NCBI RefSeq assembly: GCF_000312045.1
Contig: NZ_HE978634.1
Location: 1,224,842-1,288,841 of the forward strand
Source of the DNA: Noviherbaspirillum massiliense JC206
GTDB lineage: Bacteria > Pseudomonadota > Gammaproteobacteria > Burkholderiales > Burkholderiaceae_D
Direction of reading: 5' to 3'
DNA: 64,000 nucleotides
Shown here: one piece after another, positions 1-64,000 of the stretch
How positions within the stretch are numbered: position 1 is the first letter of the stretch
How the letters are laid out: each line of letters starts with the position of its first letter
Notes under the pieces: model-generated
The model's database searches: none
Told to the model about the DNA's origin: nothing
The model's input: the letters and a program-made list of their open reading frames with translations, nothing else
Made by a program: the position numbers and the translations under genes

Positions 1-922
1 GGACAACCGTCCGCTGAAGTTCGAGGAATTCGAGTCCAAGATGCGGCAGACCATCTTCGTGTCCGCCACGCCTGCCGACTATGAAAACGCGCATACCGGC
101 CAGGTGGTCGAGCAGGTGGTACGTCCCACTGGTCTTGTCGACCCGGCGATTATCGTGCGTCCGGCCAGCACCCAGGTCGATGATCTAATGTCGGAGATCA
201 CCGACCGGGTGAAAAAGAACCAGCGGGTGCTGGTGACAACGCTCACCAAGCGCATGGCCGAGCAGTTGACCGAATTCTTGAGTGACAACGGCATCAAGGT
301 GCGTTACCTGCACAGCGACATCGATACCGTGGAGCGAGTGGAGATCATTCGTGACCTGCGTATCGGCACTTTCGATGTGCTTGTTGGCATCAACCTGCTG
401 CGCGAAGGCCTGGATATTCCTGAAGTGTCGCTGGTGGCGATCCTCGATGCGGACAAGGAAGGCTTTCTGCGCTCCGAGCGCAGCCTGATTCAGACCATCG
501 GTCGCGCTGCCCGCAACCTGCATGGCACGGCGATTCTCTATGCCGACAAGGTGACGGATTCAATGCGGCGCGCCATCGACGAGACAGAGCGCCGTCGGGC
601 CAAGCAGATTGCCTTTAACAAGGCCAACAACATCACGCCGCGAGGTGTCAAGAAGGAAATCAAGGAGCTCATCGATGGCGTCTACGATCCGCAGGAAGTG
701 CGCGAAGAGCTTCAGGCCGCCCAGGAGCAGGCCAAGTACGAGGCGATGAGCGAGAAGCAGGTGAGCAAGGAAATCAAGCGACTGGAAAAGCTGATGGTCG
801 AGCATGCGAAGAACCTCGAGTTCGAGAAAGCTGCTCAAGTGCGCGATCAGCTGCATGTACTGAAAGAGCAGTTGTTTGGTGCTCCCGGTGCGGATAATGT
901 GGTGTCGCTGCTGGGAAAATAA
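1..922 (+). CDS. uvrB: UvrABC excinuclease subunit B, 3' part (5' end outside window)
   Basis: This is the C-terminal 306 or so residues of UvrB, the damage-verifying helicase-like subunit of nucleotide excision repair. The frame is open from base 2, so the gene begins before the window. Visible parts are the end of the SAT helicase motif ([10 protein letters not shown]), motifs V and VI ([26 protein letters not shown]), and the C-terminal UVR motif ([14 protein letters not shown]) that contacts UvrC. The stop TAA is followed by an inverted repeat built of two GGCGCGCC octamers. Identification is certain; only the 5' truncation by the window edge limits the call. Confidence 0.97.
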
Positions 923-938
923 GCCAGCCATAAGACAC

Positions 939-980
939 GGCGCGCCGGCATAGGCAAAGTTTGTCTTTGGTCGGCGCGCC
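939..980 (+). terminator. possible hairpin after uvrB (two GGCGCGCC copies)
   Basis: GGCGCGCC occurs at 939-946 and 973-980. The two copies can pair with each other, and an inner CAAAG/CTTTG stem lies at 955-969. There is no T-run after it, so this is only a candidate for ending uvrB transcription. Confidence 0.3.
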
Positions 981-1018
981 TGTTGGCATGGCGGCATTAA
1001 AATCGGGCTTTCCCCTGC

Positions 1019-1024
1019 TATATT
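1019..1024 (+). promoter_or_regulatory. -10-like TATATT seven bases before the UDG-like start
   Basis: TATATT ends seven bases before the ATG at 1032, so transcription would begin at or next to the start codon. There is no Shine-Dalgarno sequence between them and no good -35 element. This suggests a leaderless message, but it is one short motif. Confidence 0.35.
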
Positions 1025-1031
1025 GCCCGCC

Positions 1032-1814
1032 ATGGCCACTCACATTCCCACTGTATTCCTGGATCTTCTTTCATCCGTCCATCCGTCCTGGCGCAACATC
1101 ATTTCGACCGGGTTGGAGGCAATCGCGGATGCCGACCCCGCATATTTGCCCGCATTGGCCAAGGACGATTTCCTGCCGACCCGGGGCAGGATATTCGCCG
1201 CTTTTTCGCTGCCCGTGGAATCGGTGCGCTATGTGTTGATGGGAGAGGGGCCTTATCCAAGGGAAGAGAGCGCAACCGGCGTTTGCTTCATGGACGGCGC
1301 CGTTGAGGCGCTATGGTCGGAAAAGGGGCTGTCAAAGCAAGTCAATCGCGCGACTTCGCTACGGAATTTCATGAAGATGCTACTGGTGGCAGATGGCTAT
1401 CTGACGGTCGAGAACACTTCCGGCGAATCGATGGCAGAGGTGTCGGCCAAAGCGCGCGCGATTGGGTCCCCCTTCATCCAGACATTGACCGAGCTGCAGG
1501 CGAATCTCACCCGCCATGGCTTTCTCTTGCTGAATGCAACGCTGGTATATCGCCCGCATGTGCCTCCAATCAAAGATGCACGGGCTTGGCGCCCCTTCAT
1601 GCGCACCGTGCTGGCGGCCCTGGCAACCCGATCTGACGACCGGCATGGTCCTCCGACACTCGTGTTGTGGGGGAAAATCGCAGAACAGCTTGACGCCTTG
1701 CCCGAAACTCACAGCTTGCCGAAGCTGGCATCCGAGCATCCCTACAATCTCTCCTTCATTGGCAATCAGACGATGCAGCAACTCTTCGGGCCCATGCATC
1801 TGCTAAAAAAATAG
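1032..1814 (+). CDS. uracil-DNA glycosylase-like protein lacking the catalytic Asp
   Basis: A 260-residue protein with the layout of family 1 uracil-DNA glycosylase. LPTRGRIFAAF matches the region before the water-activating loop. GEGPYP (71-76) sits where Ung has GQDPYH, LLLNATL matches the LLLNxxL motif, LVLWG matches the LLWG strand, and EHPYNLS replaces HPSPLS. The catalytic Asp of GQDPYH is Gly here, Gln is Glu and the following His is Pro, while the later His is kept. The fold is therefore likely retained, but normal uracil excision is doubtful. A TTG at 1023 is an alternative start; ATG 1032 is preferred because it follows a -10-like TATATT at leaderless spacing. It may be a DNA-binding relic or have altered specificity. 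Confidence 0.6.
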   Translation: MATHIPTVFLDLLSSVHPSWRNIISTGLEAIADADPAYLPALAKDDFLPTRGRIFAAFSLPVESVRYVLMGEGPYPREESATGVCFMDGAVEALWSEKGLSKQVNRATSLRNFMKMLLVADGYLTVENTSGESMAEVSAKARAIGSPFIQTLTELQANLTRHGFLLLNATLVYRPHVPPIKDARAWRPFMRTVLAALATRSDDRHGPPTLVLWGKIAEQLDALPETHSLPKLASEHPYNLSFIGNQTMQQLFGPMHLLKK

Positions 1815-1998
1815 CTGTCCTTGCAAAGACCGGGATTGGTCTGTTGAGAAGTATTCTCGGTGGCACCCGCAGATCTGGTCACGCAATGGGCGGAGATTGC
1901 ATGTCGCTTGTGCAAGATCATACCGGTCACAATGAAGTGACATAAAGATAGTCTTCCTATGCCGATTCGGAATCTTTGGCACAGTGCGAAGACAAGCA

Positions 1999-2487
1999 AT
2001 GACTCCATCCAGAATTCTCTTTGTTTGCACGGGAAACATATGCCGCTCGCCGACGGCGGTTGCTGTCATGCGTGTGTTTCTCAAAAGGGCGGGGTTGGAA
2101 GGTCAGGTGACGGTCGATTCTGCCGGGACGCATGATTTCCACGCAGGGAAGCTTCCCGATCCGCGTGCGATAGCGGCAGCCCAAAAGCGCGGTTACGACT
2201 TGACGGCGATGCGAGCGCGCCAGATTTCAAAGCGCGATTATGATGAGTTCGACCTTTTGCTCGCCATGGATTTGGACAATCTCGAGCATTTGCAAAGCAA
2301 CTGTGCGCTCACCCACCTGCCGAAAATTCGTCTGCTGATGAACTATGCTAAGAAATACAAGGTGCCCTTCGTGCCTGATCCATATTGCCGCAGCGATGCT
2401 GACTTTGAAGCAGTCCTGGATTACATCGAGGACGCATGCAGCGGATTGATCAGCCTGCTCTCCCAAAGCAGGGAAGTGGCGCGCTGA
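1999..2487 (+). CDS. low-molecular-weight protein tyrosine phosphatase
   Basis: A 162-residue cytoplasmic phosphatase. The P-loop CTGNICRS (Cys10, Arg16) is the CX5R nucleophile loop, and VPDPYC carries the general-acid Asp127; both are diagnostic of the family. In bacteria such enzymes often oppose tyrosine kinases of polysaccharide export (Wzb/Etp type), but no kinase or capsule gene is near, so the substrate is unknown. GTG at 1984 would add five residues; ATG 1999 fits the usual family start. It lies between uvrB and the isc operon and probably has its own promoter. Confidence 0.9.
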   Translation: MTPSRILFVCTGNICRSPTAVAVMRVFLKRAGLEGQVTVDSAGTHDFHAGKLPDPRAIAAAQKRGYDLTAMRARQISKRDYDEFDLLLAMDLDNLEHLQSNCALTHLPKIRLLMNYAKKYKVPFVPDPYCRSDADFEAVLDYIEDACSGLISLLSQSREVAR

Positions 2488-2666
2488 ACGCCGGGTCCGC
2501 CTGCCTTTTGTATCGTCTCCCTTTTCGTCCCTGTGCAGCTAAGCGGGATAAGGTTCTGCTTTTCCTCAAAATCCGCTTGGCCAGCAGTGAAATACTTTGA
2601 GCAGATATTTGCCGGCAGGAGCAGTCTGCCGGAAAGTTCTGTTATGAGGCCTTTTCGACGAAGCGC

Positions 2667-3722
2667 ATGGATGCAATGCGGTACTTGGGGCGCCTGGGAA
2701 GAATGGCGAAAGCAGTGCTGGCGGGATACGGCGTGTGGCTGGGGGTGTTACCGACAGCTGCACAAGGGCTTGTGTCGCCGAATCCTATGCAGGCCTCGCC
2801 AATGTCCATCCATGCCGGCCAAGCTTCCACTTTCCTGGAGGAAGACTCGGAGGAAAGTATCGAGTTTTCTGGCATGTCGCGCCTGGTACGGCACCCATTG
2901 ACGGCGGGCTGGATGACTAACGCCGAGCATTTGGCGAAGGGCAGTATTTCTTACACACGGCTTGGCGCAACGAAGGCAAGCGGCACGTGGTTCGCTTATG
3001 CGGGAGAGCCGGATGGCACGGGGTACGGCTGGCGTGCTTTTCCCGCTTATGCGCTATTCGATTCGGGCAGTGCCCGATTAAATGCCCGTGACTGGCTGAA
3101 GGCGGCAGACGGCATGGGGCCCATGCTTGCCTTCGGCTACGTCTGGCATGATTTCAGGCTCGAAGGGAGCACGGCCACCATACGAATGGCAGAAAAGAAT
3201 CCATTGGATGCCGAATCCCCGAAACTGCGCGTCTCATCCGAGACACTTTCCTACAGGCCGTCCAGCAACTGGACAGTGCAACTCGCTCGTCGCTACCTGA
3301 GCAGTCTGGATCAATTTGAGGCTGGCGAAAAGGTCCGCCGTACGGCCTTGGCGGCAACCTACAGTATCGAGGCATGGCGGACCACGTTGGCATGGGGGCG
3401 CACTGCCCGGAGTTATCACGAACCGACTCTCGGCTATCTGATGGAATCGATTTTCCAAGTCAATTCCGCACACACATTTTTTGGGCGCGTGGAGCAGGTA
3501 GGGAGCGATATGCTGATGCGGGAGAGCGGTCCGATCCAGAAGCAGATTTCCAAGGTGAGTAAGTTCACCTTGGGTTACTTTTATAATGCGGGCGGCAGTT
3601 CCGGATCTGGACTTGATATTGGTGCCCTGGCCGCCAAGTATCGTGTGCCCTCGGCAATGGGCTCTTCGTATCGCGCCGATCCTGTCTTTTACCTGGTATT
3701 TGTGCGCTTAAAAATGCAGTAG
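2667..3722 (+). CDS. putative outer-membrane beta-barrel protein, function unknown
   Basis: A protein of 351 residues with an N-terminal hydrophobic stretch (KAVLAGYGVWLGVLPTAAQG) that looks like a signal peptide. The rest is rich in aromatic and alternating segments typical of barrel strands, and it ends ...VFVRLKMQ. Its pattern (FAYAGEPDG, YVWHDFRLEGS, WTVQLARRYL, WGRTARS) resembles uncharacterised outer-membrane proteins often found beside metal-resistance genes, but it is shorter than my recollection of that family (about 400 residues or more). The start could also be ATG 2676 or 2703; none has a clear ribosome site. There is no operon partner: the nearest neighbours are a phosphatase and, after 290 bases, iscR. 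Substrate and role are unknown. Confidence 0.55.
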   Translation: MDAMRYLGRLGRMAKAVLAGYGVWLGVLPTAAQGLVSPNPMQASPMSIHAGQASTFLEEDSEESIEFSGMSRLVRHPLTAGWMTNAEHLAKGSISYTRLGATKASGTWFAYAGEPDGTGYGWRAFPAYALFDSGSARLNARDWLKAADGMGPMLAFGYVWHDFRLEGSTATIRMAEKNPLDAESPKLRVSSETLSYRPSSNWTVQLARRYLSSLDQFEAGEKVRRTALAATYSIEAWRTTLAWGRTARSYHEPTLGYLMESIFQVNSAHTFFGRVEQVGSDMLMRESGPIQKQISKVSKFTLGYFYNAGGSSGSGLDIGALAAKYRVPSAMGSSYRADPVFYLVFVRLKMQ

Positions 3723-3910
3723 CAAGCTGCCGCTGGAATGTCCATCAAGGCCTGAGCAAAGTATGTCGCGAGTGTGTAAAATATTGCATCTTTGCAATGG
3801 ACGACATGGCCAGCGCCAAATCTTTTTCGCAGTGCCCAAGCTGACAGCTTCAACCAGCCTTCGCATGATCCCGCGGTTTGTCTCGATTGATCCTTCCGCG
3901 CCCGCCGACA

Positions 3911-3935
3911 ATACCTGACAAAAACACTCAACTTT
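3911..3935 (+). promoter_or_regulatory. IscR type-1-like box 1
   Basis: This 25-bp stretch agrees with the E. coli type-1 IscR consensus (ATASYYGACTRWWWYAGTCRRSTAT, recalled from the literature) at 22 of 25 positions, including a perfect ATACCTGAC half. It covers the -35 element and the spacer of the isc promoter, so bound [2Fe-2S]-IscR would block RNA polymerase. Confidence 0.75.
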
Positions 3936-3943
3936 GTTATACT
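3915..3943 (+). promoter_or_regulatory. isc operon promoter
   Basis: CTGACA (3915-3920), a 17-bp spacer, and an extended -10 TGtTATACT (TATACT at 3938-3943). Each hexamer matches the sigma-70 consensus at five of six bases. Transcription would start near 3950, giving a leader of about 60 bases before iscR. Confidence 0.75.
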
Positions 3944-3963
3944 TGACGAAAACGCTCGGGATT
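3939..3963 (+). promoter_or_regulatory. IscR type-1-like box 2
   Basis: A second 25-bp match to the same consensus (20 of 25, with a perfect ATACTTGAC half). It lies 28 bp downstream of box 1 and covers the -10 element and probable transcription start. The phasing is close to three helical turns, which would let two IscR dimers bind the same face. Confidence 0.65.
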
Positions 3964-4011
3964 AAGGAATTTCCTTGATTGAATGAGGTTTCGCGTCGGA
4001 GTGAAAGTTTT

Positions 4012-4491
4012 ATGCGTTTGACTACAAAAGGTCGATTTGCGGTTACGGCAATGATTGATCTGGCGCTGCGCGAGGACAAAGGCCCCGTCACGCTTTCCGC
4101 AATCAGCCAACGGCAGGAGATTTCGCTCTCCTACCTTGAGCAATTGTTTGGCAAGCTGCGTCGGCACGAGATTGTCGAGTCGGTACGCGGCCCGGGAGGC
4201 GGATATGTTCTGGCGCGCCGCGCCGAAGATGTGACCGTGGCCGACATCATTATCGCCGTGGACGAGCCTCTCGATGCGACTCAGTGTGGCGGCAAGGAAA
4301 ATTGCCATAGCGGCGATCACGAGCATGGCACGCGCTGCATGACCCATGATTTATGGGCAACGCTGAACGCAAAGATGGTCGAATATCTGGATTCCGTGTC
4401 GCTGCAAGACCTCGTCGACCAGCAGAAACAGAAGCAGAAGAGCGCCGAACAGAATGTGGTCGTGATGCACCGGCCCCCAGTGACAGTTTGA
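4012..4491 (+). CDS. iscR: Fe-S cluster regulator IscR (Rrf2 family)
   Basis: A 159-residue Rrf2-type winged-helix repressor that senses [2Fe-2S] status and represses its own operon. The N-terminus [19 protein letters not shown] and the wing [11 protein letters not shown] are typical. Cluster ligands are seen as Cys92, Cys98, Cys109 and His112. In E. coli the third Cys and the His are at 104 and 107, so there is a five-residue insert between the second and third Cys, and it is His-rich ([10 protein letters not shown]). ATG 4012 follows GAGTGAAAG; an upstream in-frame start at 3979 is not supported. It is the first gene of iscRSUA-hscBA-fdx-iscX, and two IscR-like boxes overlap its promoter. 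Confidence 0.95.
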
Positions 4492-4507
4492 TTGGAGTGA
4501 CATACGA

Positions 4508-5761
4508 ATGAACGCCCCCCTGAAACAAAGCCTGATTGATACGATCAAGGCGCCGCATTTCCCGATTTACATGGATTACTCGGCAACCACGCCGGTTGAT
4601 CCGCGTGTCGCCGACAAAATGATTCCCTATCTGCGCGAGCAGTTCGGCAATCCCGCCTCGCGCAGCCATATGTATGGATGGAGCGCCGAGAAGGCGGTGG
4701 AAGAAGCCCGTGCCAATGTGGCGGCACTGGTCAATGCCGATCCGCGCGAAATCATCTGGACGTCCGGCGCAACGGAAAGCAACAACCTGGCGCTGAAAGG
4801 CGCCGCACAGTTTTACAAGACTAAGGGCAAGCACATCATCACCGTCAAGACCGAGCACAAGGCAGTGCTCGACACGGTGCGCGAGTTGGAACGGCAAGGT
4901 TTCGAGGCGACTTACCTGCAGCCGCAGGACAACGGCCTGATCACGCTCGAGCAGCTGCAGGAAGCGATTCGTCCGGACACGATTCTGGTATCGGTCATGC
5001 TGGTCAATAACGAAATCGGCGTGATTCAGCCGATTCCGGAAATCGGCGAACTATGCCGCTCGAAAGGCATTATTTTCCATTGCGACGCCGCGCAGGCAAC
5101 CGGCAAGGTGCATATCGACCTGGAAAAGTGGAAGGTTGACCTGATGTCGTTCTCGGCGCACAAAACATATGGGCCGAAAGGCATCGGTGCGCTGTATGTG
5201 CGCCGCAAGCCGCGCGTGCGGATCGAGGCGCAGATGCATGGCGGCGGTCACGAGCGCGGTTTGCGCTCCGGCACCTTGGCGACGCACCAGATCGTCGGCA
5301 TGGGGGAAGCCTTCCGTATCGCCAAGGAAGAGATGGATAGCGAATTGGCGCGTATCAAGGCGCTGCGCGACCGCCTCGCCAAAGGCTTGCTGGAAATCGA
5401 AGAAGTCTATATCAACGGCGACATGGAGCATCGCGTTCCGCACAACCTGAACGTGAGCTTCAATTACGTCGAAGGCGAATCGCTGATCATGGCGATCAAG
5501 GATATCGCGGTGTCATCCGGCTCGGCTTGCACCTCGGCCAGCCTCGAACCATCTTATGTGCTGCGCGCACTGGGCCGCAGCGATGAGTTGGCACATAGCT
5601 CGATCCGATTCACGATCGGCCGCTTTACCACAGAAGAGGATATCGATTTCACGGTGAATCTCATCAAGGAGAAGGTCGCCAAATTGCGCGAACTCTCTCC
5701 GCTGTGGGAGATGCACAAGGATGGAATCGACCTGAGCACCATCGAGTGGGCTGCACACTGA
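4508..5761 (+). CDS. iscS: cysteine desulfurase IscS
   Basis: A 417-residue PLP enzyme that takes sulfur from cysteine and hands it as persulfide to IscU, and in most bacteria also to tRNA thiolation pathways. The PLP-binding Lys219 is in [12 protein letters not shown], and the mobile-loop catalytic Cys341 is in [10 protein letters not shown], the short-loop IscS type rather than SufS/NifS variants. The N-terminus is about 13 residues longer than E. coli IscS. The gene begins 16 bases after iscR (spacer TTGGAGTGACATACGA), so the two are cotranscribed. Confidence 0.98.
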
Positions 5762-5785
5762 CCTGTCAAGTTAAAGGAGCATCAA

Positions 5786-6187
5786 ATGTCTTATTCAGCA
5801 AAAGTTTTGGATCACTACGAGAACCCCCGCAATGTTGGTTCTTTCGAAAAGGGTGATGAATCGGTTGGAACCGGCATGGTCGGCGCGCCGGCTTGCGGCG
5901 ACGTGATGAAGCTGCAGATCAAGGTTGGTGCCAACGGCGTGATCGAGGACGCGAAATTCAAGACTTACGGTTGCGGTTCTGCGATTGCTTCGTCGTCGCT
6001 GGTAACCGAGTGGGTAAAGGGCAAGACCCTCGATCAGGCCATGTCGATCAAGAATACGCAGATCGCGGAAGAGCTGGCTTTGCCCCCGGTGAAGATCCAC
6101 TGCTCGATCCTGGCCGAAGATGCGATCAAGGCTGCAGTGAGCGATTACAAGGCCAAGCACGGCGTGGCTTCGAAGGAAGCAGCCTGA
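5786..6187 (+). CDS. iscU: Fe-S cluster scaffold protein IscU
   Basis: A 133-residue scaffold on which [2Fe-2S] clusters are built. The ligands Cys37 (APACGD), Cys63 (YGCGSA), His105 and Cys106 (KIHCS) fall at the same numbers as in E. coli. The LPPVK motif at 99-103 is the recognition site for the HscA chaperone encoded downstream. A good ribosome site (AAAGGAGC) precedes the ATG. The C-terminus has a short Ala/Lys tail (HGVASKEAA). Confidence 0.98.
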   Translation: MSYSAKVLDHYENPRNVGSFEKGDESVGTGMVGAPACGDVMKLQIKVGANGVIEDAKFKTYGCGSAIASSSLVTEWVKGKTLDQAMSIKNTQIAEELALPPVKIHCSILAEDAIKAAVSDYKAKHGVASKEAA

Positions 6188-6292
6188 TTGGTCAATCCTG
6201 CCAGGCCGGAACCGGTTGCGCTGCCTGAGTGAGATGCAGCGCCCGAACTCCGGACCTGTCGGAGTGAGATGAAGAGTATAGGTAAAGGTGTT

Positions 6293-6616
6293 ATGGCAAT
6301 CACATTGACTGAAAAAGCGGCAAAGCACGTCAATCGCTATTTGGAGAGGCGCGGCAAGGGCATCGGCCTGCGCTTTGGCGTACGAACGACCGGATGTTCC
6401 GGCCTGGCGTACAAGCTTGAATATGTGGATGAGAGCGTTCCGGAAGACCAGGTATTCGAATCTCACGGCGTCAAGGTTTTCGTCGACCCGAAAAGCCTCC
6501 CTTATATCGATGGTACCGAGCTCGACTTCGCGCGGGAAGGACTGAACGAAGGCTTCAAGTTCAACAATCCCAATGTCAAGGACGAATGCGGCTGCGGCGA
6601 AAGCTTTCGCATTTGA
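6293..6616 (+). CDS. iscA: Fe-S assembly A-type carrier IscA
   Basis: A 107-residue A-type carrier protein. Cys35 (TTGCSGL), Cys99 and Cys101 (ECGCGESF) are the conserved Fe/Fe-S ligands, in the same positions as E. coli IscA. ATG 6293 follows AGGTAAAGGTG; an upstream ATG at 6269 would add eight residues and lacks support. It probably passes clusters from IscU to target apoproteins. The 100-base gap after iscU contains a small CTCCG/CGGAG hairpin (6248-6264), which could trim expression within the operon. Confidence 0.97.
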
Positions 6617-6702
6617 AAGGCGTGAATTTCGCGTTCTATTATCTCATCTGCGCACTTCGCCTTCCTCGAGCCTGTTGAAGTTCGGACAGGCTTTTGTTTT
6701 AA

Positions 6703-7224
6703 ATGACCATGCAAAACCACTTCGAACTGTTCCATTTGCCGCAGCGCTTCGCGCTCGATGTGAATGCCCTTGACAGGGCATACCGCGAAGTGCAGAACCG
6801 CGTGCATCCCGACAAGTTCGCAAACGCAACCGATGCGGAAAAACGGGTTGCAATGCAGTGGGCTACGCGCGCCAACGAGGCTTACCAGACGCTCAGGAAT
6901 CCGTTCAGGCGTGCTGCTTACCTGTGCCAATTGAATGGCATAGACCTGCAAACCGAATCCAATACGGCGATGCCAAAGGAATTCCTGATGCAGCAAATGG
7001 AGTGGCGCGAAATGCTCGAGGATGCGAAGGCGGCAAAGGATGTGGCTGCTCTGCAGAGACTGGAGCAGGAGTTGAATGCAGCCAGGAAGGCGGAAGTGGC
7101 GCGGATCGGCGAGCTCCTGGACGCGCAGGATTTTCCCGCGGCCGCACAGTATGTACGCCAGCTGATGTTCCTGGAAAAGCTGGACGAAGAAGTGGCACTT
7201 GTCTTTGAAAGGCTGGAAGGATGA
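6703..7224 (+). CDS. hscB: Fe-S co-chaperone HscB (J-protein)
   Basis: A 173-residue J-type co-chaperone that brings IscU to HscA and stimulates its ATPase. The J domain fills the N-terminal 75 residues with the HPD motif (NRVHPDKF), and a C-terminal helical domain ([13 protein letters not shown]...) binds IscU. ATG at 6703 and the next ATG two codons on (MTMQNHF) are both possible. It is cotranscribed with the rest of the isc operon. Confidence 0.96.
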
Positions 7225-7327
7225 GGCCGTTGTGCGCCGAGGCTTTCATGTCGCGTCTTGCCATCGCAGGAATCTCAAAAGCCCATGAATTTGGCTGCAG
7301 CGTTTGGCTCTAATCTGAAAAATCACC

Positions 7328-9193
7328 ATGGCTCTTCTGCAAATCTCCGAACCCGGCATGTCTACTGCGCCGCACCAGCGGCGGCTGGCAGTCGGCATCG
7401 ACCTGGGTACGACCAATTCACTGGTTGCGACCGTTCGCAACAGCATCCCGGAAGTACTGCACGATGAAGAGGGCAGGGCGCTATTGCCGTCCATCGTGCG
7501 CTACCTTCCAAATGGCCATGCCCAAATCGGATACAAGGCGCAGGCGGTGCAAACGGTCGATCCCAAGAACACCGTCGTTTCCGTCAAGCGCTTCATGGGC
7601 CGTGGGCTGAAGGACATTGCTCATGCAGAGAACCTCCCCTACGATTTCGTCGATGCGCCGGGCATGGTGCAGCTGAAAACCGTAGCAGGCATCAAAAGCC
7701 CGGTGGAAGTGTCGGCCGAGATTCTCGCAACGCTGCGGCAGCGGGCCGAGGATGCGCTGGGCGACGAGCTTGTTGGCGCCGTGATCACGGTCCCGGCCTA
7801 TTTCGACGATGCGCAGAGACAGGCGACCAAGGATGCCGCGCAGCTGGCGGGACTGAATGTGCTGCGCCTGCTGAACGAACCCACGGCAGCGGCGATTGCC
7901 TACGGCCTGGACAATGGCTCCGAAGGCATTTATGCCGTCTACGATCTCGGCGGCGGCACCTTCGATATTTCCATCCTCAAGCTGACACGTGGCGTGTTCG
8001 AAGTGCTTTCTACCGGAGGCGATTCTGCCCTCGGCGGCGACGATTTCGATCATCGGCTCGTGTGCTGGATCATTGAGCAGGCCCGGCTTGCGCCCTTGTC
8101 AGACAAGGACTTCCGCCTGTTGATGGTCAAGGCACGCGAGGCCAAGGAATTGCTGTCGTCGCAAGCAGCCACGCGGATCGATGCAGTGCTTGCTTCGGGC
8201 GAGGAGGTGCATCTCGAAATTACGGCAGGAATCTTCGCCGAGATTACCCAGCATCTGGTCGCCAAGACGCTTGTGCCGACCAGGAAAGCATTGCGCGACG
8301 CAGGCCTGACGGCGGAAGACGTCGACGGCGTGGTGCTTGTCGGCGGCGCAACCCGCATGCCGCATGTGCGCAAGGCGGTCGGCGAATTCCTGCAGACGAC
8401 ACCGCTGGCAAACATCGATCCGGACAAGGTGGTTGCGCTCGGCGCCGCTATCCAGGCCAATCTGCTTGCCGGCAATCGTGCTCCCGGCGATGACTGGCTG
8501 CTGCTCGATGTGATCCCGCTGTCGCTTGGCATCGAAACCATGGGCGGCCTGGTGGAAAAGGTCATCCCTCGCAATTCGACGATTCCTTGCGCGCGCGCGC
8601 AGGAATTCACCACCTTCAAGGATGGACAGACCGCGATGGCCATCCATGTCGTACAGGGCGAGCGCGAACTGGTCAGTGATTGCCGCTCGCTCGCGCGGTT
8701 CGAATTGCGCGGCATCCCGCCGATGGCAGCCGGCGCTGCCCGGATCCGCGTGACATACCAGGTCGATGCTGATGGTTTGCTGTCGGTGTCCGCGCGCGAA
8801 TTGCGCTCCGGCGTGCAGGCTTCGATCAACGTGAAGCCTTCCTACGGCCTTGGCGACGAGCAGATTGCGCAGATGCTGCAGGATTCCTTTGCGTCGGCTG
8901 ACACCGACATGAAGCTGCGCGCTCTGCGCGAGCAGCAGGTCGAGGCGGAACGCATTCTGATAGCGACCCAGTCGGCACTGGACGCGGATGGAGCGCTGCT
9001 GTCCGAGGAAGAGCGGGCCAATGTGCTGGCCTTGATGGATGCGCTGGGGCAAACGGCGAAAGGCGACGACCATGACGCAATCAAGGCCGCGGTGGAGGCG
9101 CTTGCGCATGGCACGGAAGAGTTCGCCGCGCGGCGCATGGACCGCAGCGTGCATGATGCCCTGGCCGGCAAGAGGCTCGACGAAGTCGCCTGA
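7328..9193 (+). CDS. hscA: Fe-S chaperone HscA (Hsp70 family)
   Basis: A 621-residue specialised Hsp70 that binds the LPPVK motif of IscU and drives cluster transfer. The nucleotide-binding domain shows [23 protein letters not shown] and [13 protein letters not shown]. The substrate domain begins near residue 390 ([15 protein letters not shown]). The length is right for HscA, shorter than DnaK, with no acidic DnaK tail. The start [13 protein letters not shown] is a typical betaproteobacterial HscA N-terminus. About 100 bases separate it from hscB. Confidence 0.97.
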
Positions 9194-9299
9194 ACAATTT
9201 TCATAACGGCATTCCGGACCGGCCCGCTTCGCCAACAACAGGCGTGCAATACCAAGACGGCGGGCATCACCGGGATGCGATATTATCGAGGTAATCCAA

Positions 9300-9638
9300 G
9301 TGCCGCAAATCGTTGTACTTCCCCACGCTTCCCTGTGTCCCGAAGGCGCCGTGATCGAGGCGCCCGCAGGCAAGTCCATATGTGACGCATTGCTCGAGAA
9401 CGACATCGAGATCGAGCATGCCTGCGAAAAATCCTGCGCCTGTACCACTTGCCACGTAGTGGTCAGGGAAGGCTTCGATTCGCTCAATGAAGCGGAGGAA
9501 AAGGAAGAGGATTTGCTGGACAAGGCCTGGGGACTTGAAGCGACTTCGCGACTTTCCTGCCAGGCGGTCGTCGGCGAGGAAGACCTGGTCGTCGAGATTC
9601 CGAAATACACGATCAACCAGGTGAGCGAGAATCATTAA
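9300..9638 (+). CDS. fdx: [2Fe-2S] ferredoxin of the ISC system
   Basis: A 112-residue adrenodoxin-type ferredoxin that supplies electrons for cluster assembly. Ligands are Cys42, Cys48 and Cys51 (ACEKSCACTTCH) and Cys87 (SCQAVV), at E. coli Fdx numbering; Cys46 is the extra conserved Cys of ISC ferredoxins. It starts with GTG at 9300, and no strong ribosome site is visible, so its translation may be weaker than that of its neighbours. Confidence 0.96.
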   Translation: MPQIVVLPHASLCPEGAVIEAPAGKSICDALLENDIEIEHACEKSCACTTCHVVVREGFDSLNEAEEKEEDLLDKAWGLEATSRLSCQAVVGEEDLVVEIPKYTINQVSENH

Positions 9639-9739
9639 ACGAAAGTTGCTCAGGCAGTTCAGTCACATGGATTGCCTGGCTCGCCTGCCAGCGCAGTCGT
9701 TACCTGCATCCTGCTTCGCACCTAACGGGGAGTTGAATC

Positions 9740-9934
9740 ATGAAATGGACAGATACCATTCGTATCGCTGAAGAGCTGAACGAGAAATTTCCGGATATTG
9801 ATCCCTTGACGATCCGCTTTACGGATTTGCACAAGTGGGTCTGCGAGCTGGATGGTTTCGATGATGATCCTCATCGCTCGAGCGAAAAGATTCTGGAAGC
9901 GATCCAGATGGCCTGGATCGAGGAAGCCCGCTGA
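9740..9934 (+). CDS. iscX: Fe-S assembly protein IscX
   Basis: A 64-residue acidic protein that binds IscS and acts as an iron-dependent modulator of cluster assembly. MKWTDTIRIAEELNEKFPD and the FTDLHKWVCEL and MAWIEEA segments are typical. The ribosome site (GGGGAG) lies eight bases before ATG. It is the last gene of the isc operon; I see no clear terminator in the 197 bases before the convergent sensor kinase, only a short direct repeat AAAGTCAGT (10112-10120 and 10128-10136). Confidence 0.95.
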   Translation: MKWTDTIRIAEELNEKFPDIDPLTIRFTDLHKWVCELDGFDDDPHRSSEKILEAIQMAWIEEAR

Positions 9935-10131
9935 GCGTCCGCACTTCCAATGTGAGGGGAGCCCGCGACCGGAACTGATGCTATCTCGGGGCGGTGGATG
10001 CAGTTTTTATCGCCAGGATTTTGATGCTGGCCGGCGGTATGGCGGCGCTTTCACAAGCCGGTGCATATCGTGAGCAGGTGCGCTGCCACCGGCACTACGG
10101 CGGCGCATCCGAAAGTCAGTCGGCGCTAAAG

Positions 10132-11745
10132 TCAGTGCGCCTTGTCCGCCGGGATTGATATCGATACCGTCAGCGTGGTGCCTTTGTCCGGATCGCTGGC
10201 AATGGCCAGGTGTCCTCCAAGCGCGTTGACGCGTTCCTCGATGCCGATTAACCCGAAAGCGTTCGCCTTCCTGCGGCAGCCGGGATAGATGCCGACACCG
10301 TTATCCGCTACCTGCATGCAGACCTTGTCGCCATCCCGGCGCACTTCGATGTCTACATGGGTCGCCTGAGCGTGGCGCACGACATTGTTGAGGGATTCCT
10401 GAAGGATGCGGAACAGGGCGGTGGCGCGGTCGTCATCCAGGCAAAAGTCCTTGCCGTCCACCTGCAGGCCGCAGCTGATGCCGCTGCGGCGCTGGAATTC
10501 CCTGACTTGCCATTCGATCGCGGCATTCAGACCAAGATCAAGTACCGTCGGGCGGAGGTTGTTGATGGCTGCCCGGACCGCCTTCATGGTGGCATCGATA
10601 TGGCCAAGCGCCACTTTCACCTTTTCATTCAGACGTGGATGCGTCCTTGCGGTGCGGCTATCGAGCATGGCCACATCGATTCGGAGCGCCAGCAGATTTT
10701 GCCCCAGGTCGTCGTGGATTTCCCGGGCAATCCGCTTGCGTTCATCTTCCCTGACGCGCTCCTGGTAGGACACTAGATGGCGCAGCATGCGATGGGATTG
10801 CTCGAGCGATTCTTCAATGCTTTTTTGTTCCGAAATATCCGTGCAGCTTCCAATGAAACCGAGGAACTGACCCGAAGGCGAAAATCGAGGGCACGCTTTT
10901 GCCAGCACATGGCTGTATTTGCCGTCCTGGTTCCGCAACCTGTATTCCAGGCTGAACGCCTCGCGTACGCGGGACGCCGCTGCCTGCACGTCAAGGCATG
11001 CCGGCAAGTCATCCGGATGGATATCCCGCATCCAGCCCGTGCCAAGCGCTGCCTCCAGTGTACGTCCGGTGAAGTCCAGCCAGCCCTTGTTGACCCAAGA
11101 ACAGGAGTTGTCATGGTCAGACATCCACATCAGAACCGGCAGCGTGTCGATCATGTTCCGCAACTGCCGCTCGTTCTCCGCCAAGGCCAGTTCTTCTTTC
11201 CTGCGCTCACTAATATCGATCGCGCTGATTCTGCAGGTCTGCTGCCGCTGGTCAGTCACAGCCTCAAGGTGGACGTGAAATATCTGCCTGCTTCCATTCA
11301 CCAATGCCACTTCGGTGGCGCGCTTGCTGCGCTCGTTGAAGACTTTGTCCAGAAAAGCTTGAAAGCATAGCCGCGACTCCGGCACCACGAAATCGTTGAG
11401 TCTGCCGCCCAGCAGATCCCGGCGTGCCAGTCCCAGCAGGCCGGCTGCCGCAGGATTGGCGCTAGTGATGGTGCCCTGACGGGTCAGGGTGAAATAGGCG
11501 AACGGAGCCGATTCATAAAGGTCGGTATAGAAAGCAAGGCGTGCTTCAAGTTCTGCGCGCGAATGCGGCATGGACGAGCCGTATGCCTCCAATCTCGTCT
11601 CGTGCAGCGAGTACTCGGAAAAACTTGTATGCAGGCTGGAGGAAAGCGGGTCAAGCTGGACCGTGCGGGACTTGGCTTTTTCCTTTTCAGCAGTACGCTG
11701 GTGCAGTTCATTCATGCTGGTAAATTTATTTCCGGCCATGGTCAC
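10132..11745 (-). CDS. PAS-domain sensor histidine kinase (NarX/DegS type)
   Basis: A 537-residue cytoplasmic sensor kinase without membrane segments. There are two PAS domains (about 68-185 and 195-308, each ending in an AIDISERR or CTDISEQ PAC segment). A HisKA_3 dimerisation region carries the phospho-acceptor His344 (IAREIHDDLGQN), and a C-terminal HATPase_c domain has LFRILQESLNNVVRHA and FGLIGIEERV. Kinases of this subfamily normally pair with LuxR/NarL-type response regulators, but none is adjacent, so it is an orphan here. The start is GTG 11745 (AAGGGA five bases upstream) or ATG 11739. The PAS ligand is unknown. Confidence 0.88.
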   Translation of the reverse strand: MTMAGNKFTSMNELHQRTAEKEKAKSRTVQLDPLSSSLHTSFSEYSLHETRLEAYGSSMPHSRAELEARLAFYTDLYESAPFAYFTLTRQGTITSANPAAAGLLGLARRDLLGGRLNDFVVPESRLCFQAFLDKVFNERSKRATEVALVNGSRQIFHVHLEAVTDQRQQTCRISAIDISERRKEELALAENERQLRNMIDTLPVLMWMSDHDNSCSWVNKGWLDFTGRTLEAALGTGWMRDIHPDDLPACLDVQAAASRVREAFSLEYRLRNQDGKYSHVLAKACPRFSPSGQFLGFIGSCTDISEQKSIEESLEQSHRMLRHLVSYQERVREDERKRIAREIHDDLGQNLLALRIDVAMLDSRTARTHPRLNEKVKVALGHIDATMKAVRAAINNLRPTVLDLGLNAAIEWQVREFQRRSGISCGLQVDGKDFCLDDDRATALFRILQESLNNVVRHAQATHVDIEVRRDGDKVCMQVADNGVGIYPGCRRKANAFGLIGIEERVNALGGHLAIASDPDKGTTLTVSISIPADKAH

Positions 11746-12068
11746 TGCTATCCCTTTCTGAAAAGAAAAGTTTCACAAACCCAACTGCATGAAGTCAACG
11801 CCAATTCCTCCGGAGAGCACGCGCATCATTGCTATCAATGCGCGCTCCCTGTGCGGTCAATGATGCCATCGATCAGGGAATTGGAACCAGCTTTCGACAA
11901 TGACAAATCATAGAATATTTTTTGCTCGTGTCCGGGTTACGTCAAGCTTGCATTTTTTTACTGTGGCGCCGGCGATCAATTTGACGGCATCTCTGTCATC
12001 GTCCTGTTCTCGAAATCAAAAAAGGCGGCATGAAAGCCGCCTCATTACCATGCCTCTTCGCGCAATGC
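11746..12068. other. 323-base intergenic region between the sensor kinase and the glycine-zipper gene
   Basis: This is the only stretch over 300 bases without a gene. It holds the kinase ribosome site (about 11751-11756 on the minus strand) and, at its far end, the terminator of the glycine-zipper gene (12019-12043). In between I see an AT-richer segment that may carry the kinase promoter, but no convincing -35/-10 pair, RNA or small ORF. Confidence 0.5.
12019..12043 (-). terminator. rho-independent terminator of the glycine-zipper gene
   Basis: On the minus strand AGGCGGC and GCCGCCT form a 7-bp stem with a six-base loop, followed by a run of Ts (12019-12024 read in reverse). It lies 26 bases after the stop of the gene at 12069. 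Confidence 0.85.
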
Positions 12069-12755
12069 TTATGCATTCGAAGTCAGATGTCCATCGACGA
12101 TGCGCACCCGGTCGCCCACGCCCCACGCAGGCTGCTTTGCATAGGTAAAGGTGCGGACATGGCCATTGTCCAGGCGCACGCGTACCTGATACGACGTGGT
12201 GGCACGTGCACGCTTTTCAACTTCATTACCGGCAAAGCCGCCGCCGACCGCGCCAGCCACTGTCGCTAGCTTGCGACCATTGCCGCCGCCAACCTGATTG
12301 CCCAGAACGCCGCCGACCAATGCGCCGGCAGCGATGCCGATACCGCTGCCCTGGCCCTGCTGCTGTATAGCCTGCACCGCCTCAACCCTGCCGCAGCTGT
12401 TGCAGACGCTGGGTGCTTGCGCAGTGCTGGAATACGCCGGACGCGCATGCGAAGAAGTACTCGAGGTTGCGGATGTGGACGGATTGCGGTATTTGGAGGC
12501 GGCCTTGTCTTGTGTCTTGCCGGCGCCGCCAGCGGAATCATCCGCGGACGGCGCAGTGGCCGATTCGGATGGGGATGCTGCCGACGCGAGTTGCGCCTGC
12601 GATGCCGTGCTCGCAGTGGCCGGCGGATTGGAACTGTGGGAGTTCGGAAGCAATCCGGTCATTGCTGCAACTCCTGTCAAGCTGACCAGCATGACAGCAA
12701 TCGCTGCACCAGCCATCAAGGGATGAATGCGGGTCGGTGTCTTATCGGCGTCCAT
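12069..12755 (-). CDS. glycine-zipper 2TM domain envelope protein
   Basis: A 228-residue protein with one N-terminal membrane segment (AGAAIAVMLVSLTGVAAMTGLL) that has no lipobox Cys, so it is probably an inner-membrane-anchored periplasmic protein. A low-complexity Ser/Ala/Thr linker follows (about 37-115), then a glycine-zipper region (IAAGALVGGVLGNQVGG...GAVGGGFAGNEVEK, about 140-180) and a small basic C-terminal domain ending VGDRVRIVDGHL. The last two parts match the Rickettsia 17 kDa antigen/YcfJ family, whose molecular function is unknown. It is monocistronic with its own terminator. Confidence 0.8.
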   Translation of the reverse strand: MDADKTPTRIHPLMAGAAIAVMLVSLTGVAAMTGLLPNSHSSNPPATASTASQAQLASAASPSESATAPSADDSAGGAGKTQDKAASKYRNPSTSATSSTSSHARPAYSSTAQAPSVCNSCGRVEAVQAIQQQGQGSGIGIAAGALVGGVLGNQVGGGNGRKLATVAGAVGGGFAGNEVEKRARATTSYQVRVRLDNGHVRTFTYAKQPAWGVGDRVRIVDGHLTSNA

Positions 12756-12914
12756 GATTTACCTCCTTTGAATCGGACTTGCATGTGCAACTGTACGCAT
12801 TGATTATCAATGCTTCGCCGCAGCAATGGAACGAGCTGAATGTGTAAGCTGTAAGGCCATGTAACAGGCGTTTTTGAAATTGCAATTGCCTGGATTTTTA
12901 TCAAATGCAGAAAT

Positions 12915-12944
12915 GAAAACGGGACCGTCTTCGGTCCCGTTTTC
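12915..12944 (-). terminator. terminator after lysS
   Basis: A perfect 13-bp inverted repeat (GAAAACGGGACCG / CGGTCCCGTTTTC) with a four-base loop, 28 bases beyond the lysS stop. The stem ends in TTTT on either strand, so it can work in both directions. Confidence 0.8.
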
Positions 12945-12972
12945 GTGCTTCGCAATGTCAGATGGAATGCGC

Positions 12973-14499
12973 TCAGTCCTCGCGCCGCAGGTGCGGAAAC
13001 AGGATCACGTCGCGGATATTCGGAGAATCGGTGATCAGCATCATCAAGCGGTCGATGCCGATGCCGCATCCACCGGTGGGCGGCAGGCCGTATTCGAGCG
13101 CGCGGATATAGTCAGCGTCGAAGTACATCGCTTCCTCGTCGCCTGCATCCTTGGCTTCGACCTGCGCCTGGAAGCGCGCCGCCTGGTCCTCGGGATCGTT
13201 CAGCTCGGAAAAGCCGTTGGCGATTTCGCGGCCTGTAATGAACAGCTCGAAGCGCTCGGTAATGCCAGGAACGGTATCGGAAGCGCGCGCCAGCGGCGAG
13301 ACTTCGACCGGATAATCGACGATGTAGGTCGGTTCCCAAAGCTGTGCTTCGGCAGTTTCTTCGAAGAGAGCGAGCTGCAGCGCGCCGAGTCCTGCAGTAG
13401 CAAGCGGCTCGACGCCGAACTTCTTCAGCTCGGCTTTCAGGAAGGCTGCGTCATGCAGCTGTTCGTTGGTGTAATGCGGTGCGTATTTGTTGATGGCGCC
13501 GACAATGGTCAGCCGCTGGAAGGGTTTGCCCAGATCGAGTTCGCGGCCCTGATAGGTAAGGCGTGCCGTACCATGGGCATCGATTGCCGCCTGGCGGATC
13601 ACTGCTTCGGTGAAATCCATCAGCCATTTGTAATCGACATAGGCCGCATAGAATTCCATCATCGTGAATTCCGGGTTGTGCCGCGGCGACACGCCCTCGT
13701 TGCGGAAGTTGCGGTTGATTTCGAAGACCCGTTCGAAACCGCCGACCACCAGGCGCTTCAGATACAGTTCGGGCGCGATGCGCAGGAACATTTCCATGTC
13801 GAGCGCATTGTGGTGGGTGACGAAAGGCTTGGCCGCCGCTCCGCCGGGAATTGGGTGCAGCATCGGCGTTTCCACTTCCATGAAGCCGTGCTCGGCCATG
13901 AAGCGCCGGATCGATGAAATCGCGGCAGTACGCGCCTTGAAGGTGCGGCGTGTTTCCTCGCTCGTGATCAGGTCGACATAGCGCTGGCGATATTTCACTT
14001 CCTGGTCCGCCAGACCGTGGAACTTGTCGGGCAGGGGGCGCAGCGACTTGGTCAGCAGGCGCAGTGCAGTGACCTTGATCGACAGTTCCCCGGTCTTGGT
14101 CTTGAACAAGGTACCTTCCGCGCCGAGGATGTCGCCGAGATCGTAATGCTTGAAGGCGGCGTGGGTTTCCTCGCCTGCCATGTCGTTGGTGATGTAGAGC
14201 TGGATGCGGCCGTCGGCTTTCAGGCCGGACGCGTCCTGGATGGTGGCGAAGGAAGCCTTGCCCATTACGCGCTTGAGCATCATGCGGCCGGCGACCGAGA
14301 CCTTGACCGGCTGCGCTTCGAGTTCTTCATTGCTCGACCCGTCGTAGCGGGCATGCAGGTCGGCTGCCTTGTCCTGTGGACGGAAATCGTTCGGGAAAGC
14401 CACGCCTTGTTCCCGGATCGCGGCCAGCTTGGTGCGGCGCTCGGCGATGATGGAATTCTCATCCTGAACCGGCGTTGCGTTTTCGTTGTGATTGCTCAT
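12973..14499 (-). CDS. lysS: lysyl-tRNA synthetase (class II)
   Basis: A 508-residue class II synthetase that charges tRNA-Lys. An N-terminal OB-fold anticodon-binding domain (about 60-150; [19 protein letters not shown]) is followed by the catalytic core: motif 2 [20 protein letters not shown] and motif 3 [13 protein letters not shown]. It lies 38 bases after prfB, the usual prfB-lysS pairing, and ends at a strong terminator. Confidence 0.98.
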
Positions 14500-14537
14500 G
14501 GAGATAAAACGTTTTTATAAGGAATGGCGTTGCGTGC

Positions 14538-15642
14538 TTATACGCCCTGCTTGAGCGAGGCGGCGATGAAGTCGTCCAGGTCGCCGTCCAGCACGGCCTT
14601 GGTGTTGCCAACTTCGTAATTGGTGCGCAAGTCCTTGATGCGCGACTGGTCAAGCACATAGGAGCGAATCTGGTGGCCCCAGCCGATATCGGTCTTGGCA
14701 TCTTCCATCTTCTGCTGTTCGGCCATACGCTTGCGCAACTCAAGTTCGTACAGGCGTGACTTGAGCATTGCCCATGCCTCGGCCCGGTTGCGGTGCTGGC
14801 TGCGGTCATTCTGGCATTGCACGACGATGCCCGAAGGGACGTGCGTCAGGCGCACCGCCGAGTCGGTCTTGTTGATGTGCTGTCCGCCGGCGCCGGATGC
14901 ACGGAAGGTATCGGTGCGGACATCAGCCGGGTTGATCTCGATCTCGATCGACTCGTCCACTTCCGGGTAGACGAAGACGCTGGAGAACGAGGTATGGCGG
15001 CCGTTGGCGGAGTCGAACGGCGATTTGCGCACGAGGCGATGCACTCCGGATTCGGTGCGCAGGAAGCCGTAGGCATATTCGCCCTCGACCTTGACCGTCG
15101 CAGTCTTGATGCCGGCAACTTCACCTTCCGAGATTTCCAGGATCTCGGCCTTGAAGCCCTTGCGCTCGCAGTAGCGCAGATACTGGCGCAGCAGCATCGA
15201 AGCCCAGTCCTGGGCTTCGGTACCGCCGGCGCCAGCCTGGATATCGATGAAGCAATTGTTCGGGTCCATCGGATTGGCAAACATCCGGCGGAATTCCATG
15301 CCTTCGACCAGCTTCTTGAGTTCCTCTGCGTCGCCCTCGATCGCATGCAGGGTGTCTTCATCCTGCTCTTCGCGCGCCATGTCGAACAAGTCCCTGGCAT
15401 CGCGCAGGTCGGTATCGATCCTGGTGAGGGTGTGGACGATCGCTTCCAGCGATTTCTTTTCCTTGCCCAGGTCTTGGGCGCGCTTCGGGTCGTTCCAGAC
15501 GTTGGGATCTTCCAGCTCGGCGTTGACCTGTTCCAGTTTCTCCGACTTCACATCGAAGTCAAAGATACCTCCGTAGTTCGGACTCGCGGGTGCTCAGGTC
15601 GTCGAGCAGGGCGGAGAGGGCATTGAGACGTTCTGCTTCCAT
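14538..15642 (-). CDS. prfB: peptide chain release factor 2 with programmed +1 frameshift
   Basis: RF2 of 367 residues, recognising UAA and UGA stops. Translation begins at ATG 15642 and runs 27 codons to an in-frame UGA (15561-15559). Reading then shifts +1, skipping base 15561, and continues from GAC at 15560. The joined sequence around the shift reads [14 protein letters not shown], matching the E. coli ...RGYLDYDAKKE junction. The SPF tripeptide ([10 protein letters not shown]) selects the second and third stop bases, and GGQ ([14 protein letters not shown]) catalyses peptide release. The gene looks short only if the frameshift is ignored. lysS follows in the same operon. Confidence 0.97.
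15559..15574 (-). promoter_or_regulatory. prfB: prfB programmed frameshift signal
   Basis: On the minus strand the sequence CGGAGGTATCTTTGAC contains the SD-like GGAGG, the slippery CTT codon, the UGA stop and a following C. This is the classic RF2 autoregulatory arrangement: when RF2 is scarce the ribosome slips +1 on CTT and makes full-length RF2. Confidence 0.95.
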
Positions 15643-15671
15643 GGTGAATTCTGTCCAAAATCAAACCTTAC

Positions 15672-15677
15672 ATTATA
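15672..15677 (-). promoter_or_regulatory. probable prfB -10 element (TATAAT)
   Basis: On the minus strand a perfect TATAAT preceded by GGG lies 29 bases before the prfB ATG. No good -35 is seen at the right distance, as with other GGTATAAT motifs in this window. Confidence 0.5.
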
Positions 15678-15751
15678 CCCGACGGACGGCCCGCTATCCC
15701 TGCAGTTCCAAAGCCTTGCTTGTCCGGCTTTCAATGTTCCGGTGCGATGAC

Positions 15752-17452
15752 TTACGCCGGCTGGACATGTTCAACCAGCAACTGCACGCGCGTCACGCCG
15801 TTGAATTCATTGGCATCCAGGCGGTAGGCGACGAGAGCCCGCTCGGGCAGGTTGTCCACGTGGCCGAACCAGATGGCGTCGTAGCGGCGGCCATCCTTTT
15901 CCAGCAAAAGTTTCAGATGCCGCTCTTTCAAGATACGCTGGTTCAGCACCCGGAATTCGTCGCAGAACACCGGCGGCGGAAAACCCTGGCCCCAGACTTG
16001 CGCATCCATCAATTCAATGAATTGCGGTGTGAAATAGGCATCTTCCAGCGCGCCGTCGGTTTCGATCACCCGTTCCAGCTGGCTTTGCGTCAGCCAGGTC
16101 TTGCCGACCACTTCGAATGCCGCTTCGAAGGCCTCGAAGGCGTCCGCCCGGATCGTCAGCCCGGCTGCCATCGCATGGCCGCCGAATTTCTCGATCAACG
16201 CAGGTGCTTGCTTGGACACCAGATCCAGGGCATCGCGCAGGTGGAAGCCCGCGATCGAGCGTCCGGACCCCTTGATCAGGCCGTCGCCTGCCGGTGCAAA
16301 GGTGATGGTCGGCCGGTAGAACTTTTCCTTCAGGCGCGAAGCCACAATGCCGATCACGCCCTGGTGCCAGCTTTCGTCAAAGACGCTGATGGTCGCCTTG
16401 TCCTGCGGGCTGAAGCGGTCGAGCAGGGCGAGGGCAGTGTCCTGCATTCCGGCCTCGATGTCGCGCCGCTCGCGGTTGATGGCATCGAGCTGCTGCGCAA
16501 TGACCCAGGCCCGGCCTTCGTCATCGGTGGTCAGGCATTCGATGCCAAGTGACATGTCGGCCAGCCGGCCGGCGGCATTCAGGCGCGGGCCAAGAGCAAA
16601 GCCGAGATCGAAGGGCGTCGCACGCCGCGCTTCCCGCCCGGCGGCACGGAACAGGGCAGCAATGCCCGCATGCATGCGCCCGGCTCGCATGCGCTTCAAT
16701 CCCTGGGCCACCAGGATGCGGTTGTTGGCGTCGAGCTTGACCACGTCCGCGACGGTGCCGAGCGCCACCAGATCGAGCAGGACATCGAGCTTGGGCTGGG
16801 TCTGCGCATCGAACACGCCGCGCCTGCGCATTTCGGCGCGCAGCGCCAGCAGCACATAGAACATCACGCCGACACCGGCCAGATTCTTGCTCGGGAAGCC
16901 GCAGGCCGGCTGGTTGGGGTTGACGATGACCCGTGCCGCGGGCAGGGTGTCCGCCGGCAGGTGGTGATCGGTGACCACGACTTCGATGCCGCGCCGGTTT
17001 GCTTCCGCCACGCCGTCGATGCTGGCGATGCCATTGTCGACGGTAACGATGATGTCCGGTGATTTTTCCCGAGCAGTGAGGTCGACGATTTCAGGCGTCA
17101 GGCCGTAGCCGTACTCGAAGCGGTTGGGCACGATGAAATCGACTTGTGCGCCCAGGGCCCGCAGGCCGCGCAGAGCGACTGCACAGGCGGTAGCACCGTC
17201 GGCGTCGTAATCGGCGACCACCACCATTTTCTTTCCGGCGGAAATGGCGTCGGCAAGAAAGGAAGCGGCAGCATCGACATGCAACAGCCCGGAAGGTGCG
17301 GCAAGCGCATTCAGCTCGCTGGCAAGGTCCTGCGCATCGGCCAGACCGCGCGCGGCGTACAGGCGCGCCAGTACCGGGTGCACCCCTTGCTGGCGCAGCA
17401 TTTCGGCAGCGCGGAAAGAATAGGAGCGAGTGGTAATGCGGGTTACGGACAT
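15752..17452 (-). CDS. recJ: single-stranded-DNA-specific 5'-3' exonuclease RecJ
   Basis: A 566-residue nuclease of the DHH superfamily used in recombinational and mismatch repair. Metal-binding motifs visible are VVVADYDADGATA, VTVDNGIA, VVVTDHHLP and the DHHA1-type GGHAMAAGLTI near residue 400. An OB-fold region follows (about 460-560). Its ATG overlaps the end of the upstream RpfE-type gene by 10 bases, so the two are translationally coupled. About 110 bases separate it from prfB, which has its own -10. Confidence 0.96.
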   Translation of the reverse strand: MSVTRITTRSYSFRAAEMLRQQGVHPVLARLYAARGLADAQDLASELNALAAPSGLLHVDAAASFLADAISAGKKMVVVADYDADGATACAVALRGLRALGAQVDFIVPNRFEYGYGLTPEIVDLTAREKSPDIIVTVDNGIASIDGVAEANRRGIEVVVTDHHLPADTLPAARVIVNPNQPACGFPSKNLAGVGVMFYVLLALRAEMRRRGVFDAQTQPKLDVLLDLVALGTVADVVKLDANNRILVAQGLKRMRAGRMHAGIAALFRAAGREARRATPFDLGFALGPRLNAAGRLADMSLGIECLTTDDEGRAWVIAQQLDAINRERRDIEAGMQDTALALLDRFSPQDKATISVFDESWHQGVIGIVASRLKEKFYRPTITFAPAGDGLIKGSGRSIAGFHLRDALDLVSKQAPALIEKFGGHAMAAGLTIRADAFEAFEAAFEVVGKTWLTQSQLERVIETDGALEDAYFTPQFIELMDAQVWGQGFPPPVFCDEFRVLNQRILKERHLKLLLEKDGRRYDAIWFGHVDNLPERALVAYRLDANEFNGVTRVQLLVEHVQPA

Positions 17453-18507
17453 AAGCGGGCGAGAGATGGCTTGATCCAGAATTTTCGCAGGGAGAGCCTG
17501 GATGCGGTGAAAGTGGACAAGCGGGAATTATGCGTGAGGATCAGTGACACGCGGTCGATTTTCCCCGACTGCAGCGCTTCCAGCTGCGGCACGAACCAGT
17601 CCTTTTCCAGCTGCTGAAAAGTACCCAGCCATCGCGACCAGTCGTTTGCCAATGCCGGTTCGATCAGCTCGTCCAGCAAGACCAGTCCGCGCTCCGGCCT
17701 GGCAGCAATAACTTCGCCTGCGCTGGCATGCGCAGCAGTCTTGCTCGCATGCTGGGCGAGCGCGCTCGCCCAGCCGCTTAGTCCAAATACGGCGGAATAA
17801 GCGCTGCGCGCATGGCCAGTAGCCGGCGATGCGCCGCCCCAGATCCATATCGAGTTCACCGGCTTTTGGCCTTTCGCCTCGCGCTCCGCGTTGACCGGAT
17901 GCGTGAACCAGTGCATTTGCACTTCGTTCTGGATCTTGCGCCAGCTGCGCTCGCCTTCGCCCTTGGGCATCCAGATATCGATGTTATGGCCGCAGGCGGC
18001 ATCCGGCGTACTGGTACGCAACTGGCTCCAGCTGTCGGCATGCACGAACCAGGTGCCGGCATTACCAAAGAGCAAAGTCTTGTCATCCTCTTCGAACAGC
18101 ATCCTTGCCACCTCGAACAGGGCGCGCGATTCATCCTCAGCCAATTCCAGCTGCCTCGGGTCAGTCAGGACCAGGTGGTCACGGGCGATGAAAAAATGCA
18201 CCGGTTGCAGCACGAACCAGTTGCCGGTTTCCCGCGCCAGCCCAAGCGACAGCATGAAATCCGGTGCGATCGGCGGGCTGTTTTCGGCCGCGAGGCTAGT
18301 GCCGAAGCCGAACTGATGCGCAAGCCAGGCTTCATGAGGAAGGGCGGGGGCGAACGGGTCCAGGCGTTCGCCTGCAGAGGGATTGCGGCCCGGGGTTGCC
18401 CGCGCAAGAAGGCCTGCAAGGGCGGGCGCTTTCAATTCCCTCAACAGATCGGCCGACATTTCCTCCGGGGGGAGGCTGAAGGGGACAAGGATATCAAGCT
18501 GACTCAT
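17443..18507 (-). CDS. RpfE-type uncharacterised protein
   Basis: A 354-residue soluble protein beginning MSQLDILVPFSLPP; the frame is open further upstream, but ATG 18507 fits the family start. Recognisable segments are FMLSLGLARETGNW, PVHFFIARDHLVLTD, NIDIWMPKGEGERSWRKIQNEVQM and NSIWIWGGG-like NSIWIWGGASP. This resembles the proteins named regulatory protein RpfE type (distantly phosphoglycerate-mutase-like), whose biochemical role is unknown. In Xanthomonas the rpf region also holds recJ, prfB and lysS, so the neighbourhood supports the call. It overlaps recJ by 10 bases. No catalytic motif is obvious to me. Confidence 0.7.
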   Translation of the reverse strand: MSQLDILVPFSLPPEEMSADLLRELKAPALAGLLARATPGRNPSAGERLDPFAPALPHEAWLAHQFGFGTSLAAENSPPIAPDFMLSLGLARETGNWFVLQPVHFFIARDHLVLTDPRQLELAEDESRALFEVARMLFEEDDKTLLFGNAGTWFVHADSWSQLRTSTPDAACGHNIDIWMPKGEGERSWRKIQNEVQMHWFTHPVNAEREAKGQKPVNSIWIWGGASPATGHARSAYSAVFGLSGWASALAQHASKTAAHASAGEVIAARPERGLVLLDELIEPALANDWSRWLGTFQQLEKDWFVPQLEALQSGKIDRVSLILTHNSRLSTFTASRLSLRKFWIKPSLARLCP

Positions 18508-18684
18508 GGCGCGATTGTATGGCATATGGCAAACTGCGGGCTTCATTTGCATGTTGCCATTGAATCTATCAGGCATCCGCGTCGCCTGTCGCCCTGCCAA
18601 GCCAGCATCCCGGCGCTACGAGGCCTCTTGCATGATTGTGCATGCGGGATCGAGATTGCAGGCAACGCTTTCAGGAGTTTCCCC

Positions 18685-19950
18685 TTGAGCATGATCAAGA
18701 ATTTGCCGTTTGAATGGCTGGTCGGCATGCGCTATACGCGCGCCGGACGCCGCAACGGCCGCAACAGTTTCATTTCCTTCATTTCGCTCATTTCCATGGC
18801 CGGCATCGCCCTGGGGGTGGCGGCACTGATCGTCGTGCTGTCCGTGATGAACGGGTTTCAGAAGGAGGTGCGGGACCGCATGCTGTCGGTGCTGGCGCAC
18901 ATCGAAATCTACGATGCCACCGGCGCCTTGCCCGACTGGCAGGAAACCGCTCGCGAGGCCTTGCAAAACAAGGAAGTGATCGGCGCGGCGCCTTACGTTG
19001 CAGGGCAGGCGATGATGACGCGCGACGACACGGTGCATGGCGTGATCGTGCGCGGCGTGCTGCCGCAGGAAGAACCGAAGGTTTCCGATGTCGCGTCGCA
19101 GGTGCGCGCGGGCAGCTTCAGCGAGCTCCGGCCCGGCGAATTCAATATCGTGCTGGGCAGTGAGCTGGCCGCCGATCTGCACGCCGATGTCGGCGACAAA
19201 GTCACGATGATCGCACCCCAGGGCCAGATCACCCCGGCGGGTGTGATACCGCGCCTGAAGCAGTTCACCGTGGTCGCCATCTTTGAAGCGGGGCACCACG
19301 AATACGATTCCAGCCTGGCTTTCATCCACATCGACGATGCAATGAAAATGTTCAGGCTGAGTGCGCCTTCCGGCCTGCGCCTGCGCATCCAGGACATGCA
19401 GCGCGCGCCGGAAGTGGCGCGCGACTTGTCCCATATGTTGTCCGGTAACCTGCTGATCCTCGACTGGTCAAAACAAAACCGCACCTGGTTTGCCGCGGTA
19501 CAGACAGAGAAGCGGATGATGTTCATCATCCTGACCCTGATCATCGCGGTCGCTGCATTCAACCTGGTTTCCACCCTGGTGATGACCGTCACCGACAAGC
19601 AGGCCGATATCGCCATCCTGCGCACGCTCGGCGCATCGCCGGGATCGATCCTGAAAATCTTCATGATCCAGGGCGCCCTGGTCGGCTTGCTCGGCACCGC
19701 CATCGGCGTAGCACTGGGAGTGCTGGTGGCGCTGAACATCGACGTGATCGTGCCCTTCATCGAGCACCTGTTCGGCGTGCAATTCCTGTCCAAGGATATT
19801 TACCTGATCACGGCCCTGCCATCCGACCTGCGCTGGCCGGATGTGTGGACCATCGGCGGCGTGGCAGTGATTCTTGCCTTCCTGGCGACCCTGTATCCAA
19901 GCTGGCGCGCGGCAGGCGTGCGGCCGGCGGAAGCCTTGCGTTATGAATGA
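18685..19950 (+). CDS. lolC: lipoprotein-releasing ABC transporter permease (LolC/LolF type)
   Basis: An inner-membrane permease of about 420 residues that extracts lipoproteins for delivery to LolA. It begins with the family signature PFEWLVGMRYTRA. One membrane segment lies near residue 30 (SLISMAGIALGVAALIVVL), then a large periplasmic domain, then three C-terminal segments (from MFIILTLIIAVAAFNLVSTL). DIAILRTLGASP is the coupling motif that contacts LolD. Only one permease gene is present, so the complex is likely a homodimer as in LolDF systems. AGGAG (18673-18677) is seven bases from TTG 18685 but 13 from ATG 18691, so the TTG start is favoured. The frame is open far upstream without meaning. 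Confidence 0.93.
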   Translation: MSMIKNLPFEWLVGMRYTRAGRRNGRNSFISFISLISMAGIALGVAALIVVLSVMNGFQKEVRDRMLSVLAHIEIYDATGALPDWQETAREALQNKEVIGAAPYVAGQAMMTRDDTVHGVIVRGVLPQEEPKVSDVASQVRAGSFSELRPGEFNIVLGSELAADLHADVGDKVTMIAPQGQITPAGVIPRLKQFTVVAIFEAGHHEYDSSLAFIHIDDAMKMFRLSAPSGLRLRIQDMQRAPEVARDLSHMLSGNLLILDWSKQNRTWFAAVQTEKRMMFIILTLIIAVAAFNLVSTLVMTVTDKQADIAILRTLGASPGSILKIFMIQGALVGLLGTAIGVALGVLVALNIDVIVPFIEHLFGVQFLSKDIYLITALPSDLRWPDVWTIGGVAVILAFLATLYPSWRAAGVRPAEALRYE

Positions 19951-19968
19951 AAAAGAAAAGAGGCAACC

Positions 19969-20577
19969 ATGAAACTGATCGGCTTGTTTGACTCCCCCTA
20001 CGTGCGGCGCGTGGCCATTTCGATGCGGCTGCAGGGCTTCAGCTTCGAACACGTCGCGCTCTCAGTATTCCGCACCCAGGAAGAGATGCGCAAGATCAAT
20101 CCGCTCGTCAAGGTGCCGATGCTAGTGCTGGACAACGGCGACAAGTTGGTCGACAGCAGTTTCATCCTCGACTACCTCGACGGCGAGACGCCAGCGGAAA
20201 AGCGCCTGATCCCGGCTTCCGGCCCTGAACGCATGCGGATCCAGCAGCAATGCGCCGTTGCCCTGGTGGCGTCCGAGAAGGCGGTACAGATTGTCTATGA
20301 CACACGGCAGCGACCGGCAGAATATTCCTATGCGCCGTGGGTGGAGCGCTGCACCGGGCAAATGCATGCCGCCTTTTCCATGCTGGAAGCCTTGCCGGAA
20401 CCGGCCCTGCTGTCCGGCGGGCCGATCACTCAGGCGGAAGTCACTACCGCAGTAGTGCTGCGCTTTGCGCAGTACATGCTCGCCGCCGAATTCCCGGCGG
20501 GGCGTTACCCGAAGTTGGAGAAGCTGTCCGCCTATTGCGAAGCATTGCCTGCCTTCGTTCAGACACCCTTGGAATAA
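19969..20577 (+). CDS. glutathione S-transferase family protein
   Basis: A 202-residue GST-fold protein. The N-terminal thioredoxin-like domain (MKLIGLFDSPYVRRVAISMRL, then VPMLVLDNG and the DSSFILDYLD glutathione-binding loop) is followed by an all-helical C-terminal domain. The Ser of DSPYVRR is the likely thiol-activating residue. It sits 18 bases after lolC and directly abuts lolD (stop TAA 20575-20577, ATG 20578), so it is part of the lol operon. No known GST role in lipoprotein export explains this; the substrate is unknown. Confidence 0.88.
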   Translation: MKLIGLFDSPYVRRVAISMRLQGFSFEHVALSVFRTQEEMRKINPLVKVPMLVLDNGDKLVDSSFILDYLDGETPAEKRLIPASGPERMRIQQQCAVALVASEKAVQIVYDTRQRPAEYSYAPWVERCTGQMHAAFSMLEALPEPALLSGGPITQAEVTTAVVLRFAQYMLAAEFPAGRYPKLEKLSAYCEALPAFVQTPLE

Positions 20578-21267
20578 ATGATGGATCAAACAGTTTTGTC
20601 CTGCCGCGGCCTGAAGAAAACCTTCACCCAGGGCAAGTATGCGGTCAATGTCCTGAACGGCATCGACTTCAGCGTATCCCGCGGGGAGCGGGTTGCCATC
20701 GTCGGCGCATCCGGTTCCGGCAAGTCGACCTTGCTGCACCTCCTTGGAGGGCTGGACACGCCGACGGCGGGCAGCATCAGCCTGAACGGCAAGGATTTCG
20801 CCAGCCTGAGCGACAAGGCGCGCGGCGAACTGCGGAATTCCTCGCTGGGTTTCGTCTACCAGTTCCATCATTTGCTGCCGGAATTTTCCGCACTGGATAA
20901 TGTCGCGATGCCCCTCATGATCCGCAGGATCAGCCGGGCCGAAGCGCAGCAGGCCGCTCAGAAAGTGCTGTCCCGCGTCGGACTGGCAAACCGGGTTTCA
21001 CATGTGCCGGGAGAGCTCTCGGGCGGTGAGCGGCAGCGCGTGGCACTCGCGCGCGCGCTCGTGACACAACCAGCCTGCGTGCTCGCCGATGAACCCACCG
21101 GGAATCTCGACCGCGTCACGGCGCACAAGACCTTCGACCTGATGCTCGAGCTGTCGCGCACGCTGGGTACGGCTTTCGTGATCGTCACCCATGACATCGA
21201 GCTGGCAAGGCACTGCGACCGAGTCCTGCGCCTGTCGGAGGACGGATTGCATCCGTATGTGGATTGA
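20578..21267 (+). CDS. lolD: lipoprotein-releasing ABC transporter ATPase LolD
   Basis: A 229-residue ABC ATPase that powers the Lol permease. Walker [17 protein letters not shown], signature [16 protein letters not shown], Walker [12 protein letters not shown] and switch His VTHD are all intact. [12 protein letters not shown] carries the LolD-type Q-loop. It overlaps the downstream tatD start by 11 bases. Confidence 0.96.
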
Positions 21268-22054
21268 TACCCATTGCCACCTCGATGCCTGCGAATTCGC
21301 AGGCGAAGCGGAAGCGGTTGCCGCACGTGCCGCCGAGCAGCGTGTTTCGTGGATCGTCATTCCCGCCATCGAGCGAGCCAACTTCTCGACCGTGGCGACG
21401 CTTGCGGCCGGACTCGACAATTGCGTCTACGCGCTGGGCATCCATCCGATTTTCGTGCCCCAGGCAAAGGAGGAAGATCTCGCCGTTCTGAGAACCGCCG
21501 TGCAGGCGGCGATGGACGATCCGCGCTTCGTCGCGATCGGGGAAATCGGCCTGGATTTCTTCGTGCCCTCGCTGCGCGACGAGGCACTGCGCGAGAAGCA
21601 GGAGCATTTCTACAGCGAGCAATTGAAGATCGCCCGCGATTTCGATCTACCGGTGCTGCTGCATGTACGCCGTTCCCAGGACATCATCCTCAAGTACCTG
21701 CGGCGCATCAATGTGCGCAAGGGTATTGCCCATGCCTTCAACGGCAGCTTCCAGCAGGCGGAGGAATTCCTGACTCGCAGCTTCAAGCTTGGCTTCGGCG
21801 GAGCGATGACCTTTACCCGGGCGCTGCAAATCCGCCGGCTGGCAGCGGAACTGCCGGCGGAAGGACTGGTGCTGGAAACCGACGCGCCCGACATTGCGCC
21901 GGCCTGGCGTCATCCGCAGCGCAATGCCCCGGAGGAACTGCCGAGCATCGGGCAGGTGCTTGCCGACCTGCGTGGCATTTCCGTCGATGACGCAGCCCGG
22001 CTTACTTCCGGCAATGCATATTCTGCCTTGCCCCGGCTTGCTAGTCTGAGCTGA
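21257..22054 (+). CDS. TatD family metal-dependent deoxyribonuclease
   Basis: A 265-residue TIM-barrel hydrolase starting [14 protein letters not shown], with the HxH metal site. Other metal ligands are seen in GEIGLDF, LLHVRRS, HAFNGS and LETDAPDI. TatD enzymes act as 3'-5' DNases in DNA repair or apoptotic-like DNA turnover. An upstream start at 21191 would lie deep inside lolD; ATG 21257 overlaps lolD by 11 bases and is the conserved one. comEC follows after four bases. Confidence 0.9.
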
Positions 22055-22058
22055 GTTC

Positions 22059-24479
22059 ATGCGCAGCGCGGTCATCGGTTTCGTGGTCGGCGCTGCGCTG
22101 CTGCAGACCCTGGCGGCATTGCCGGCCTCGTACCTGTTGTGGCTGCTGCTTGCGCTTGCGATCCTTCTTCTCGCTTGCTTGACAGTCGCCCGAAATCCGA
22201 TTGTTCACCTTTCCCTCCTGCTTGCAGTGGGCTCCATGGCCGGGTTCGCATGGGCAGGACTGTTTGCGGCGCATTACCTCGCGAAGGAATTGCCGAGGGA
22301 TTGGGAAGGGCGTGACATCACGTTGATCGGCACGGTCGATAGCCTGCCCTTCCGCTTCGAGCAAGGCGTGCGCTTCAATTTTGCGGTGGAGCGCGTTCTG
22401 ACGAAGGACGCCGAAGCAGCCGTGCCGCCGAAGCTGGCATTGTCCTGGTATTCGGGCTTTCGCGATGAGGAAGTGCAGCAGGTCGGTGACGTCCGTCCGG
22501 GGGAACGCTGGCAACTGACGGTGCGCCTGCGCCGGCCGCATGGCAATGCCAATCCAAACGGCTTCGACTACGAAGTGTGGCTGCTCGAGCAGAACCTGCG
22601 GGCGACCGGTTATGTCAGGCCTGCTGATGGACTGAGCGGGCAAAACCGGCGCCTGGATGCATTCGTTTTCAGCTTCGGGAATCTGGTGGAACGCTGGCGT
22701 GGCACACTGCGCGACCGCATATTCGAAGCCCTGCCGGACAAGCCCTATGTCGGTGTGATCGCCGCGCTGGTGATCGGCGACCAGAAGTCGGTCAGCCAAT
22801 CCGATTGGGAGGTGTTCGCTCGCACCGGGGTAGGACATCTGGTCTCGATCTCGGGCTTGCACATCACGATGGTGGCAGGGCTGTTCGCTGCGCTGATTTA
22901 TGCGCTGTGGCGCCGGTCATTTTTTCTGCGCGCGGATCTCCCGCTGCTGCTGCCGGCGCAGAAGGCGGCAGCGCTGGCCGGGGTTCTGACCGCAACGGTC
23001 TATGTGCTGCTGGCCGGGTTCGGGGTGCCGGCGCAACGCACGCTCTACATGCTGGCCGTCGTTGCAGTTGCACTATGGTGCGGGCGGCTCACCAGCGTTT
23101 CGCATGTGCTGTGCATCGCGCTGGGGCTGGTCGTGCTGCTCGATCCCTGGGCGGTGCTGTGGCCCGGATTCTGGTTATCGTTCGGTGCGGTCGGGATCAT
23201 CCTCTATGCGACGGTCGGGCGTGCACACCTGCAGTCGCTGGACGACGCACCAAGGAGCGAGCGCTGGAAACGCGCCTTCACGGCCGGCGCCCATACCCAG
23301 TACGTCGTTACCCTCGGGCTGGTGCCGCTGACGATGCTCCTGTTCGGGCAGATTTCCCTGGTCAGCCCGGTCGCCAATGCCTTCGCCATTCCCCTGGTCA
23401 GTTTCCTGGCCACCCCGCTGGCCCTGATGGGAAGCATTGCACCGCCCCCCCTGTCTGCCTGGTTGCTCGGACTGGCCCATGCGCTGATTGAATGGCTGGC
23501 TTACGGATTGGAACTGCTGAGCGGATTGCGGGCAGCCGTGTGGTCGGCGCCGGTTCCGTCGTGGTGGATGTTCCTGCTGGCGCTCGTCGGCACGCTGTGG
23601 TTGCTTGCGCCAAGGGGGTGGCCGGTACGGTGGCTGGGGCTGGCCGGCTTTCTGCCTCTGATGCTGAATGCTCCGCAGCATCCCGCATCGGGCGAAATGT
23701 GGATCACCGCGTTCGATGTCGGGCAAGGCATGGCGCTCCTCATTGAAACGCCCCAGCATCGCCTGCTTTACGATACCGGGCCGGCATATTCGCCGGAGGC
23801 GGACGGCGGCAACCGTGTCATTCTTCCCTACCTGAAGTCGCGTGGAATCAACACCCTGGACGGCCTCATCGTTTCGCACAGCGACACCGACCACTCAGGC
23901 GGGGCTGCCTCGATACTCAGGGAAATCGCGGTCCGGTGGGTTTCCTCTTCGCTGCCGAGCGAACACTCCATTGTGAAAGCGGCCCCGGATCATCGCCGCT
24001 GCGAAGCAGGGCAGAGCTGGGAATGGGAGGCGGTACGTTTTGAGATGCTGCATCCTGCCGGGACAAGCTACGACAACGCCAAATGGAAACCGAATGCCCG
24101 AAGCTGCACCCTCAGGATCACCCTGGGGGCACAGTCGATACTTTTGCCCGGCGATATCGAAGCGGCGCAGGAAAACGAACTCGCCAGCCGCGAGCCGGCC
24201 AAGTTGCGCGCGTCGGTGCTGCTTGCGCCGCATCATGGCAGCGGCACCTCCTCGACGCCGGCCTTCCTGACCAGGGTACGGCCCGAGGTCGCCTTGTTCC
24301 AGGTGGGTTACCGGAACCGCTACCGCCATCCCAAGCCGGAAGTGTTCGAACGCTACAAGGACCTCGGCATCCGGCGCCTGCGTAGCGACGAATCGGGCGC
24401 CATCACCCTGCGCTTCAATTCATCCATGGAGATTGAGGAATACCGGGCGGAGCATTTGCGCTACTGGTACGGCCGCTGA
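22059..24479 (+). CDS. comEC: DNA uptake channel ComEC/Rec2
   Basis: An 806-residue inner-membrane protein that carries single-stranded DNA into the cell during natural transformation. An N-terminal DUF4131 region has several membrane segments (residues about 1-70). The competence core is membrane-rich (about 230-510, GHLVSISGLHITMVAGL). A C-terminal metallo-beta-lactamase-like domain follows (about 540-790, FDVGQGMALLIETP and SHSDTDHSGG). Length and all three domains are complete, so the gene looks functional. It begins four bases after the tatD stop. Other competence genes are not in this window. Confidence 0.94.
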   Translation: MRSAVIGFVVGAALLQTLAALPASYLLWLLLALAILLLACLTVARNPIVHLSLLLAVGSMAGFAWAGLFAAHYLAKELPRDWEGRDITLIGTVDSLPFRFEQGVRFNFAVERVLTKDAEAAVPPKLALSWYSGFRDEEVQQVGDVRPGERWQLTVRLRRPHGNANPNGFDYEVWLLEQNLRATGYVRPADGLSGQNRRLDAFVFSFGNLVERWRGTLRDRIFEALPDKPYVGVIAALVIGDQKSVSQSDWEVFARTGVGHLVSISGLHITMVAGLFAALIYALWRRSFFLRADLPLLLPAQKAAALAGVLTATVYVLLAGFGVPAQRTLYMLAVVAVALWCGRLTSVSHVLCIALGLVVLLDPWAVLWPGFWLSFGAVGIILYATVGRAHLQSLDDAPRSERWKRAFTAGAHTQYVVTLGLVPLTMLLFGQISLVSPVANAFAIPLVSFLATPLALMGSIAPPPLSAWLLGLAHALIEWLAYGLELLSGLRAAVWSAPVPSWWMFLLALVGTLWLLAPRGWPVRWLGLAGFLPLMLNAPQHPASGEMWITAFDVGQGMALLIETPQHRLLYDTGPAYSPEADGGNRVILPYLKSRGINTLDGLIVSHSDTDHSGGAASILREIAVRWVSSSLPSEHSIVKAAPDHRRCEAGQSWEWEAVRFEMLHPAGTSYDNAKWKPNARSCTLRITLGAQSILLPGDIEAAQENELASREPAKLRASVLLAPHHGSGTSSTPAFLTRVRPEVALFQVGYRNRYRHPKPEVFERYKDLGIRRLRSDESGAITLRFNSSMEIEEYRAEHLRYWYGR

Positions 24480-24631
24480 CCCTTTCCTCCCTCCTGCCGC
24501 CCGCGGCGCGGCATTTCTGAGGAAGATCAGGGAAATATAGAGCAAGTTGTCGAAACGGTCGTTTTGCGAATCCCGGAACGCCTCGCTCCCATTACAATTC
24601 CGGTCGTTCCAAATGAGACTGCTCGCCGCAC

Positions 24632-25447
24632 ATGCCGCCGCAAAATGCCATCCCCCTGCCGACGCTTCACTTTGTCCATGCCAATAGTTTCCCGGCAGAG
24701 ACTTATCGGGTGTTTTTCAACCATCTGCGCCGCCATTACGATGTGCAGGCGCTGCCAATGCATGGCCATAATCCCGCCTATCCGGTTACCGACGGCTGGG
24801 CTCATCTTCAGCGGGAATTGATCGATGAATTGAGGGTCCGCTACAGCAAGCCGGTCATCCTTGTCGGCCATTCGATGGGCGGCATGCTGAGCCTGATGGT
24901 GGCTAGGGCACACCCGGAACTGGTACGCTGTGTCTTGCTGCTCGATGCACCGGTGGTCGCGGGGTGGCGGGCTCTGCTGCTGAGAGCTGCGAAGCGGGTG
25001 GGCGTGGACAGGAAATTTTCGCCAGCACGATTTTCCGCAAAGCGCAGGAACCTTTGGCCGAACCATGAATCTGCCTTTCAGCATTACGTTTCGAAACCGT
25101 TGTTTGCGAGCTGGCCCGCAGAAGTCTTGCGAGATTACGTCGACCACGGACTTGTCCCGCATCCGGAAGGGGTGACCCTGCGATTTACACGGGAAACGGA
25201 AACGGCGATCTACCTCGGCTTGCCGCATCATATCGGCGCGCTGATTAGGCGACCCTTCCCGGTGCCGGTCGGTTTTGTCGGCGGCAGGGATTCGGCGGAG
25301 TGCCGCCAGGCTGGATTGGGGGCAACCAGGCGCCTGGTGGGCCGGCATTTCCGCCAGATGGAAGGTGGCCACCTGTTCCCGATGGAGTTTCCGGGGAAGG
25401 CCGCGGATGCGGTCCATGAGATGATTCAGACTTTGCTTCGTTCATGA
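24632..25447 (+). CDS. alpha/beta hydrolase
   Basis: A 271-residue alpha/beta-hydrolase-fold protein. The nucleophile elbow is VGHSMGGM (Ser nucleophile); HANSFPAETY precedes the oxyanion region and MEGGHLFPME carries the likely catalytic His. No signal peptide is present, so it is cytoplasmic. The stop codon overlaps the ATG of the LpxR-like gene (ATGA at 25444-25447), so the two are translationally coupled. TACAAT at about 24594 may be part of its promoter. The substrate is unknown; an ester- or acyl-group role is only suggested by the neighbour. Confidence 0.85.
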   Translation: MPPQNAIPLPTLHFVHANSFPAETYRVFFNHLRRHYDVQALPMHGHNPAYPVTDGWAHLQRELIDELRVRYSKPVILVGHSMGGMLSLMVARAHPELVRCVLLLDAPVVAGWRALLLRAAKRVGVDRKFSPARFSAKRRNLWPNHESAFQHYVSKPLFASWPAEVLRDYVDHGLVPHPEGVTLRFTRETETAIYLGLPHHIGALIRRPFPVPVGFVGGRDSAECRQAGLGATRRLVGRHFRQMEGGHLFPMEFPGKAADAVHEMIQTLLRS

Positions 25448-26397
25448 AAGAGCCGATGCGTTTTGCCTGTATCCGATACCTGATGAGTTTCGTGCTTGTG
25501 GCGGCTAGCTGCAATGCTGCAGCCGGTCCCCTGGCCGACCTCTATTCCGATTACCAAAGGGTTGCGTCGGAAGGCAGGAAAACCCATATCGCCGATATCG
25601 ACAACGACAGCCTGACTCTCAAGAACGAAGACAGCTTGTATACCAGCGGTTTTCGCTACACCAGGAAATACACGCTGGAGGATTCCGGTGGCGCGACCGC
25701 TTTTAGCTGGCGCGTGGGCCAGGAACTCTACACCCCGTCGGATATCAAGCTGCCGCCCGAGGATGTGGGCCCGCCCGATCATCCGTATGCCGGATGGTTG
25801 TACCTCGGATTCTTCAAGGAGCGCTTCGGGGCCGACGGCAGCCATACGAAGGTCGGGGTCGACCTCGGATGTCTCGGACCATGTGCTGGCGGGAAGTGGA
25901 CGCAGACCAATCTCCACAGACTGATCAATCAGAATCTGCCGCGGGGATGGAGCAAGCAAGTGAAAAACGAGGTGGGTGTCATTCTGCATGCGGAGATGAC
26001 TCCCGTGCGCTGGATGCCGACATCCTGGCTGGATATCGCGCCACGGATCGAGGGGCGTTTTGGGAATATCCATACCGATGTCACGGGCGGATTGACGCTG
26101 CGCGCCGGACAGTTGAATGTACTGCCGGAGCGACCCGGCTGGTTCGGATTTGTTCGCGCGGACATGCGCGCCGTGGCCTATGACGCGACCCTGCAGGGCG
26201 GCTATTTTTCAAGCAATAACCCGCATGTCGTGGACCCCCGGAGGTGGGTGGGAGAAGCGGAAGCCGGCATGGCATGGAGCAGCGGAAAATATGGCGCCAG
26301 GGTGTCGCTTGTCCGGCGCGGAAACGAAATTCGCGGCCTGTCGGATTCGATAGGTGTGCAGAATTTTCTGCGCCTGCAGTTTTCCTATACTCCTTGA
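25444..26397 (+). CDS. LpxR-like outer-membrane lipid A deacylase (DUF2219)
   Basis: A 317-residue barrel protein with a signal peptide (CIRYLMSFVLVAASCNAAAG). Family hallmarks are DNDSLTLKNEDSLYTSG, containing the Asn-Asp and Asp of the N-terminal active-site region, DHPYAGWLYLG, and a His in TNLHRLIN near the position of the catalytic His. LpxR removes the 3'-acyloxyacyl chain of lipid A in a calcium-dependent way at the outer membrane. The C-terminus ends LQFSYTP, an aromatic-penultimate pattern suited to barrel insertion. It overlaps the hydrolase by four bases. The assignment rests on motif recall; the exact reaction is untested. Confidence 0.78.
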   Translation: MKEPMRFACIRYLMSFVLVAASCNAAAGPLADLYSDYQRVASEGRKTHIADIDNDSLTLKNEDSLYTSGFRYTRKYTLEDSGGATAFSWRVGQELYTPSDIKLPPEDVGPPDHPYAGWLYLGFFKERFGADGSHTKVGVDLGCLGPCAGGKWTQTNLHRLINQNLPRGWSKQVKNEVGVILHAEMTPVRWMPTSWLDIAPRIEGRFGNIHTDVTGGLTLRAGQLNVLPERPGWFGFVRADMRAVAYDATLQGGYFSSNNPHVVDPRRWVGEAEAGMAWSSGKYGARVSLVRRGNEIRGLSDSIGVQNFLRLQFSYTP

Positions 26398-26473
26398 TGA
26401 AGTTTGATGTGTGCCCGATGTCAAACAGGTAAAATCCGCGCAAGTCGCGAATCGCAAAAAAAGCGGTTTGGGG

Positions 26474-29026
<2,553 letters not shown>

Positions 29027-29123
29027 GCGGGAATGATGTTCCGGCTCGCCGGGCGCCTTCGCGCTCTGAGTGATGATGCCGAATTCATGCGCCTGCGCAC
29101 CCTAATGAATTTGTTTTATTTAG

Positions 29124-30416
<1,293 letters not shown>

Positions 30417-30425
30417 GGGCCTCGG

Positions 30426-30460
30426 CTCCAGCCTGAAGGCATTCCCGCTTCAGGCTGGAG
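30426..30460 (+). repeat. 13-bp perfect inverted repeat between eno and ftsB
   Basis: CTCCAGCCTGAAG at 30426-30438 and its exact complement at 30448-30460 form a strong hairpin with a nine-base loop. There is no T-run, and ftsB starts 20 bases later. It could be an RNA-stabilising hairpin for the eno message, a weak attenuator, or a processing site. Confidence 0.7.
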
Positions 30461-30479
30461 TCCATGAAAAGAGTGTTCC

Positions 30480-30800
30480 ATGCGCCTGATCACCCTCAGT
30501 CTCGCAGCCTTGCTGCTCCTGATCCAGTATCCGTTATGGCTGGGGAAGGGCGGCTGGCTGCGCGTCTGGGACCTCGACAACCAGGTCGTCGCCGCCCAGC
30601 AGAAAAACGAGGAACTCAAGGCGCGCAATGCCAAGCTCAATTCCGAAGTGCAGGACTTGAAGGAAGGCACGGAGGCCGTCGAGGAACGCGCCCGCTTCGA
30701 GCTGGGGATGATCAAGGCCGACGAGATTTTCGTCCAGGTACTGGACGGGAATGGCAAACCGCCCATGACGGCGGACGCACAGCCTGCCGCCCGCAACTAA
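30480..30800 (+). CDS. ftsB: cell division protein FtsB
   Basis: A 106-residue bitopic protein. One N-terminal membrane helix ([20 protein letters not shown]) is followed by a periplasmic coiled coil ([20 protein letters not shown]) and the [16 protein letters not shown] segment typical of FtsB. It joins FtsL and FtsQ in the divisome. The position after eno is the usual one in proteobacteria. Confidence 0.93.
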
Positions 30801-30910
30801 TCCATCAGCCCATTCTCTTGCGTCGGCCAGTAAAGCCCGCAACTCCTGAGCTATCCTGAGGAGCCGGGAGAGGCGCTGCCTCGGTCCTGGACAGCGCTCC
30901 CTGCCATGCA

Positions 30911-31837
30911 TCAATGCCGGACATGGCTTGCCGGCTGTACGCCTTCACTTGAAGTATCGGTTGCAAACAGTTGCGCGCAATCGACCGCATCGAAGTCGTA
31001 GTGGCGGCCGCAGAAATCGCAGTCAATGTTCAGCTTTCCCAGTTCCGCAAGAGCTGCCTCAACTTCCTGCCGGCCCAGGATCTTAAGCATGTTCGCTACT
31101 TTCTCGCGTGAGCAGCTGCAACGGAAAGACGGATGCTTCGCATCGAGAACCCTGATTGTTTCTTCCCAGAAGAGGCGGCGCATAAGAGTATCTACGTTGG
31201 TCGTCAGCAGTTCCTCCCTGCGCAGGGTGTTGCCGAGCATGACAGTGCGGTTCCAGGTTTCGAGGTCGTCGCTGACCGATGTCCCAGTGCCGCCTTCCTT
31301 CGGCAGCTTCTGCAGCAGCAGGCCGCGCGCCACGGTCGGGTCCGCGGCGAGCCACAAGCGGGTGTCGAGCTGTTCCGAGCGCAGCATGTAATTTTCAATG
31401 ACCGTCGCTACCGAGTCGCCGTCCAGTGGCACGATGCCCTGATAAGGCTGCTGGCCCGGCAGCTTGTCCTTGGGATCGAGCGTGATGACGAAGCGGCCTT
31501 GGCCATGGGCGTGGACGAGCGAGGTCAGGGAGTCCTCGTCCCCGATCACTGCGTCGGACGCCAGCTTTGCGGTTGCGCGCAGATGCAGTTCCGAATCGCA
31601 TTCCACCACCAGCAGTCGCACCGGGCCATCGCCATGGATTTGCATGACGATGGAACCATTGAATTTCAGATTGGCTGAAAGCAATGCCGCTGCCGCCAGC
31701 ATTTCTCCAAGCAGGGTTTTTACGGCTTTCGGATACGTGTGGTGCGACTGGATTTCGCGCCAGGTGTCGGGCAACTCGACCAGTTCGCCGCGCACTGCCG
31801 CGTTTTCAAAGATGAATTTTTGCAGAGTATCCATCAT
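30911..31837 (-). CDS. hslO: redox-regulated chaperone Hsp33
   Basis: A 308-residue cytoplasmic holdase activated by oxidative stress. The C-terminal zinc site has the two Cys pairs CSC (FRCSCSREKV) and CDFC (IDCDFCGRHY) that form disulfides on oxidation. The N-terminal core includes GDGPVRLLVVECDSEL. The start ATG 31837 (or 31834) overlaps the stop of the carbonic anhydrase gene by one base (TAATG), so the two are coupled. It is convergent with ftsB; no strong terminator lies between them. Confidence 0.96.
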   Translation of the reverse strand: MMDTLQKFIFENAAVRGELVELPDTWREIQSHHTYPKAVKTLLGEMLAAAALLSANLKFNGSIVMQIHGDGPVRLLVVECDSELHLRATAKLASDAVIGDEDSLTSLVHAHGQGRFVITLDPKDKLPGQQPYQGIVPLDGDSVATVIENYMLRSEQLDTRLWLAADPTVARGLLLQKLPKEGGTGTSVSDDLETWNRTVMLGNTLRREELLTTNVDTLMRRLFWEETIRVLDAKHPSFRCSCSREKVANMLKILGRQEVEAALAELGKLNIDCDFCGRHYDFDAVDCAQLFATDTSSEGVQPASHVRH

Positions 31838-32361
31838 TAACCAATCTTCTTCAGGTCCTGCTTGAACAACTGGCCGCGCTTGACATAGTTGCCGGTGTTG
31901 CCATGCATGCGGGCGATATCTTCCTCGCTCAGGGTGCGAACGGCTTTTGCAGGGCTGCCGATGATGAGGGAATTGTCGGGAAATTCCTTGCCTTCGGTGA
32001 CCAGCGCGCCGGCGCCGACCAGGCAGTTTTTACCAATCTTCGCGCCATTCAGGATGATGGCCTGAATGCCGATCAGCGAACCCTCGCCGATGGTGCATCC
32101 ATGCAGCATCGCCTGATGGCCTACCGTCACGTTCCTGCTCACGGTGAGTGGAAAGCCCGGATCGGTATGCAGCACGCAGCCCTCCTGAATGTTGCTGTTT
32201 TCGCCAATGCTGATCAGTTCATTGTCGCCGCGGATGGTCACATTGAACCAGATGCTGGCATTCGCTTCGATCTTCACCTTGCCGATCACGTTTGCCGCAT
32301 CGGTAACATAGGCGGAAGAATGAATGTCTGGAGAGTGCTCGCCCAATTGGTAGATAGCCAT
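31837..32361 (-). CDS. gamma-carbonic anhydrase family protein
   Basis: A 174-residue left-handed beta-helix protein with hexapeptide repeats (for example IGENSNIQEGCVLHTD and IGEGSLIGIQAIILNGAKIGKNCLVGAGA). The metal-binding His pattern is visible in CVLHTD, VGHQAMLHGC. It belongs to the YrdA/PaaY group of gamma-carbonic anhydrase-like proteins, many of which lack measured anhydrase activity. It is the first gene of a two-gene operon with hslO and is divergent from the DUF455 gene. Confidence 0.9.
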   Translation of the reverse strand: MAIYQLGEHSPDIHSSAYVTDAANVIGKVKIEANASIWFNVTIRGDNELISIGENSNIQEGCVLHTDPGFPLTVSRNVTVGHQAMLHGCTIGEGSLIGIQAIILNGAKIGKNCLVGAGALVTEGKEFPDNSLIIGSPAKAVRTLSEEDIARMHGNTGNYVKRGQLFKQDLKKIG

Positions 32362-32411
32362 GGATGTCCGTAAAATTGATTGTTTTAAACCCGCATTTTA
32401 CCGCCGCTCGA

Positions 32412-33242
32412 ATGAATCCATTGCCAACTGCAGATTTCGTTTCCTCCCTGACAGAATTGCGTGCCGCAGCCTTGACCTGCCTTGTGACAAGCGAGGTGGA
32501 GCATAAGATGCGCGGGGTGGAAGGCTTGGCCTCGGCATGGTTGCGGGGCCAGATTGCGTTGCAGGAGCAAGCGGAGCTGGAAGCGTCGCAACCCGTTCCG
32601 GGGCGGCCCGCCAGACCGGAGCTGGTGCCGCCCTTGGAGGTGAAGCATCGTTCGATGCGCACTGTCGAAGGTCGGGCCGCCCTGATTCATGCATTGGCCC
32701 ACATCGAATTCAATGCGATCAACCTGGCGCTGGACGCCATCTGGCGCTTTCCCGGCATGCCGCGGGAATACTATGGCGACTGGCTGCAGGTGGCGGCGGA
32801 AGAGGCGCTGCATTTTTCACTGCTGTCATCCCATCTCGAAGTGCTGGGATTTGCCTATGGTGATTTTCCGGCCCATAACAGCCTGTGGGACATGGCGGAA
32901 AAAACGCAGCATGACATTCTCGCCCGCATCGCACTCGTGCCGCGCACCCTGGAAGCGCGGGGCCTTGATGCCTCTCCGCCTATGCGGGCCAAGCTTGCGC
33001 AGGCGGGCGATATGGCGGCTGCACAGATTCTCGACATCATCCTGCGCGATGAGATCGGGCATGTCGCGATCGGCAACCGCTGGTATGCCTGGCTGTGCCG
33101 GGAGCGCGGACTGGATCCGATCACAACCTACGCAACCCTTGCGGTGAAGTACAAGGCGCCGGTGCCGCGCGGGCCATTCAATCTGGAGGCAAGAAGAGCC
33201 GCCGGCTTCAACGAGGAGGAGCTGGCGGCCCTGGCTTCTTGA
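32412..33242 (+). CDS. DUF455 ferritin-like domain protein
   Basis: A 276-residue protein of the DUF455 family, a diiron ferritin-like four-helix bundle. Candidate metal ligands are in ALAHIEFNAINLAL, AAEEALHFSLLSSHL and LRDEIGHVAIG, the repeating ExxH pattern. ATG 32412 (MNPLPTADFV) is chosen over an upstream ATG at 32364, which would overlap the divergent promoter region. The reaction is unknown; some homologues are linked to tRNA or oxidation chemistry, but I cannot support that here. Confidence 0.85.
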   Translation: MNPLPTADFVSSLTELRAAALTCLVTSEVEHKMRGVEGLASAWLRGQIALQEQAELEASQPVPGRPARPELVPPLEVKHRSMRTVEGRAALIHALAHIEFNAINLALDAIWRFPGMPREYYGDWLQVAAEEALHFSLLSSHLEVLGFAYGDFPAHNSLWDMAEKTQHDILARIALVPRTLEARGLDASPPMRAKLAQAGDMAAAQILDIILRDEIGHVAIGNRWYAWLCRERGLDPITTYATLAVKYKAPVPRGPFNLEARRAAGFNEEELAALAS

Positions 33243-33273
33243 CTGGTGCAATGTCCGAAACGGGACGCACGTC

Positions 33274-34968
33274 TTATGCGGGCTGCCCGTTCGTGCCGGC
33301 GGCGCGCTCCTGTTCCCGCAACCTCAACATGCGGCGCTGCACCTTGCCGGTCGTCGTCATCGGCAACTGGTCGATGAATTCAATTTCCTTCGGATATTCA
33401 TACGGCGCGAGCTTGCCGCGCACGTGGGCCTGCAGTTCAGCGACCAGCCTGGCATCGGCTTCCTCGCCGCGTTCGACTCCCGGTGTCAGCACGATATACG
33501 CCTTGACGATATTGCCGCGCTCCGGGTCCGGCTTCGGTACGACCGCCGCATTGATCACTGCCGGATGCTTGACCAGGCAATTCTCGATTTCCGACGGCCC
33601 GATGCGGTAGCCGGCTGCCTTGAACATGTCATCCGCCCGGCCTTGGTACCAGAGATAACCGTCCTCGTCCACCAGCGCCAGGTCGCCGGTGCGGCACCAC
33701 TCGCCGGAATACTTGTTGCGCGTGGCTTCCGGGTTCTTCCAGTAGCCGAGGAAGAAAACCGGATCGGGTGTGCCGTGGGTATCGGTTCGGCGCATCGCCA
33801 CTTCACCGATTTCGCCCGGCTTGACCGGATTGCCGTCGTCGTCGATCACACCGACCAGGTGGCCGGGATAGGGGCGGCCCATGCTTCCAGGTTTTGCCGG
33901 CCAGAGCTGGGCGCTGTTGCCGACGATGTAGTTCATTTCGGTCTGGCCGAACATTTCATTCGGCGTGATGCCGAGCGCATCCTGGCACCAGTTGAACACC
34001 GCATCGCCGACAGCTTCCCCGGCGCTCATGATGGCACGCAGCTTGAGCGAAAACCTGCTGCGCGGCGCAGGATACGCTTTCATCATCATCTTCAGCGCAG
34101 TCGGGAACAGGAAAGTATTGGTGACGCCGTATTTTTCGAGCAGGTAGAACGCGGTATCCGCCGAAAAGCGCCCGCGGTAGCCGACGATCGGCTTGCCGAA
34201 ATAAAGCGTGGGCAGCAGCGCATCCATCAGGCCGCCGGTCCAGGCCCAGTCGGCAGGCGACCAGAACACGTCGCCGTCCTGCGGAAACCAGTTCTGGGAT
34301 GCGACGAAGCCGGTCAGGTTGCCGATGATGGCCGAATGAGGAATCAAGGCGCCCTTGGGCGCGCCGGTCGTCCCGCTGGTATAGATCAGGATGGCCGGAT
34401 CGCTGGCCTTGGTCGCAGCAGGTTCAAATTCGGGATCGGCCTTGGCCAGTTCTGCATGCCAGTCGAGCGTGTCGGCGGGGTCGCAATGAATCGCAATGAC
34501 GTGGCGCAGGGCAGGGCAATTGGCACGGATCGCCTGCAGGCTGTCATGCGCCGCGCTGTCGACGATTGCCACCACCGCTTCGCTGTTTTGCAGCCGGTAC
34601 TCAAGTGCATCCGGCCCGAACAGGATGGAGAGCGGCATCGCGATTGCACCGGATTGATAGCAGGCCATGTGGGCAACCGCCGTCTCACCCTGCTGCGGCA
34701 GGATGATCGCCACCCGGTCGCCGCGTGTGACGCCCAGCCTGGCCAGGACGTTGGAAAGGCGATTCGCCTGCTCCTGCAGGGAGGCATAGGTGAGGGTGGC
34801 GGTATGCCCGGCCTCGTCCTCGAAGTGGATCGCAATGCGCGACCTGTCTTTCGCCCAGCGCGCACAGCAGACTTCGGCAATGTTGAACCATTCGGGAACA
34901 TGCCAGCGAAATTCGCGGTACAGCGTGTCGTAGCGGTCCTGTTGCGGGAGGCGGTCATCCGGTGCCAT
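33274..34968 (-). CDS. AMP-forming acyl-CoA synthetase (medium-chain/acetyl type)
   Basis: A 564-residue ANL-superfamily enzyme that activates a carboxylic acid with ATP and loads it on CoA. The phosphate loop ILIYTSGTTGAPKG, the adenine motif NEMFGQTEMNY, the hinge region GRADDMFKAAGYRIGP and the catalytic Lys in TTTGKVQRR are all intact. The acid specificity cannot be read; similarity in layout is to the ACSM/benzoate-type group. ATG 34968 has a good ribosome site (AAGGGGG); the frame stays open upstream without a site. It is divergent from an alpha/beta hydrolase, and the shared region holds a near-palindrome of TetR-operator type. Confidence 0.9.
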   Translation of the reverse strand: MAPDDRLPQQDRYDTLYREFRWHVPEWFNIAEVCCARWAKDRSRIAIHFEDEAGHTATLTYASLQEQANRLSNVLARLGVTRGDRVAIILPQQGETAVAHMACYQSGAIAMPLSILFGPDALEYRLQNSEAVVAIVDSAAHDSLQAIRANCPALRHVIAIHCDPADTLDWHAELAKADPEFEPAATKASDPAILIYTSGTTGAPKGALIPHSAIIGNLTGFVASQNWFPQDGDVFWSPADWAWTGGLMDALLPTLYFGKPIVGYRGRFSADTAFYLLEKYGVTNTFLFPTALKMMMKAYPAPRSRFSLKLRAIMSAGEAVGDAVFNWCQDALGITPNEMFGQTEMNYIVGNSAQLWPAKPGSMGRPYPGHLVGVIDDDGNPVKPGEIGEVAMRRTDTHGTPDPVFFLGYWKNPEATRNKYSGEWCRTGDLALVDEDGYLWYQGRADDMFKAAGYRIGPSEIENCLVKHPAVINAAVVPKPDPERGNIVKAYIVLTPGVERGEEADARLVAELQAHVRGKLAPYEYPKEIEFIDQLPMTTTGKVQRRMLRLREQERAAGTNGQPA

Positions 34969-34985
34969 TGTTTCCCCCTTATAAT

Positions 34986-35006
34986 TAATGAACGGTCGTT
35001 CTATTA
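34986..35006. promoter_or_regulatory. TetR-like operator candidate
   Basis: GAACG (34990-34994) and CGTTC (34997-35001) form a perfect inverted repeat with a two-base spacer, flanked by TAAT and ATTA. It lies 21 bases before the acyl-CoA synthetase ATG and about 95 bases before the divergent hydrolase. TetR-family regulators of fatty-acid genes often use such short palindromes; no TetR gene is in this window. Confidence 0.5.
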
Positions 35007-35094
35007 TTTCGGGCCTGCAGGTGCAAGGCCGGCCGAAAGGGCTCCGTTGGCCGGCATTCCATTCATCAGTCCCAGTCAGGATATACAGCAAAAC

Positions 35095-35970
35095 ATGAAA
35101 CGCTCCAGGTCAGAATTTATCACGGTCCGCGGCCTTCGATACCACGTGCGTCAATGGGGCGAGCCAGGCGCGCCGAAGCTGTTTATGGTGCATGGGTGGA
35201 TGGATGTGTCCGCATCCTTTCAGTTCGTCGTTGATTGCCTGCAAAAGGATTGGCATGTGCTCGCGCCGGACTGGCGCGGCTTCGGACTGACTGACAAGAC
35301 GCGCGCAGATTGCTACTGGTTCCCGGATTACATGGGCGATCTCGATGCCATCCTGCAGCACTACTCGCCCGACGCACCGGTCAACCTGCTGGGACACAGC
35401 ATGGGCGGAAATATTTCCTGCACATATGCCGGCGTGCGGCCCGACAGGATCGCCCGGCTGATCAATCTCGAAGGGTTCGGCCTGGCGCCGACGCGCCCGG
35501 AACAGGCGCCGGCACGATTTGCAAAATGGTTGGATGAACTGCGGAACCCGCCCACCATGGGCCGCTATCCGTCGCGGGCTGCGGTGGCTGCGCGTCTGCA
35601 AAAGACGAATCCGCGGCTGCATCCGGAACGCGCGGCATTTCTTTCAGCCCATTGGGCAGCCGAAAATGATCAGGGCGAATGGGCAATCCTTGGCGACCCG
35701 GCACACAAGATGGTCAACCCCTACCTGTACCAGGTGGAAGAAATCATGGCTTGCTGGCGTGCGATCAGCGCTCCTGTGCTCTGGGTGGAAGCGGACGATA
35801 CCGATGCCTGGCGCTGGCTTGGGCCGCAGGAACAGGCGCGGGCCGAGGTGGACCGCCGCATTGGCGTAATTCAGCATGTCACGACGGCGCTGGTCAGGGA
35901 CGCCGGCCATATGCTGCACCATGATCAACCGCTGGCACTGGCAAGGCTGATCGAAGACTTTCTCGACTGA
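35095..35970 (+). CDS. alpha/beta hydrolase
   Basis: A 291-residue alpha/beta hydrolase. VHGWMDVSASF supplies the oxyanion HGW, LLGHSMGGN the Ser nucleophile, and RDAGHMLHHDQP the catalytic His. DWRGFGLTD after strand 4 is the typical loop. There is no signal peptide. It differs clearly from the hydrolase at 24632. The open frame extends 1.6 kb upstream antisense to the acyl-CoA synthetase, which is coincidental; ATG 35095 gives the correct N-terminus. Its divergent placement with the synthetase hints at acyl-CoA or ester metabolism, but this is inference. Confidence 0.87.
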   Translation: MKRSRSEFITVRGLRYHVRQWGEPGAPKLFMVHGWMDVSASFQFVVDCLQKDWHVLAPDWRGFGLTDKTRADCYWFPDYMGDLDAILQHYSPDAPVNLLGHSMGGNISCTYAGVRPDRIARLINLEGFGLAPTRPEQAPARFAKWLDELRNPPTMGRYPSRAAVAARLQKTNPRLHPERAAFLSAHWAAENDQGEWAILGDPAHKMVNPYLYQVEEIMACWRAISAPVLWVEADDTDAWRWLGPQEQARAEVDRRIGVIQHVTTALVRDAGHMLHHDQPLALARLIEDFLD

Positions 35971-36056
35971 ACACAGGTCCGGCGTGAGATGCCTCCGGAG
36001 GCAGTCAGTCGGCGTACAATGAAAGCGATCCTTACAGTATCTCTTGGCATACGACT

Positions 36057-36893
36057 ATGTTGAACGCAGACCTTCATTGCCATTCCAGCATTTCCGACGG
36101 CGTCCTTGCACCGGGTGAAGTGGCGGCACGGGCGAAAGCCAACGGCGTCGAGGTCTGGGCACTGACCGACCATGACGAGGTGGGCGGCATTCCGGAAGCC
36201 CGTGCGGCAGCAGCGGATCTTGGATTGATCTATGTGCCGGGCGTGGAAATTTCCATTACCTGGGCGGGGGAGACGATCCATATTGTCGGGTTGCAGATCG
36301 ATGAAACCAACGAAACGCTGGTGCAGGGGCTTGCAATGACCCGTTCCGGCCGCGAGCGACGTGCCCGTGAAATCGCCGAACAACTTGCGGCGGCAGGCAT
36401 TCCCGATGCATTCGAAGGGGCGCTTAGATATGTCGGAAATCCGGACCTGATTTCACGCACGCATTTCGCACGTTACATTATTGAACTCGGCGTCTGCCGG
36501 GACGTCAGCGAAGTCTTTCAGCGCTTTCTGACCGAAGGCAAGCCGGGCTTTGTTCCGCATCGGTGGGCCACGCTGAAAGAGGCGGTGACATGGATACGCG
36601 GCGCGGGAGGCGTCGCGGTCCTCGCGCATCCGGGGCGTTACAAGCTGAGCGAAGTCGGGCTGGACGCGCTGCTGCAGGAATTCAAGCAATATGGCGGCGT
36701 CGGGATCGAAGTCGTTACCGGCAGCCATACGCCGGACGAGTATGAAACCTTTGCCAAGATTGCTTCGCAATACGGTTTCCTCGCTTCCCGCGGGTCGGAT
36801 TTCCATGCTCCGGAAGAATCGCGCGTGGACCTGGGGGCACTGCCGGCGCTGCCGCCCTCACTCGTGCCGGTCTGGCACGATTGGCTCATATAA
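36057..36893 (+). CDS. rnm: PHP-domain phosphoesterase (RNase AM/YciV family)
   Basis: A 278-residue PHP-fold metal enzyme. MLNADLHCHSSISDGVL carries the HxH motif, LTDHDEVGG the second site, and VPGVEIS and FLASRGSDFHAPEE the remaining ligands. The E. coli member (YciV, RNase AM) trims 5' ends of RNAs including rRNA and acts on nucleoside 3',5'-bisphosphates. In E. coli it is followed by yciO; here htpX lies between them. TACAAT at 36015-36020 may be its -10. Confidence 0.83.
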   Translation: MLNADLHCHSSISDGVLAPGEVAARAKANGVEVWALTDHDEVGGIPEARAAAADLGLIYVPGVEISITWAGETIHIVGLQIDETNETLVQGLAMTRSGRERRAREIAEQLAAAGIPDAFEGALRYVGNPDLISRTHFARYIIELGVCRDVSEVFQRFLTEGKPGFVPHRWATLKEAVTWIRGAGGVAVLAHPGRYKLSEVGLDALLQEFKQYGGVGIEVVTGSHTPDEYETFAKIASQYGFLASRGSDFHAPEESRVDLGALPALPPSLVPVWHDWLI

Positions 36894-36970
36894 AACTGCC
36901 TTAAACTGGCTGAAGCCTTTCCTTTTTTACGCATGATGCGCGAGAATTGCTCCCGTGACATCTTGCATGT

Positions 36971-36999
36971 CTTGAATTTCTTATCGAAGCCCTTATTTA
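36971..36999 (+). promoter_or_regulatory. sigma-32 (RpoH)-like promoter of htpX
   Basis: CTTGAAT (36971-36977), a 13-base spacer, and CCTTATTTA (36991-36999) fit the heat-shock pattern CTTGAA...CCCCATNTA, with two mismatches in the -10 part. Transcription would start near 37006, leaving a 24-base leader with an AGGAGG ribosome site (37017-37022). htpX is heat-shock controlled in E. coli, which agrees. Confidence 0.6.
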
Positions 37000-37029
37000 G
37001 GTAAGGCTTTCAATACAGGAGGCTTCTGA

Positions 37030-37908
37030 ATGAAACGAATTTTGCTTTTCCTTGCCACCAACCTGGCCGTCATGCTCGTCATGTCGGTGGTTCTTTCCCT
37101 CTTGGGAGTGAACCGCTACCTGATGGCAAACGGCTTGAACATGAGCACACTGATGGTGTATTCGCTGGTGGTCGGCTTTACCGGCGCAATCATTTCGCTG
37201 TTGATGAGCAAGACTATGGCGAAGTGGTCAACCGGAGCGCGCGTGATCGATGCGCCTTCATCTTCCAGCGAACTCTGGTTGCTCGATACAGTGAAGAAGC
37301 TGGCAGACCGTGCCGGCATCGCCATGCCGGAAGTGGCGATCTACGAGGGCGAGCCGAATGCGTTTGCGACAGGGGCCTTCAAGAACTCAGCCCTGGTCGC
37401 CGTTTCGACAGGTTTGTTGGAAAGCATGACGAAGGAAGAGGTCGAAGCGGTCCTCGGTCATGAAATCGCCCACGTCGCGAACGGTGACATGGTGACCCTG
37501 ACCTTGATCCAGGGCGTGGTGAACACCTTCGTGGTGTTCCTGGCGCGGGTGGTCGGTTATGCCGTAGACAAGGCAGTATTCCGCAACAACGATGACCGCG
37601 GGCCTGGCGTCGGCTACATGATCACTGTATTCGTGTGCGAGATTCTGTTCGGTATCGTCGCTTCCATGATCGTCGCCTGGTTCTCGCGCTACCGCGAATT
37701 CCGTGCGGACTCCGGATCTGCAAAACTATTGGGCAATTCGCAGCCCATGATCAGGGCACTGGCGCGTCTGGGCGGCTTGGAGCCGCCGGAAAGCATGCCG
37801 CAGGCTTTCAAATCGCTTGGCATCAACGGCGGGCAAAGTGGATTCGCTGCATTGTTTGCAACCCACCCGCCGATCGAAGAGCGCATCGCTGCGCTGCGCG
37901 GCGCCTAA
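37030..37908 (+). CDS. htpX: membrane zinc metalloprotease HtpX
   Basis: A 292-residue inner-membrane M48 protease that degrades damaged membrane proteins. Two N-terminal membrane segments (from [20 protein letters not shown] and [17 protein letters not shown]) precede the zinc site [10 protein letters not shown]; two more segments and the Glu ligand in [10 protein letters not shown] follow. AGGAGG lies seven bases before the ATG. A sigma-32-like promoter precedes it and a 10-bp GC hairpin follows. Confidence 0.97.
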
Positions 37909-37922
37909 TAACCATTACCGAC

Positions 37923-37953
37923 AGGGCGGCGGAACATCAACCGCCGCCCTTTG
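37923..37953 (+). terminator. hairpin between htpX and yciO
   Basis: AGGGCGGCGG and CCGCCGCCCT form a perfect 10-bp stem with an eight-base loop, then TTT. It lies 14 bases after the htpX stop and ends only seven bases before the yciO ATG, so it may end htpX transcription or mask the yciO start. Confidence 0.6.
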
Positions 37954-37959
37954 CATTTC

Positions 37960-38583
37960 ATGGGCCAATTTTTCCAGATTCATCCCGATAATCCGCAGCT
38001 GCGCCTGATCAAGCAGGCAGCGCAGATTCTGCATGATGGAGGCATCGTCGCGCTTCCCACCGATTCCTGTTATGCCCTGGTTTGCCATCTGGATGACAAG
38101 GCAGCGGTGGAACGGCTGCGGCACATTCGCGGCATCGATGACAAGCATCATCTGACTTTGCTGTGCCGGGACCTGAGTGAAATCGCCACCTACGCGCATG
38201 TCGACAACCGGCAATATCGCGTGCTGCGTGCGGCAACGCCCGGACCGTACACCGTCATCCTGGAGGCCACCAAGGAAGTGCCGCGCCGTCTGAGCCACCC
38301 TTCGCGCAAGACGATCGGCCTGCGCGTGCCTGAGAACCGCATTGCCTGCGCCTTGCTGGAAGAACTGGGTCAGCCTTTGCTGGGGACGACGCTGATTTTG
38401 CCCGGCGACAGCGACCCGCTCACCGATCCCGACGAGATACGCGAACGGCTTGGACGGCAGATCGAATTGGTCATTGACGGCGGCGCCTGCAGCCTCGAGC
38501 CGACAACTGTGATCGATCTGACGGCCAAGGAGCCTGAGCTGGTGCGCCGCGGGCGCGGGGATCCGGAGATCTTCGGCCTCTGA
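37960..38583 (+). CDS. yciO: YciO/YrdC/Sua5 family protein (YciO type)
   Basis: A 207-residue protein of the threonylcarbamoyl-AMP synthase superfamily. MGQFFQIHPDNPQLRL matches the E. coli YciO N-terminus closely; PTDSCYALVC, KHHLTLLCRD and SRKTIGLRVP are the nucleotide and substrate loops. YciO is a paralogue of TsaC; its part in tRNA t6A formation is less certain. ATG 37960 is used rather than TTG 37951, which would overlap the hairpin. The C-terminal RRGRGDPEIFGL is typical. Confidence 0.88.
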   Translation: MGQFFQIHPDNPQLRLIKQAAQILHDGGIVALPTDSCYALVCHLDDKAAVERLRHIRGIDDKHHLTLLCRDLSEIATYAHVDNRQYRVLRAATPGPYTVILEATKEVPRRLSHPSRKTIGLRVPENRIACALLEELGQPLLGTTLILPGDSDPLTDPDEIRERLGRQIELVIDGGACSLEPTTVIDLTAKEPELVRRGRGDPEIFGL

Positions 38584-38716
38584 AATCCGTTTGGCAAGAA
38601 AATCCCTTCTTGATCTTTTGCCACGAACGCCTGCACTCTTGCTTTGCCATGGCCCGCTGACAAGCCGGGCAGGGTATTTGCCTGGCTTACGGGCGCGGGC
38701 AGCGCGCCCCCTCTGA

Positions 38717-38722
38717 TAAAAT
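38717..38722 (+). promoter_or_regulatory. extended -10 (TGaTAAAAT) at leaderless spacing before the M50 protease gene
   Basis: TG at 38714-38715 followed by TAAAAT at 38717-38722 is an extended -10. The ATG lies eight bases later and no ribosome site intervenes, so the message may begin at the start codon. Confidence 0.45.
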
Positions 38723-38730
38723 CTAGCCCC

Positions 38731-39387
38731 ATGGATCAACTCATTCAAACAATCGCAGTGTATGCACTGCCGGTGCTTTTTGCGATTACCCTGCACGAAG
38801 CCGCTCACGCCTACGCAGCCAAATACTTTGGCGACTCGACCGCCTACATGCAGGGACGGATGAGTCTCAATCCGATCAAGCACATCGATCCTTTCGGGAC
38901 CATCATCATTCCCGTCCTCCTGTATGCCGTGGGCTCGCCATTCCTGTTTGGCTATGCAAAGCCGGTCCCCATCGAGTACGGCAATTTGCGCAAACCCAAG
39001 CGCGACATGGCATGGGTGGCACTGGCGGGCCCGGGGGCGAATTTCTTGATGGCGCTGCTGTGGATGATATTCGCCATCATGCTGGGCACGTTCGGTCTCG
39101 AAGAAGAGTTTTTCATGCGTATGGCACAGGCCGGCATCCTGATGAATCTGGTGATGTTCGCCTTCAACCTGTTCCCCATTCCGCCCCTCGATGGCGGTCG
39201 GGTACTGACCAGCATGCTGCCGCACCGCTACGCATACAAGTTTGCGCAAATCGAGCCTTATGGCTTCTTCATCGTCATGGGACTGGTGATGCTGAAGCTT
39301 TTGTATTTCTGGATGGCTCCCGTCATGATGGTGGCCCATGCCGCCCTCCAACTGATTACTTTCCCCCTCAATATTTTTCTAAGCTGA
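38731..39387 (+). CDS. site-2 protease family (M50) membrane metallopeptidase
   Basis: A 218-residue polytopic inner-membrane protease. The zinc motif is ITLHEAAHAYAA (HExxH) in the first membrane segment, and the third ligand is in FNLFPIPPLDGGRV (the NPxPxLDG-type motif). About five hydrophobic segments are seen and no PDZ domain, unlike RseP. Substrate unknown. It is directly followed by trpS (three bases), a pairing common in betaproteobacteria. Confidence 0.9.
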   Translation: MDQLIQTIAVYALPVLFAITLHEAAHAYAAKYFGDSTAYMQGRMSLNPIKHIDPFGTIIIPVLLYAVGSPFLFGYAKPVPIEYGNLRKPKRDMAWVALAGPGANFLMALLWMIFAIMLGTFGLEEEFFMRMAQAGILMNLVMFAFNLFPIPPLDGGRVLTSMLPHRYAYKFAQIEPYGFFIVMGLVMLKLLYFWMAPVMMVAHAALQLITFPLNIFLS

Positions 39388-39390
39388 ACA

Positions 39391-40596
39391 ATGATGTTTC
39401 CCGACCGCGTAGTCTCCGGCATGCGCCCGACCGGCACCCTGCATCTTGGCCATTATCACGGCGCTCTGAAAAACTGGGTCAAGATGCAGTCAGAACTGCC
39501 TTGCCTGTTCTTCGTCGCAGACTGGCATGCGCTGACGACCCACTATGATGATCCTTCGATCATTGAAAAAAGCACCTGGGACATGCTCATCGATTGGCTG
39601 GCCGCCGGCGTCGATCCGGCCAAGGCGACGCTTTTTATTCAGTCGAAGGTGCCGGAACATGCGGAGCTCCATCTGCTGCTGTCGATGGCAACGCCGCTGG
39701 GATGGCTGGAGCGGGTGCCGACCTACAAGGACCAGCAGGAAAAGCTTGCGGACCGCGACCTGGCAACCTATGGCTTCCTCGGCTATCCGCTGCTGCAGGC
39801 GGCCGACGTGCTGATTTATCGCGCAAGCCTGGTCCCGGTCGGCGAAGACCAGATTCCGCACATCGAGATGATGCGGGAGATCGCCCGTCGCTTCAATCAC
39901 ATCTACGGCAAAGAAAAGGGCTTCGAAGAAAAGGCCCAGGAAGCGGTCAACAAACTTGGCGGCAAGCGCGCCAAGACCTACGAGGAATTGCGCACTGCTT
40001 ACCAGGAGCGCGGCGACGAGGCAGCTCTGGAACAGGCGAAGGCCCTGCTGGAAGAAGCGCAGAGCCTGTCGACGGAAGACCGGGAGCGCCTGCTTGGCTA
40101 TCTCGTCGGGAGCCGCAAGCAGATCCTGACCGAACCTCAGGCTCGCCTGACCGAGGCTTCCCGTCTGCCGGGACTCGACGGCCAGAAGATGTCGAAGAGC
40201 TATGGCAACGCCATCGGATTGCGCGAAGACCGGGAATCGGTCGTGAAAAAAATGCGCACCATGCCGACCGACCCTGCGCGCGTGCGCCGCACCGATCCAG
40301 GCAATCCGGATAAATGCCCGGTGTGGCAGCTGCACAAGGTGTATTCCGATGAACAGACCAAGGATTGGGTAGTCAAGGGATGCACGTCGGCAGGCATCGG
40401 CTGCCTGGAATGCAAGCAGCCGGTGATTGATGCGGTCCTGAAAGAGCAGGAGCCGATGCGCGAACGCGCCCAGAAATATCTCGACGACCCGAGCTTGATG
40501 CGCGCGATCGTTGCGGACGGGTGCGATAAGGCACGCAAGCTGGCGCAGGAAACGATGCGCGACGTGCGCGAGGTCATGGGGCTGAGCTACAAGTGA
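39391..40596 (+). CDS. trpS: tryptophanyl-tRNA synthetase
   Basis: A 401-residue class I synthetase charging tRNA-Trp. The HIGH-type motif is TLHLGHYHGAL and the KMSKS motif GQKMSKSYGNA. A long insert of about 60 residues (roughly 170-235, KRAKTYEELRTAYQERG...) makes it larger than E. coli TrpS (334), as in other betaproteobacteria. The start is ATG 39391 or the next ATG (MMFPDR). Confidence 0.96.
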   Translation: MMFPDRVVSGMRPTGTLHLGHYHGALKNWVKMQSELPCLFFVADWHALTTHYDDPSIIEKSTWDMLIDWLAAGVDPAKATLFIQSKVPEHAELHLLLSMATPLGWLERVPTYKDQQEKLADRDLATYGFLGYPLLQAADVLIYRASLVPVGEDQIPHIEMMREIARRFNHIYGKEKGFEEKAQEAVNKLGGKRAKTYEELRTAYQERGDEAALEQAKALLEEAQSLSTEDRERLLGYLVGSRKQILTEPQARLTEASRLPGLDGQKMSKSYGNAIGLREDRESVVKKMRTMPTDPARVRRTDPGNPDKCPVWQLHKVYSDEQTKDWVVKGCTSAGIGCLECKQPVIDAVLKEQEPMRERAQKYLDDPSLMRAIVADGCDKARKLAQETMRDVREVMGLSYK

Positions 40597-40616
40597 TGGT
40601 TCGACAGGTGCATTGA

Positions 40617-41210
40617 TTGGACAAGATCCCGCATTCACATGCCAGCCTTGACCGTCCGTCTGCATGGGTGGCGCGCTTTGCCTCGCTCGTGCCGCCAGGC
40701 GAGGTGCTGGATCTGGCATGCGGCAGCGGCCGGCATGCGCGGCTGTTCGCCTCACTGGGGCATCCCGTGCTGGCGGTCGACCGCGACGCTGATGCCCTGG
40801 AGCGCGCAGCCGGGCCGCAGGTCACCACCCTTCAGTACGACCTCGAACGTGCTACAGACGGCAAGGCGCAATGGCCATTCGAAGCGAGCCGTTTTTCCGG
40901 CATCGTGGTGACGAATTATCTGTACCGCCCGTTGCTCGCGCATCTCGCTGCCGGCCTTGCGCCGGGCGGCGTGCTGATTTACGAGACTTTTGCGGCAGGG
41001 AATGCTAGCTTTGGCAAGCCGTCGAATCCCGATTTTCTTTTGCTGCCCGGCGAATTGCTCGCGATGGCGCGGGCTGAAAGGGCGCATCCGCTTCGCGTGA
41101 TCGCCTACGAGGATGGCTATGTCGACCTGCCGAAGACCGCGATGGTACAGCGCATTTGCGCCATCCGGGACTCCGGGAATTTGCGCCCCGAATGCCTGCG
41201 GCTGTCTTAA
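40617..41210 (+). CDS. SAM-dependent methyltransferase
   Basis: A 197-residue class I methyltransferase. The SAM loop LDLACGSGRHARLF (motif I), the acidic ligand in VLAVDRDADAL, and IVVTNYLYRPLL (motif IV) are clear. It starts with TTG 40617, preceded by ACAGG; no better ATG is near. It shares features with TehB/UbiE-like small methyltransferases, but the substrate is unknown. It is 20 bases after trpS. Confidence 0.82.
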   Translation: MDKIPHSHASLDRPSAWVARFASLVPPGEVLDLACGSGRHARLFASLGHPVLAVDRDADALERAAGPQVTTLQYDLERATDGKAQWPFEASRFSGIVVTNYLYRPLLAHLAAGLAPGGVLIYETFAAGNASFGKPSNPDFLLLPGELLAMARAERAHPLRVIAYEDGYVDLPKTAMVQRICAIRDSGNLRPECLRLS

Positions 41211-41279
41211 GGAAGAACTTCGCACCGAGGCGGCCATCCGCTACAATCAAACTTTCTTTCTCTCCACATTCACATCATC

Positions 41280-42158
41280 ATGATTCAGGGCAGCATAGTT
41301 GCAATCGTCACCCCCATGCATGCGGACGGCTCGCTTGACTTGCCGGGACTGCGCAAGCTGATCGACTGGCATATTGCGGAAGGCACCGACGGAATTGTCA
41401 TTGTGGGTACGACCGGCGAATCGCCGACGGTATCGGTGGAAGAGCATTGTGAATTGATCAAGGTGGCGGTCGAGCACACAGCGAAGCGCATTCCTGTCAT
41501 TGCCGGTACCGGCGGCAATTCCACCGCCGAAGCGATAGAGCTGACACAGTATGCAAAGGATGTCGGCGCGGACGCATCCCTCCTGGTGGTGCCCTACTAT
41601 AACCGCCCGACTCAGGAAGGCATGTACCAGCATTTCAGGAAGATCGCGGAGTCGGTCGATCTTCCCGCAATCCTGTACAACGTCCCGGGACGCACGGTAG
41701 CCGACATGTCGAATGAAACGGTGCTGCGCCTGGCGCAGATTCCGGGGATTGTCGGAGTCAAGGATGCGACCGGCAATATCGCCCGGGGAAGCGATCTGAT
41801 CCGCCTGGCACCGAAGTCCTTTGCAGTGTATTCGGGGGACGACGCCACGGCGATGGCATTGATGTTCTGCGGGGCCCAGGGAAATATTTCGGTGACTGCA
41901 AACGTTGCGCCCCGCAGCATGCACCTCCTGTGTGCTGCCGCGATGGCCGGGCGGGTGGCTGAGGCGGTCGAGATCAACAACAAGCTCTTGCCCCTGCATA
42001 ACAAGCTTTTTGTGGAGCCGAATCCCGTGCCGGTGAAGTGGGCAATGGCCGAGCTGGGCCTGATCCCGAACGGCATCCGCCTGCCGCTGGTGCCGCTGGG
42101 CGCCGATTTTCACGATACCGTTCGCGCCGCTTTGCGCGAATCCGGTGTATTACAATAG
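41280..42158 (+). CDS. dapA: 4-hydroxy-tetrahydrodipicolinate synthase
   Basis: A 292-residue TIM-barrel lyase for lysine and diaminopimelate synthesis, condensing pyruvate and aspartate semialdehyde. The Schiff-base Lys161 (GVKDATGN) and Tyr133 (LYNVPGRT) match E. coli numbering; VGTTGESPT binds pyruvate. TACAAT at 41242-41247 is a possible -10. bamC follows, an arrangement also found in E. coli (dapA-bamC). Confidence 0.98.
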
Positions 42159-42213
42159 CCGCCGCCAAAAGCCGGACCGGCCGTTATATCGATATATCTC
42201 TTTCAGAACCTAC

Positions 42214-43365
42214 ATGACTATTCGCAAGAATTCGCAGATGGCGCAACGCGGGCTGGTATCCGCCCTGATGCTGGCTGCTGTGGCGGGATGCAGTTCGGTC
42301 GATTCGCTGATGGAATCCGACCGGATTGACTATAAAAGCGCCAGCAAGGCACCTACGAAGTCGCTGGAAGTACCGCCGGACCTGACTCAGCTGCAGCGCG
42401 AGAACCGTTATGCGATTCCAGAAGCGAACAATGGAACGGTGACTGCTTCCGGATATTCCTTGCAGCAGGGGATGCGTCCGGCTGTCGCATCGGCAACGGT
42501 AGCGCCGAATGCCACAGCCGATATGCGGATCGAGCGCGACGGCAATCAGCGCTGGCTGGTCGTCAAGCAGGCGCCTGAGCAGCTTTGGCCGCAAATCAAG
42601 GATTTCTGGCAGGACTCCGGTTTCCTCATCAATGTCGAATCTCCGCAGACCGGTGTGATGGAAACCGACTGGGCGGAAAACCGTGCCAAGATTCCGCAGG
42701 ATTTCATCCGCAATACGCTCGGCAAGGTGCTTGATCCGCTGTATTCCACTGGTGAGCGTGACAAGTTCCGCACTCGCCTGGAGCGAGGGCCGGATGGAAC
42801 CACTGAGATTTATATCAGCCATCGCGCCGCTCAGGAAGTGCTGGTCGGACAGGAGAAGGATTCGACAGTCTGGACGCCTCGTCCGGCCGATCCCGGGCTG
42901 GAAGCTGAGTTCCTGTCGCGCCTGATGGCGCGACTCGGTGCCGAGGATACCCGCGCCAAGGCAGTTGTTGCCAATGCTCCGCCACAGCAGACGCGCGCCA
43001 AGCTGGTCAACGGAGGCGAAAGTCATTATGTCGAGGTGGATGAAAGCTTCGAACGTGCGTGGCGCCGCGTGGGCCTGGCCCTGGACCGGGTCGGATTTAC
43101 GGTGGAAGACCGCGACCGTTCGCAAGGTTTGTATTTCGTGCGTTATGTCGATCAGGGGCTGGATGCGAACAAGTCGGAACAGGGTTTCTTTTCCAGGCTG
43201 TTCTCCGGCTCTGATGACAAGGCCAAGGCAGCCCAGCGCTACCGCGTCTCGGTAAAGGGCGCAGGCATGGTAAGTCAGGTAGTAGTGCTGAACAATGAAG
43301 GGCGTCCGGAAAATTCGCGAACGGCTGACAAGATCCTGTCTCTTCTGAACGATCAACTGAAATAG
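42214..43365 (+). CDS. bamC: outer-membrane assembly lipoprotein BamC
   Basis: A 383-residue lipoprotein of the beta-barrel assembly machine. The signal peptide ends in LAAVAGC with lipidated Cys26. An unstructured segment (DYKSASKAPTKSLEVPPDLT), which in E. coli packs on BamD, is followed by two helix-grip domains (about 90-215 and 245-380). ATG 42214 gives the proper signal peptide; an upstream start at 42145 is not needed. It is longer than E. coli BamC (344). Confidence 0.93.
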   Translation: MTIRKNSQMAQRGLVSALMLAAVAGCSSVDSLMESDRIDYKSASKAPTKSLEVPPDLTQLQRENRYAIPEANNGTVTASGYSLQQGMRPAVASATVAPNATADMRIERDGNQRWLVVKQAPEQLWPQIKDFWQDSGFLINVESPQTGVMETDWAENRAKIPQDFIRNTLGKVLDPLYSTGERDKFRTRLERGPDGTTEIYISHRAAQEVLVGQEKDSTVWTPRPADPGLEAEFLSRLMARLGAEDTRAKAVVANAPPQQTRAKLVNGGESHYVEVDESFERAWRRVGLALDRVGFTVEDRDRSQGLYFVRYVDQGLDANKSEQGFFSRLFSGSDDKAKAAQRYRVSVKGAGMVSQVVVLNNEGRPENSRTADKILSLLNDQLK

Positions 43366-43371
43366 AAGCTA

Positions 43372-44157
43372 TTGAGATTTGCAAGTTTAGGGAGCGGTAG
43401 CGAAGGCAACGCGCTACTGATCTCCAGTGCATCCGGCACGGCGACCACGACGGTCATGCTGGATTGCGGATTCGGAATTCGGGAAACCGAGCGGCGCCTG
43501 GCCAAGGTCGGAGTGACGCCAGGAGACCTAGCCGGAATTCTTGTCACGCACGAGCACAAGGACCATGTCGGCGGCGTTTTCAAGTTCGCGCGGCGTTATC
43601 GCATTCCAGTCTGGCTGAGCTTCGGTACGTATCAGGCCGTGCAGGGTGAGTGCGATAGCGTTGCCTGCCACATATGTCGCGATGGCGAAAGCATCAGGAT
43701 AGGAAATCTTCAGCTCACTCCCTACACGGTGCCGCATGATGCCCGGGAGCCCGTTCAATATGTCGCTACCGATGGTCATATGAGGCTGGGAGTGTTGACC
43801 GATGCGGGCCAATCTACGCCCCATCTGGTTGCAGCGCTCGGTGGGTGCGATGCATTGGTGCTCGAATGCAATCACGACCGGCAAATGCTGGCAAACTCCA
43901 CTTATCCTCCCTCGCTGCGCCAACGCATTGGCGGCGCTTATGGTCATCTGTCCAATGATACGAGTGCGGAAATCCTCGCCAACGTGGACAAGTCACGTCT
44001 GAAAATCGTCATCGGTGCTCATCTGAGCCAGCAGAACAACACTCCCGAACTGGCACTTGCCGCCTTGACAGACGCGCTGGACACCAGTCAGGTGCGAGTA
44101 ATGGTGGCTTGTCAGGAAGAAGGTTTTGGATGGATTGATCTGGCCACTGGCGAGTGA
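43372..44157 (+). CDS. MBL-fold metallo-hydrolase (YycJ/WalJ-like)
   Basis: A 261-residue metallo-beta-lactamase-fold protein. The metal motif is VTHEHKDHVGG (HxHxDH); further ligands are in TVPHDAREP, LTDAG and AYGHLSND. It starts with TTG 43372, six bases after the bamC stop, giving the family N-terminus RFASLGSGSEGNALLI. Homologues in Gram-positives process or sense DNA ends near cell-wall regulation, but the role here is unknown. The dapA-bamC-MBL order is common in betaproteobacteria. Confidence 0.88.
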   Translation: MRFASLGSGSEGNALLISSASGTATTTVMLDCGFGIRETERRLAKVGVTPGDLAGILVTHEHKDHVGGVFKFARRYRIPVWLSFGTYQAVQGECDSVACHICRDGESIRIGNLQLTPYTVPHDAREPVQYVATDGHMRLGVLTDAGQSTPHLVAALGGCDALVLECNHDRQMLANSTYPPSLRQRIGGAYGHLSNDTSAEILANVDKSRLKIVIGAHLSQQNNTPELALAALTDALDTSQVRVMVACQEEGFGWIDLATGE

Positions 44158-44224
44158 AGTGCTCCATAGCGTTCAATGACGCTTCGCCTCATCGCGCGGA
44201 CTTCGCTTTCATAGCTTGAGGCAA

Positions 44225-44250
44225 CAAAAAAGCCGACCCGAGGGTCGGCT
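44225..44250 (-). terminator. terminator of the Ala/Pro repeat lipoprotein gene
   Basis: On the minus strand AGCCGACCC and GGGTCGGCT form a nine-base stem followed by TTTTT (complement of 44226-44230). It begins 20 bases after the stop codon. Confidence 0.9.
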
Positions 44251-44269
44251 TGCAGCGAATGATCGCTAA

Positions 44270-44575
44270 TTACTTAGCTGCGCTTGCTTCGGAAGCGGAA
44301 GCAGCCGGAGCGGAAGCAGCCGGAGCAGCAGCGGTTGCGTCAGCAGCCGGAGCGGAAGCAGCCGGAGCGGAAGCAGCCGGAGCAGCAGCGGTTGCGTCAG
44401 CAGCCGGAGCGGAAGCAGCCGGAGCAGCAGCGGTTGCGTCAGCAGCCGGAGCGGAAGCAGCAGGAGCGGAAGCAGCCGGTGCCGGTTCAGCGGCAGGAGC
44501 AGCAGCTTCTTCTTTCTTGCCGCAAGCAGCAAGTGCAACAGCCAACAAAGATGCGATCAACAGTGCTTTTTTCAT
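44270..44575 (-). CDS. small Ala/Pro-rich repeat lipoprotein
   Basis: A 101-residue lipoprotein: signal peptide MKKALLIASLLAVALAAC with lipidated Cys18, then GKKEE and a mature part almost wholly of Ala, Pro and Ser with Asp-Ala-Thr inserts. The mature part comprises PAASA units and PAADATAAA units, encoded by 15- and 27-bp direct repeats. Such a chain is probably extended and flexible, perhaps a spacer in the periplasm or at the surface. It has its own promoter (TATAAT) and strong terminator, so it is a real expressed gene. No function is known; repeat number may vary between strains. Confidence 0.8.
   Translation of the reverse strand: MKKALLIASLLAVALAACGKKEEAAAPAAEPAPAASAPAASAPAADATAAAPAASAPAADATAAAPAASAPAASAPAADATAAAPAASAPAASASEASAAK
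44307..44477. repeat. in-frame 15/27-bp tandem repeat array
   Basis: Unit A (GGAGCGGAAGCAGCC, 15 bp) and unit B (27 bp, beginning GGAGCAGCAGCGGTT) alternate as A-B-A-A-B-A-B-A'-A. The copies are identical except the last base of A' (44462). All units are multiples of three, so gain or loss keeps the lipoprotein in frame. Confidence 0.95.
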
Positions 44576-44721
44576 GGATATTCCCTTAAGGTTTTTTTCA
44601 AAGGTTGCAGCTAAAAACTGGATGCGATGAGCTATTACCGATAACTATCGCTTCGTAGGTACTTTCGTATGCGTGTGACATGTTTGTGCAATGCCGCACG
44701 ACGAAAACTTCCTAACCAGCA

Positions 44722-44751
44722 ATTATAGCGGTTTTTTTTACAATATGTCAC
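44722..44751 (-). promoter_or_regulatory. promoter of the repeat lipoprotein gene
   Basis: On the minus strand GTGACA (complement of 44746-44751), an 18-bp spacer and a perfect TATAAT (complement of 44722-44727). The transcript would have a leader of about 140 bases before the ATG at 44575. Confidence 0.65.
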
Positions 44752-44818
44752 CGCATTTCACGGCCGGACAAAGCTTTTGAGTAAGCAATTGTTAGCGGGT
44801 AACAGCGCCGGAGCTGGG

Positions 44819-45940
44819 TCATGGCAGGTAAATCCAACCGTCCCGGTACCAAGCATGCAAAGATTCCAAAACATCCCGGGAAGCAGCCTGGATTGCCGCG
44901 CCATCAAGCCGGCGCGCGTTCGCCAAATCATGCAATGGCCGTCTTTCATTCTTTCCAGCGATGAATGACTCGCCATTGATGAAGACATGTACGCCCCGAT
45001 AAAGCATGCGCGTCCTTGGGGAGAGAGCTATGCCGCGCCGGGCGGCGCTGCGTGAAAATCGCTCGATATTCAGGGGTCTCTGGGGAGGCTCGAAGAATAC
45101 ATTTGGCTTCGGTTCAGATAAATACTCGCCCAGGAAAATCGTGATGTCCTCGCGGGTGAAGCGAATCTTCGACAACTCCTCCGCAATCCGTGTCAGCATG
45201 CCACTGCCGATTTCTGCCGGATTTCTTGTGGGAGAGAGGTCCGGATCTGCATACCTGCCTGGCAGTTCAACCGCTTCTGCCATGAACTGCAGGAAGGCTT
45301 CGCCCAGCTCCTGATACGCTGGCGCGCGAAAGCCGATCGAGTAGGTCATGCATTCGCCAATCGCGATGCCGTCATGCGCATATTGGGGCGGCAGGTAGAG
45401 CATGTCCCCGGGTTCGAGGACAAACTCTTCTTCCGGCTTGAAATTCTGAAGAATCTTCAGGGGCAGGCCGGCAATCAGGGACAAATCTTTTTGCTTGCTG
45501 ATGCGCCAGCGCCGTTGGCCGTGGGCCTGCAACAGGAACACGTCGTACGAGTCGAAATGGGGGCCAACGCCACCGGCGTCGGTCGCGTAGCTGATCATCA
45601 AGTCATCAAGCCGCGCATCGGGAATGAAGCGAAACTGCTGCAGCAATGTATCCGCCGCTTCGTTGTGCAGATTGGCGCCTTGCACCAGCAGAGTCCATGC
45701 CTTGCGACTGGCGCCAGGCAGCGCGTCAAAGGGACCGTGCTGCATGTCCCAACGTTGTTTAAATCGGGAAACAAGGCGTGATTCGACATCGTTCCGTGCT
45801 GCAAGTTGAAACAGTGCATCGCGTGTTAGCAGCGGGTGAAATCCGGGAATGGCTTGGCGGATCAGCAGGGGTTTCTTTTGCCAGTAATCCTTCAGGAACT
45901 GGGCAGGCGACAGGCCGCCTAGGAGGGAAAGTTTTTGCAT
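44819..45940 (-). CDS. JmjC-type ribosomal oxygenase (RoxA/YcfD family)
   Basis: A 373-residue Fe(II)/2-oxoglutarate oxygenase, the same length as E. coli RoxA, which hydroxylates an Arg of ribosomal protein L16. VGPHFDSYDVFLL gives the HxD ligands and PQYAHDGIA the distal His of the double-stranded beta-helix core (about 90-215). A C-terminal dimerisation and winged-helix part follows. ATG 45940 is chosen because TATAAT lies six bases upstream; the frame stays open to 46009. It is divergent from slyD. Confidence 0.88.
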   Translation of the reverse strand: MQKLSLLGGLSPAQFLKDYWQKKPLLIRQAIPGFHPLLTRDALFQLAARNDVESRLVSRFKQRWDMQHGPFDALPGASRKAWTLLVQGANLHNEAADTLLQQFRFIPDARLDDLMISYATDAGGVGPHFDSYDVFLLQAHGQRRWRISKQKDLSLIAGLPLKILQNFKPEEEFVLEPGDMLYLPPQYAHDGIAIGECMTYSIGFRAPAYQELGEAFLQFMAEAVELPGRYADPDLSPTRNPAEIGSGMLTRIAEELSKIRFTREDITIFLGEYLSEPKPNVFFEPPQRPLNIERFSRSAARRGIALSPRTRMLYRGVHVFINGESFIAGKNERRPLHDLANARRLDGAAIQAASRDVLESLHAWYRDGWIYLP

Positions 45941-45946
45941 CGTTCC

Positions 45947-45952
45947 ATTATA
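45947..45952 (-). promoter_or_regulatory. TATAAT at leaderless spacing before the ribosomal oxygenase gene
   Basis: On the minus strand TATAAT is followed by only six bases (GGAACG) and the ATG, so the transcript would begin at or within the start codon. Confidence 0.5.
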
Positions 45953-46019
45953 ACGGTGGATATTATTGCCAAGCCGTGGGTCATAGCTTGACTTGTTCGA
46001 GGGCTTCATACCCGCAAGG

Positions 46020-46025
46020 TATAAT
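46020..46025 (+). promoter_or_regulatory. slyD -10 element (TATAAT)
   Basis: A perfect TATAAT preceded by AGG; a leader of about 25 bases follows with an AAAGGAT ribosome site before ATG 46057. No -35 of good quality lies at 16-18 bases. Confidence 0.5.
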
Positions 46026-46056
46026 CCCGCCGGATTTCAGATGAAAGGATAGTGTC

Positions 46057-46599
46057 ATGAAGATTGCCAAGAATACGGTCGTCACCTTGCATTACGAACT
46101 GTCAGATGCACAAGGCAATCTGATCGAAGAAAGCCGTGAGCCAATGACGTACTTGCATGGAGGATATGGGAATACCTTGCCGAAAATCGAGGAAGCCCTT
46201 GACGGCAAGGATCCGGGCTATGCCACAAGCATTCAGGTGGAGCCAGAAGATGCCTTTGGCGAATATGATGCGAACCTGGTCAAGATCGAGCCGCGCAGCC
46301 GGCTGCCGGAGCCCTTGGAAGTCGGCATGCAATTTGAAGGGACGCCGGAAGATCCCCACGGCAGTGAAGAACCGTTGATCTTCACAGTCACAGATATCGC
46401 CGATGGCCAGGTTGTGCTCGACGGAAATCACCCACTGGCCGGCATGGCCTTGCGCTTCACCCTGAATGTGGCAGATGTTCGTCCTGCGACTGAGGAAGAG
46501 ATTGCACATGGCCATGTGCATGCGGGAGGCGATCATCATCACCATGGGGACGACGATGATGAGGAAGGCGATCAATTCCGCACCATTCCGCTGCAGTGA
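46057..46599 (+). CDS. slyD: FKBP-type peptidyl-prolyl isomerase SlyD
   Basis: A 180-residue cytoplasmic folding helper. The FKBP domain is split by an IF chaperone insert (about 70-130, FGEYDANLVKIEPRSRLPEP... and NHPLAGMALRFTLNV). The His/Asp/Glu-rich tail (HGHVHAGGDHHHHGDD) binds nickel and other metals; it is shorter and lacks the Cys-rich part of E. coli SlyD. In E. coli SlyD helps nickel insertion into hydrogenase. Confidence 0.93.
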   Translation: MKIAKNTVVTLHYELSDAQGNLIEESREPMTYLHGGYGNTLPKIEEALDGKDPGYATSIQVEPEDAFGEYDANLVKIEPRSRLPEPLEVGMQFEGTPEDPHGSEEPLIFTVTDIADGQVVLDGNHPLAGMALRFTLNVADVRPATEEEIAHGHVHAGGDHHHHGDDDDEEGDQFRTIPLQ

Positions 46600-46615
46600 G
46601 CGACGTGCAGCTGGT

Positions 46616-46638
46616 AGGGCCGGATGGTTGTTGGCCCT
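46616..46638. terminator. weak bidirectional hairpin between convergent genes
   Basis: AGGGCC (46616-46621) and GGCCCT (46633-46638) form a six-base stem with an 11-base loop between slyD and the convergent gene at 46639. There is no clear T-run, so it is tentative. Confidence 0.3.
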
Positions 46639-47562
46639 CTAGGAGTGCGGATCCTTTCCGGCAGCGGTTCCCTGTTCAACAGTGATTGAGGCGGCCAGCG
46701 AAGGATCGACGGTCAGTATCATCCAGCCCGACGTCACCTTCAATTCACCGAGGTTGTCGCGCCATCTGATGCGCGGCGCGCCTTCGGATTGGACGGCCCC
46801 GGGATTGTGAATCAGCAGTACTTTTCCGGGAAACCGCGCCGCCCATGCCGTGATCTGCTGCCGTATTTCCAGAAACCCGTCGCGCTGCGCATCGCGCGGC
46901 CTTGCAAAGGGGTTGCCATCGCAAAAGAGGATCACGGCGCTGAATTTCTTGCGAATGGCCTGAATGAACACTCTTTGCAGCCAATGCCGGTTTGCCACTT
47001 GTCGATCCTCGAATTCGCTGTTGCGCCCGGCAGCCATCACATAATGGTTGTTGTCCTGGGGCAGATTGATGGTAGCGAACATGGTTCTGCGGACTTCCCA
47101 GCGCGCATTCTCGGTGTAGCTGCGAAATTTCGGTGTGGTGGATTGTCGCGTTACCGGAATCCGGCTGTTGCCGAGTGAGAATTCGTCGGCAAAGAAGAGA
47201 TCACGCAATAGCATTAGCCGTCCTGCCGCATCCAGCTTTCCACTTGAGTCCGTGCATTCGGCCCAATCGCTTGCCGCCAGCGAGACGATCAAGCCGTTTT
47301 GCGCGCTGTCCAGCAGTTTCTTGCGCTCGCTATACAAGTCATCGCTGCAGGGCTCCGTTTCTGCCTTGATGCCACCGACCACGACAAAAGCGAGGTTGGC
47401 CTCGTCCGTCTGCTTGACCGCTTCACGCAGTGAAGCATCACCAGGCTCCTGGAAAGGAGAGGGGATGACGGCGAAACTGAATGCATTCGTCCCTGCCGAT
47501 GCGAGCGGCAGTTGTGCCAGGGCGGCGCAGGCAAGCAGGCAATGCAACCAGTGCGTCTTCAT
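46639..47562 (-). CDS. secreted calcineurin-like phosphoesterase homologue, metal sites lost
   Basis: A 307-residue exported protein with signal peptide (HCLLACAALAQLPLASA). The pattern FVVVGGIKAETEPCSDDLYSERKKLL...DWAEC and LFFADEFSLGNSRIP follows a family of secreted metallophosphoesterases normally reading FVVHVGDIK...CSD...PGDNEWTDC. Here the metal motifs are changed: GD is GG, GDNEW is AASDW, the first GDxP is PSPF, and the late HGDxH is HNPGA. The fold is probably kept but phosphatase activity is unlikely. Family recall is from memory. It lies three bases after mutS and is probably cotranscribed. Confidence 0.6.
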   Translation of the reverse strand: MKTHWLHCLLACAALAQLPLASAGTNAFSFAVIPSPFQEPGDASLREAVKQTDEANLAFVVVGGIKAETEPCSDDLYSERKKLLDSAQNGLIVSLAASDWAECTDSSGKLDAAGRLMLLRDLFFADEFSLGNSRIPVTRQSTTPKFRSYTENARWEVRRTMFATINLPQDNNHYVMAAGRNSEFEDRQVANRHWLQRVFIQAIRKKFSAVILFCDGNPFARPRDAQRDGFLEIRQQITAWAARFPGKVLLIHNPGAVQSEGAPRIRWRDNLGELKVTSGWMILTVDPSLAASITVEQGTAAGKDPHS

Positions 47563-47564
47563 CG

Positions 47565-50285
47565 TTACCCGGCCAGATTTTTCAGGCGGTAGAGGGCATC
47601 CAGCGCCTCGCGTGGCGAAAGGGAGTCCGGATCGATGGCGGCAAGTTCCTCTTCCAGGGCCGAGACTACAGGGACCGGTTCATTCATGGCGGCGTCTGCA
47701 TCTTCTCGTGTCTGCGCCGCGGAAAACAGATCAAATTGCGGTGAGGCCTGTACCGAATGGGATTCCAGCACCGCCAGATGCTTGCGCGCCGCGCGGATGA
47801 CTGCCTGCGGCACGCCGGCCAGCTGGGCGACCTGCAAGCCATAGCTCTGTGATGCCGGCCCCGGCTGCACCGCATGGAGGAACACGATGCTGTCCTTGTG
47901 TTCGACCGCAGACAGGTGCACGTTCGCCGCCGCAGGATGGGTCTGCGGCAATTGGGTCAGTTCGAAATAATGAGTCGCAAACAAGGTAAAGCTTTTCGTG
48001 GTCTCGATCAGATGGCGGGCAATTGCCCAGGCCAGCGCCAGCCCATCGAAAGTCGATGTGCCGCGGCCGACTTCGTCCATCAGCACCAGCGATTGCTCGG
48101 TGGCGCCGTTGAGGATCGCCGCTGATTCCGTCATTTCCACCATGAACGTGGAACGCCCGCCGGCCAGGTCATCCGCAGCGCCGATGCGGGTGAAGATGCG
48201 GTCGATTGGGCCGATCACGGCATTGGTCGCCGGCACGAAACTGCCGACGTAAGCGAGCAGCGTGATCAGGGCAACCTGGCGCATATAGGTCGATTTGCCG
48301 CCCATGTTCGGGCCCGTGATCAAAAGCAGCTTGCGTTCGCTGTTCAGTTCGCAGTCATTGGCTATGAATTTCTCGATCTGGTTCTCGACGACCGGATGAC
48401 GGCCTTGCTCGATCGAGATGACCGGCTCGGCGACAAGGCGCGGCGCGCACCAGTTGTTGCGCAGCGCATGGTCGGCCAGCGCGACCAGCACATCCAGTTC
48501 CGCAATGGCACGGGCAATCGACTGGAGCTTGCCGATGTACGGCGCCAGATCATTCAGCAGCTGTTCGTACAGGTATTTCTCGCGGCCCAGGGCGCGCTCC
48601 TGCGCCGACAGGGCCTTGTCCTCGAAGGCTTTCAGTTCCGGCGTGATGTAGCGCTCGGCATTCTTCAGGGTCTGGCGCCGCCGGTAATCGTCCGGCACCT
48701 TGGCAGACTGGCCGTGCGTCACCTCGATGTAAAAGCCGTGCACCTTGTTGTATTCCACGCGCAGGTTGCCGATGCCGGTACGTGCACGTTCACGGGTTTC
48801 CAGGTCGACCAGGAACTGACCGGCGTTTTCCGACAGCGAGCGCAATTCATCCAGTTCAGCATCGAAGCCGCGGGCAATCACGCCGCCGTCGCGTACCATC
48901 GCTGCCGGATCCGGCGCAATGGCACGTTCGAGCAAGTCCAGGCATTCGGCCGGCGTGGCAAGGAAGTCGTGAATGGATTGCAGCAAGGGCGCATCGGCAT
49001 CCCGGTTGCACATCGCCACATAGGAGCGCAGTGAGGGCAATTGCTGCAAGCCGCTGCGCAAACCGGCCAAGTCGCGCGGACGGGCAGAGAGCAGGGCGAT
49101 CCGGGTCGTGATGCGCTCGATATCCGGCACATCCGCCAGCGTTGCGGAAAGCCCGGAGGCGGCGTCGGCGCGCATCAAGGCATTGATCGCCGCATGCCGG
49201 GCCATTGCCACGTTCTGATCGCGCCTCGCGTGATGCAGCCAGTGCCGCAGCAGGCGCGAGCCCATGGAAGTACGGCAATGGTCGAGCTGCGAGAACAGGG
49301 TGGGTGCGGAAGCGGAGCCTTCCTGGCCACGAATGGTCTCGGTCAGTTCCAGGTTGCGGCGCGTCGAGGCATCCAGGCCGATGAATTCGTTTTCCGATTC
49401 GACGGCCAGCGTGCGTACATGCTGCAGCCCCTTTCCCTGGGTCGCTTGCGCATAGCGCAGCAGCGCGCCGGCAGCGCCGATGGCGGCACTCAAGCCTTCC
49501 GCGCCGAATCCGGCGAGGGTGGATGTGCCCAGCTGTTCGAGCAATGCCTTTTGGCCGCTGGCGCTGTCGAAATGCCAGTCGGGGGCGGTGGTGAGCTTGC
49601 CGTTCGCCGTCTGTGTCAGTTTCACGTCGGCTCCATCCGCCACCAGTATCTCGGCCGGCGCGATGCGCTCCAGCTCCTGCTTGAGCCGCGCATCGAAGGT
49701 TTGCGCATCGCTGCTGAACTCCATCAGCTTCAGGCTGCCGCTTGCCATCGACAGCCAGGCCATGCCTATCGTCGCCGATCTGCGCTGAGTCTGGATGGAC
49801 ATGGCGAGCAGGGGACGCTCGGACTTCTCGGGCAGCAGGTCGGAATCAGTCAGGGTACCCGGCGTGACGAGCCGCACCACCTTGCGTTCTACCGGCCCCT
49901 TGCTGGTAGCCGGATCGCCGATCTGTTCGCAGATGGCGACCGACTCGCCCAGCTTGATCAGCTTGGCGAGGTATTGCTCGGCCGAGTGAAAAGGCACGCC
50001 GGCCATTTTGATCGGCATGCCGTTGGAAGTGCCGCGCTGGGTCAGCGTAATGCCGAGCAGACGTACTGCCTTTTCCGCATCCTCGAAGAACAGTTCGTAA
50101 AAATCGCCCATCCGGTAAAACACCAGGATGTCCGGATGCTCCGCTTTGATGCGCAGATATTGCTGCATCATCGGGGTGTGTTTGTCGAGCTGTTCGACGG
50201 CTTGCTGAGCAGCGGCCTTGCTCGTGCTCTTGCGCGTAACGCTGTTCGCGTCCTTGGTCGAATCCGGTACAGATGTGAGTGGCAT
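47565..50285 (-). CDS. mutS: DNA mismatch repair protein MutS
   Basis: A 906-residue mismatch-recognition ATPase. The Phe-X-Glu wedge is in [14 protein letters not shown], Walker A in [15 protein letters not shown], Walker B in [20 protein letters not shown], and the helix-turn-helix near [13 protein letters not shown] charged 30-residue N-terminal extension ([16 protein letters not shown]) precedes the usual start. A C-terminal region ending [10 protein letters not shown] is the tetramerisation segment. Complete and apparently functional. Confidence 0.98.
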
Positions 50286-50447
50286 TCCGGGCTTTATGAC
50301 TGATTGCGGTAATCCGTCATTTTAATGCCTGCCGGGAAGTGCTCAAACAGTAACGATGCCGACTTATCCACGCGGATGTTGAGCCAGTCGGTTGTTGCCT
50401 GCCGCAGCCGCCGGCACGGCGACTTCGGCAGCGGGATGCTGTTTTGG

Positions 50448-51785
50448 CTACCTGCCTCTGTTTCCAGCGCGATGGAGCAGCGACGCTTTCGTGGCCGGCT
50501 GGTTTTTCGCGGGAGGCTTTGGCGCTCCACCGGACTTAGTTGATGCGCCAGACGCCGCACTTGCTGCAGGCTTTTTGGGCTGCGGCTGTCTGCGCCCGCC
50601 ACCATTGCCGCTGCGAAGCTGAATTGGCTGAGGAGTGGCATTCGGATCGGGCTCGAAGCCGGCGATGACTTCCCGCGGAAGCGTGCGCTTGATCAGTTTT
50701 TCGATGTTCTTGAGCAGGTCGTGTTCATCGACACAGACCAGGGATACCGCCTCTCCCACGGCGCCGGCGCGGCCGGTGCGGCCGATCCTGTGTACATAGT
50801 CTTCCGGTACGTTGGGAAGGTCGTAGTTCACCACATGCGGAAGCTGGTCGATGTCGATGCCTCGTGCGGCGATGTCTGTCGCAACCAGGACCTGCAGCTT
50901 GCCATCCTTGAATTCCGACAGCGCCTTCGTGCGCGCACCCTGGCTCTTGTTGCCGTGGATCGCCAGCGCACTGATGCCATCCTTGCCCAATTGTTCGACC
51001 AGCCGGTTGGCGCCATGTTTGGTCCGGGTAAAGACCAGCACCTGGAACCAGTTCCGGGTCTTGATCAAATGACTGAGCAGGGGATGCTTGCGATTGCGGT
51101 CGACCGGATGCACCTTCTGTTCGATCGTATCCACCGTCGAGTTGCGGCGCGCCACTTCGATCGTGGCCGGGGTATTGAGCAATCCATCCGCAAGCGCCTT
51201 GATTTCATCCGAGAAGGTCGCCGAAAAAAGCAGGTTCTGCCGGTTCGCGGGAAGTGCCGCGAGAACCCGGCGGATGTCGCGAATGAAGCCCATGTCGAGC
51301 ATGCGGTCTGCCTCATCCAGTACGAGGATTTCGATGCGCGACAGGTCGATGGTGCGCTGCTGCATATGGTCGAGCAGGCGCCCCGGGGTCGCCACCAGGA
51401 TGTCCACGCCGCGTTTGAGCAGTTCGATCTGCGGATTGATGCTGACACCGCCAAAGATCACGGCAGAGCGGAGGTTCAGGTATTTTCCGTAGACACGTAC
51501 GCTTTCTTCAACCTGTGCCGCCAGCTCGCGGGTCGGTGCGAGGATCAGGGCGCGCACCGGCCTGGATTTTGATGGCGTGGATTTCGGGCCATCTTTCAGC
51601 AGCTGCAGGATCGGAAGAGTAAAGCCTGCCGTCTTGCCGGTGCCGGTTTGGGCGCCGGCCAGCAGATCGCCGCCTGCAAGCACGGCAGGAATGGCTTGAG
51701 TCTGAATCGGAGTGGGTGTGGTGTAGCCTTGTTCGCGCACTGCACGAACGATTTCATCGGATAGGCCGAGCTGGGTAAAGGGCAT
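50448..51785 (-). CDS. rhlE: DEAD-box ATP-dependent RNA helicase RhlE
   Basis: A 445-residue helicase. Motifs in order: Q motif [12 protein letters not shown], Walker [16 protein letters not shown] in [16 protein letters not shown] in LFSATFSDE, and [10 protein letters not shown]. After about residue 385 the tail is low-complexity and basic ([16 protein letters not shown]...), likely for RNA binding. RhlE acts in ribosome assembly and RNA turnover in the cold. About 160 bases separate it from mutS downstream. Confidence 0.93.
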
Positions 51786-51927
51786 GAGAACTCAATAAGA
51801 AAGCTGCCGGCAGCCGCCGAGGGGCGGCTGGACTGGGCAAGGTGGTGCAAAAGAAAGGCAAGAGGAAAGTCGCGGGCTGCAACTGGTCTTGGGCGTGCGG
51901 CCCGCCTCTGCGACTGCAGGCGTGGCG

Positions 51928-52722
51928 TTATTTGGCAAACGGGGACAGCAGCATGACCATCTGGGCAAAGATCTTCGGCGTGCCGGCGATCACATCCTTC
52001 TTGTACAGGTAGTCCGATTCGCCGGCAAAATTGCCGACGATGCCGCCTGCTTCAGTGATCAGGAGCGAGCCGGCAGCCATGTCCCAGGGTTGCAGGCCTT
52101 TCTCGAAAAAACCGTCGAGGCGGCCGGCTGCGACATAAGCCAGGTCAAGTGCTGCGGCGCCCGGGCGACGCAATCCGGCGCATCTCTCCGTCATTACCCG
52201 GAACATCTGCATGTATTCGTCCAGTCCTCCCATGTCGCGGAATGGAAAGCCTGTGCCGATCAAGGCTTCGGCCATTTTGTCCCGCCGGCTGACGCGGATG
52301 CGCTTTTCATTCAGATAGGCGCCGGCGCCCTTAGATGCCGTGAAAAGATCGTTGCGGTTCGGATCGTAGACGACTGCCTGCGTGATCTGACCCCGCTGCT
52401 GGAGCGCGATCGATATGCAGTATTGCGGGAAACCGTGGATGAAATTGGTGGTGCCGTCGAGCGGATCGATGATCCAGACGTTTTCATTTTCGTCATGCAG
52501 GTTGGCGGAGGCGCCGGACTCTTCCGCCAGGATGGCGTGGTCGGGATAGGCGCTCTGCAAGACATCGATGATGGCTTGTTCGGCGGCGCGGTCGATTTCA
52601 GTAACGAAATCGTTCTGGCCTTTTTCACTGACTTTCACGCGTTCGACATCGAAGGAGGCGCGATTGATGATCGAAGCGGCGCGGCGAGCAGCCTTGACCG
52701 CCGTGTTGAGCATGGGGTGCAT
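51928..52722 (-). CDS. suhB: inositol-1-monophosphatase SuhB
   Basis: A 264-residue Mg-dependent phosphatase that in E. coli also joins the rRNA antitermination complex. [15 protein letters not shown] is the SuhB start. Metal and substrate motifs are [24 protein letters not shown] and [18 protein letters not shown]. It is divergent from trmJ, a common pairing. Confidence 0.95.
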
Positions 52723-52839
52723 AAAGGTTCCGTTAAAATTGCGGTACCGTCGCCTACCGCGTGCGGAACCACATAAAATGACAATGAGCGATGCGGCCAG
52801 TCGGTTAGTCGATTGTGCCGCGCAATGCCGCTATTTTAA

Positions 52840-53601
52840 ATGAAGCCGCCTGAAACAAGTACCTCTGTTTTCGACCGTGTCCGGTTCGTCCTCGTCGAAA
52901 CAAGCCATCCCGGGAACATCGGCGCAGCCGCGCGCGCGATGAAGACCATGGGTTTTTCGCGATTAATTCTTGTTAATCCTCGCTTTCACGACGCTCTCGA
53001 GCACGAAGAGGCGCTGGCATTTGCGAGCGGAGCGCAGGATATTCTGAGCCGGACAAAAGTTGTTGGTTCAATCGAGGAAGCTCTGGACGGCTGCAATTTC
53101 GCGGCGGCGCTCAGTGCGCGCCTGCGCGAATTTTCCCCGCCGGTATGGACGCCGCGTACACTGGCGGCGCACATAAACATGGAGCCCGACGTGCAGGCTG
53201 CCTTGGTATTCGGCAATGAGCGTTACGGCTTGCCGAACGGGGTAGTGGAAAAATGCAATGTCCTGATCAATATTCCAGCCAATCCGGAGTACTCCTCCCT
53301 GAATCTGGCTCAGGCCGTCCAGGTGCTCTCCTACGAGTGCAGGCTCGCTGTAATGGAGGAAGCCCAAGCCCCGGCAACATCCATCGGATTTCAGGGCGAA
53401 GCTGCGAGCTTTGCCCAGATCGAAGGCATGTATGCGCATCTGGAGGAGGCCTTGACTGCTATTGGCTTCCTCAAGCCGGATAATCCTAAGAAACTGATGC
53501 CCCGGCTTAAAAGGTTGTTTTCGCGTACTCAGCTCGAAACCGAAGAGGTCAACATCCTGCGCGGCATTGCCAAAAAAATCTTGCAGAATAGGAATTCTTG
53601 A
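52840..53601 (+). CDS. trmJ: tRNA (cytidine/uridine-2'-O-)-methyltransferase TrmJ
   Basis: A 253-residue SPOUT methyltransferase that modifies position 32 of several tRNAs. RFVLVETSHPGNIGAAARAMKTMGF, AALVFGNERYGLPN and SLNLAQAVQVLSYE carry the knotted SAM-binding motifs (shown here as separate segments). A C-terminal helical extension (about 170-253) completes it. The ATG lies close after a TATTTTAA stretch. It is convergent with lexA. Confidence 0.94.
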   Translation: MKPPETSTSVFDRVRFVLVETSHPGNIGAAARAMKTMGFSRLILVNPRFHDALEHEEALAFASGAQDILSRTKVVGSIEEALDGCNFAAALSARLREFSPPVWTPRTLAAHINMEPDVQAALVFGNERYGLPNGVVEKCNVLINIPANPEYSSLNLAQAVQVLSYECRLAVMEEAQAPATSIGFQGEAASFAQIEGMYAHLEEALTAIGFLKPDNPKKLMPRLKRLFSRTQLETEEVNILRGIAKKILQNRNS

Positions 53602-53702
53602 CGATGTCGCAATGTGACGGGTGCAGGCTCCGGAACCGTGTTAAATGTACATTGCAACTCAATCGAACCGACAAGTGCCTGCGCCTCGAGCCTGGTGCCG
53701 GT

Positions 53703-54367
53703 TCAACCCCAGGCGCGCAGCAAGCCGACCGCCAGGCCTTCTAGTGCGAAATCGTCACTGTTCGGATTAACACGAATCGGTTCGAAATCGGGATTTTCCG
53801 GCAACAGTTCGACGACAGATCCGGTTTTCTTGTAGCGCTTGACCGTTACGTCGTCGCCTAGTCGGGCAACGATAATCTGGCCATTCTTGGCGGCGTCGGT
53901 TTTTTTACTGCTAGCAGATCGCCATCGAGGATTCCCGCATCCCGCATCGACAGCCCGCGCACTTTCAGCAGGTAATCCGGCTTGGCGGAAAACAGGGACT
54001 GGTCGACATTGTAGGTCGCTTCAATATGCTCCTGGGCCAGGATCGGCGAGCCGGCAGCCACGCGGCCGACCAGGGGCAGGCTCAACTGCATCAGCGAAGG
54101 ATGTGGCAGCGCCATTTGCCTCGCGCCGGCAAGCCTCGGCCTTTCATTCTGGCCGGTGTCGCACAGGCGGATGCCGCGCGATGTGCCAGGGGAAATCTCG
54201 ATAGCGCCCTTGCGCGCAAGCGCCTGCAAATGCTCTTCGGCAGCGTTGGCAGAACGAAAACCGAGTTCCGCTGCGATTTCGGCGCGGGTCGGGGGGAAGC
54301 CGGTATTTTCGATCGCTTCCCGAATCAGGTTCAGGATTTGTTCTTGGCGGGCAGTCAGTTTGATCAT
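53703..54367 (-). pseudogene. lexA: LexA SOS repressor with a one-base frameshift in an A-run
   Basis: The SOS repressor and self-cleaving protease. The N-terminal winged helix ([19 protein letters not shown]), cleavage site Ala105-Gly106 (GRVAAGSP) and nucleophile Ser140 (RGLSMRD) are intact. After Lys156 the frame is lost at a run of seven As (complement of 53900-53906): the product ends [13 protein letters not shown], 169 residues. With one more A the frame continues [25 protein letters not shown] and onward to LLRAWG, 221 residues, restoring the catalytic Lys177. So the gene as read gives a protein that cannot self-cleave. A sequencing error, a real mutation, or slippage on the A-run are all possible. 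ATG 54367; a consensus SOS box lies upstream. Confidence 0.85.
53900..53906 (-). other. lexA: homopolymer run at the lexA frameshift
   Basis: Seven consecutive T on the plus strand (A on the coding strand) directly at codons 155-157 of lexA. Eight would keep the reading frame. Confidence 0.9.
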
Positions 54368-54411
54368 GGTAGGGCCTATCCGGATGTGCTGGTGCTGTGC
54401 ATAACGACAGG

Positions 54412-54427
54412 CTGTATTTTTATACAG
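54412..54427 (-). promoter_or_regulatory. SOS box (LexA operator)
   Basis: CTGTATTTTTATACAG is a perfect CTGT-N8-ACAG LexA operator, 45 bases before the lexA ATG. It supports autoregulation of lexA and shows the SOS circuit is of the E. coli type. Confidence 0.92.
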
Positions 54428-54503
54428 TAAATGTGTAAGTGCAAGGAGTTTTTCGAAAACCTGCTCGCAGGCATGCGGAAGGCCGGATAACGGCTTGAAA
54501 GGA

Positions 54504-54532
54504 TTGAGTTTTTCTTGAATTGACGCTATTAT
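54504..54532 (+). promoter_or_regulatory. promoter of the rpsF operon
   Basis: TTGAGT (54504-54509), a 17-bp spacer and TATTAT (54527-54532). The transcript would start near 54540 and carry a leader of about 65 bases. Confidence 0.5.
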
Positions 54533-54546
54533 TACGGGCTTTTCTT

Positions 54547-54574
54547 CCCACACCCGTCCTGACGCCGGGGTGGG
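54547..54574 (+). promoter_or_regulatory. rpsF leader hairpin, possible S6:S18 autoregulatory element
   Basis: CCCAC (54547-54551) pairs with GTGGG (54570-54574); after a bulged A, CCC (54553-54555) pairs with GGG (54567-54569). The loop ends in GCC next to the Gs, so a CCG is present at the stem. The S6:S18 complex is known to bind a hairpin with a CCG bulge in rpsF leaders of many bacteria; the match here is by eye. Confidence 0.45.
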
Positions 54575-54606
54575 CGATTTTGTCAATCCGTCCATAAGGA
54601 GATTAC

Positions 54607-54975
54607 ATGCGTCACTATGAAATCGTATTTATCGTGCACCCGGATCAGAGCGAGCAAGTGCCCGCCATGATCGAGCGCTACAAGGGCATCGTTACCGGTC
54701 GTGGCGGCAAGGTGCATCGCGTTGAAGACTGGGGCCGTCGCCAGCTGGCTTACATGATTGAAAAACTTGCTAAGGCACACTATGTCTGCCTGAACATCGA
54801 ATGCGACAACGAAACCCTGGCAGAGCTCGAAACCGGCTTCAAATTCAATGATGCCGTGCTGCGTCACCTGACCGTGAAAATGAAGAAGGCTGAAACTGCT
54901 CCTTCGCCGATGATGAAGGCGGTGCAAAAGGAAGATTCCGCCAAGGGCCAGCGTGCCGAGGCATCCGCAGCCTGA
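54607..54975 (+). CDS. rpsF: 30S ribosomal protein S6
   Basis: A 122-residue ribosomal protein starting [19 protein letters not shown], with the [11 protein letters not shown] segment that meets S18. The C-terminal tail ([14 protein letters not shown]...) is longer and less structured, as in related bacteria. AAGGAG precedes the ATG. First gene of rpsF-priB-rpsR-rplI. Confidence 0.97.
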
Positions 54976-54993
54976 TTGCGCTAGCCCGGGAGC

Positions 54994-55296
54994 GTGAACC
55001 AGCTTCAGTTGGTAGCTAGTATCGCCGAGCGTGACGCAGTGCGTTATACCCCGGCAGGCATTCCGATCGTGTCGGCAAGACTGCTGCACAGGTCGGAACA
55101 GACTGAGGCAAGCATTGCCCGCCTGGTCGAGTTCGAAATTGCCGCGCTTGCTGCAGGCGAGATTTCCGGACGATTCAGCCAGGCCGAATTGGGCAAGAAC
55201 TTTCGGTTCACGGGATTCCTGGCACGCAGGAACCGTAACAGCAAAAGTCTCGTCTTCCATATCACTGATTTCGAGACATGTTCACAAGATCATTAG
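54994..55296 (+). CDS. priB: primosomal replication protein PriB
   Basis: A 100-residue single OB-fold, single-stranded-DNA-binding protein that helps PriA restart stalled forks. NQLQLVASIAERDAVRYTPAGIPI and the KSLVFHITDFE end are typical. It starts with GTG 54994 (GGGAG just upstream) and lies between rpsF and rpsR, the classic position in beta- and gammaproteobacteria. Confidence 0.93.
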   Translation: MNQLQLVASIAERDAVRYTPAGIPIVSARLLHRSEQTEASIARLVEFEIAALAAGEISGRFSQAELGKNFRFTGFLARRNRNSKSLVFHITDFETCSQDH

Positions 55297-55311
55297 ACAC
55301 AGGAGCCAAAC

Positions 55312-55596
55312 ATGGCATTCGGTAAAAAATTCGATAAGAGCAAACTCAAGCAAAGGCGTCAGCAGCAAAACCCGCTGTTCAAGCGCAAGAAATTCTGCCG
55401 CTTCACTGCTGCCGGCGTCGAGCAGATCGATTACAAGGATATCGACACGCTGAAGGACTTCGTCCAGGAAAACGGCAAGATCATGCCAGCCCGTCTGACT
55501 GGCACCAAGGCGCATTACCAGCGTCAGCTCGACACCGCAATCAAGCGTGCGCGCTTCCTCGCGCTGTTGCCGTACACCGATCTGCACAACGCGTGA
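55312..55596 (+). CDS. rpsR: 30S ribosomal protein S18
   Basis: A 94-residue ribosomal protein. [18 protein letters not shown] and [18 protein letters not shown] are diagnostic; the C-terminus ([13 protein letters not shown]) is standard. The N-terminus has a basic extension ([20 protein letters not shown]) seen in betaproteobacteria. It lies 15 bases after priB with an AGGAG site. Confidence 0.97.
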
Positions 55597-55622
55597 TTGA
55601 CGACTTAGGATAGGAGAAAAAC

Positions 55623-56075
55623 ATGCAAGTCATTCTGTTGGAAAAAGTCGTTAATCTCGGCAACCTGGGTGATGTCGTGAAGGTCAAGGACGGGTATGCC
55701 CGTAACTTCCTGATTCCGCAACGCAAGGCGCGCCGCGCGACGGAATCTGCCGTGGCTGAATTCGAAACCAAGCGTGCAGAGTTGGAAAAGGCAGCGGCAG
55801 AAAAGCTCGCAGCTGCCCAGGCACAAGGCGAGAAGCTGAGCGGCATGACTGTTCAGGTTTCGCAGAAAGCAGGCGTTGATGGCCGCCTGTTCGGTTCCGT
55901 CACCAATGCGGATATCGCCGAAGCACTCGGCAAGCAGGGCTTCCCGGTTGAGAAATCCCAGATCCGCATGCCGCAAGGCCCGTTGAAGACGGTTGGCGAA
56001 TATCCGATCTCGATCGCGTTGCATACCGACGTCGTATCGGAAATCACCGTTGCGGTGCGCGGCGAGCAAGCATAA
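55623..56075 (+). CDS. rplI: 50S ribosomal protein L9
   Basis: A 150-residue ribosomal protein with two domains. The N-terminal domain [30 protein letters not shown] carries the L9 signature (shown as a continuous known start; key residues Gly13, Gly16, Gly24). It is joined by a long alpha helix (about 40-75) to the C-terminal domain ending VAVRGEQA. Last gene of the operon, followed by a strong terminator. Confidence 0.97.
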
Positions 56076-56094
56076 GCGCGTTTCTCGCGAACGT

Positions 56095-56124
56095 AAAAAT
56101 GGGCCGGTTTATCCGGCCCATTTT
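56095..56124 (+). terminator. terminator of the rpsF-rplI operon (bidirectional)
   Basis: AAAATGGGCCGG and CCGGCCCATTTT form a perfect 12-bp stem with a five-base loop, followed by ATTTTT. The A-run on the other side lets it work for the convergent efflux operon too. Confidence 0.95.
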
Positions 56125-56207
56125 ATTTTTACTGCTGATTTTCTCTCTAGAGTCTGCGACACCGGGGCGTCGGCTTTGACGCCAGCGCTTTCCGGATATG
56201 GATAGCC

Positions 56208-57788
56208 TCAGTGATCCATCGCCACGCCGCTGACTTTCGCCGGTCTCGTCAGCCACACCAGCCCAGTCAGCAGGAAGAATGCGACCGCCGAATACAGGAA
56301 GAACTGGTTGGTCGCCAGCATATAGCTCTGCGAATCGATCATGCGCTCGACCACGGCATAGGTTTGACTGAGCGACAGGCCACTGGTTTGCAGTGCTCCG
56401 AGGTAATCGTTGCTGGCCGCGGAAAAATGGGAAACATTTTCGGTCAGTCGAGAATGGTGGGCGCTGGCCATGTGCTCCCACATGGTCACGCTGATTGCGG
56501 TACCCATCGCGGCGCCCAGCGTGCGCAGAAAATTCGACAGGCCCGACGCGGCAGCCATGTGGTCGGGCGTGATGTTCGAGAGCATGAGCGTTTGCACCGG
56601 CATGAAGAAACAGGCCAGGCCGATTCCCTGCACGAGCCGCGGATTGACGATATTCCAGAATCCCGCCTCGAGCGACATCGTGGTATTCCACAAAGAGACC
56701 AAGCCCATCAGGATGAAGGCAAAGGTCGCCAGCAGGCGCAGATTGAGCTTGGCGATGTTCTTGCCGATGATGGGGGACAGGATCAGCATGAAGAAGCCGA
56801 TCGGCGCCATTGCCATTCCCGCCTGGGCCGAGGTATAACCCATTACCCCCTGGAGCCAGAGCGGGAACACGACGACCGAGCCGAAGTAGGTCATGAAGCC
56901 GACCGACAGCAGGATCACGCCGTAGCGGAAATTGATGTCCCGGAACAGCTGCAGGTCCACGATGGGCTGGCTTGAGGTCAGCACCCATGCAATGAAAAAC
57001 GTGATCGAGACTACGGCGGTCACGCCAAGCGCTACGATGAACGACGATGCAAACCAGTCGTAATCCTTGCCGATTTCCAGCATCAGTTGCAGGCTGCCGA
57101 TGCCGACTACCATCAGCACCAGTCCAGGCACGTCCAGCGGCATTTTCACCGTGGGGGAGTCGCGATCGCGCATCAGGAACCAGATCGCGGTGCCGCCGAA
57201 CAGACCGATGGGAATATTGATCAGGAAGATCCACGACCAGTGGAAGTTGTCGCTGATGTAACCGCCCAAGAGCGGTCCGCAGATCGGCGCCAGAATGATG
57301 GTCATGGCCCATAAGCCCATGGCCGCTCCACGTTTCTCCGGCGGGAAATTGCGGACGAGCAGGGTCTGCGACAGGGGCACCATGGGACCGGATACGAGGC
57401 CTTGCAGCAGCCGGAATCCGACCAGCATCGGCAGGTTCACTGCGAACGCAGCCAGTGCCGACATCAGGGTGAATGCTAGTACCGACATGACGAACAGCTT
57501 GGCCTCGCCGACACGGCGCGCCATCCAGCCGGTCAGGGGCACCGCAATGGCTGCCGCGACCGAATAGGCGCTGATGATCCAGGTGCCCTGGCTGGTGGAC
57601 ACGCCAAGCGCGCCGGCGATGTTGGGAATCGAGACGTTGGCAATGGTGATGTCAAGGATTTCCATGAACGTCGACAACGCTGCCGCAATGGTGAGCAGGG
57701 CGAGCGCCGGGCCTTTCAGCGGCGCTTGCGTGGGAGCCGCCGCGAGGTTGACGGACTGCTTGCCTTTGCTGGCTGCCTGGGCTTGCAT
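56208..57788 (-). CDS. emrB: DHA2 family multidrug MFS transporter (EmrB type)
   Basis: A 526-residue inner-membrane proton antiporter with about 14 membrane segments. The DHA2 motifs are visible: LDITIANVSIPNIAGALGVS near the first helix and GAAMGLWAMTIILAPICGPLLGG (motif C, antiporter) around residue 145-168. It forms a tripartite pump with the EmrA-type adaptor and outer-membrane factor encoded upstream. It lies nine bases after emrA. Confidence 0.93.
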   Translation of the reverse strand: MQAQAASKGKQSVNLAAAPTQAPLKGPALALLTIAAALSTFMEILDITIANVSIPNIAGALGVSTSQGTWIISAYSVAAAIAVPLTGWMARRVGEAKLFVMSVLAFTLMSALAAFAVNLPMLVGFRLLQGLVSGPMVPLSQTLLVRNFPPEKRGAAMGLWAMTIILAPICGPLLGGYISDNFHWSWIFLINIPIGLFGGTAIWFLMRDRDSPTVKMPLDVPGLVLMVVGIGSLQLMLEIGKDYDWFASSFIVALGVTAVVSITFFIAWVLTSSQPIVDLQLFRDINFRYGVILLSVGFMTYFGSVVVFPLWLQGVMGYTSAQAGMAMAPIGFFMLILSPIIGKNIAKLNLRLLATFAFILMGLVSLWNTTMSLEAGFWNIVNPRLVQGIGLACFFMPVQTLMLSNITPDHMAAASGLSNFLRTLGAAMGTAISVTMWEHMASAHHSRLTENVSHFSAASNDYLGALQTSGLSLSQTYAVVERMIDSQSYMLATNQFFLYSAVAFFLLTGLVWLTRPAKVSGVAMDH

Positions 57789-57797
57789 GCGGGCCTC

Positions 57798-59003
57798 TTA
57801 TTTCAGATTGGCAGCAATGATCGTATCGATCAGCTTCTTGCCTTTTTCTTCCACATCATTGCCCGTGGCAGCAGGCACGGCCGCGAGCGGTTGAGTGCTG
57901 CTCGCAGTCTCGCCGACAAGAGGGCCGTCCTGATTGTGCAAGTCCACTACTGCATGCATCGACAGTCCGATACGCAGGGGATGCTTGGCCAGTTGCTTGG
58001 GATCGAGTGCGATCCGCACCGGCACGCGCTGCACCACCTTGATCCAGTTGCCGGTGGCATTTTGCGCCGGCAGCAGGGCGAAGGCGGAACCGGTGCCGGC
58101 CCCCATGCCGACCACCTTGCCGTCATACCTGACGCTGCTGCCATACAGATCTGCAGTCAGGGTGACAGGCTGGCCAACACGCATTTCGCGCAACTGCGGT
58201 TCCTTGAAGTTCGCATCCACCCAGACCTGGTCAAGCGGAACGATGGCCATCAGCGGCGTACCCGGATTGATGCGCTGTCCGATCTGGACGTTGCGCTTGG
58301 CGACTTCGCCGCTCACCGGTGCATACAGCGTGGCGCGCGACTGTGCCAGCAGCGCTTCCTGAACGCGGGCCGCGGCGCGCTTGACGTTCGGATGGTTGGC
58401 GACGGTGGTGCCTTCGGTCAAAGCACGACCGGAAGCAAGCTGCTCCCTGGCTGCGTTGAGCGCAGCTTGTGCCGCATTGACGGCGGCTTCCGCGTGGCGG
58501 ATTTCTTCGGAAGAAACCGCACCCGAACCGGCCAGGGATTTGCGACGGTTGAGGTCGTCCTTGGTTCGCTCCAGTTCTGCTTCACGCTGGGCAACAGTGG
58601 CACTTGCCTGTGCCTGCGAAGCATACAGCGTGCGCACTTCGCGCACGGTTTGGGCAAGCTGCGCTTCGGCCTGGGCGAGGGCGACGTCGGCATCGGCGGT
58701 GTCGAGGCTTACCAGCGGCTGGCCGGCCTTGACCATGTTGGTATCTTCAACATAGATCTTGGCAACCGTGCCTGCAATCTGTGGCGTGACCTGGACTACG
58801 TTGCCCTGGACATAAGCATTGTCCGTGTCTTCGTAAAAGCGCAGCACGAATGCCCAGTACAAGCCATACAGAACGGCGACGGCGGCGAATACTGCGCCGA
58901 TCAGCAGCATGGTCTTCTTGCGCTTGGGCGAACCCGGTGCCGGATTTGTCGCAGCTTGCGCGCCTGCCTGCGCATTGGTTGATGGATTGACTGGTGCGTT
59001 CAT
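57798..59003 (-). CDS. emrA: HlyD/EmrA family membrane-fusion protein
   Basis: A 401-residue periplasmic adaptor. One N-terminal membrane helix (MLLIGAVFAAVAVLYGLYWAF) is followed by a lipoyl half-motif, a coiled-coil hairpin (about 110-200, EAQLAQTVREVRTLYASQAQ...) and a beta-barrel domain. It links EmrB to the outer-membrane factor. Its ATG overlaps the stop of the outer-membrane gene by four bases (ATGA). Confidence 0.92.
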   Translation of the reverse strand: MNAPVNPSTNAQAGAQAATNPAPGSPKRKKTMLLIGAVFAAVAVLYGLYWAFVLRFYEDTDNAYVQGNVVQVTPQIAGTVAKIYVEDTNMVKAGQPLVSLDTADADVALAQAEAQLAQTVREVRTLYASQAQASATVAQREAELERTKDDLNRRKSLAGSGAVSSEEIRHAEAAVNAAQAALNAAREQLASGRALTEGTTVANHPNVKRAAARVQEALLAQSRATLYAPVSGEVAKRNVQIGQRINPGTPLMAIVPLDQVWVDANFKEPQLREMRVGQPVTLTADLYGSSVRYDGKVVGMGAGTGSAFALLPAQNATGNWIKVVQRVPVRIALDPKQLAKHPLRIGLSMHAVVDLHNQDGPLVGETASSTQPLAAVPAATGNDVEEKGKKLIDTIIAANLK

Positions 59004-60517
59004 GACTTCTCCTGGGATACGGTTTTATTCGAATCGGTTGCCGGGGCGGCCGCAGCCCGTGCCTGCTCATCCACGAAGCCGCCACCCAGGGCGCGCAGCA
59101 AGGCGATTTGCAGATCTTCGCGTTTCGCCCTGAGATTCGCGGAAGCGCGGCGCTGCGCAAGCAGCTGGGTTTCCACTGTCAGCACCGTGAGATAAGGGGT
59201 CAGGCCTGAACGGTAGCGCAGCATCGCCAGGCGGTGCGCTTCCTCGGCAGCAGCCAGTGCCTCATCGGTCGCTGCCTGCTCGCGCGACAAGTCCGCGACG
59301 CGCGTCAGTTGCTCCGCCACATCCTGCGCGGCATTCAAGACCGACTGGTTGTACTGGCTGATTGCCGTATCGATGTCCGCGGTCCTTACCGCATAGTTGG
59401 CACGCAGCCGGCCACCATCGAAAATCGGCAGGCGAATTGCGGCGCCAATACTGTTGGTCATGCTGCCTGGGTCCAGCAGCTTGTCCAGGCCGATTGCCTG
59501 ATAGCCGATCAGGGCCGAGAGATTAATGTTCGGATAGAACTGGGCCTTGGCCGCGTCGGCCTCGCCAATCGCTGCCTCGATGCGGGCCCTTTGCGCCGCA
59601 AGTTCGGGGCGGCGGCCAAGCAGATCCAGCGGCAGATTCTGCGGAATCCGGGTGACGACATTTGACAGGGCTGGTCGGCCAATCGCATCGGCATCGGCCG
59701 GCATGCCGCCGACGAGGCTGGCCAACTGCAGGCGGGAAATCTTCATTGCCGTCGCCAGTTGCTCGAGTTCGATCCGAAGCACGGCTTCGCTGGTTTCTGC
59801 CTGCTTGAGCTCCACCCGCGTGTCGAGTCCGTTTGCGACGCGCTGGCTCGTCAGCTTGCGGATGTCCTCGCGCTGCTGCTGCGTGGCGAGCAGGACTTCC
59901 TGCAAGTCGTATTGGGCTGCGAGTTGCACATAGGCGCGGGCAATCGAAGTCGTCAATGCGAGCCGCGCGGCGGCATGATCATATTCCGCTGCCTTCAGTT
60001 GCGCTTCCGCGGCACGGATCAACGCGGAATTTTTCCCCCACAAGTCGAGTTCATAACCGAAGTTGACGCCCGCCTGCCCTTGGCTGGCGTATTCGCCGCC
60101 GGGTCCCAGGGGCGGTTTCGGGAAGAGATAGTTCTCCGATTGCAAGCCATAGCTGGCATCAGCGCCTAGGCCGACCTGAGGTCGATGGTTCGCGTGACTC
60201 AGGTCAGCCGCTGCCTGGGCACGCGCAATCCGCGCTTGTGCAGTGGCGAGATTCGGGCTGTCGGCAAGTGCGCGCTGCATCAGGCGATCGAGCTGCGGGT
60301 CGCCATAGCCGAGCCACCAGCGATCTTGCGGCCAGTCACTCGCGGTTTCAACGGTGTCGGCCGGTTGTGCAAGCGTCACGCTGTCTATCTGCTTTGCGGA
60401 AGGCGCAATCCCCTGGTAGCTGGCGCACGCACCGAGCAGCAGGGGAAGGGCAAGAATGAGCGGGTCGCGCAGTCGGAGCCGACGGCGAGCCCGATACGGA
60501 CGATGATGGGAGGTCAT
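59000..60517 (-). CDS. TolC-like outer-membrane efflux lipoprotein (NodT family)
   Basis: A 505-residue outer-membrane factor. The signal peptide ends LLLGACASYQ, with a lipidated Cys near residue 31. Two repeated OEP domains follow (about 60-260 and 280-480) with the helical segments QPADTVETASDWPQDRWW and AQFYPNINLSALIGY. It provides the exit duct of the pump. The Ala-rich C-terminus (ARAAAAPATDSNKT) is unusual but not disruptive. Confidence 0.92.
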   Translation of the reverse strand: MTSHHRPYRARRRLRLRDPLILALPLLLGACASYQGIAPSAKQIDSVTLAQPADTVETASDWPQDRWWLGYGDPQLDRLMQRALADSPNLATAQARIARAQAAADLSHANHRPQVGLGADASYGLQSENYLFPKPPLGPGGEYASQGQAGVNFGYELDLWGKNSALIRAAEAQLKAAEYDHAAARLALTTSIARAYVQLAAQYDLQEVLLATQQQREDIRKLTSQRVANGLDTRVELKQAETSEAVLRIELEQLATAMKISRLQLASLVGGMPADADAIGRPALSNVVTRIPQNLPLDLLGRRPELAAQRARIEAAIGEADAAKAQFYPNINLSALIGYQAIGLDKLLDPGSMTNSIGAAIRLPIFDGGRLRANYAVRTADIDTAISQYNQSVLNAAQDVAEQLTRVADLSREQAATDEALAAAEEAHRLAMLRYRSGLTPYLTVLTVETQLLAQRRASANLRAKREDLQIALLRALGGGFVDEQARAAAAPATDSNKTVSQEKS

Positions 60518-60575
60518 GGATGGATCCCGGTGTGTTGTTGTTTGGGTCAGGAAAGGTTGAATTCGGAAATTCGAA

Positions 60576-61019
60576 TCAGCTGTTGGCGATCATGCGTCGC
60601 AGAAAATCCTTGAACTGGGTGACTTCCGATTCGGTGAAGCCGCGCAAATGGTGGTTCAGCGAATTGACAACGACTTGGATCATTTCGTCGGCCAGCCTTT
60701 CGCCCTTGGACGTCAATGCCACTTCGACCACGCGGCGATCGGCATTGCTGCGGGTACGCTGGATGAATCCTTTTTCTTCAAGACGATCCAGCATGCGCGT
60801 CATGGCACCCGTATCGGTCATCAATTCCCGCGCAAGGTCTGCGGCAGTGTTGGCATCGCCATGCAGCAACTTCAGGAAAATGCCGAGTTGCGCATGCGTC
60901 ATGTCGAAAGGCGCAAGGTTGCGATCCACGGTTCCGCCCAATTGCTGGCCGGCCCGCTTAAGCAGATAACCAATACTTTCCTCGCGGCTGAAGGTTTTAA
61001 GGCTGTAAGGCCGGAACAT
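60576..61019 (-). CDS. MarR family transcriptional regulator
   Basis: A 147-residue winged-helix repressor. MTHAQLGIFLKLLHG, DLARELMTDTGAMTRMLDRLEEKG (recognition helix region) and RRVVEVALTSKGERL (wing) are typical of MarR/EmrR. It is first in the operon with the three efflux genes and probably represses it until a toxic ligand binds. ATG 61019 is used; the frame is open to 61112 but that would cross the promoter. A palindrome lies within its own promoter. Confidence 0.9.
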   Translation of the reverse strand: MFRPYSLKTFSREESIGYLLKRAGQQLGGTVDRNLAPFDMTHAQLGIFLKLLHGDANTAADLARELMTDTGAMTRMLDRLEEKGFIQRTRSNADRRVVEVALTSKGERLADEMIQVVVNSLNHHLRGFTESEVTQFKDFLRRMIANS

Positions 61020-61052
61020 AGTGATTTGATTGCATTGGCGTAAGTGACCAAA

Positions 61053-61081
61053 ACTATAATTGCCTAGGCAGTAGATGTCAA
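61053..61081 (-). promoter_or_regulatory. promoter of the MarR-efflux operon
   Basis: On the minus strand TTGACA (complement of 61076-61081), a 17-bp spacer and TATAGT (complement of 61053-61058): the -35 is perfect and the -10 has one mismatch. The leader is about 25-30 bases. Confidence 0.85.
61061..61070. promoter_or_regulatory. MarR operator candidate
   Basis: TGCCTAGGCA is a perfect 10-bp palindrome in the spacer between the -35 and -10 of the MarR operon. Extended by the flanking AT and GT it resembles EmrR/MarR sites (TTGCC...GGCA). Binding here would block RNA polymerase. Confidence 0.65.
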
Positions 61082-61186
61082 GGCAGAGACTGCGCATGCA
61101 GCAACTTGGCAAATCGGACTTGATTGCTCAATTGGCAAGGAGTGAATATTCCGGAATCGCGAACGCTTTTGAAGAAGGGGAGCAGG

Positions 61187-61192
61187 TATAAT
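61187..61192 (+). promoter_or_regulatory. TATAAT at leaderless spacing before dnaB
   Basis: A perfect TATAAT preceded by GG ends seven bases before the dnaB ATG; the nearest purine-rich AAGGGGAG is 17 bases away and would lie before the transcript start. The dnaB message is probably leaderless from this promoter. Confidence 0.5.
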
Positions 61193-61199
61193 TCGCGCC

Positions 61200-62585
61200 A
61201 TGAATAGCCGTACCGACCCTCAAGTCGATTCCCTGCGTATCCCGCCTCATTCAATTGAAGCGGAGCAGTCCGTGCTAGGCGGACTGCTGTTGGACAATGC
61301 CGCATGGGATCGCATTGCGGACTTCGTCAGTGAAGACGATTTTTACCGCTATGACCATCGCATCATCTTTCAGCATGTTGTCAAACTGATCAACGGTGGC
61401 AAGCCGGCGGACGTCATTACTGTATTCGAGGCATTGAGCACGAGCGGCAAGGCAGAGGAAGTCGGTGGTCTTGCCTACCTGAATGCGCTTGCACAGAACA
61501 CGCCTTCCGCCGCCAACATCCGTCGCTACGCGGAAATCGTGCGTGAGCGCGGCGTGTTGCGGAAACTGATCACGGTATCCGATGAAATCGCGGGACAGGC
61601 CTTCAACCCTCAGGGCAAGGAAGTCAAACAGCTGCTCGATGAAGCAGAATCGAAAATCTTCGCCATCGCCGAAGAAGGCGCACGCGGTGCGCAGGGCTTC
61701 CAGGAAATCCAGCCCCTGCTGACCCAGGTGGTAGAGCGGATCGACGAACTCTACAACCGCGACAACCAGAACGACATCACGGGCGTGCCGACCGGCTTCG
61801 TGGATCTCGATCGCATGACGTCCGGCCTGCAGCCCGGCGACCTCATTATCGTTGCGGGCCGTCCCTCCATGGGTAAAACCGCATTCTCGATCAACATTGG
61901 CGAAAACGTGGCGATCGAAAGCGGTTTGCCTGTCGCCGTGTTTTCAATGGAGATGGGCGGCACCCAGCTCGCCATGCGTATGCTCGGCTCGGTCGGCCGC
62001 CTCGACCAGCATCGCCTGCGTACCGGCCGCCTCAACGACGAAGACTGGCCCCGGCTAACGCATGCGATCCAGAAGATGAACGATGCGCAGCTGTACATCG
62101 ATGAAACGCCGGCGCTGAGTTCGATCGAATTGCGGGCGCGCTCGCGCCGCCTTTCGCGACAGTGCGGGAAGCTTGGCCTGATCATCATCGACTATCTGCA
62201 GCTGATGTCCGCCAACTCCGCAGGCGAAAACCGCGCGACCGAGATTTCGGAAATTTCGCGCAACCTCAAGGGTTTGGCGAAAGAACTGAATTGCCCCGTC
62301 ATTGCACTGTCGCAGCTCAACCGTTCGCTGGAGCAGCGTCCCAACAAGCGGCCGGTGATGTCCGATCTGCGTGAATCCGGCGCGATTGAACAGGATGCTG
62401 ACGTCATCCTGTTCATCTACCGCGACGAGGTGTACAACCCGGATTCGCAGGACAAGGGCACTGCCGAGATTATCATCGGCAAACAGCGTAACGGGCCAAT
62501 CGGCACTGTACGTCTGACCTTCCTGGGACAGTACACCAAGTTTGACAATTACACCGGCGGACAGGCGATCTACGGCGGAGAATGA
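61200..62585 (+). CDS. dnaB: replicative DNA helicase DnaB
   Basis: A 461-residue hexameric helicase that unwinds DNA at the replication fork. The N-terminal domain (RIPPHSIEAEQSVLGGLL) binds primase and loader; the C-terminal RecA-like domain (from about 190) has Walker A IVAGRPSMGKTAFSIN, Walker B GLIIIDYLQLM, and the arginine-finger loop near SDLRESGAIEQDADVI. No intein or other insert is present. It has its own promoter divergent from the MarR operon. Confidence 0.98.
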   Translation: MNSRTDPQVDSLRIPPHSIEAEQSVLGGLLLDNAAWDRIADFVSEDDFYRYDHRIIFQHVVKLINGGKPADVITVFEALSTSGKAEEVGGLAYLNALAQNTPSAANIRRYAEIVRERGVLRKLITVSDEIAGQAFNPQGKEVKQLLDEAESKIFAIAEEGARGAQGFQEIQPLLTQVVERIDELYNRDNQNDITGVPTGFVDLDRMTSGLQPGDLIIVAGRPSMGKTAFSINIGENVAIESGLPVAVFSMEMGGTQLAMRMLGSVGRLDQHRLRTGRLNDEDWPRLTHAIQKMNDAQLYIDETPALSSIELRARSRRLSRQCGKLGLIIIDYLQLMSANSAGENRATEISEISRNLKGLAKELNCPVIALSQLNRSLEQRPNKRPVMSDLRESGAIEQDADVILFIYRDEVYNPDSQDKGTAEIIIGKQRNGPIGTVRLTFLGQYTKFDNYTGGQAIYGGE

Positions 62586-62673
62586 CGCGGCACCGCCTAT
62601 GCCTGATCCCTGCCGAAGGAAATCGCGACGGCAGGGCGCGAAAGCTTTAAAACACATATCTTGAGAGAGAATC

Positions 62674-63300
62674 ATGTTCGGACGATTGATGCCTAACGAG
62701 GGAAAGTTCTTTGAACTCTTCATTCAGCATGGTGAATTGTGTGTCAAAGGCGCACGTGAAATGGTTGGCCTGATGACCAATTTCGATGACCTTGAGCACC
62801 GCGTTCATGCGATCGAAAGCATCGAGAAGCAAGCCGACAAGGTGACGTACCACACGCTCGACCTCCTGCACAAAACATTCATCACGCCGCTCGATCGTGA
62901 CGATATTCATCAACTGATCACGCGCATGGATGACATCCTCGATCTGCTGGAGGATGCGGCCCAGACCATTTCCCTGTACGACATCAAGGCCATCACTCCG
63001 GAAGCCAAGCGGCTGGCGGAGCTGTGCCTCGCCTGCACTGAAAAAGTGAAGGCGGCAGTCGGCTTGCTCGAAAACATGGACAACTCGAAACAGATTCTCA
63101 CCGTCTGCGAAGAGATCGACCGGCTCGAATCCGATGCGGACCATGTGATGCGGGCGGCAATGTCGAAACTGTTCCGCGACGAGCCGGACGTGCGGACTCT
63201 CATCAAGCTCAAGGCGATCTATGAGCTGCTGGAAACGGTGACCGACCGCTGCGAGGATGTCGCCAATATCATCGAAGGCATCATCGTCGAAAATGCCTGA
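62674..63300 (+). CDS. DUF47 PhoU-like phosphate-transport accessory protein
   Basis: A 208-residue all-helical protein of the DUF47/PhoU-like family, starting FGRLMPNEGKFFELF. The IESIEKQADKVTYHTLDLLHKTFITP segment (key acidic residues Glu and Asp) and ITRMDDILDLLEDAA are typical metal-binding helices. It pairs with the Pit transporter 130 bases downstream, as is usual, and probably tunes it. GAGAGAG precedes the ATG. Confidence 0.92.
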   Translation: MFGRLMPNEGKFFELFIQHGELCVKGAREMVGLMTNFDDLEHRVHAIESIEKQADKVTYHTLDLLHKTFITPLDRDDIHQLITRMDDILDLLEDAAQTISLYDIKAITPEAKRLAELCLACTEKVKAAVGLLENMDNSKQILTVCEEIDRLESDADHVMRAAMSKLFRDEPDVRTLIKLKAIYELLETVTDRCEDVANIIEGIIVENA

Positions 63301-63431
63301 GCGGCATGCCGGCTTGTTGCGCTGGCTGCGACGCCGTATGCACGAACGGCAGGCGGCCGCCCGGGCCGGATTGCCGTTCTTCAAATTGAGCCTGACGCGG
63401 TACCCGGCCCGGGCAAAAACCAAGAAGAATT

Positions 63432-64000
63432 ATGCACACCCTTGAAATAAGCATTTACGTACTCGGTTTTCTGGTGGCACTGGCCTTGCTGTTCGACTTC
63501 ATGAACGGCTTTCATGACGCGGCAAACGCGATCGCCACAGTCGTATCGACCGGCGTGCTCAAGCCGCAAACGGCTGTTGCGATGGCCGCGGTCTTCAATG
63601 TCATCGCCGTCTTCTTCTTCCATCTGAAGGTGGCAGCGACGGTTGGCAAAGGCACTGTCGACCCTTCGGTAGTGGATCATTATGTCGTGTTCGGTGCACT
63701 GATCGGCGCCATCGTCTGGAATATTCTGACCTGGTATTACGGCATTCCGTCATCGTCATCGCACGCATTGATTGGTGGACTGGTTGGTGCTGCAGTTGCC
63801 AAGGCCGGCACGGGCTCGCTGATTGGCACAGGATTGATGAAGACCATCGCCTTCATCGTGCTGTCCCCTTTGCTCGGGTTCATATTTGGCTCGCTGATGA
63901 TGGTGCTGGTGTCGTGGCTTTTCGTCCGGTCCACGCCACGTCGCGTCGACAAGTGGTTCCGCCGCATGCAATTGCTGTCCGCATCCATGTACAGCCTGGG
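63432..64000 (+). CDS. Pit family inorganic phosphate transporter, 5' part
   Basis: The first 189 residues of a PiT permease; the gene runs past the window edge. Membrane segments begin at VLGFLVALALLFDFMNG. The two PiT signature regions are FMNGFHDAANAIATVVSTG (conserved Asp/Asn) and GIPSSSSHALIGGLVGAA (Ser-rich). It takes up phosphate (as metal-phosphate) with protons. It is preceded by its DUF47 partner. Confidence 0.94.
   Translation, partial: MHTLEISIYVLGFLVALALLFDFMNGFHDAANAIATVVSTGVLKPQTAVAMAAVFNVIAVFFFHLKVAATVGKGTVDPSVVDHYVVFGALIGAIVWNILTWYYGIPSSSSHALIGGLVGAAVAKAGTGSLIGTGLMKTIAFIVLSPLLGFIFGSLMMVLVSWLFVRSTPRRVDKWFRRMQLLSASMYSL

Follow-up and report, generated by a model that had tools for sequence, protein, structure and literature searches.

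A one-base frame break in lexA of Noviherbaspirillum massiliense JC206, probably an undercounted A homopolymer in the genome record

The window, by which we mean the whole analysed stretch of 64,000 nucleotides, carries lexA on its minus strand. The gene opens with an ATG at 54367 and, as read, spans 169 codons before the stop at 53858, which the ORF listing also reaches from a more upstream ATG. The features that concern us are the following.

53858..54367, minus strand: lexA as read, 169 aa, with residues 1-156 LexA-like and the last 13 in the wrong frame
53703..53906, minus strand: remainder of lexA in the shifted frame, including the catalytic Lys, up to the family's normal stop
53900..53906, minus strand: A7 run in the sequence, the point of frame loss and an in-frame A_AAA_AAA heptamer
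54412-54427: SOS-box-like site CTGTATTTTTATACAG, from a pattern search
54395-54410: CTGTGCATAACGACAG, a second such site, separated from the other by one base, from a pattern search

The plus strand reads TTTTTTT at 53900-53906, so that the coding strand has A7 there, and the proposal of the first-pass annotation that seven As break the lexA frame at this place is confirmed. Profile searches assign residues 1-156 of the product to TIGR00498 positions 1-140 and the minus strand of 53706-53906 to positions 139-201 of the same model. The shifted frame meets no stop before the one at 53705-53703, and restoring the frame yields 221 residues, as expected if the rest of the gene is encoded without further defect. 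The LexA DNA-binding domain (PF01726) covers residues 1-65 with 98.5 bits, and the S24 peptidase domain is whole in neither frame, PF00717 positions 1-62 being found in one and 59-115 in the other. In an alignment to E. coli LexA, the cleavage pair falls at Ala105-Gly106 and the catalytic Ser at residue 140 (E. coli counterpart 119), within the first piece, and the catalytic Lys at Lys177 (E. coli counterpart 156), which is encoded solely past the shift; the roles of these residues we take to be those of their aligned E. coli counterparts. The PF01726 match and the alignment thus agree with the earlier description of a 169-aa product that keeps DNA binding, cleavage site and Ser140 and lacks Lys177.

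A search of the JC206 genome (4.19 Mb; three contigs, of 3.15 Mb, 1.03 Mb and 1.8 kb) revealed no second lexA, both matches being pieces of the broken gene. The lexA region matches its best relatives at 77-78% in a search of 60 genomes. Shared with E. coli LexA (TIGR00498; 1jhh, 3jso) are the domain order, the Ala-Gly cleavage site, the Ser and Lys equivalents and the tandem SOS-box-like sites of the promoter, whereas the C-terminal domain is here split over two frames in the record as given. The break is established as a property of the record and, as the break of a conserved gene, is beyond chance; its presence in the cell's DNA is a separate matter.

Upstream of the gene, the SOS box noted in the first-pass annotation is a real site at 54412-54427. 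The pair of CTG-N10-CAG sites recurs with equal spacing in 22 of the 25 relatives whose lexA start was located by script (29 tried). This conservation indicates that the SOS circuit is normal in the lineage, but it makes no statement on the working state of the isolate's own lexA. The loose pattern CTGT-N8-ACAG was not enriched genome-wide: it occurs at 30 places, all of them counted on both strands, and the reversed control gives 31. An Rfam scan of the window returned nothing at the gathering score.

The comparison with relatives that the first-pass annotation had called for places the break in a single record. At the lexA site the frame is kept in each of the 113 other loci (L004-L116, in some cases the same genome drawn from two collections), and our own locus is the sole exception, so that among the loci examined confinement of the break to this record is established. 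The non-own loci continue in frame for 57-72 residues past the site, the value of 57 coming from L017, where the contig runs out ahead of the stop; in 34 of the 113 the automatic tail pattern was too narrow, and normal tails were judged by reading the printed sequence. Across the family, TIGR00498 scores over its cut-off in 124 of 145 genomes, gives weaker matches only in 14 and none in 7. Among the over-cut-off matches listed, just three stop before model position 200: JC206 (1-141), G016 (1-186), where the match stops short because the contig ends, and G122 (1-123), a genome in 580 contigs that is 68% complete. Four of the loci compared, L113-L116, are IMG/VR contigs whose encoded LexA is 66-73% identical to our own, and these contigs may be prophage, or else pieces of bacterial genomes that were binned as viral.

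How common such breaks are was surveyed by comparing, in both directions, the 1.2 Mb around lexA in JC206 (3569 N bases in 1.2 million) with 1.2 Mb of a relative, G004, lying on a single contig. Matched ORFs were at least 100 aa long, were picked by score and overlap and reached a coverage of 60% or more, their best piece being 50% or more identical. By these limits 478 ORFs of G004 (171,047 aa) were compared with JC206, 65 of them aligned frame-aware, and 486 ORFs of JC206 with G004, 94 of them aligned; these sets include some non-genes and miss genes cut below the coverage limit, and ORFs of at least 1000 aa needing alignment were skipped (2 and 1). A first filter flagged 21 rows for JC206 and 24 for G004, of which 9 and 3 were read by eye and the others sorted by a flank test. 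The pass rule of this test, built after the lexA and acpP breaks had been seen, combines identity with an excess of third-codon-position differences on both flanks.

Two JC206 frameshifts pass the flank test, lexA at A7 and acpP at A5, each one base short. In G004 two places pass as well among the 486 comparisons: a presumably SDR-like gene at G5 (C1:1175721) and what we take to be aat at C5 (C1:642480). JC206 therefore shows no excess of breaks over the control, with two places in each. Frame is also apparently lost at A7 in a presumed DUF4845-like gene (C1:1481547, outside the window), about 25 residues before its end, a case that was seen by eye and failed the flank test. The 486 matched JC206 ORFs contain 31 A/T runs of at least seven, 2 of them at the breaks. 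Grossly truncated homopolymers were not seen in JC206 over the 1.2 Mb, where its run-length spectrum and that of G004 are alike, and as homopolymer lengths look normal the assembly shows no gross fault. The in-frame stops that pass the flank test, in JC206 one in B_1079, two in B_2926 and one in B_226, and in G004 one in A_1246, were taken as signs of shadow or diverged ORFs. Among shorter ORFs of 55-99 aa, 819 were matched and 205 aligned; these gave many flagged rows, mostly non-coding in look, that were left out of the counts. Two smaller comparisons, of 19 and 28 ORFs, gave no credited extra break, a 929-aa ORF with three in-frame stops in the latter being taken as a shadow ORF.

The second break in JC206, which is likewise established in the record, lies outside the window in the acyl carrier protein gene acpP (C1:1471759-1471950; L301:1501-1692), where one base is missing at the A5 run and the C-terminal part of the gene sits in another frame. 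Its flanks are as conserved as could be: against G004, 40 of 40 residues are identical before the break and 16 of 16 after it. The gene is the sole over-cut-off TIGR00517 match in JC206 and covers positions 1-64 of 77, and in all 14 congeners the match extends over 1-75 of 77. No other strong acpP copy was found in JC206; two further TIGR00517 matches fall below the cut-off, at 23.8 and 21.7 bits, and are probably other carrier proteins. In E. coli, acpP is essential. By analogy, an AcpP without its last helix should be lethal, and the JC206 record plausibly holds at least one error of the A-run type, such a break being implausible to tolerate. According to PMC3711429, truncations caused by frame breaks close to a 3' end may be real and harmless, which bears on the DUF4845-like gene and in principle also on acpP.

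We propose that the lexA break is a one-base undercount of the A homopolymer in the assembly, and put the probability of this at roughly 85%. What favours an error is which other gene is hit, not the number of breaks. If acpP is essential in this organism too, as we infer, its break is an error, and the lexA break probably is as well; the two have the same sign, lie in the same kind of run and have equally clean flanks, so that they are probably the same error. The lexA of the living cell would then be an ordinary gene, the sole copy found, behind a normal tandem-SOS-box promoter, and the cell would probably have an intact lexA and a normal SOS circuit. This proposal also fits what is described of sequencing errors. 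Homopolymer indels are the predominant long-read error according to PMC12007338, and the JC206 breaks share with them an A-run one base short, conservation on both sides, absence from the relatives examined and more than one gene hit; they differ in that the break rate is low and JC206 may not be a long-read genome. In the same vein, PMC3711429 anticipates that a singleton frame break with BLASTp validation will reflect a sequencing error, not a genuine indel. As read, the lexA break is thus probably an artefact of the record and most likely not a real feature. The significance of the case is mainly one of caution: what looks like a striking lesion in a regulatory gene of a near-complete genome can come down to a single undercounted base, and checking whether essential genes of that record bear the same signature is cheap and needs no reads.

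The break could instead be a real and recent one-base deletion in the A-run that inactivated lexA in this isolate, leaving a poorly dimerising product that lacks the catalytic Lys and stops short of the C-terminal domain's end, with the SOS regulon largely derepressed. We regard this as unlikely, even though slips in A-runs are frequent as real mutations and the remainder of lexA and its promoter are undamaged, as would be expected after a recent event. The number of breaks in JC206 is not unusual, since the control G004 has two as well, and some such breaks could be real. Loss of LexA could also be made tolerable by a missing SulA, for which JC206 has no PF03846 match, a weak point given that in 14 control genomes this model matched E. 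coli alone. Against a real deletion stands the similar break in acpP, which is hard to imagine a cell tolerating and which points to at least one such error in the record. There is also no sign of a mutator background, given a 906-aa ORF, which we take to be MutS-like, and a MutL match over positions 1-554 of 555. Should the break be real, we would sooner expect an unstable, poorly dimerising repressor, and with it a derepressed SOS response, than a locked one. The suggestion in the first-pass annotation that SOS induction is lost or the repressor inactive finds no support in a break that is private to one record in which acpP is broken likewise. It is improbable, by our estimate, that we are looking at a free-living bacterium without a working LexA after a one-base slip, its SOS response either constitutively derepressed or tuned by low-level frameshifting at A_AAA_AAA that sets the amount of full-length LexA; a real lesion would, if true, be an example from nature of the SOS master switch being lost or retuned.

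The run might also act as a switch of repressor level, as the first-pass annotation had raised, if transcriptional slippage, or a -1 frameshift that is programmed or tolerated, supplied some full-length LexA beside the short form. The sequence GTA AAA AAA does contain the A_AAA_AAA heptamer in frame, and a -1 shift there would enter the frame of the remainder. PMC3711429 links A_AAA_AAA to programmed frameshifting and, for transcriptional slippage, cites A-runs of more than 7; in PMC1088944, slippage on eight A is inferred for some organisms. With the -1 frameshifting heptamers of dnaX and IS elements (PMC5009743, PMC3711429) the lexA run shares an A_AAA_AAA in the right frame; it differs from them in that it is not conserved and is weaker than the dnaX heptamer, and no convincing stimulator was seen. 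The stems 3' of the run, one of 4 bp at about 8 nt and one of 8 bp at about 27 nt, have unremarkable z-scores (-1.57 and -1.48), and inspection by eye of the sequence upstream of it showed no Shine-Dalgarno-like stretch. In E. coli, moreover, A_AAA_AAA is much less prone to shift than the A_AAA_AAG of dnaX. A switch of this kind, which has little support, we hold to be very improbable: the frame break is conserved in none of the 113 non-own loci, and two relatives whose lexA is intact, L046 and L047, carry the identical in-frame heptamer. Two further loci, L051 and L060, have seven A too, in another register.
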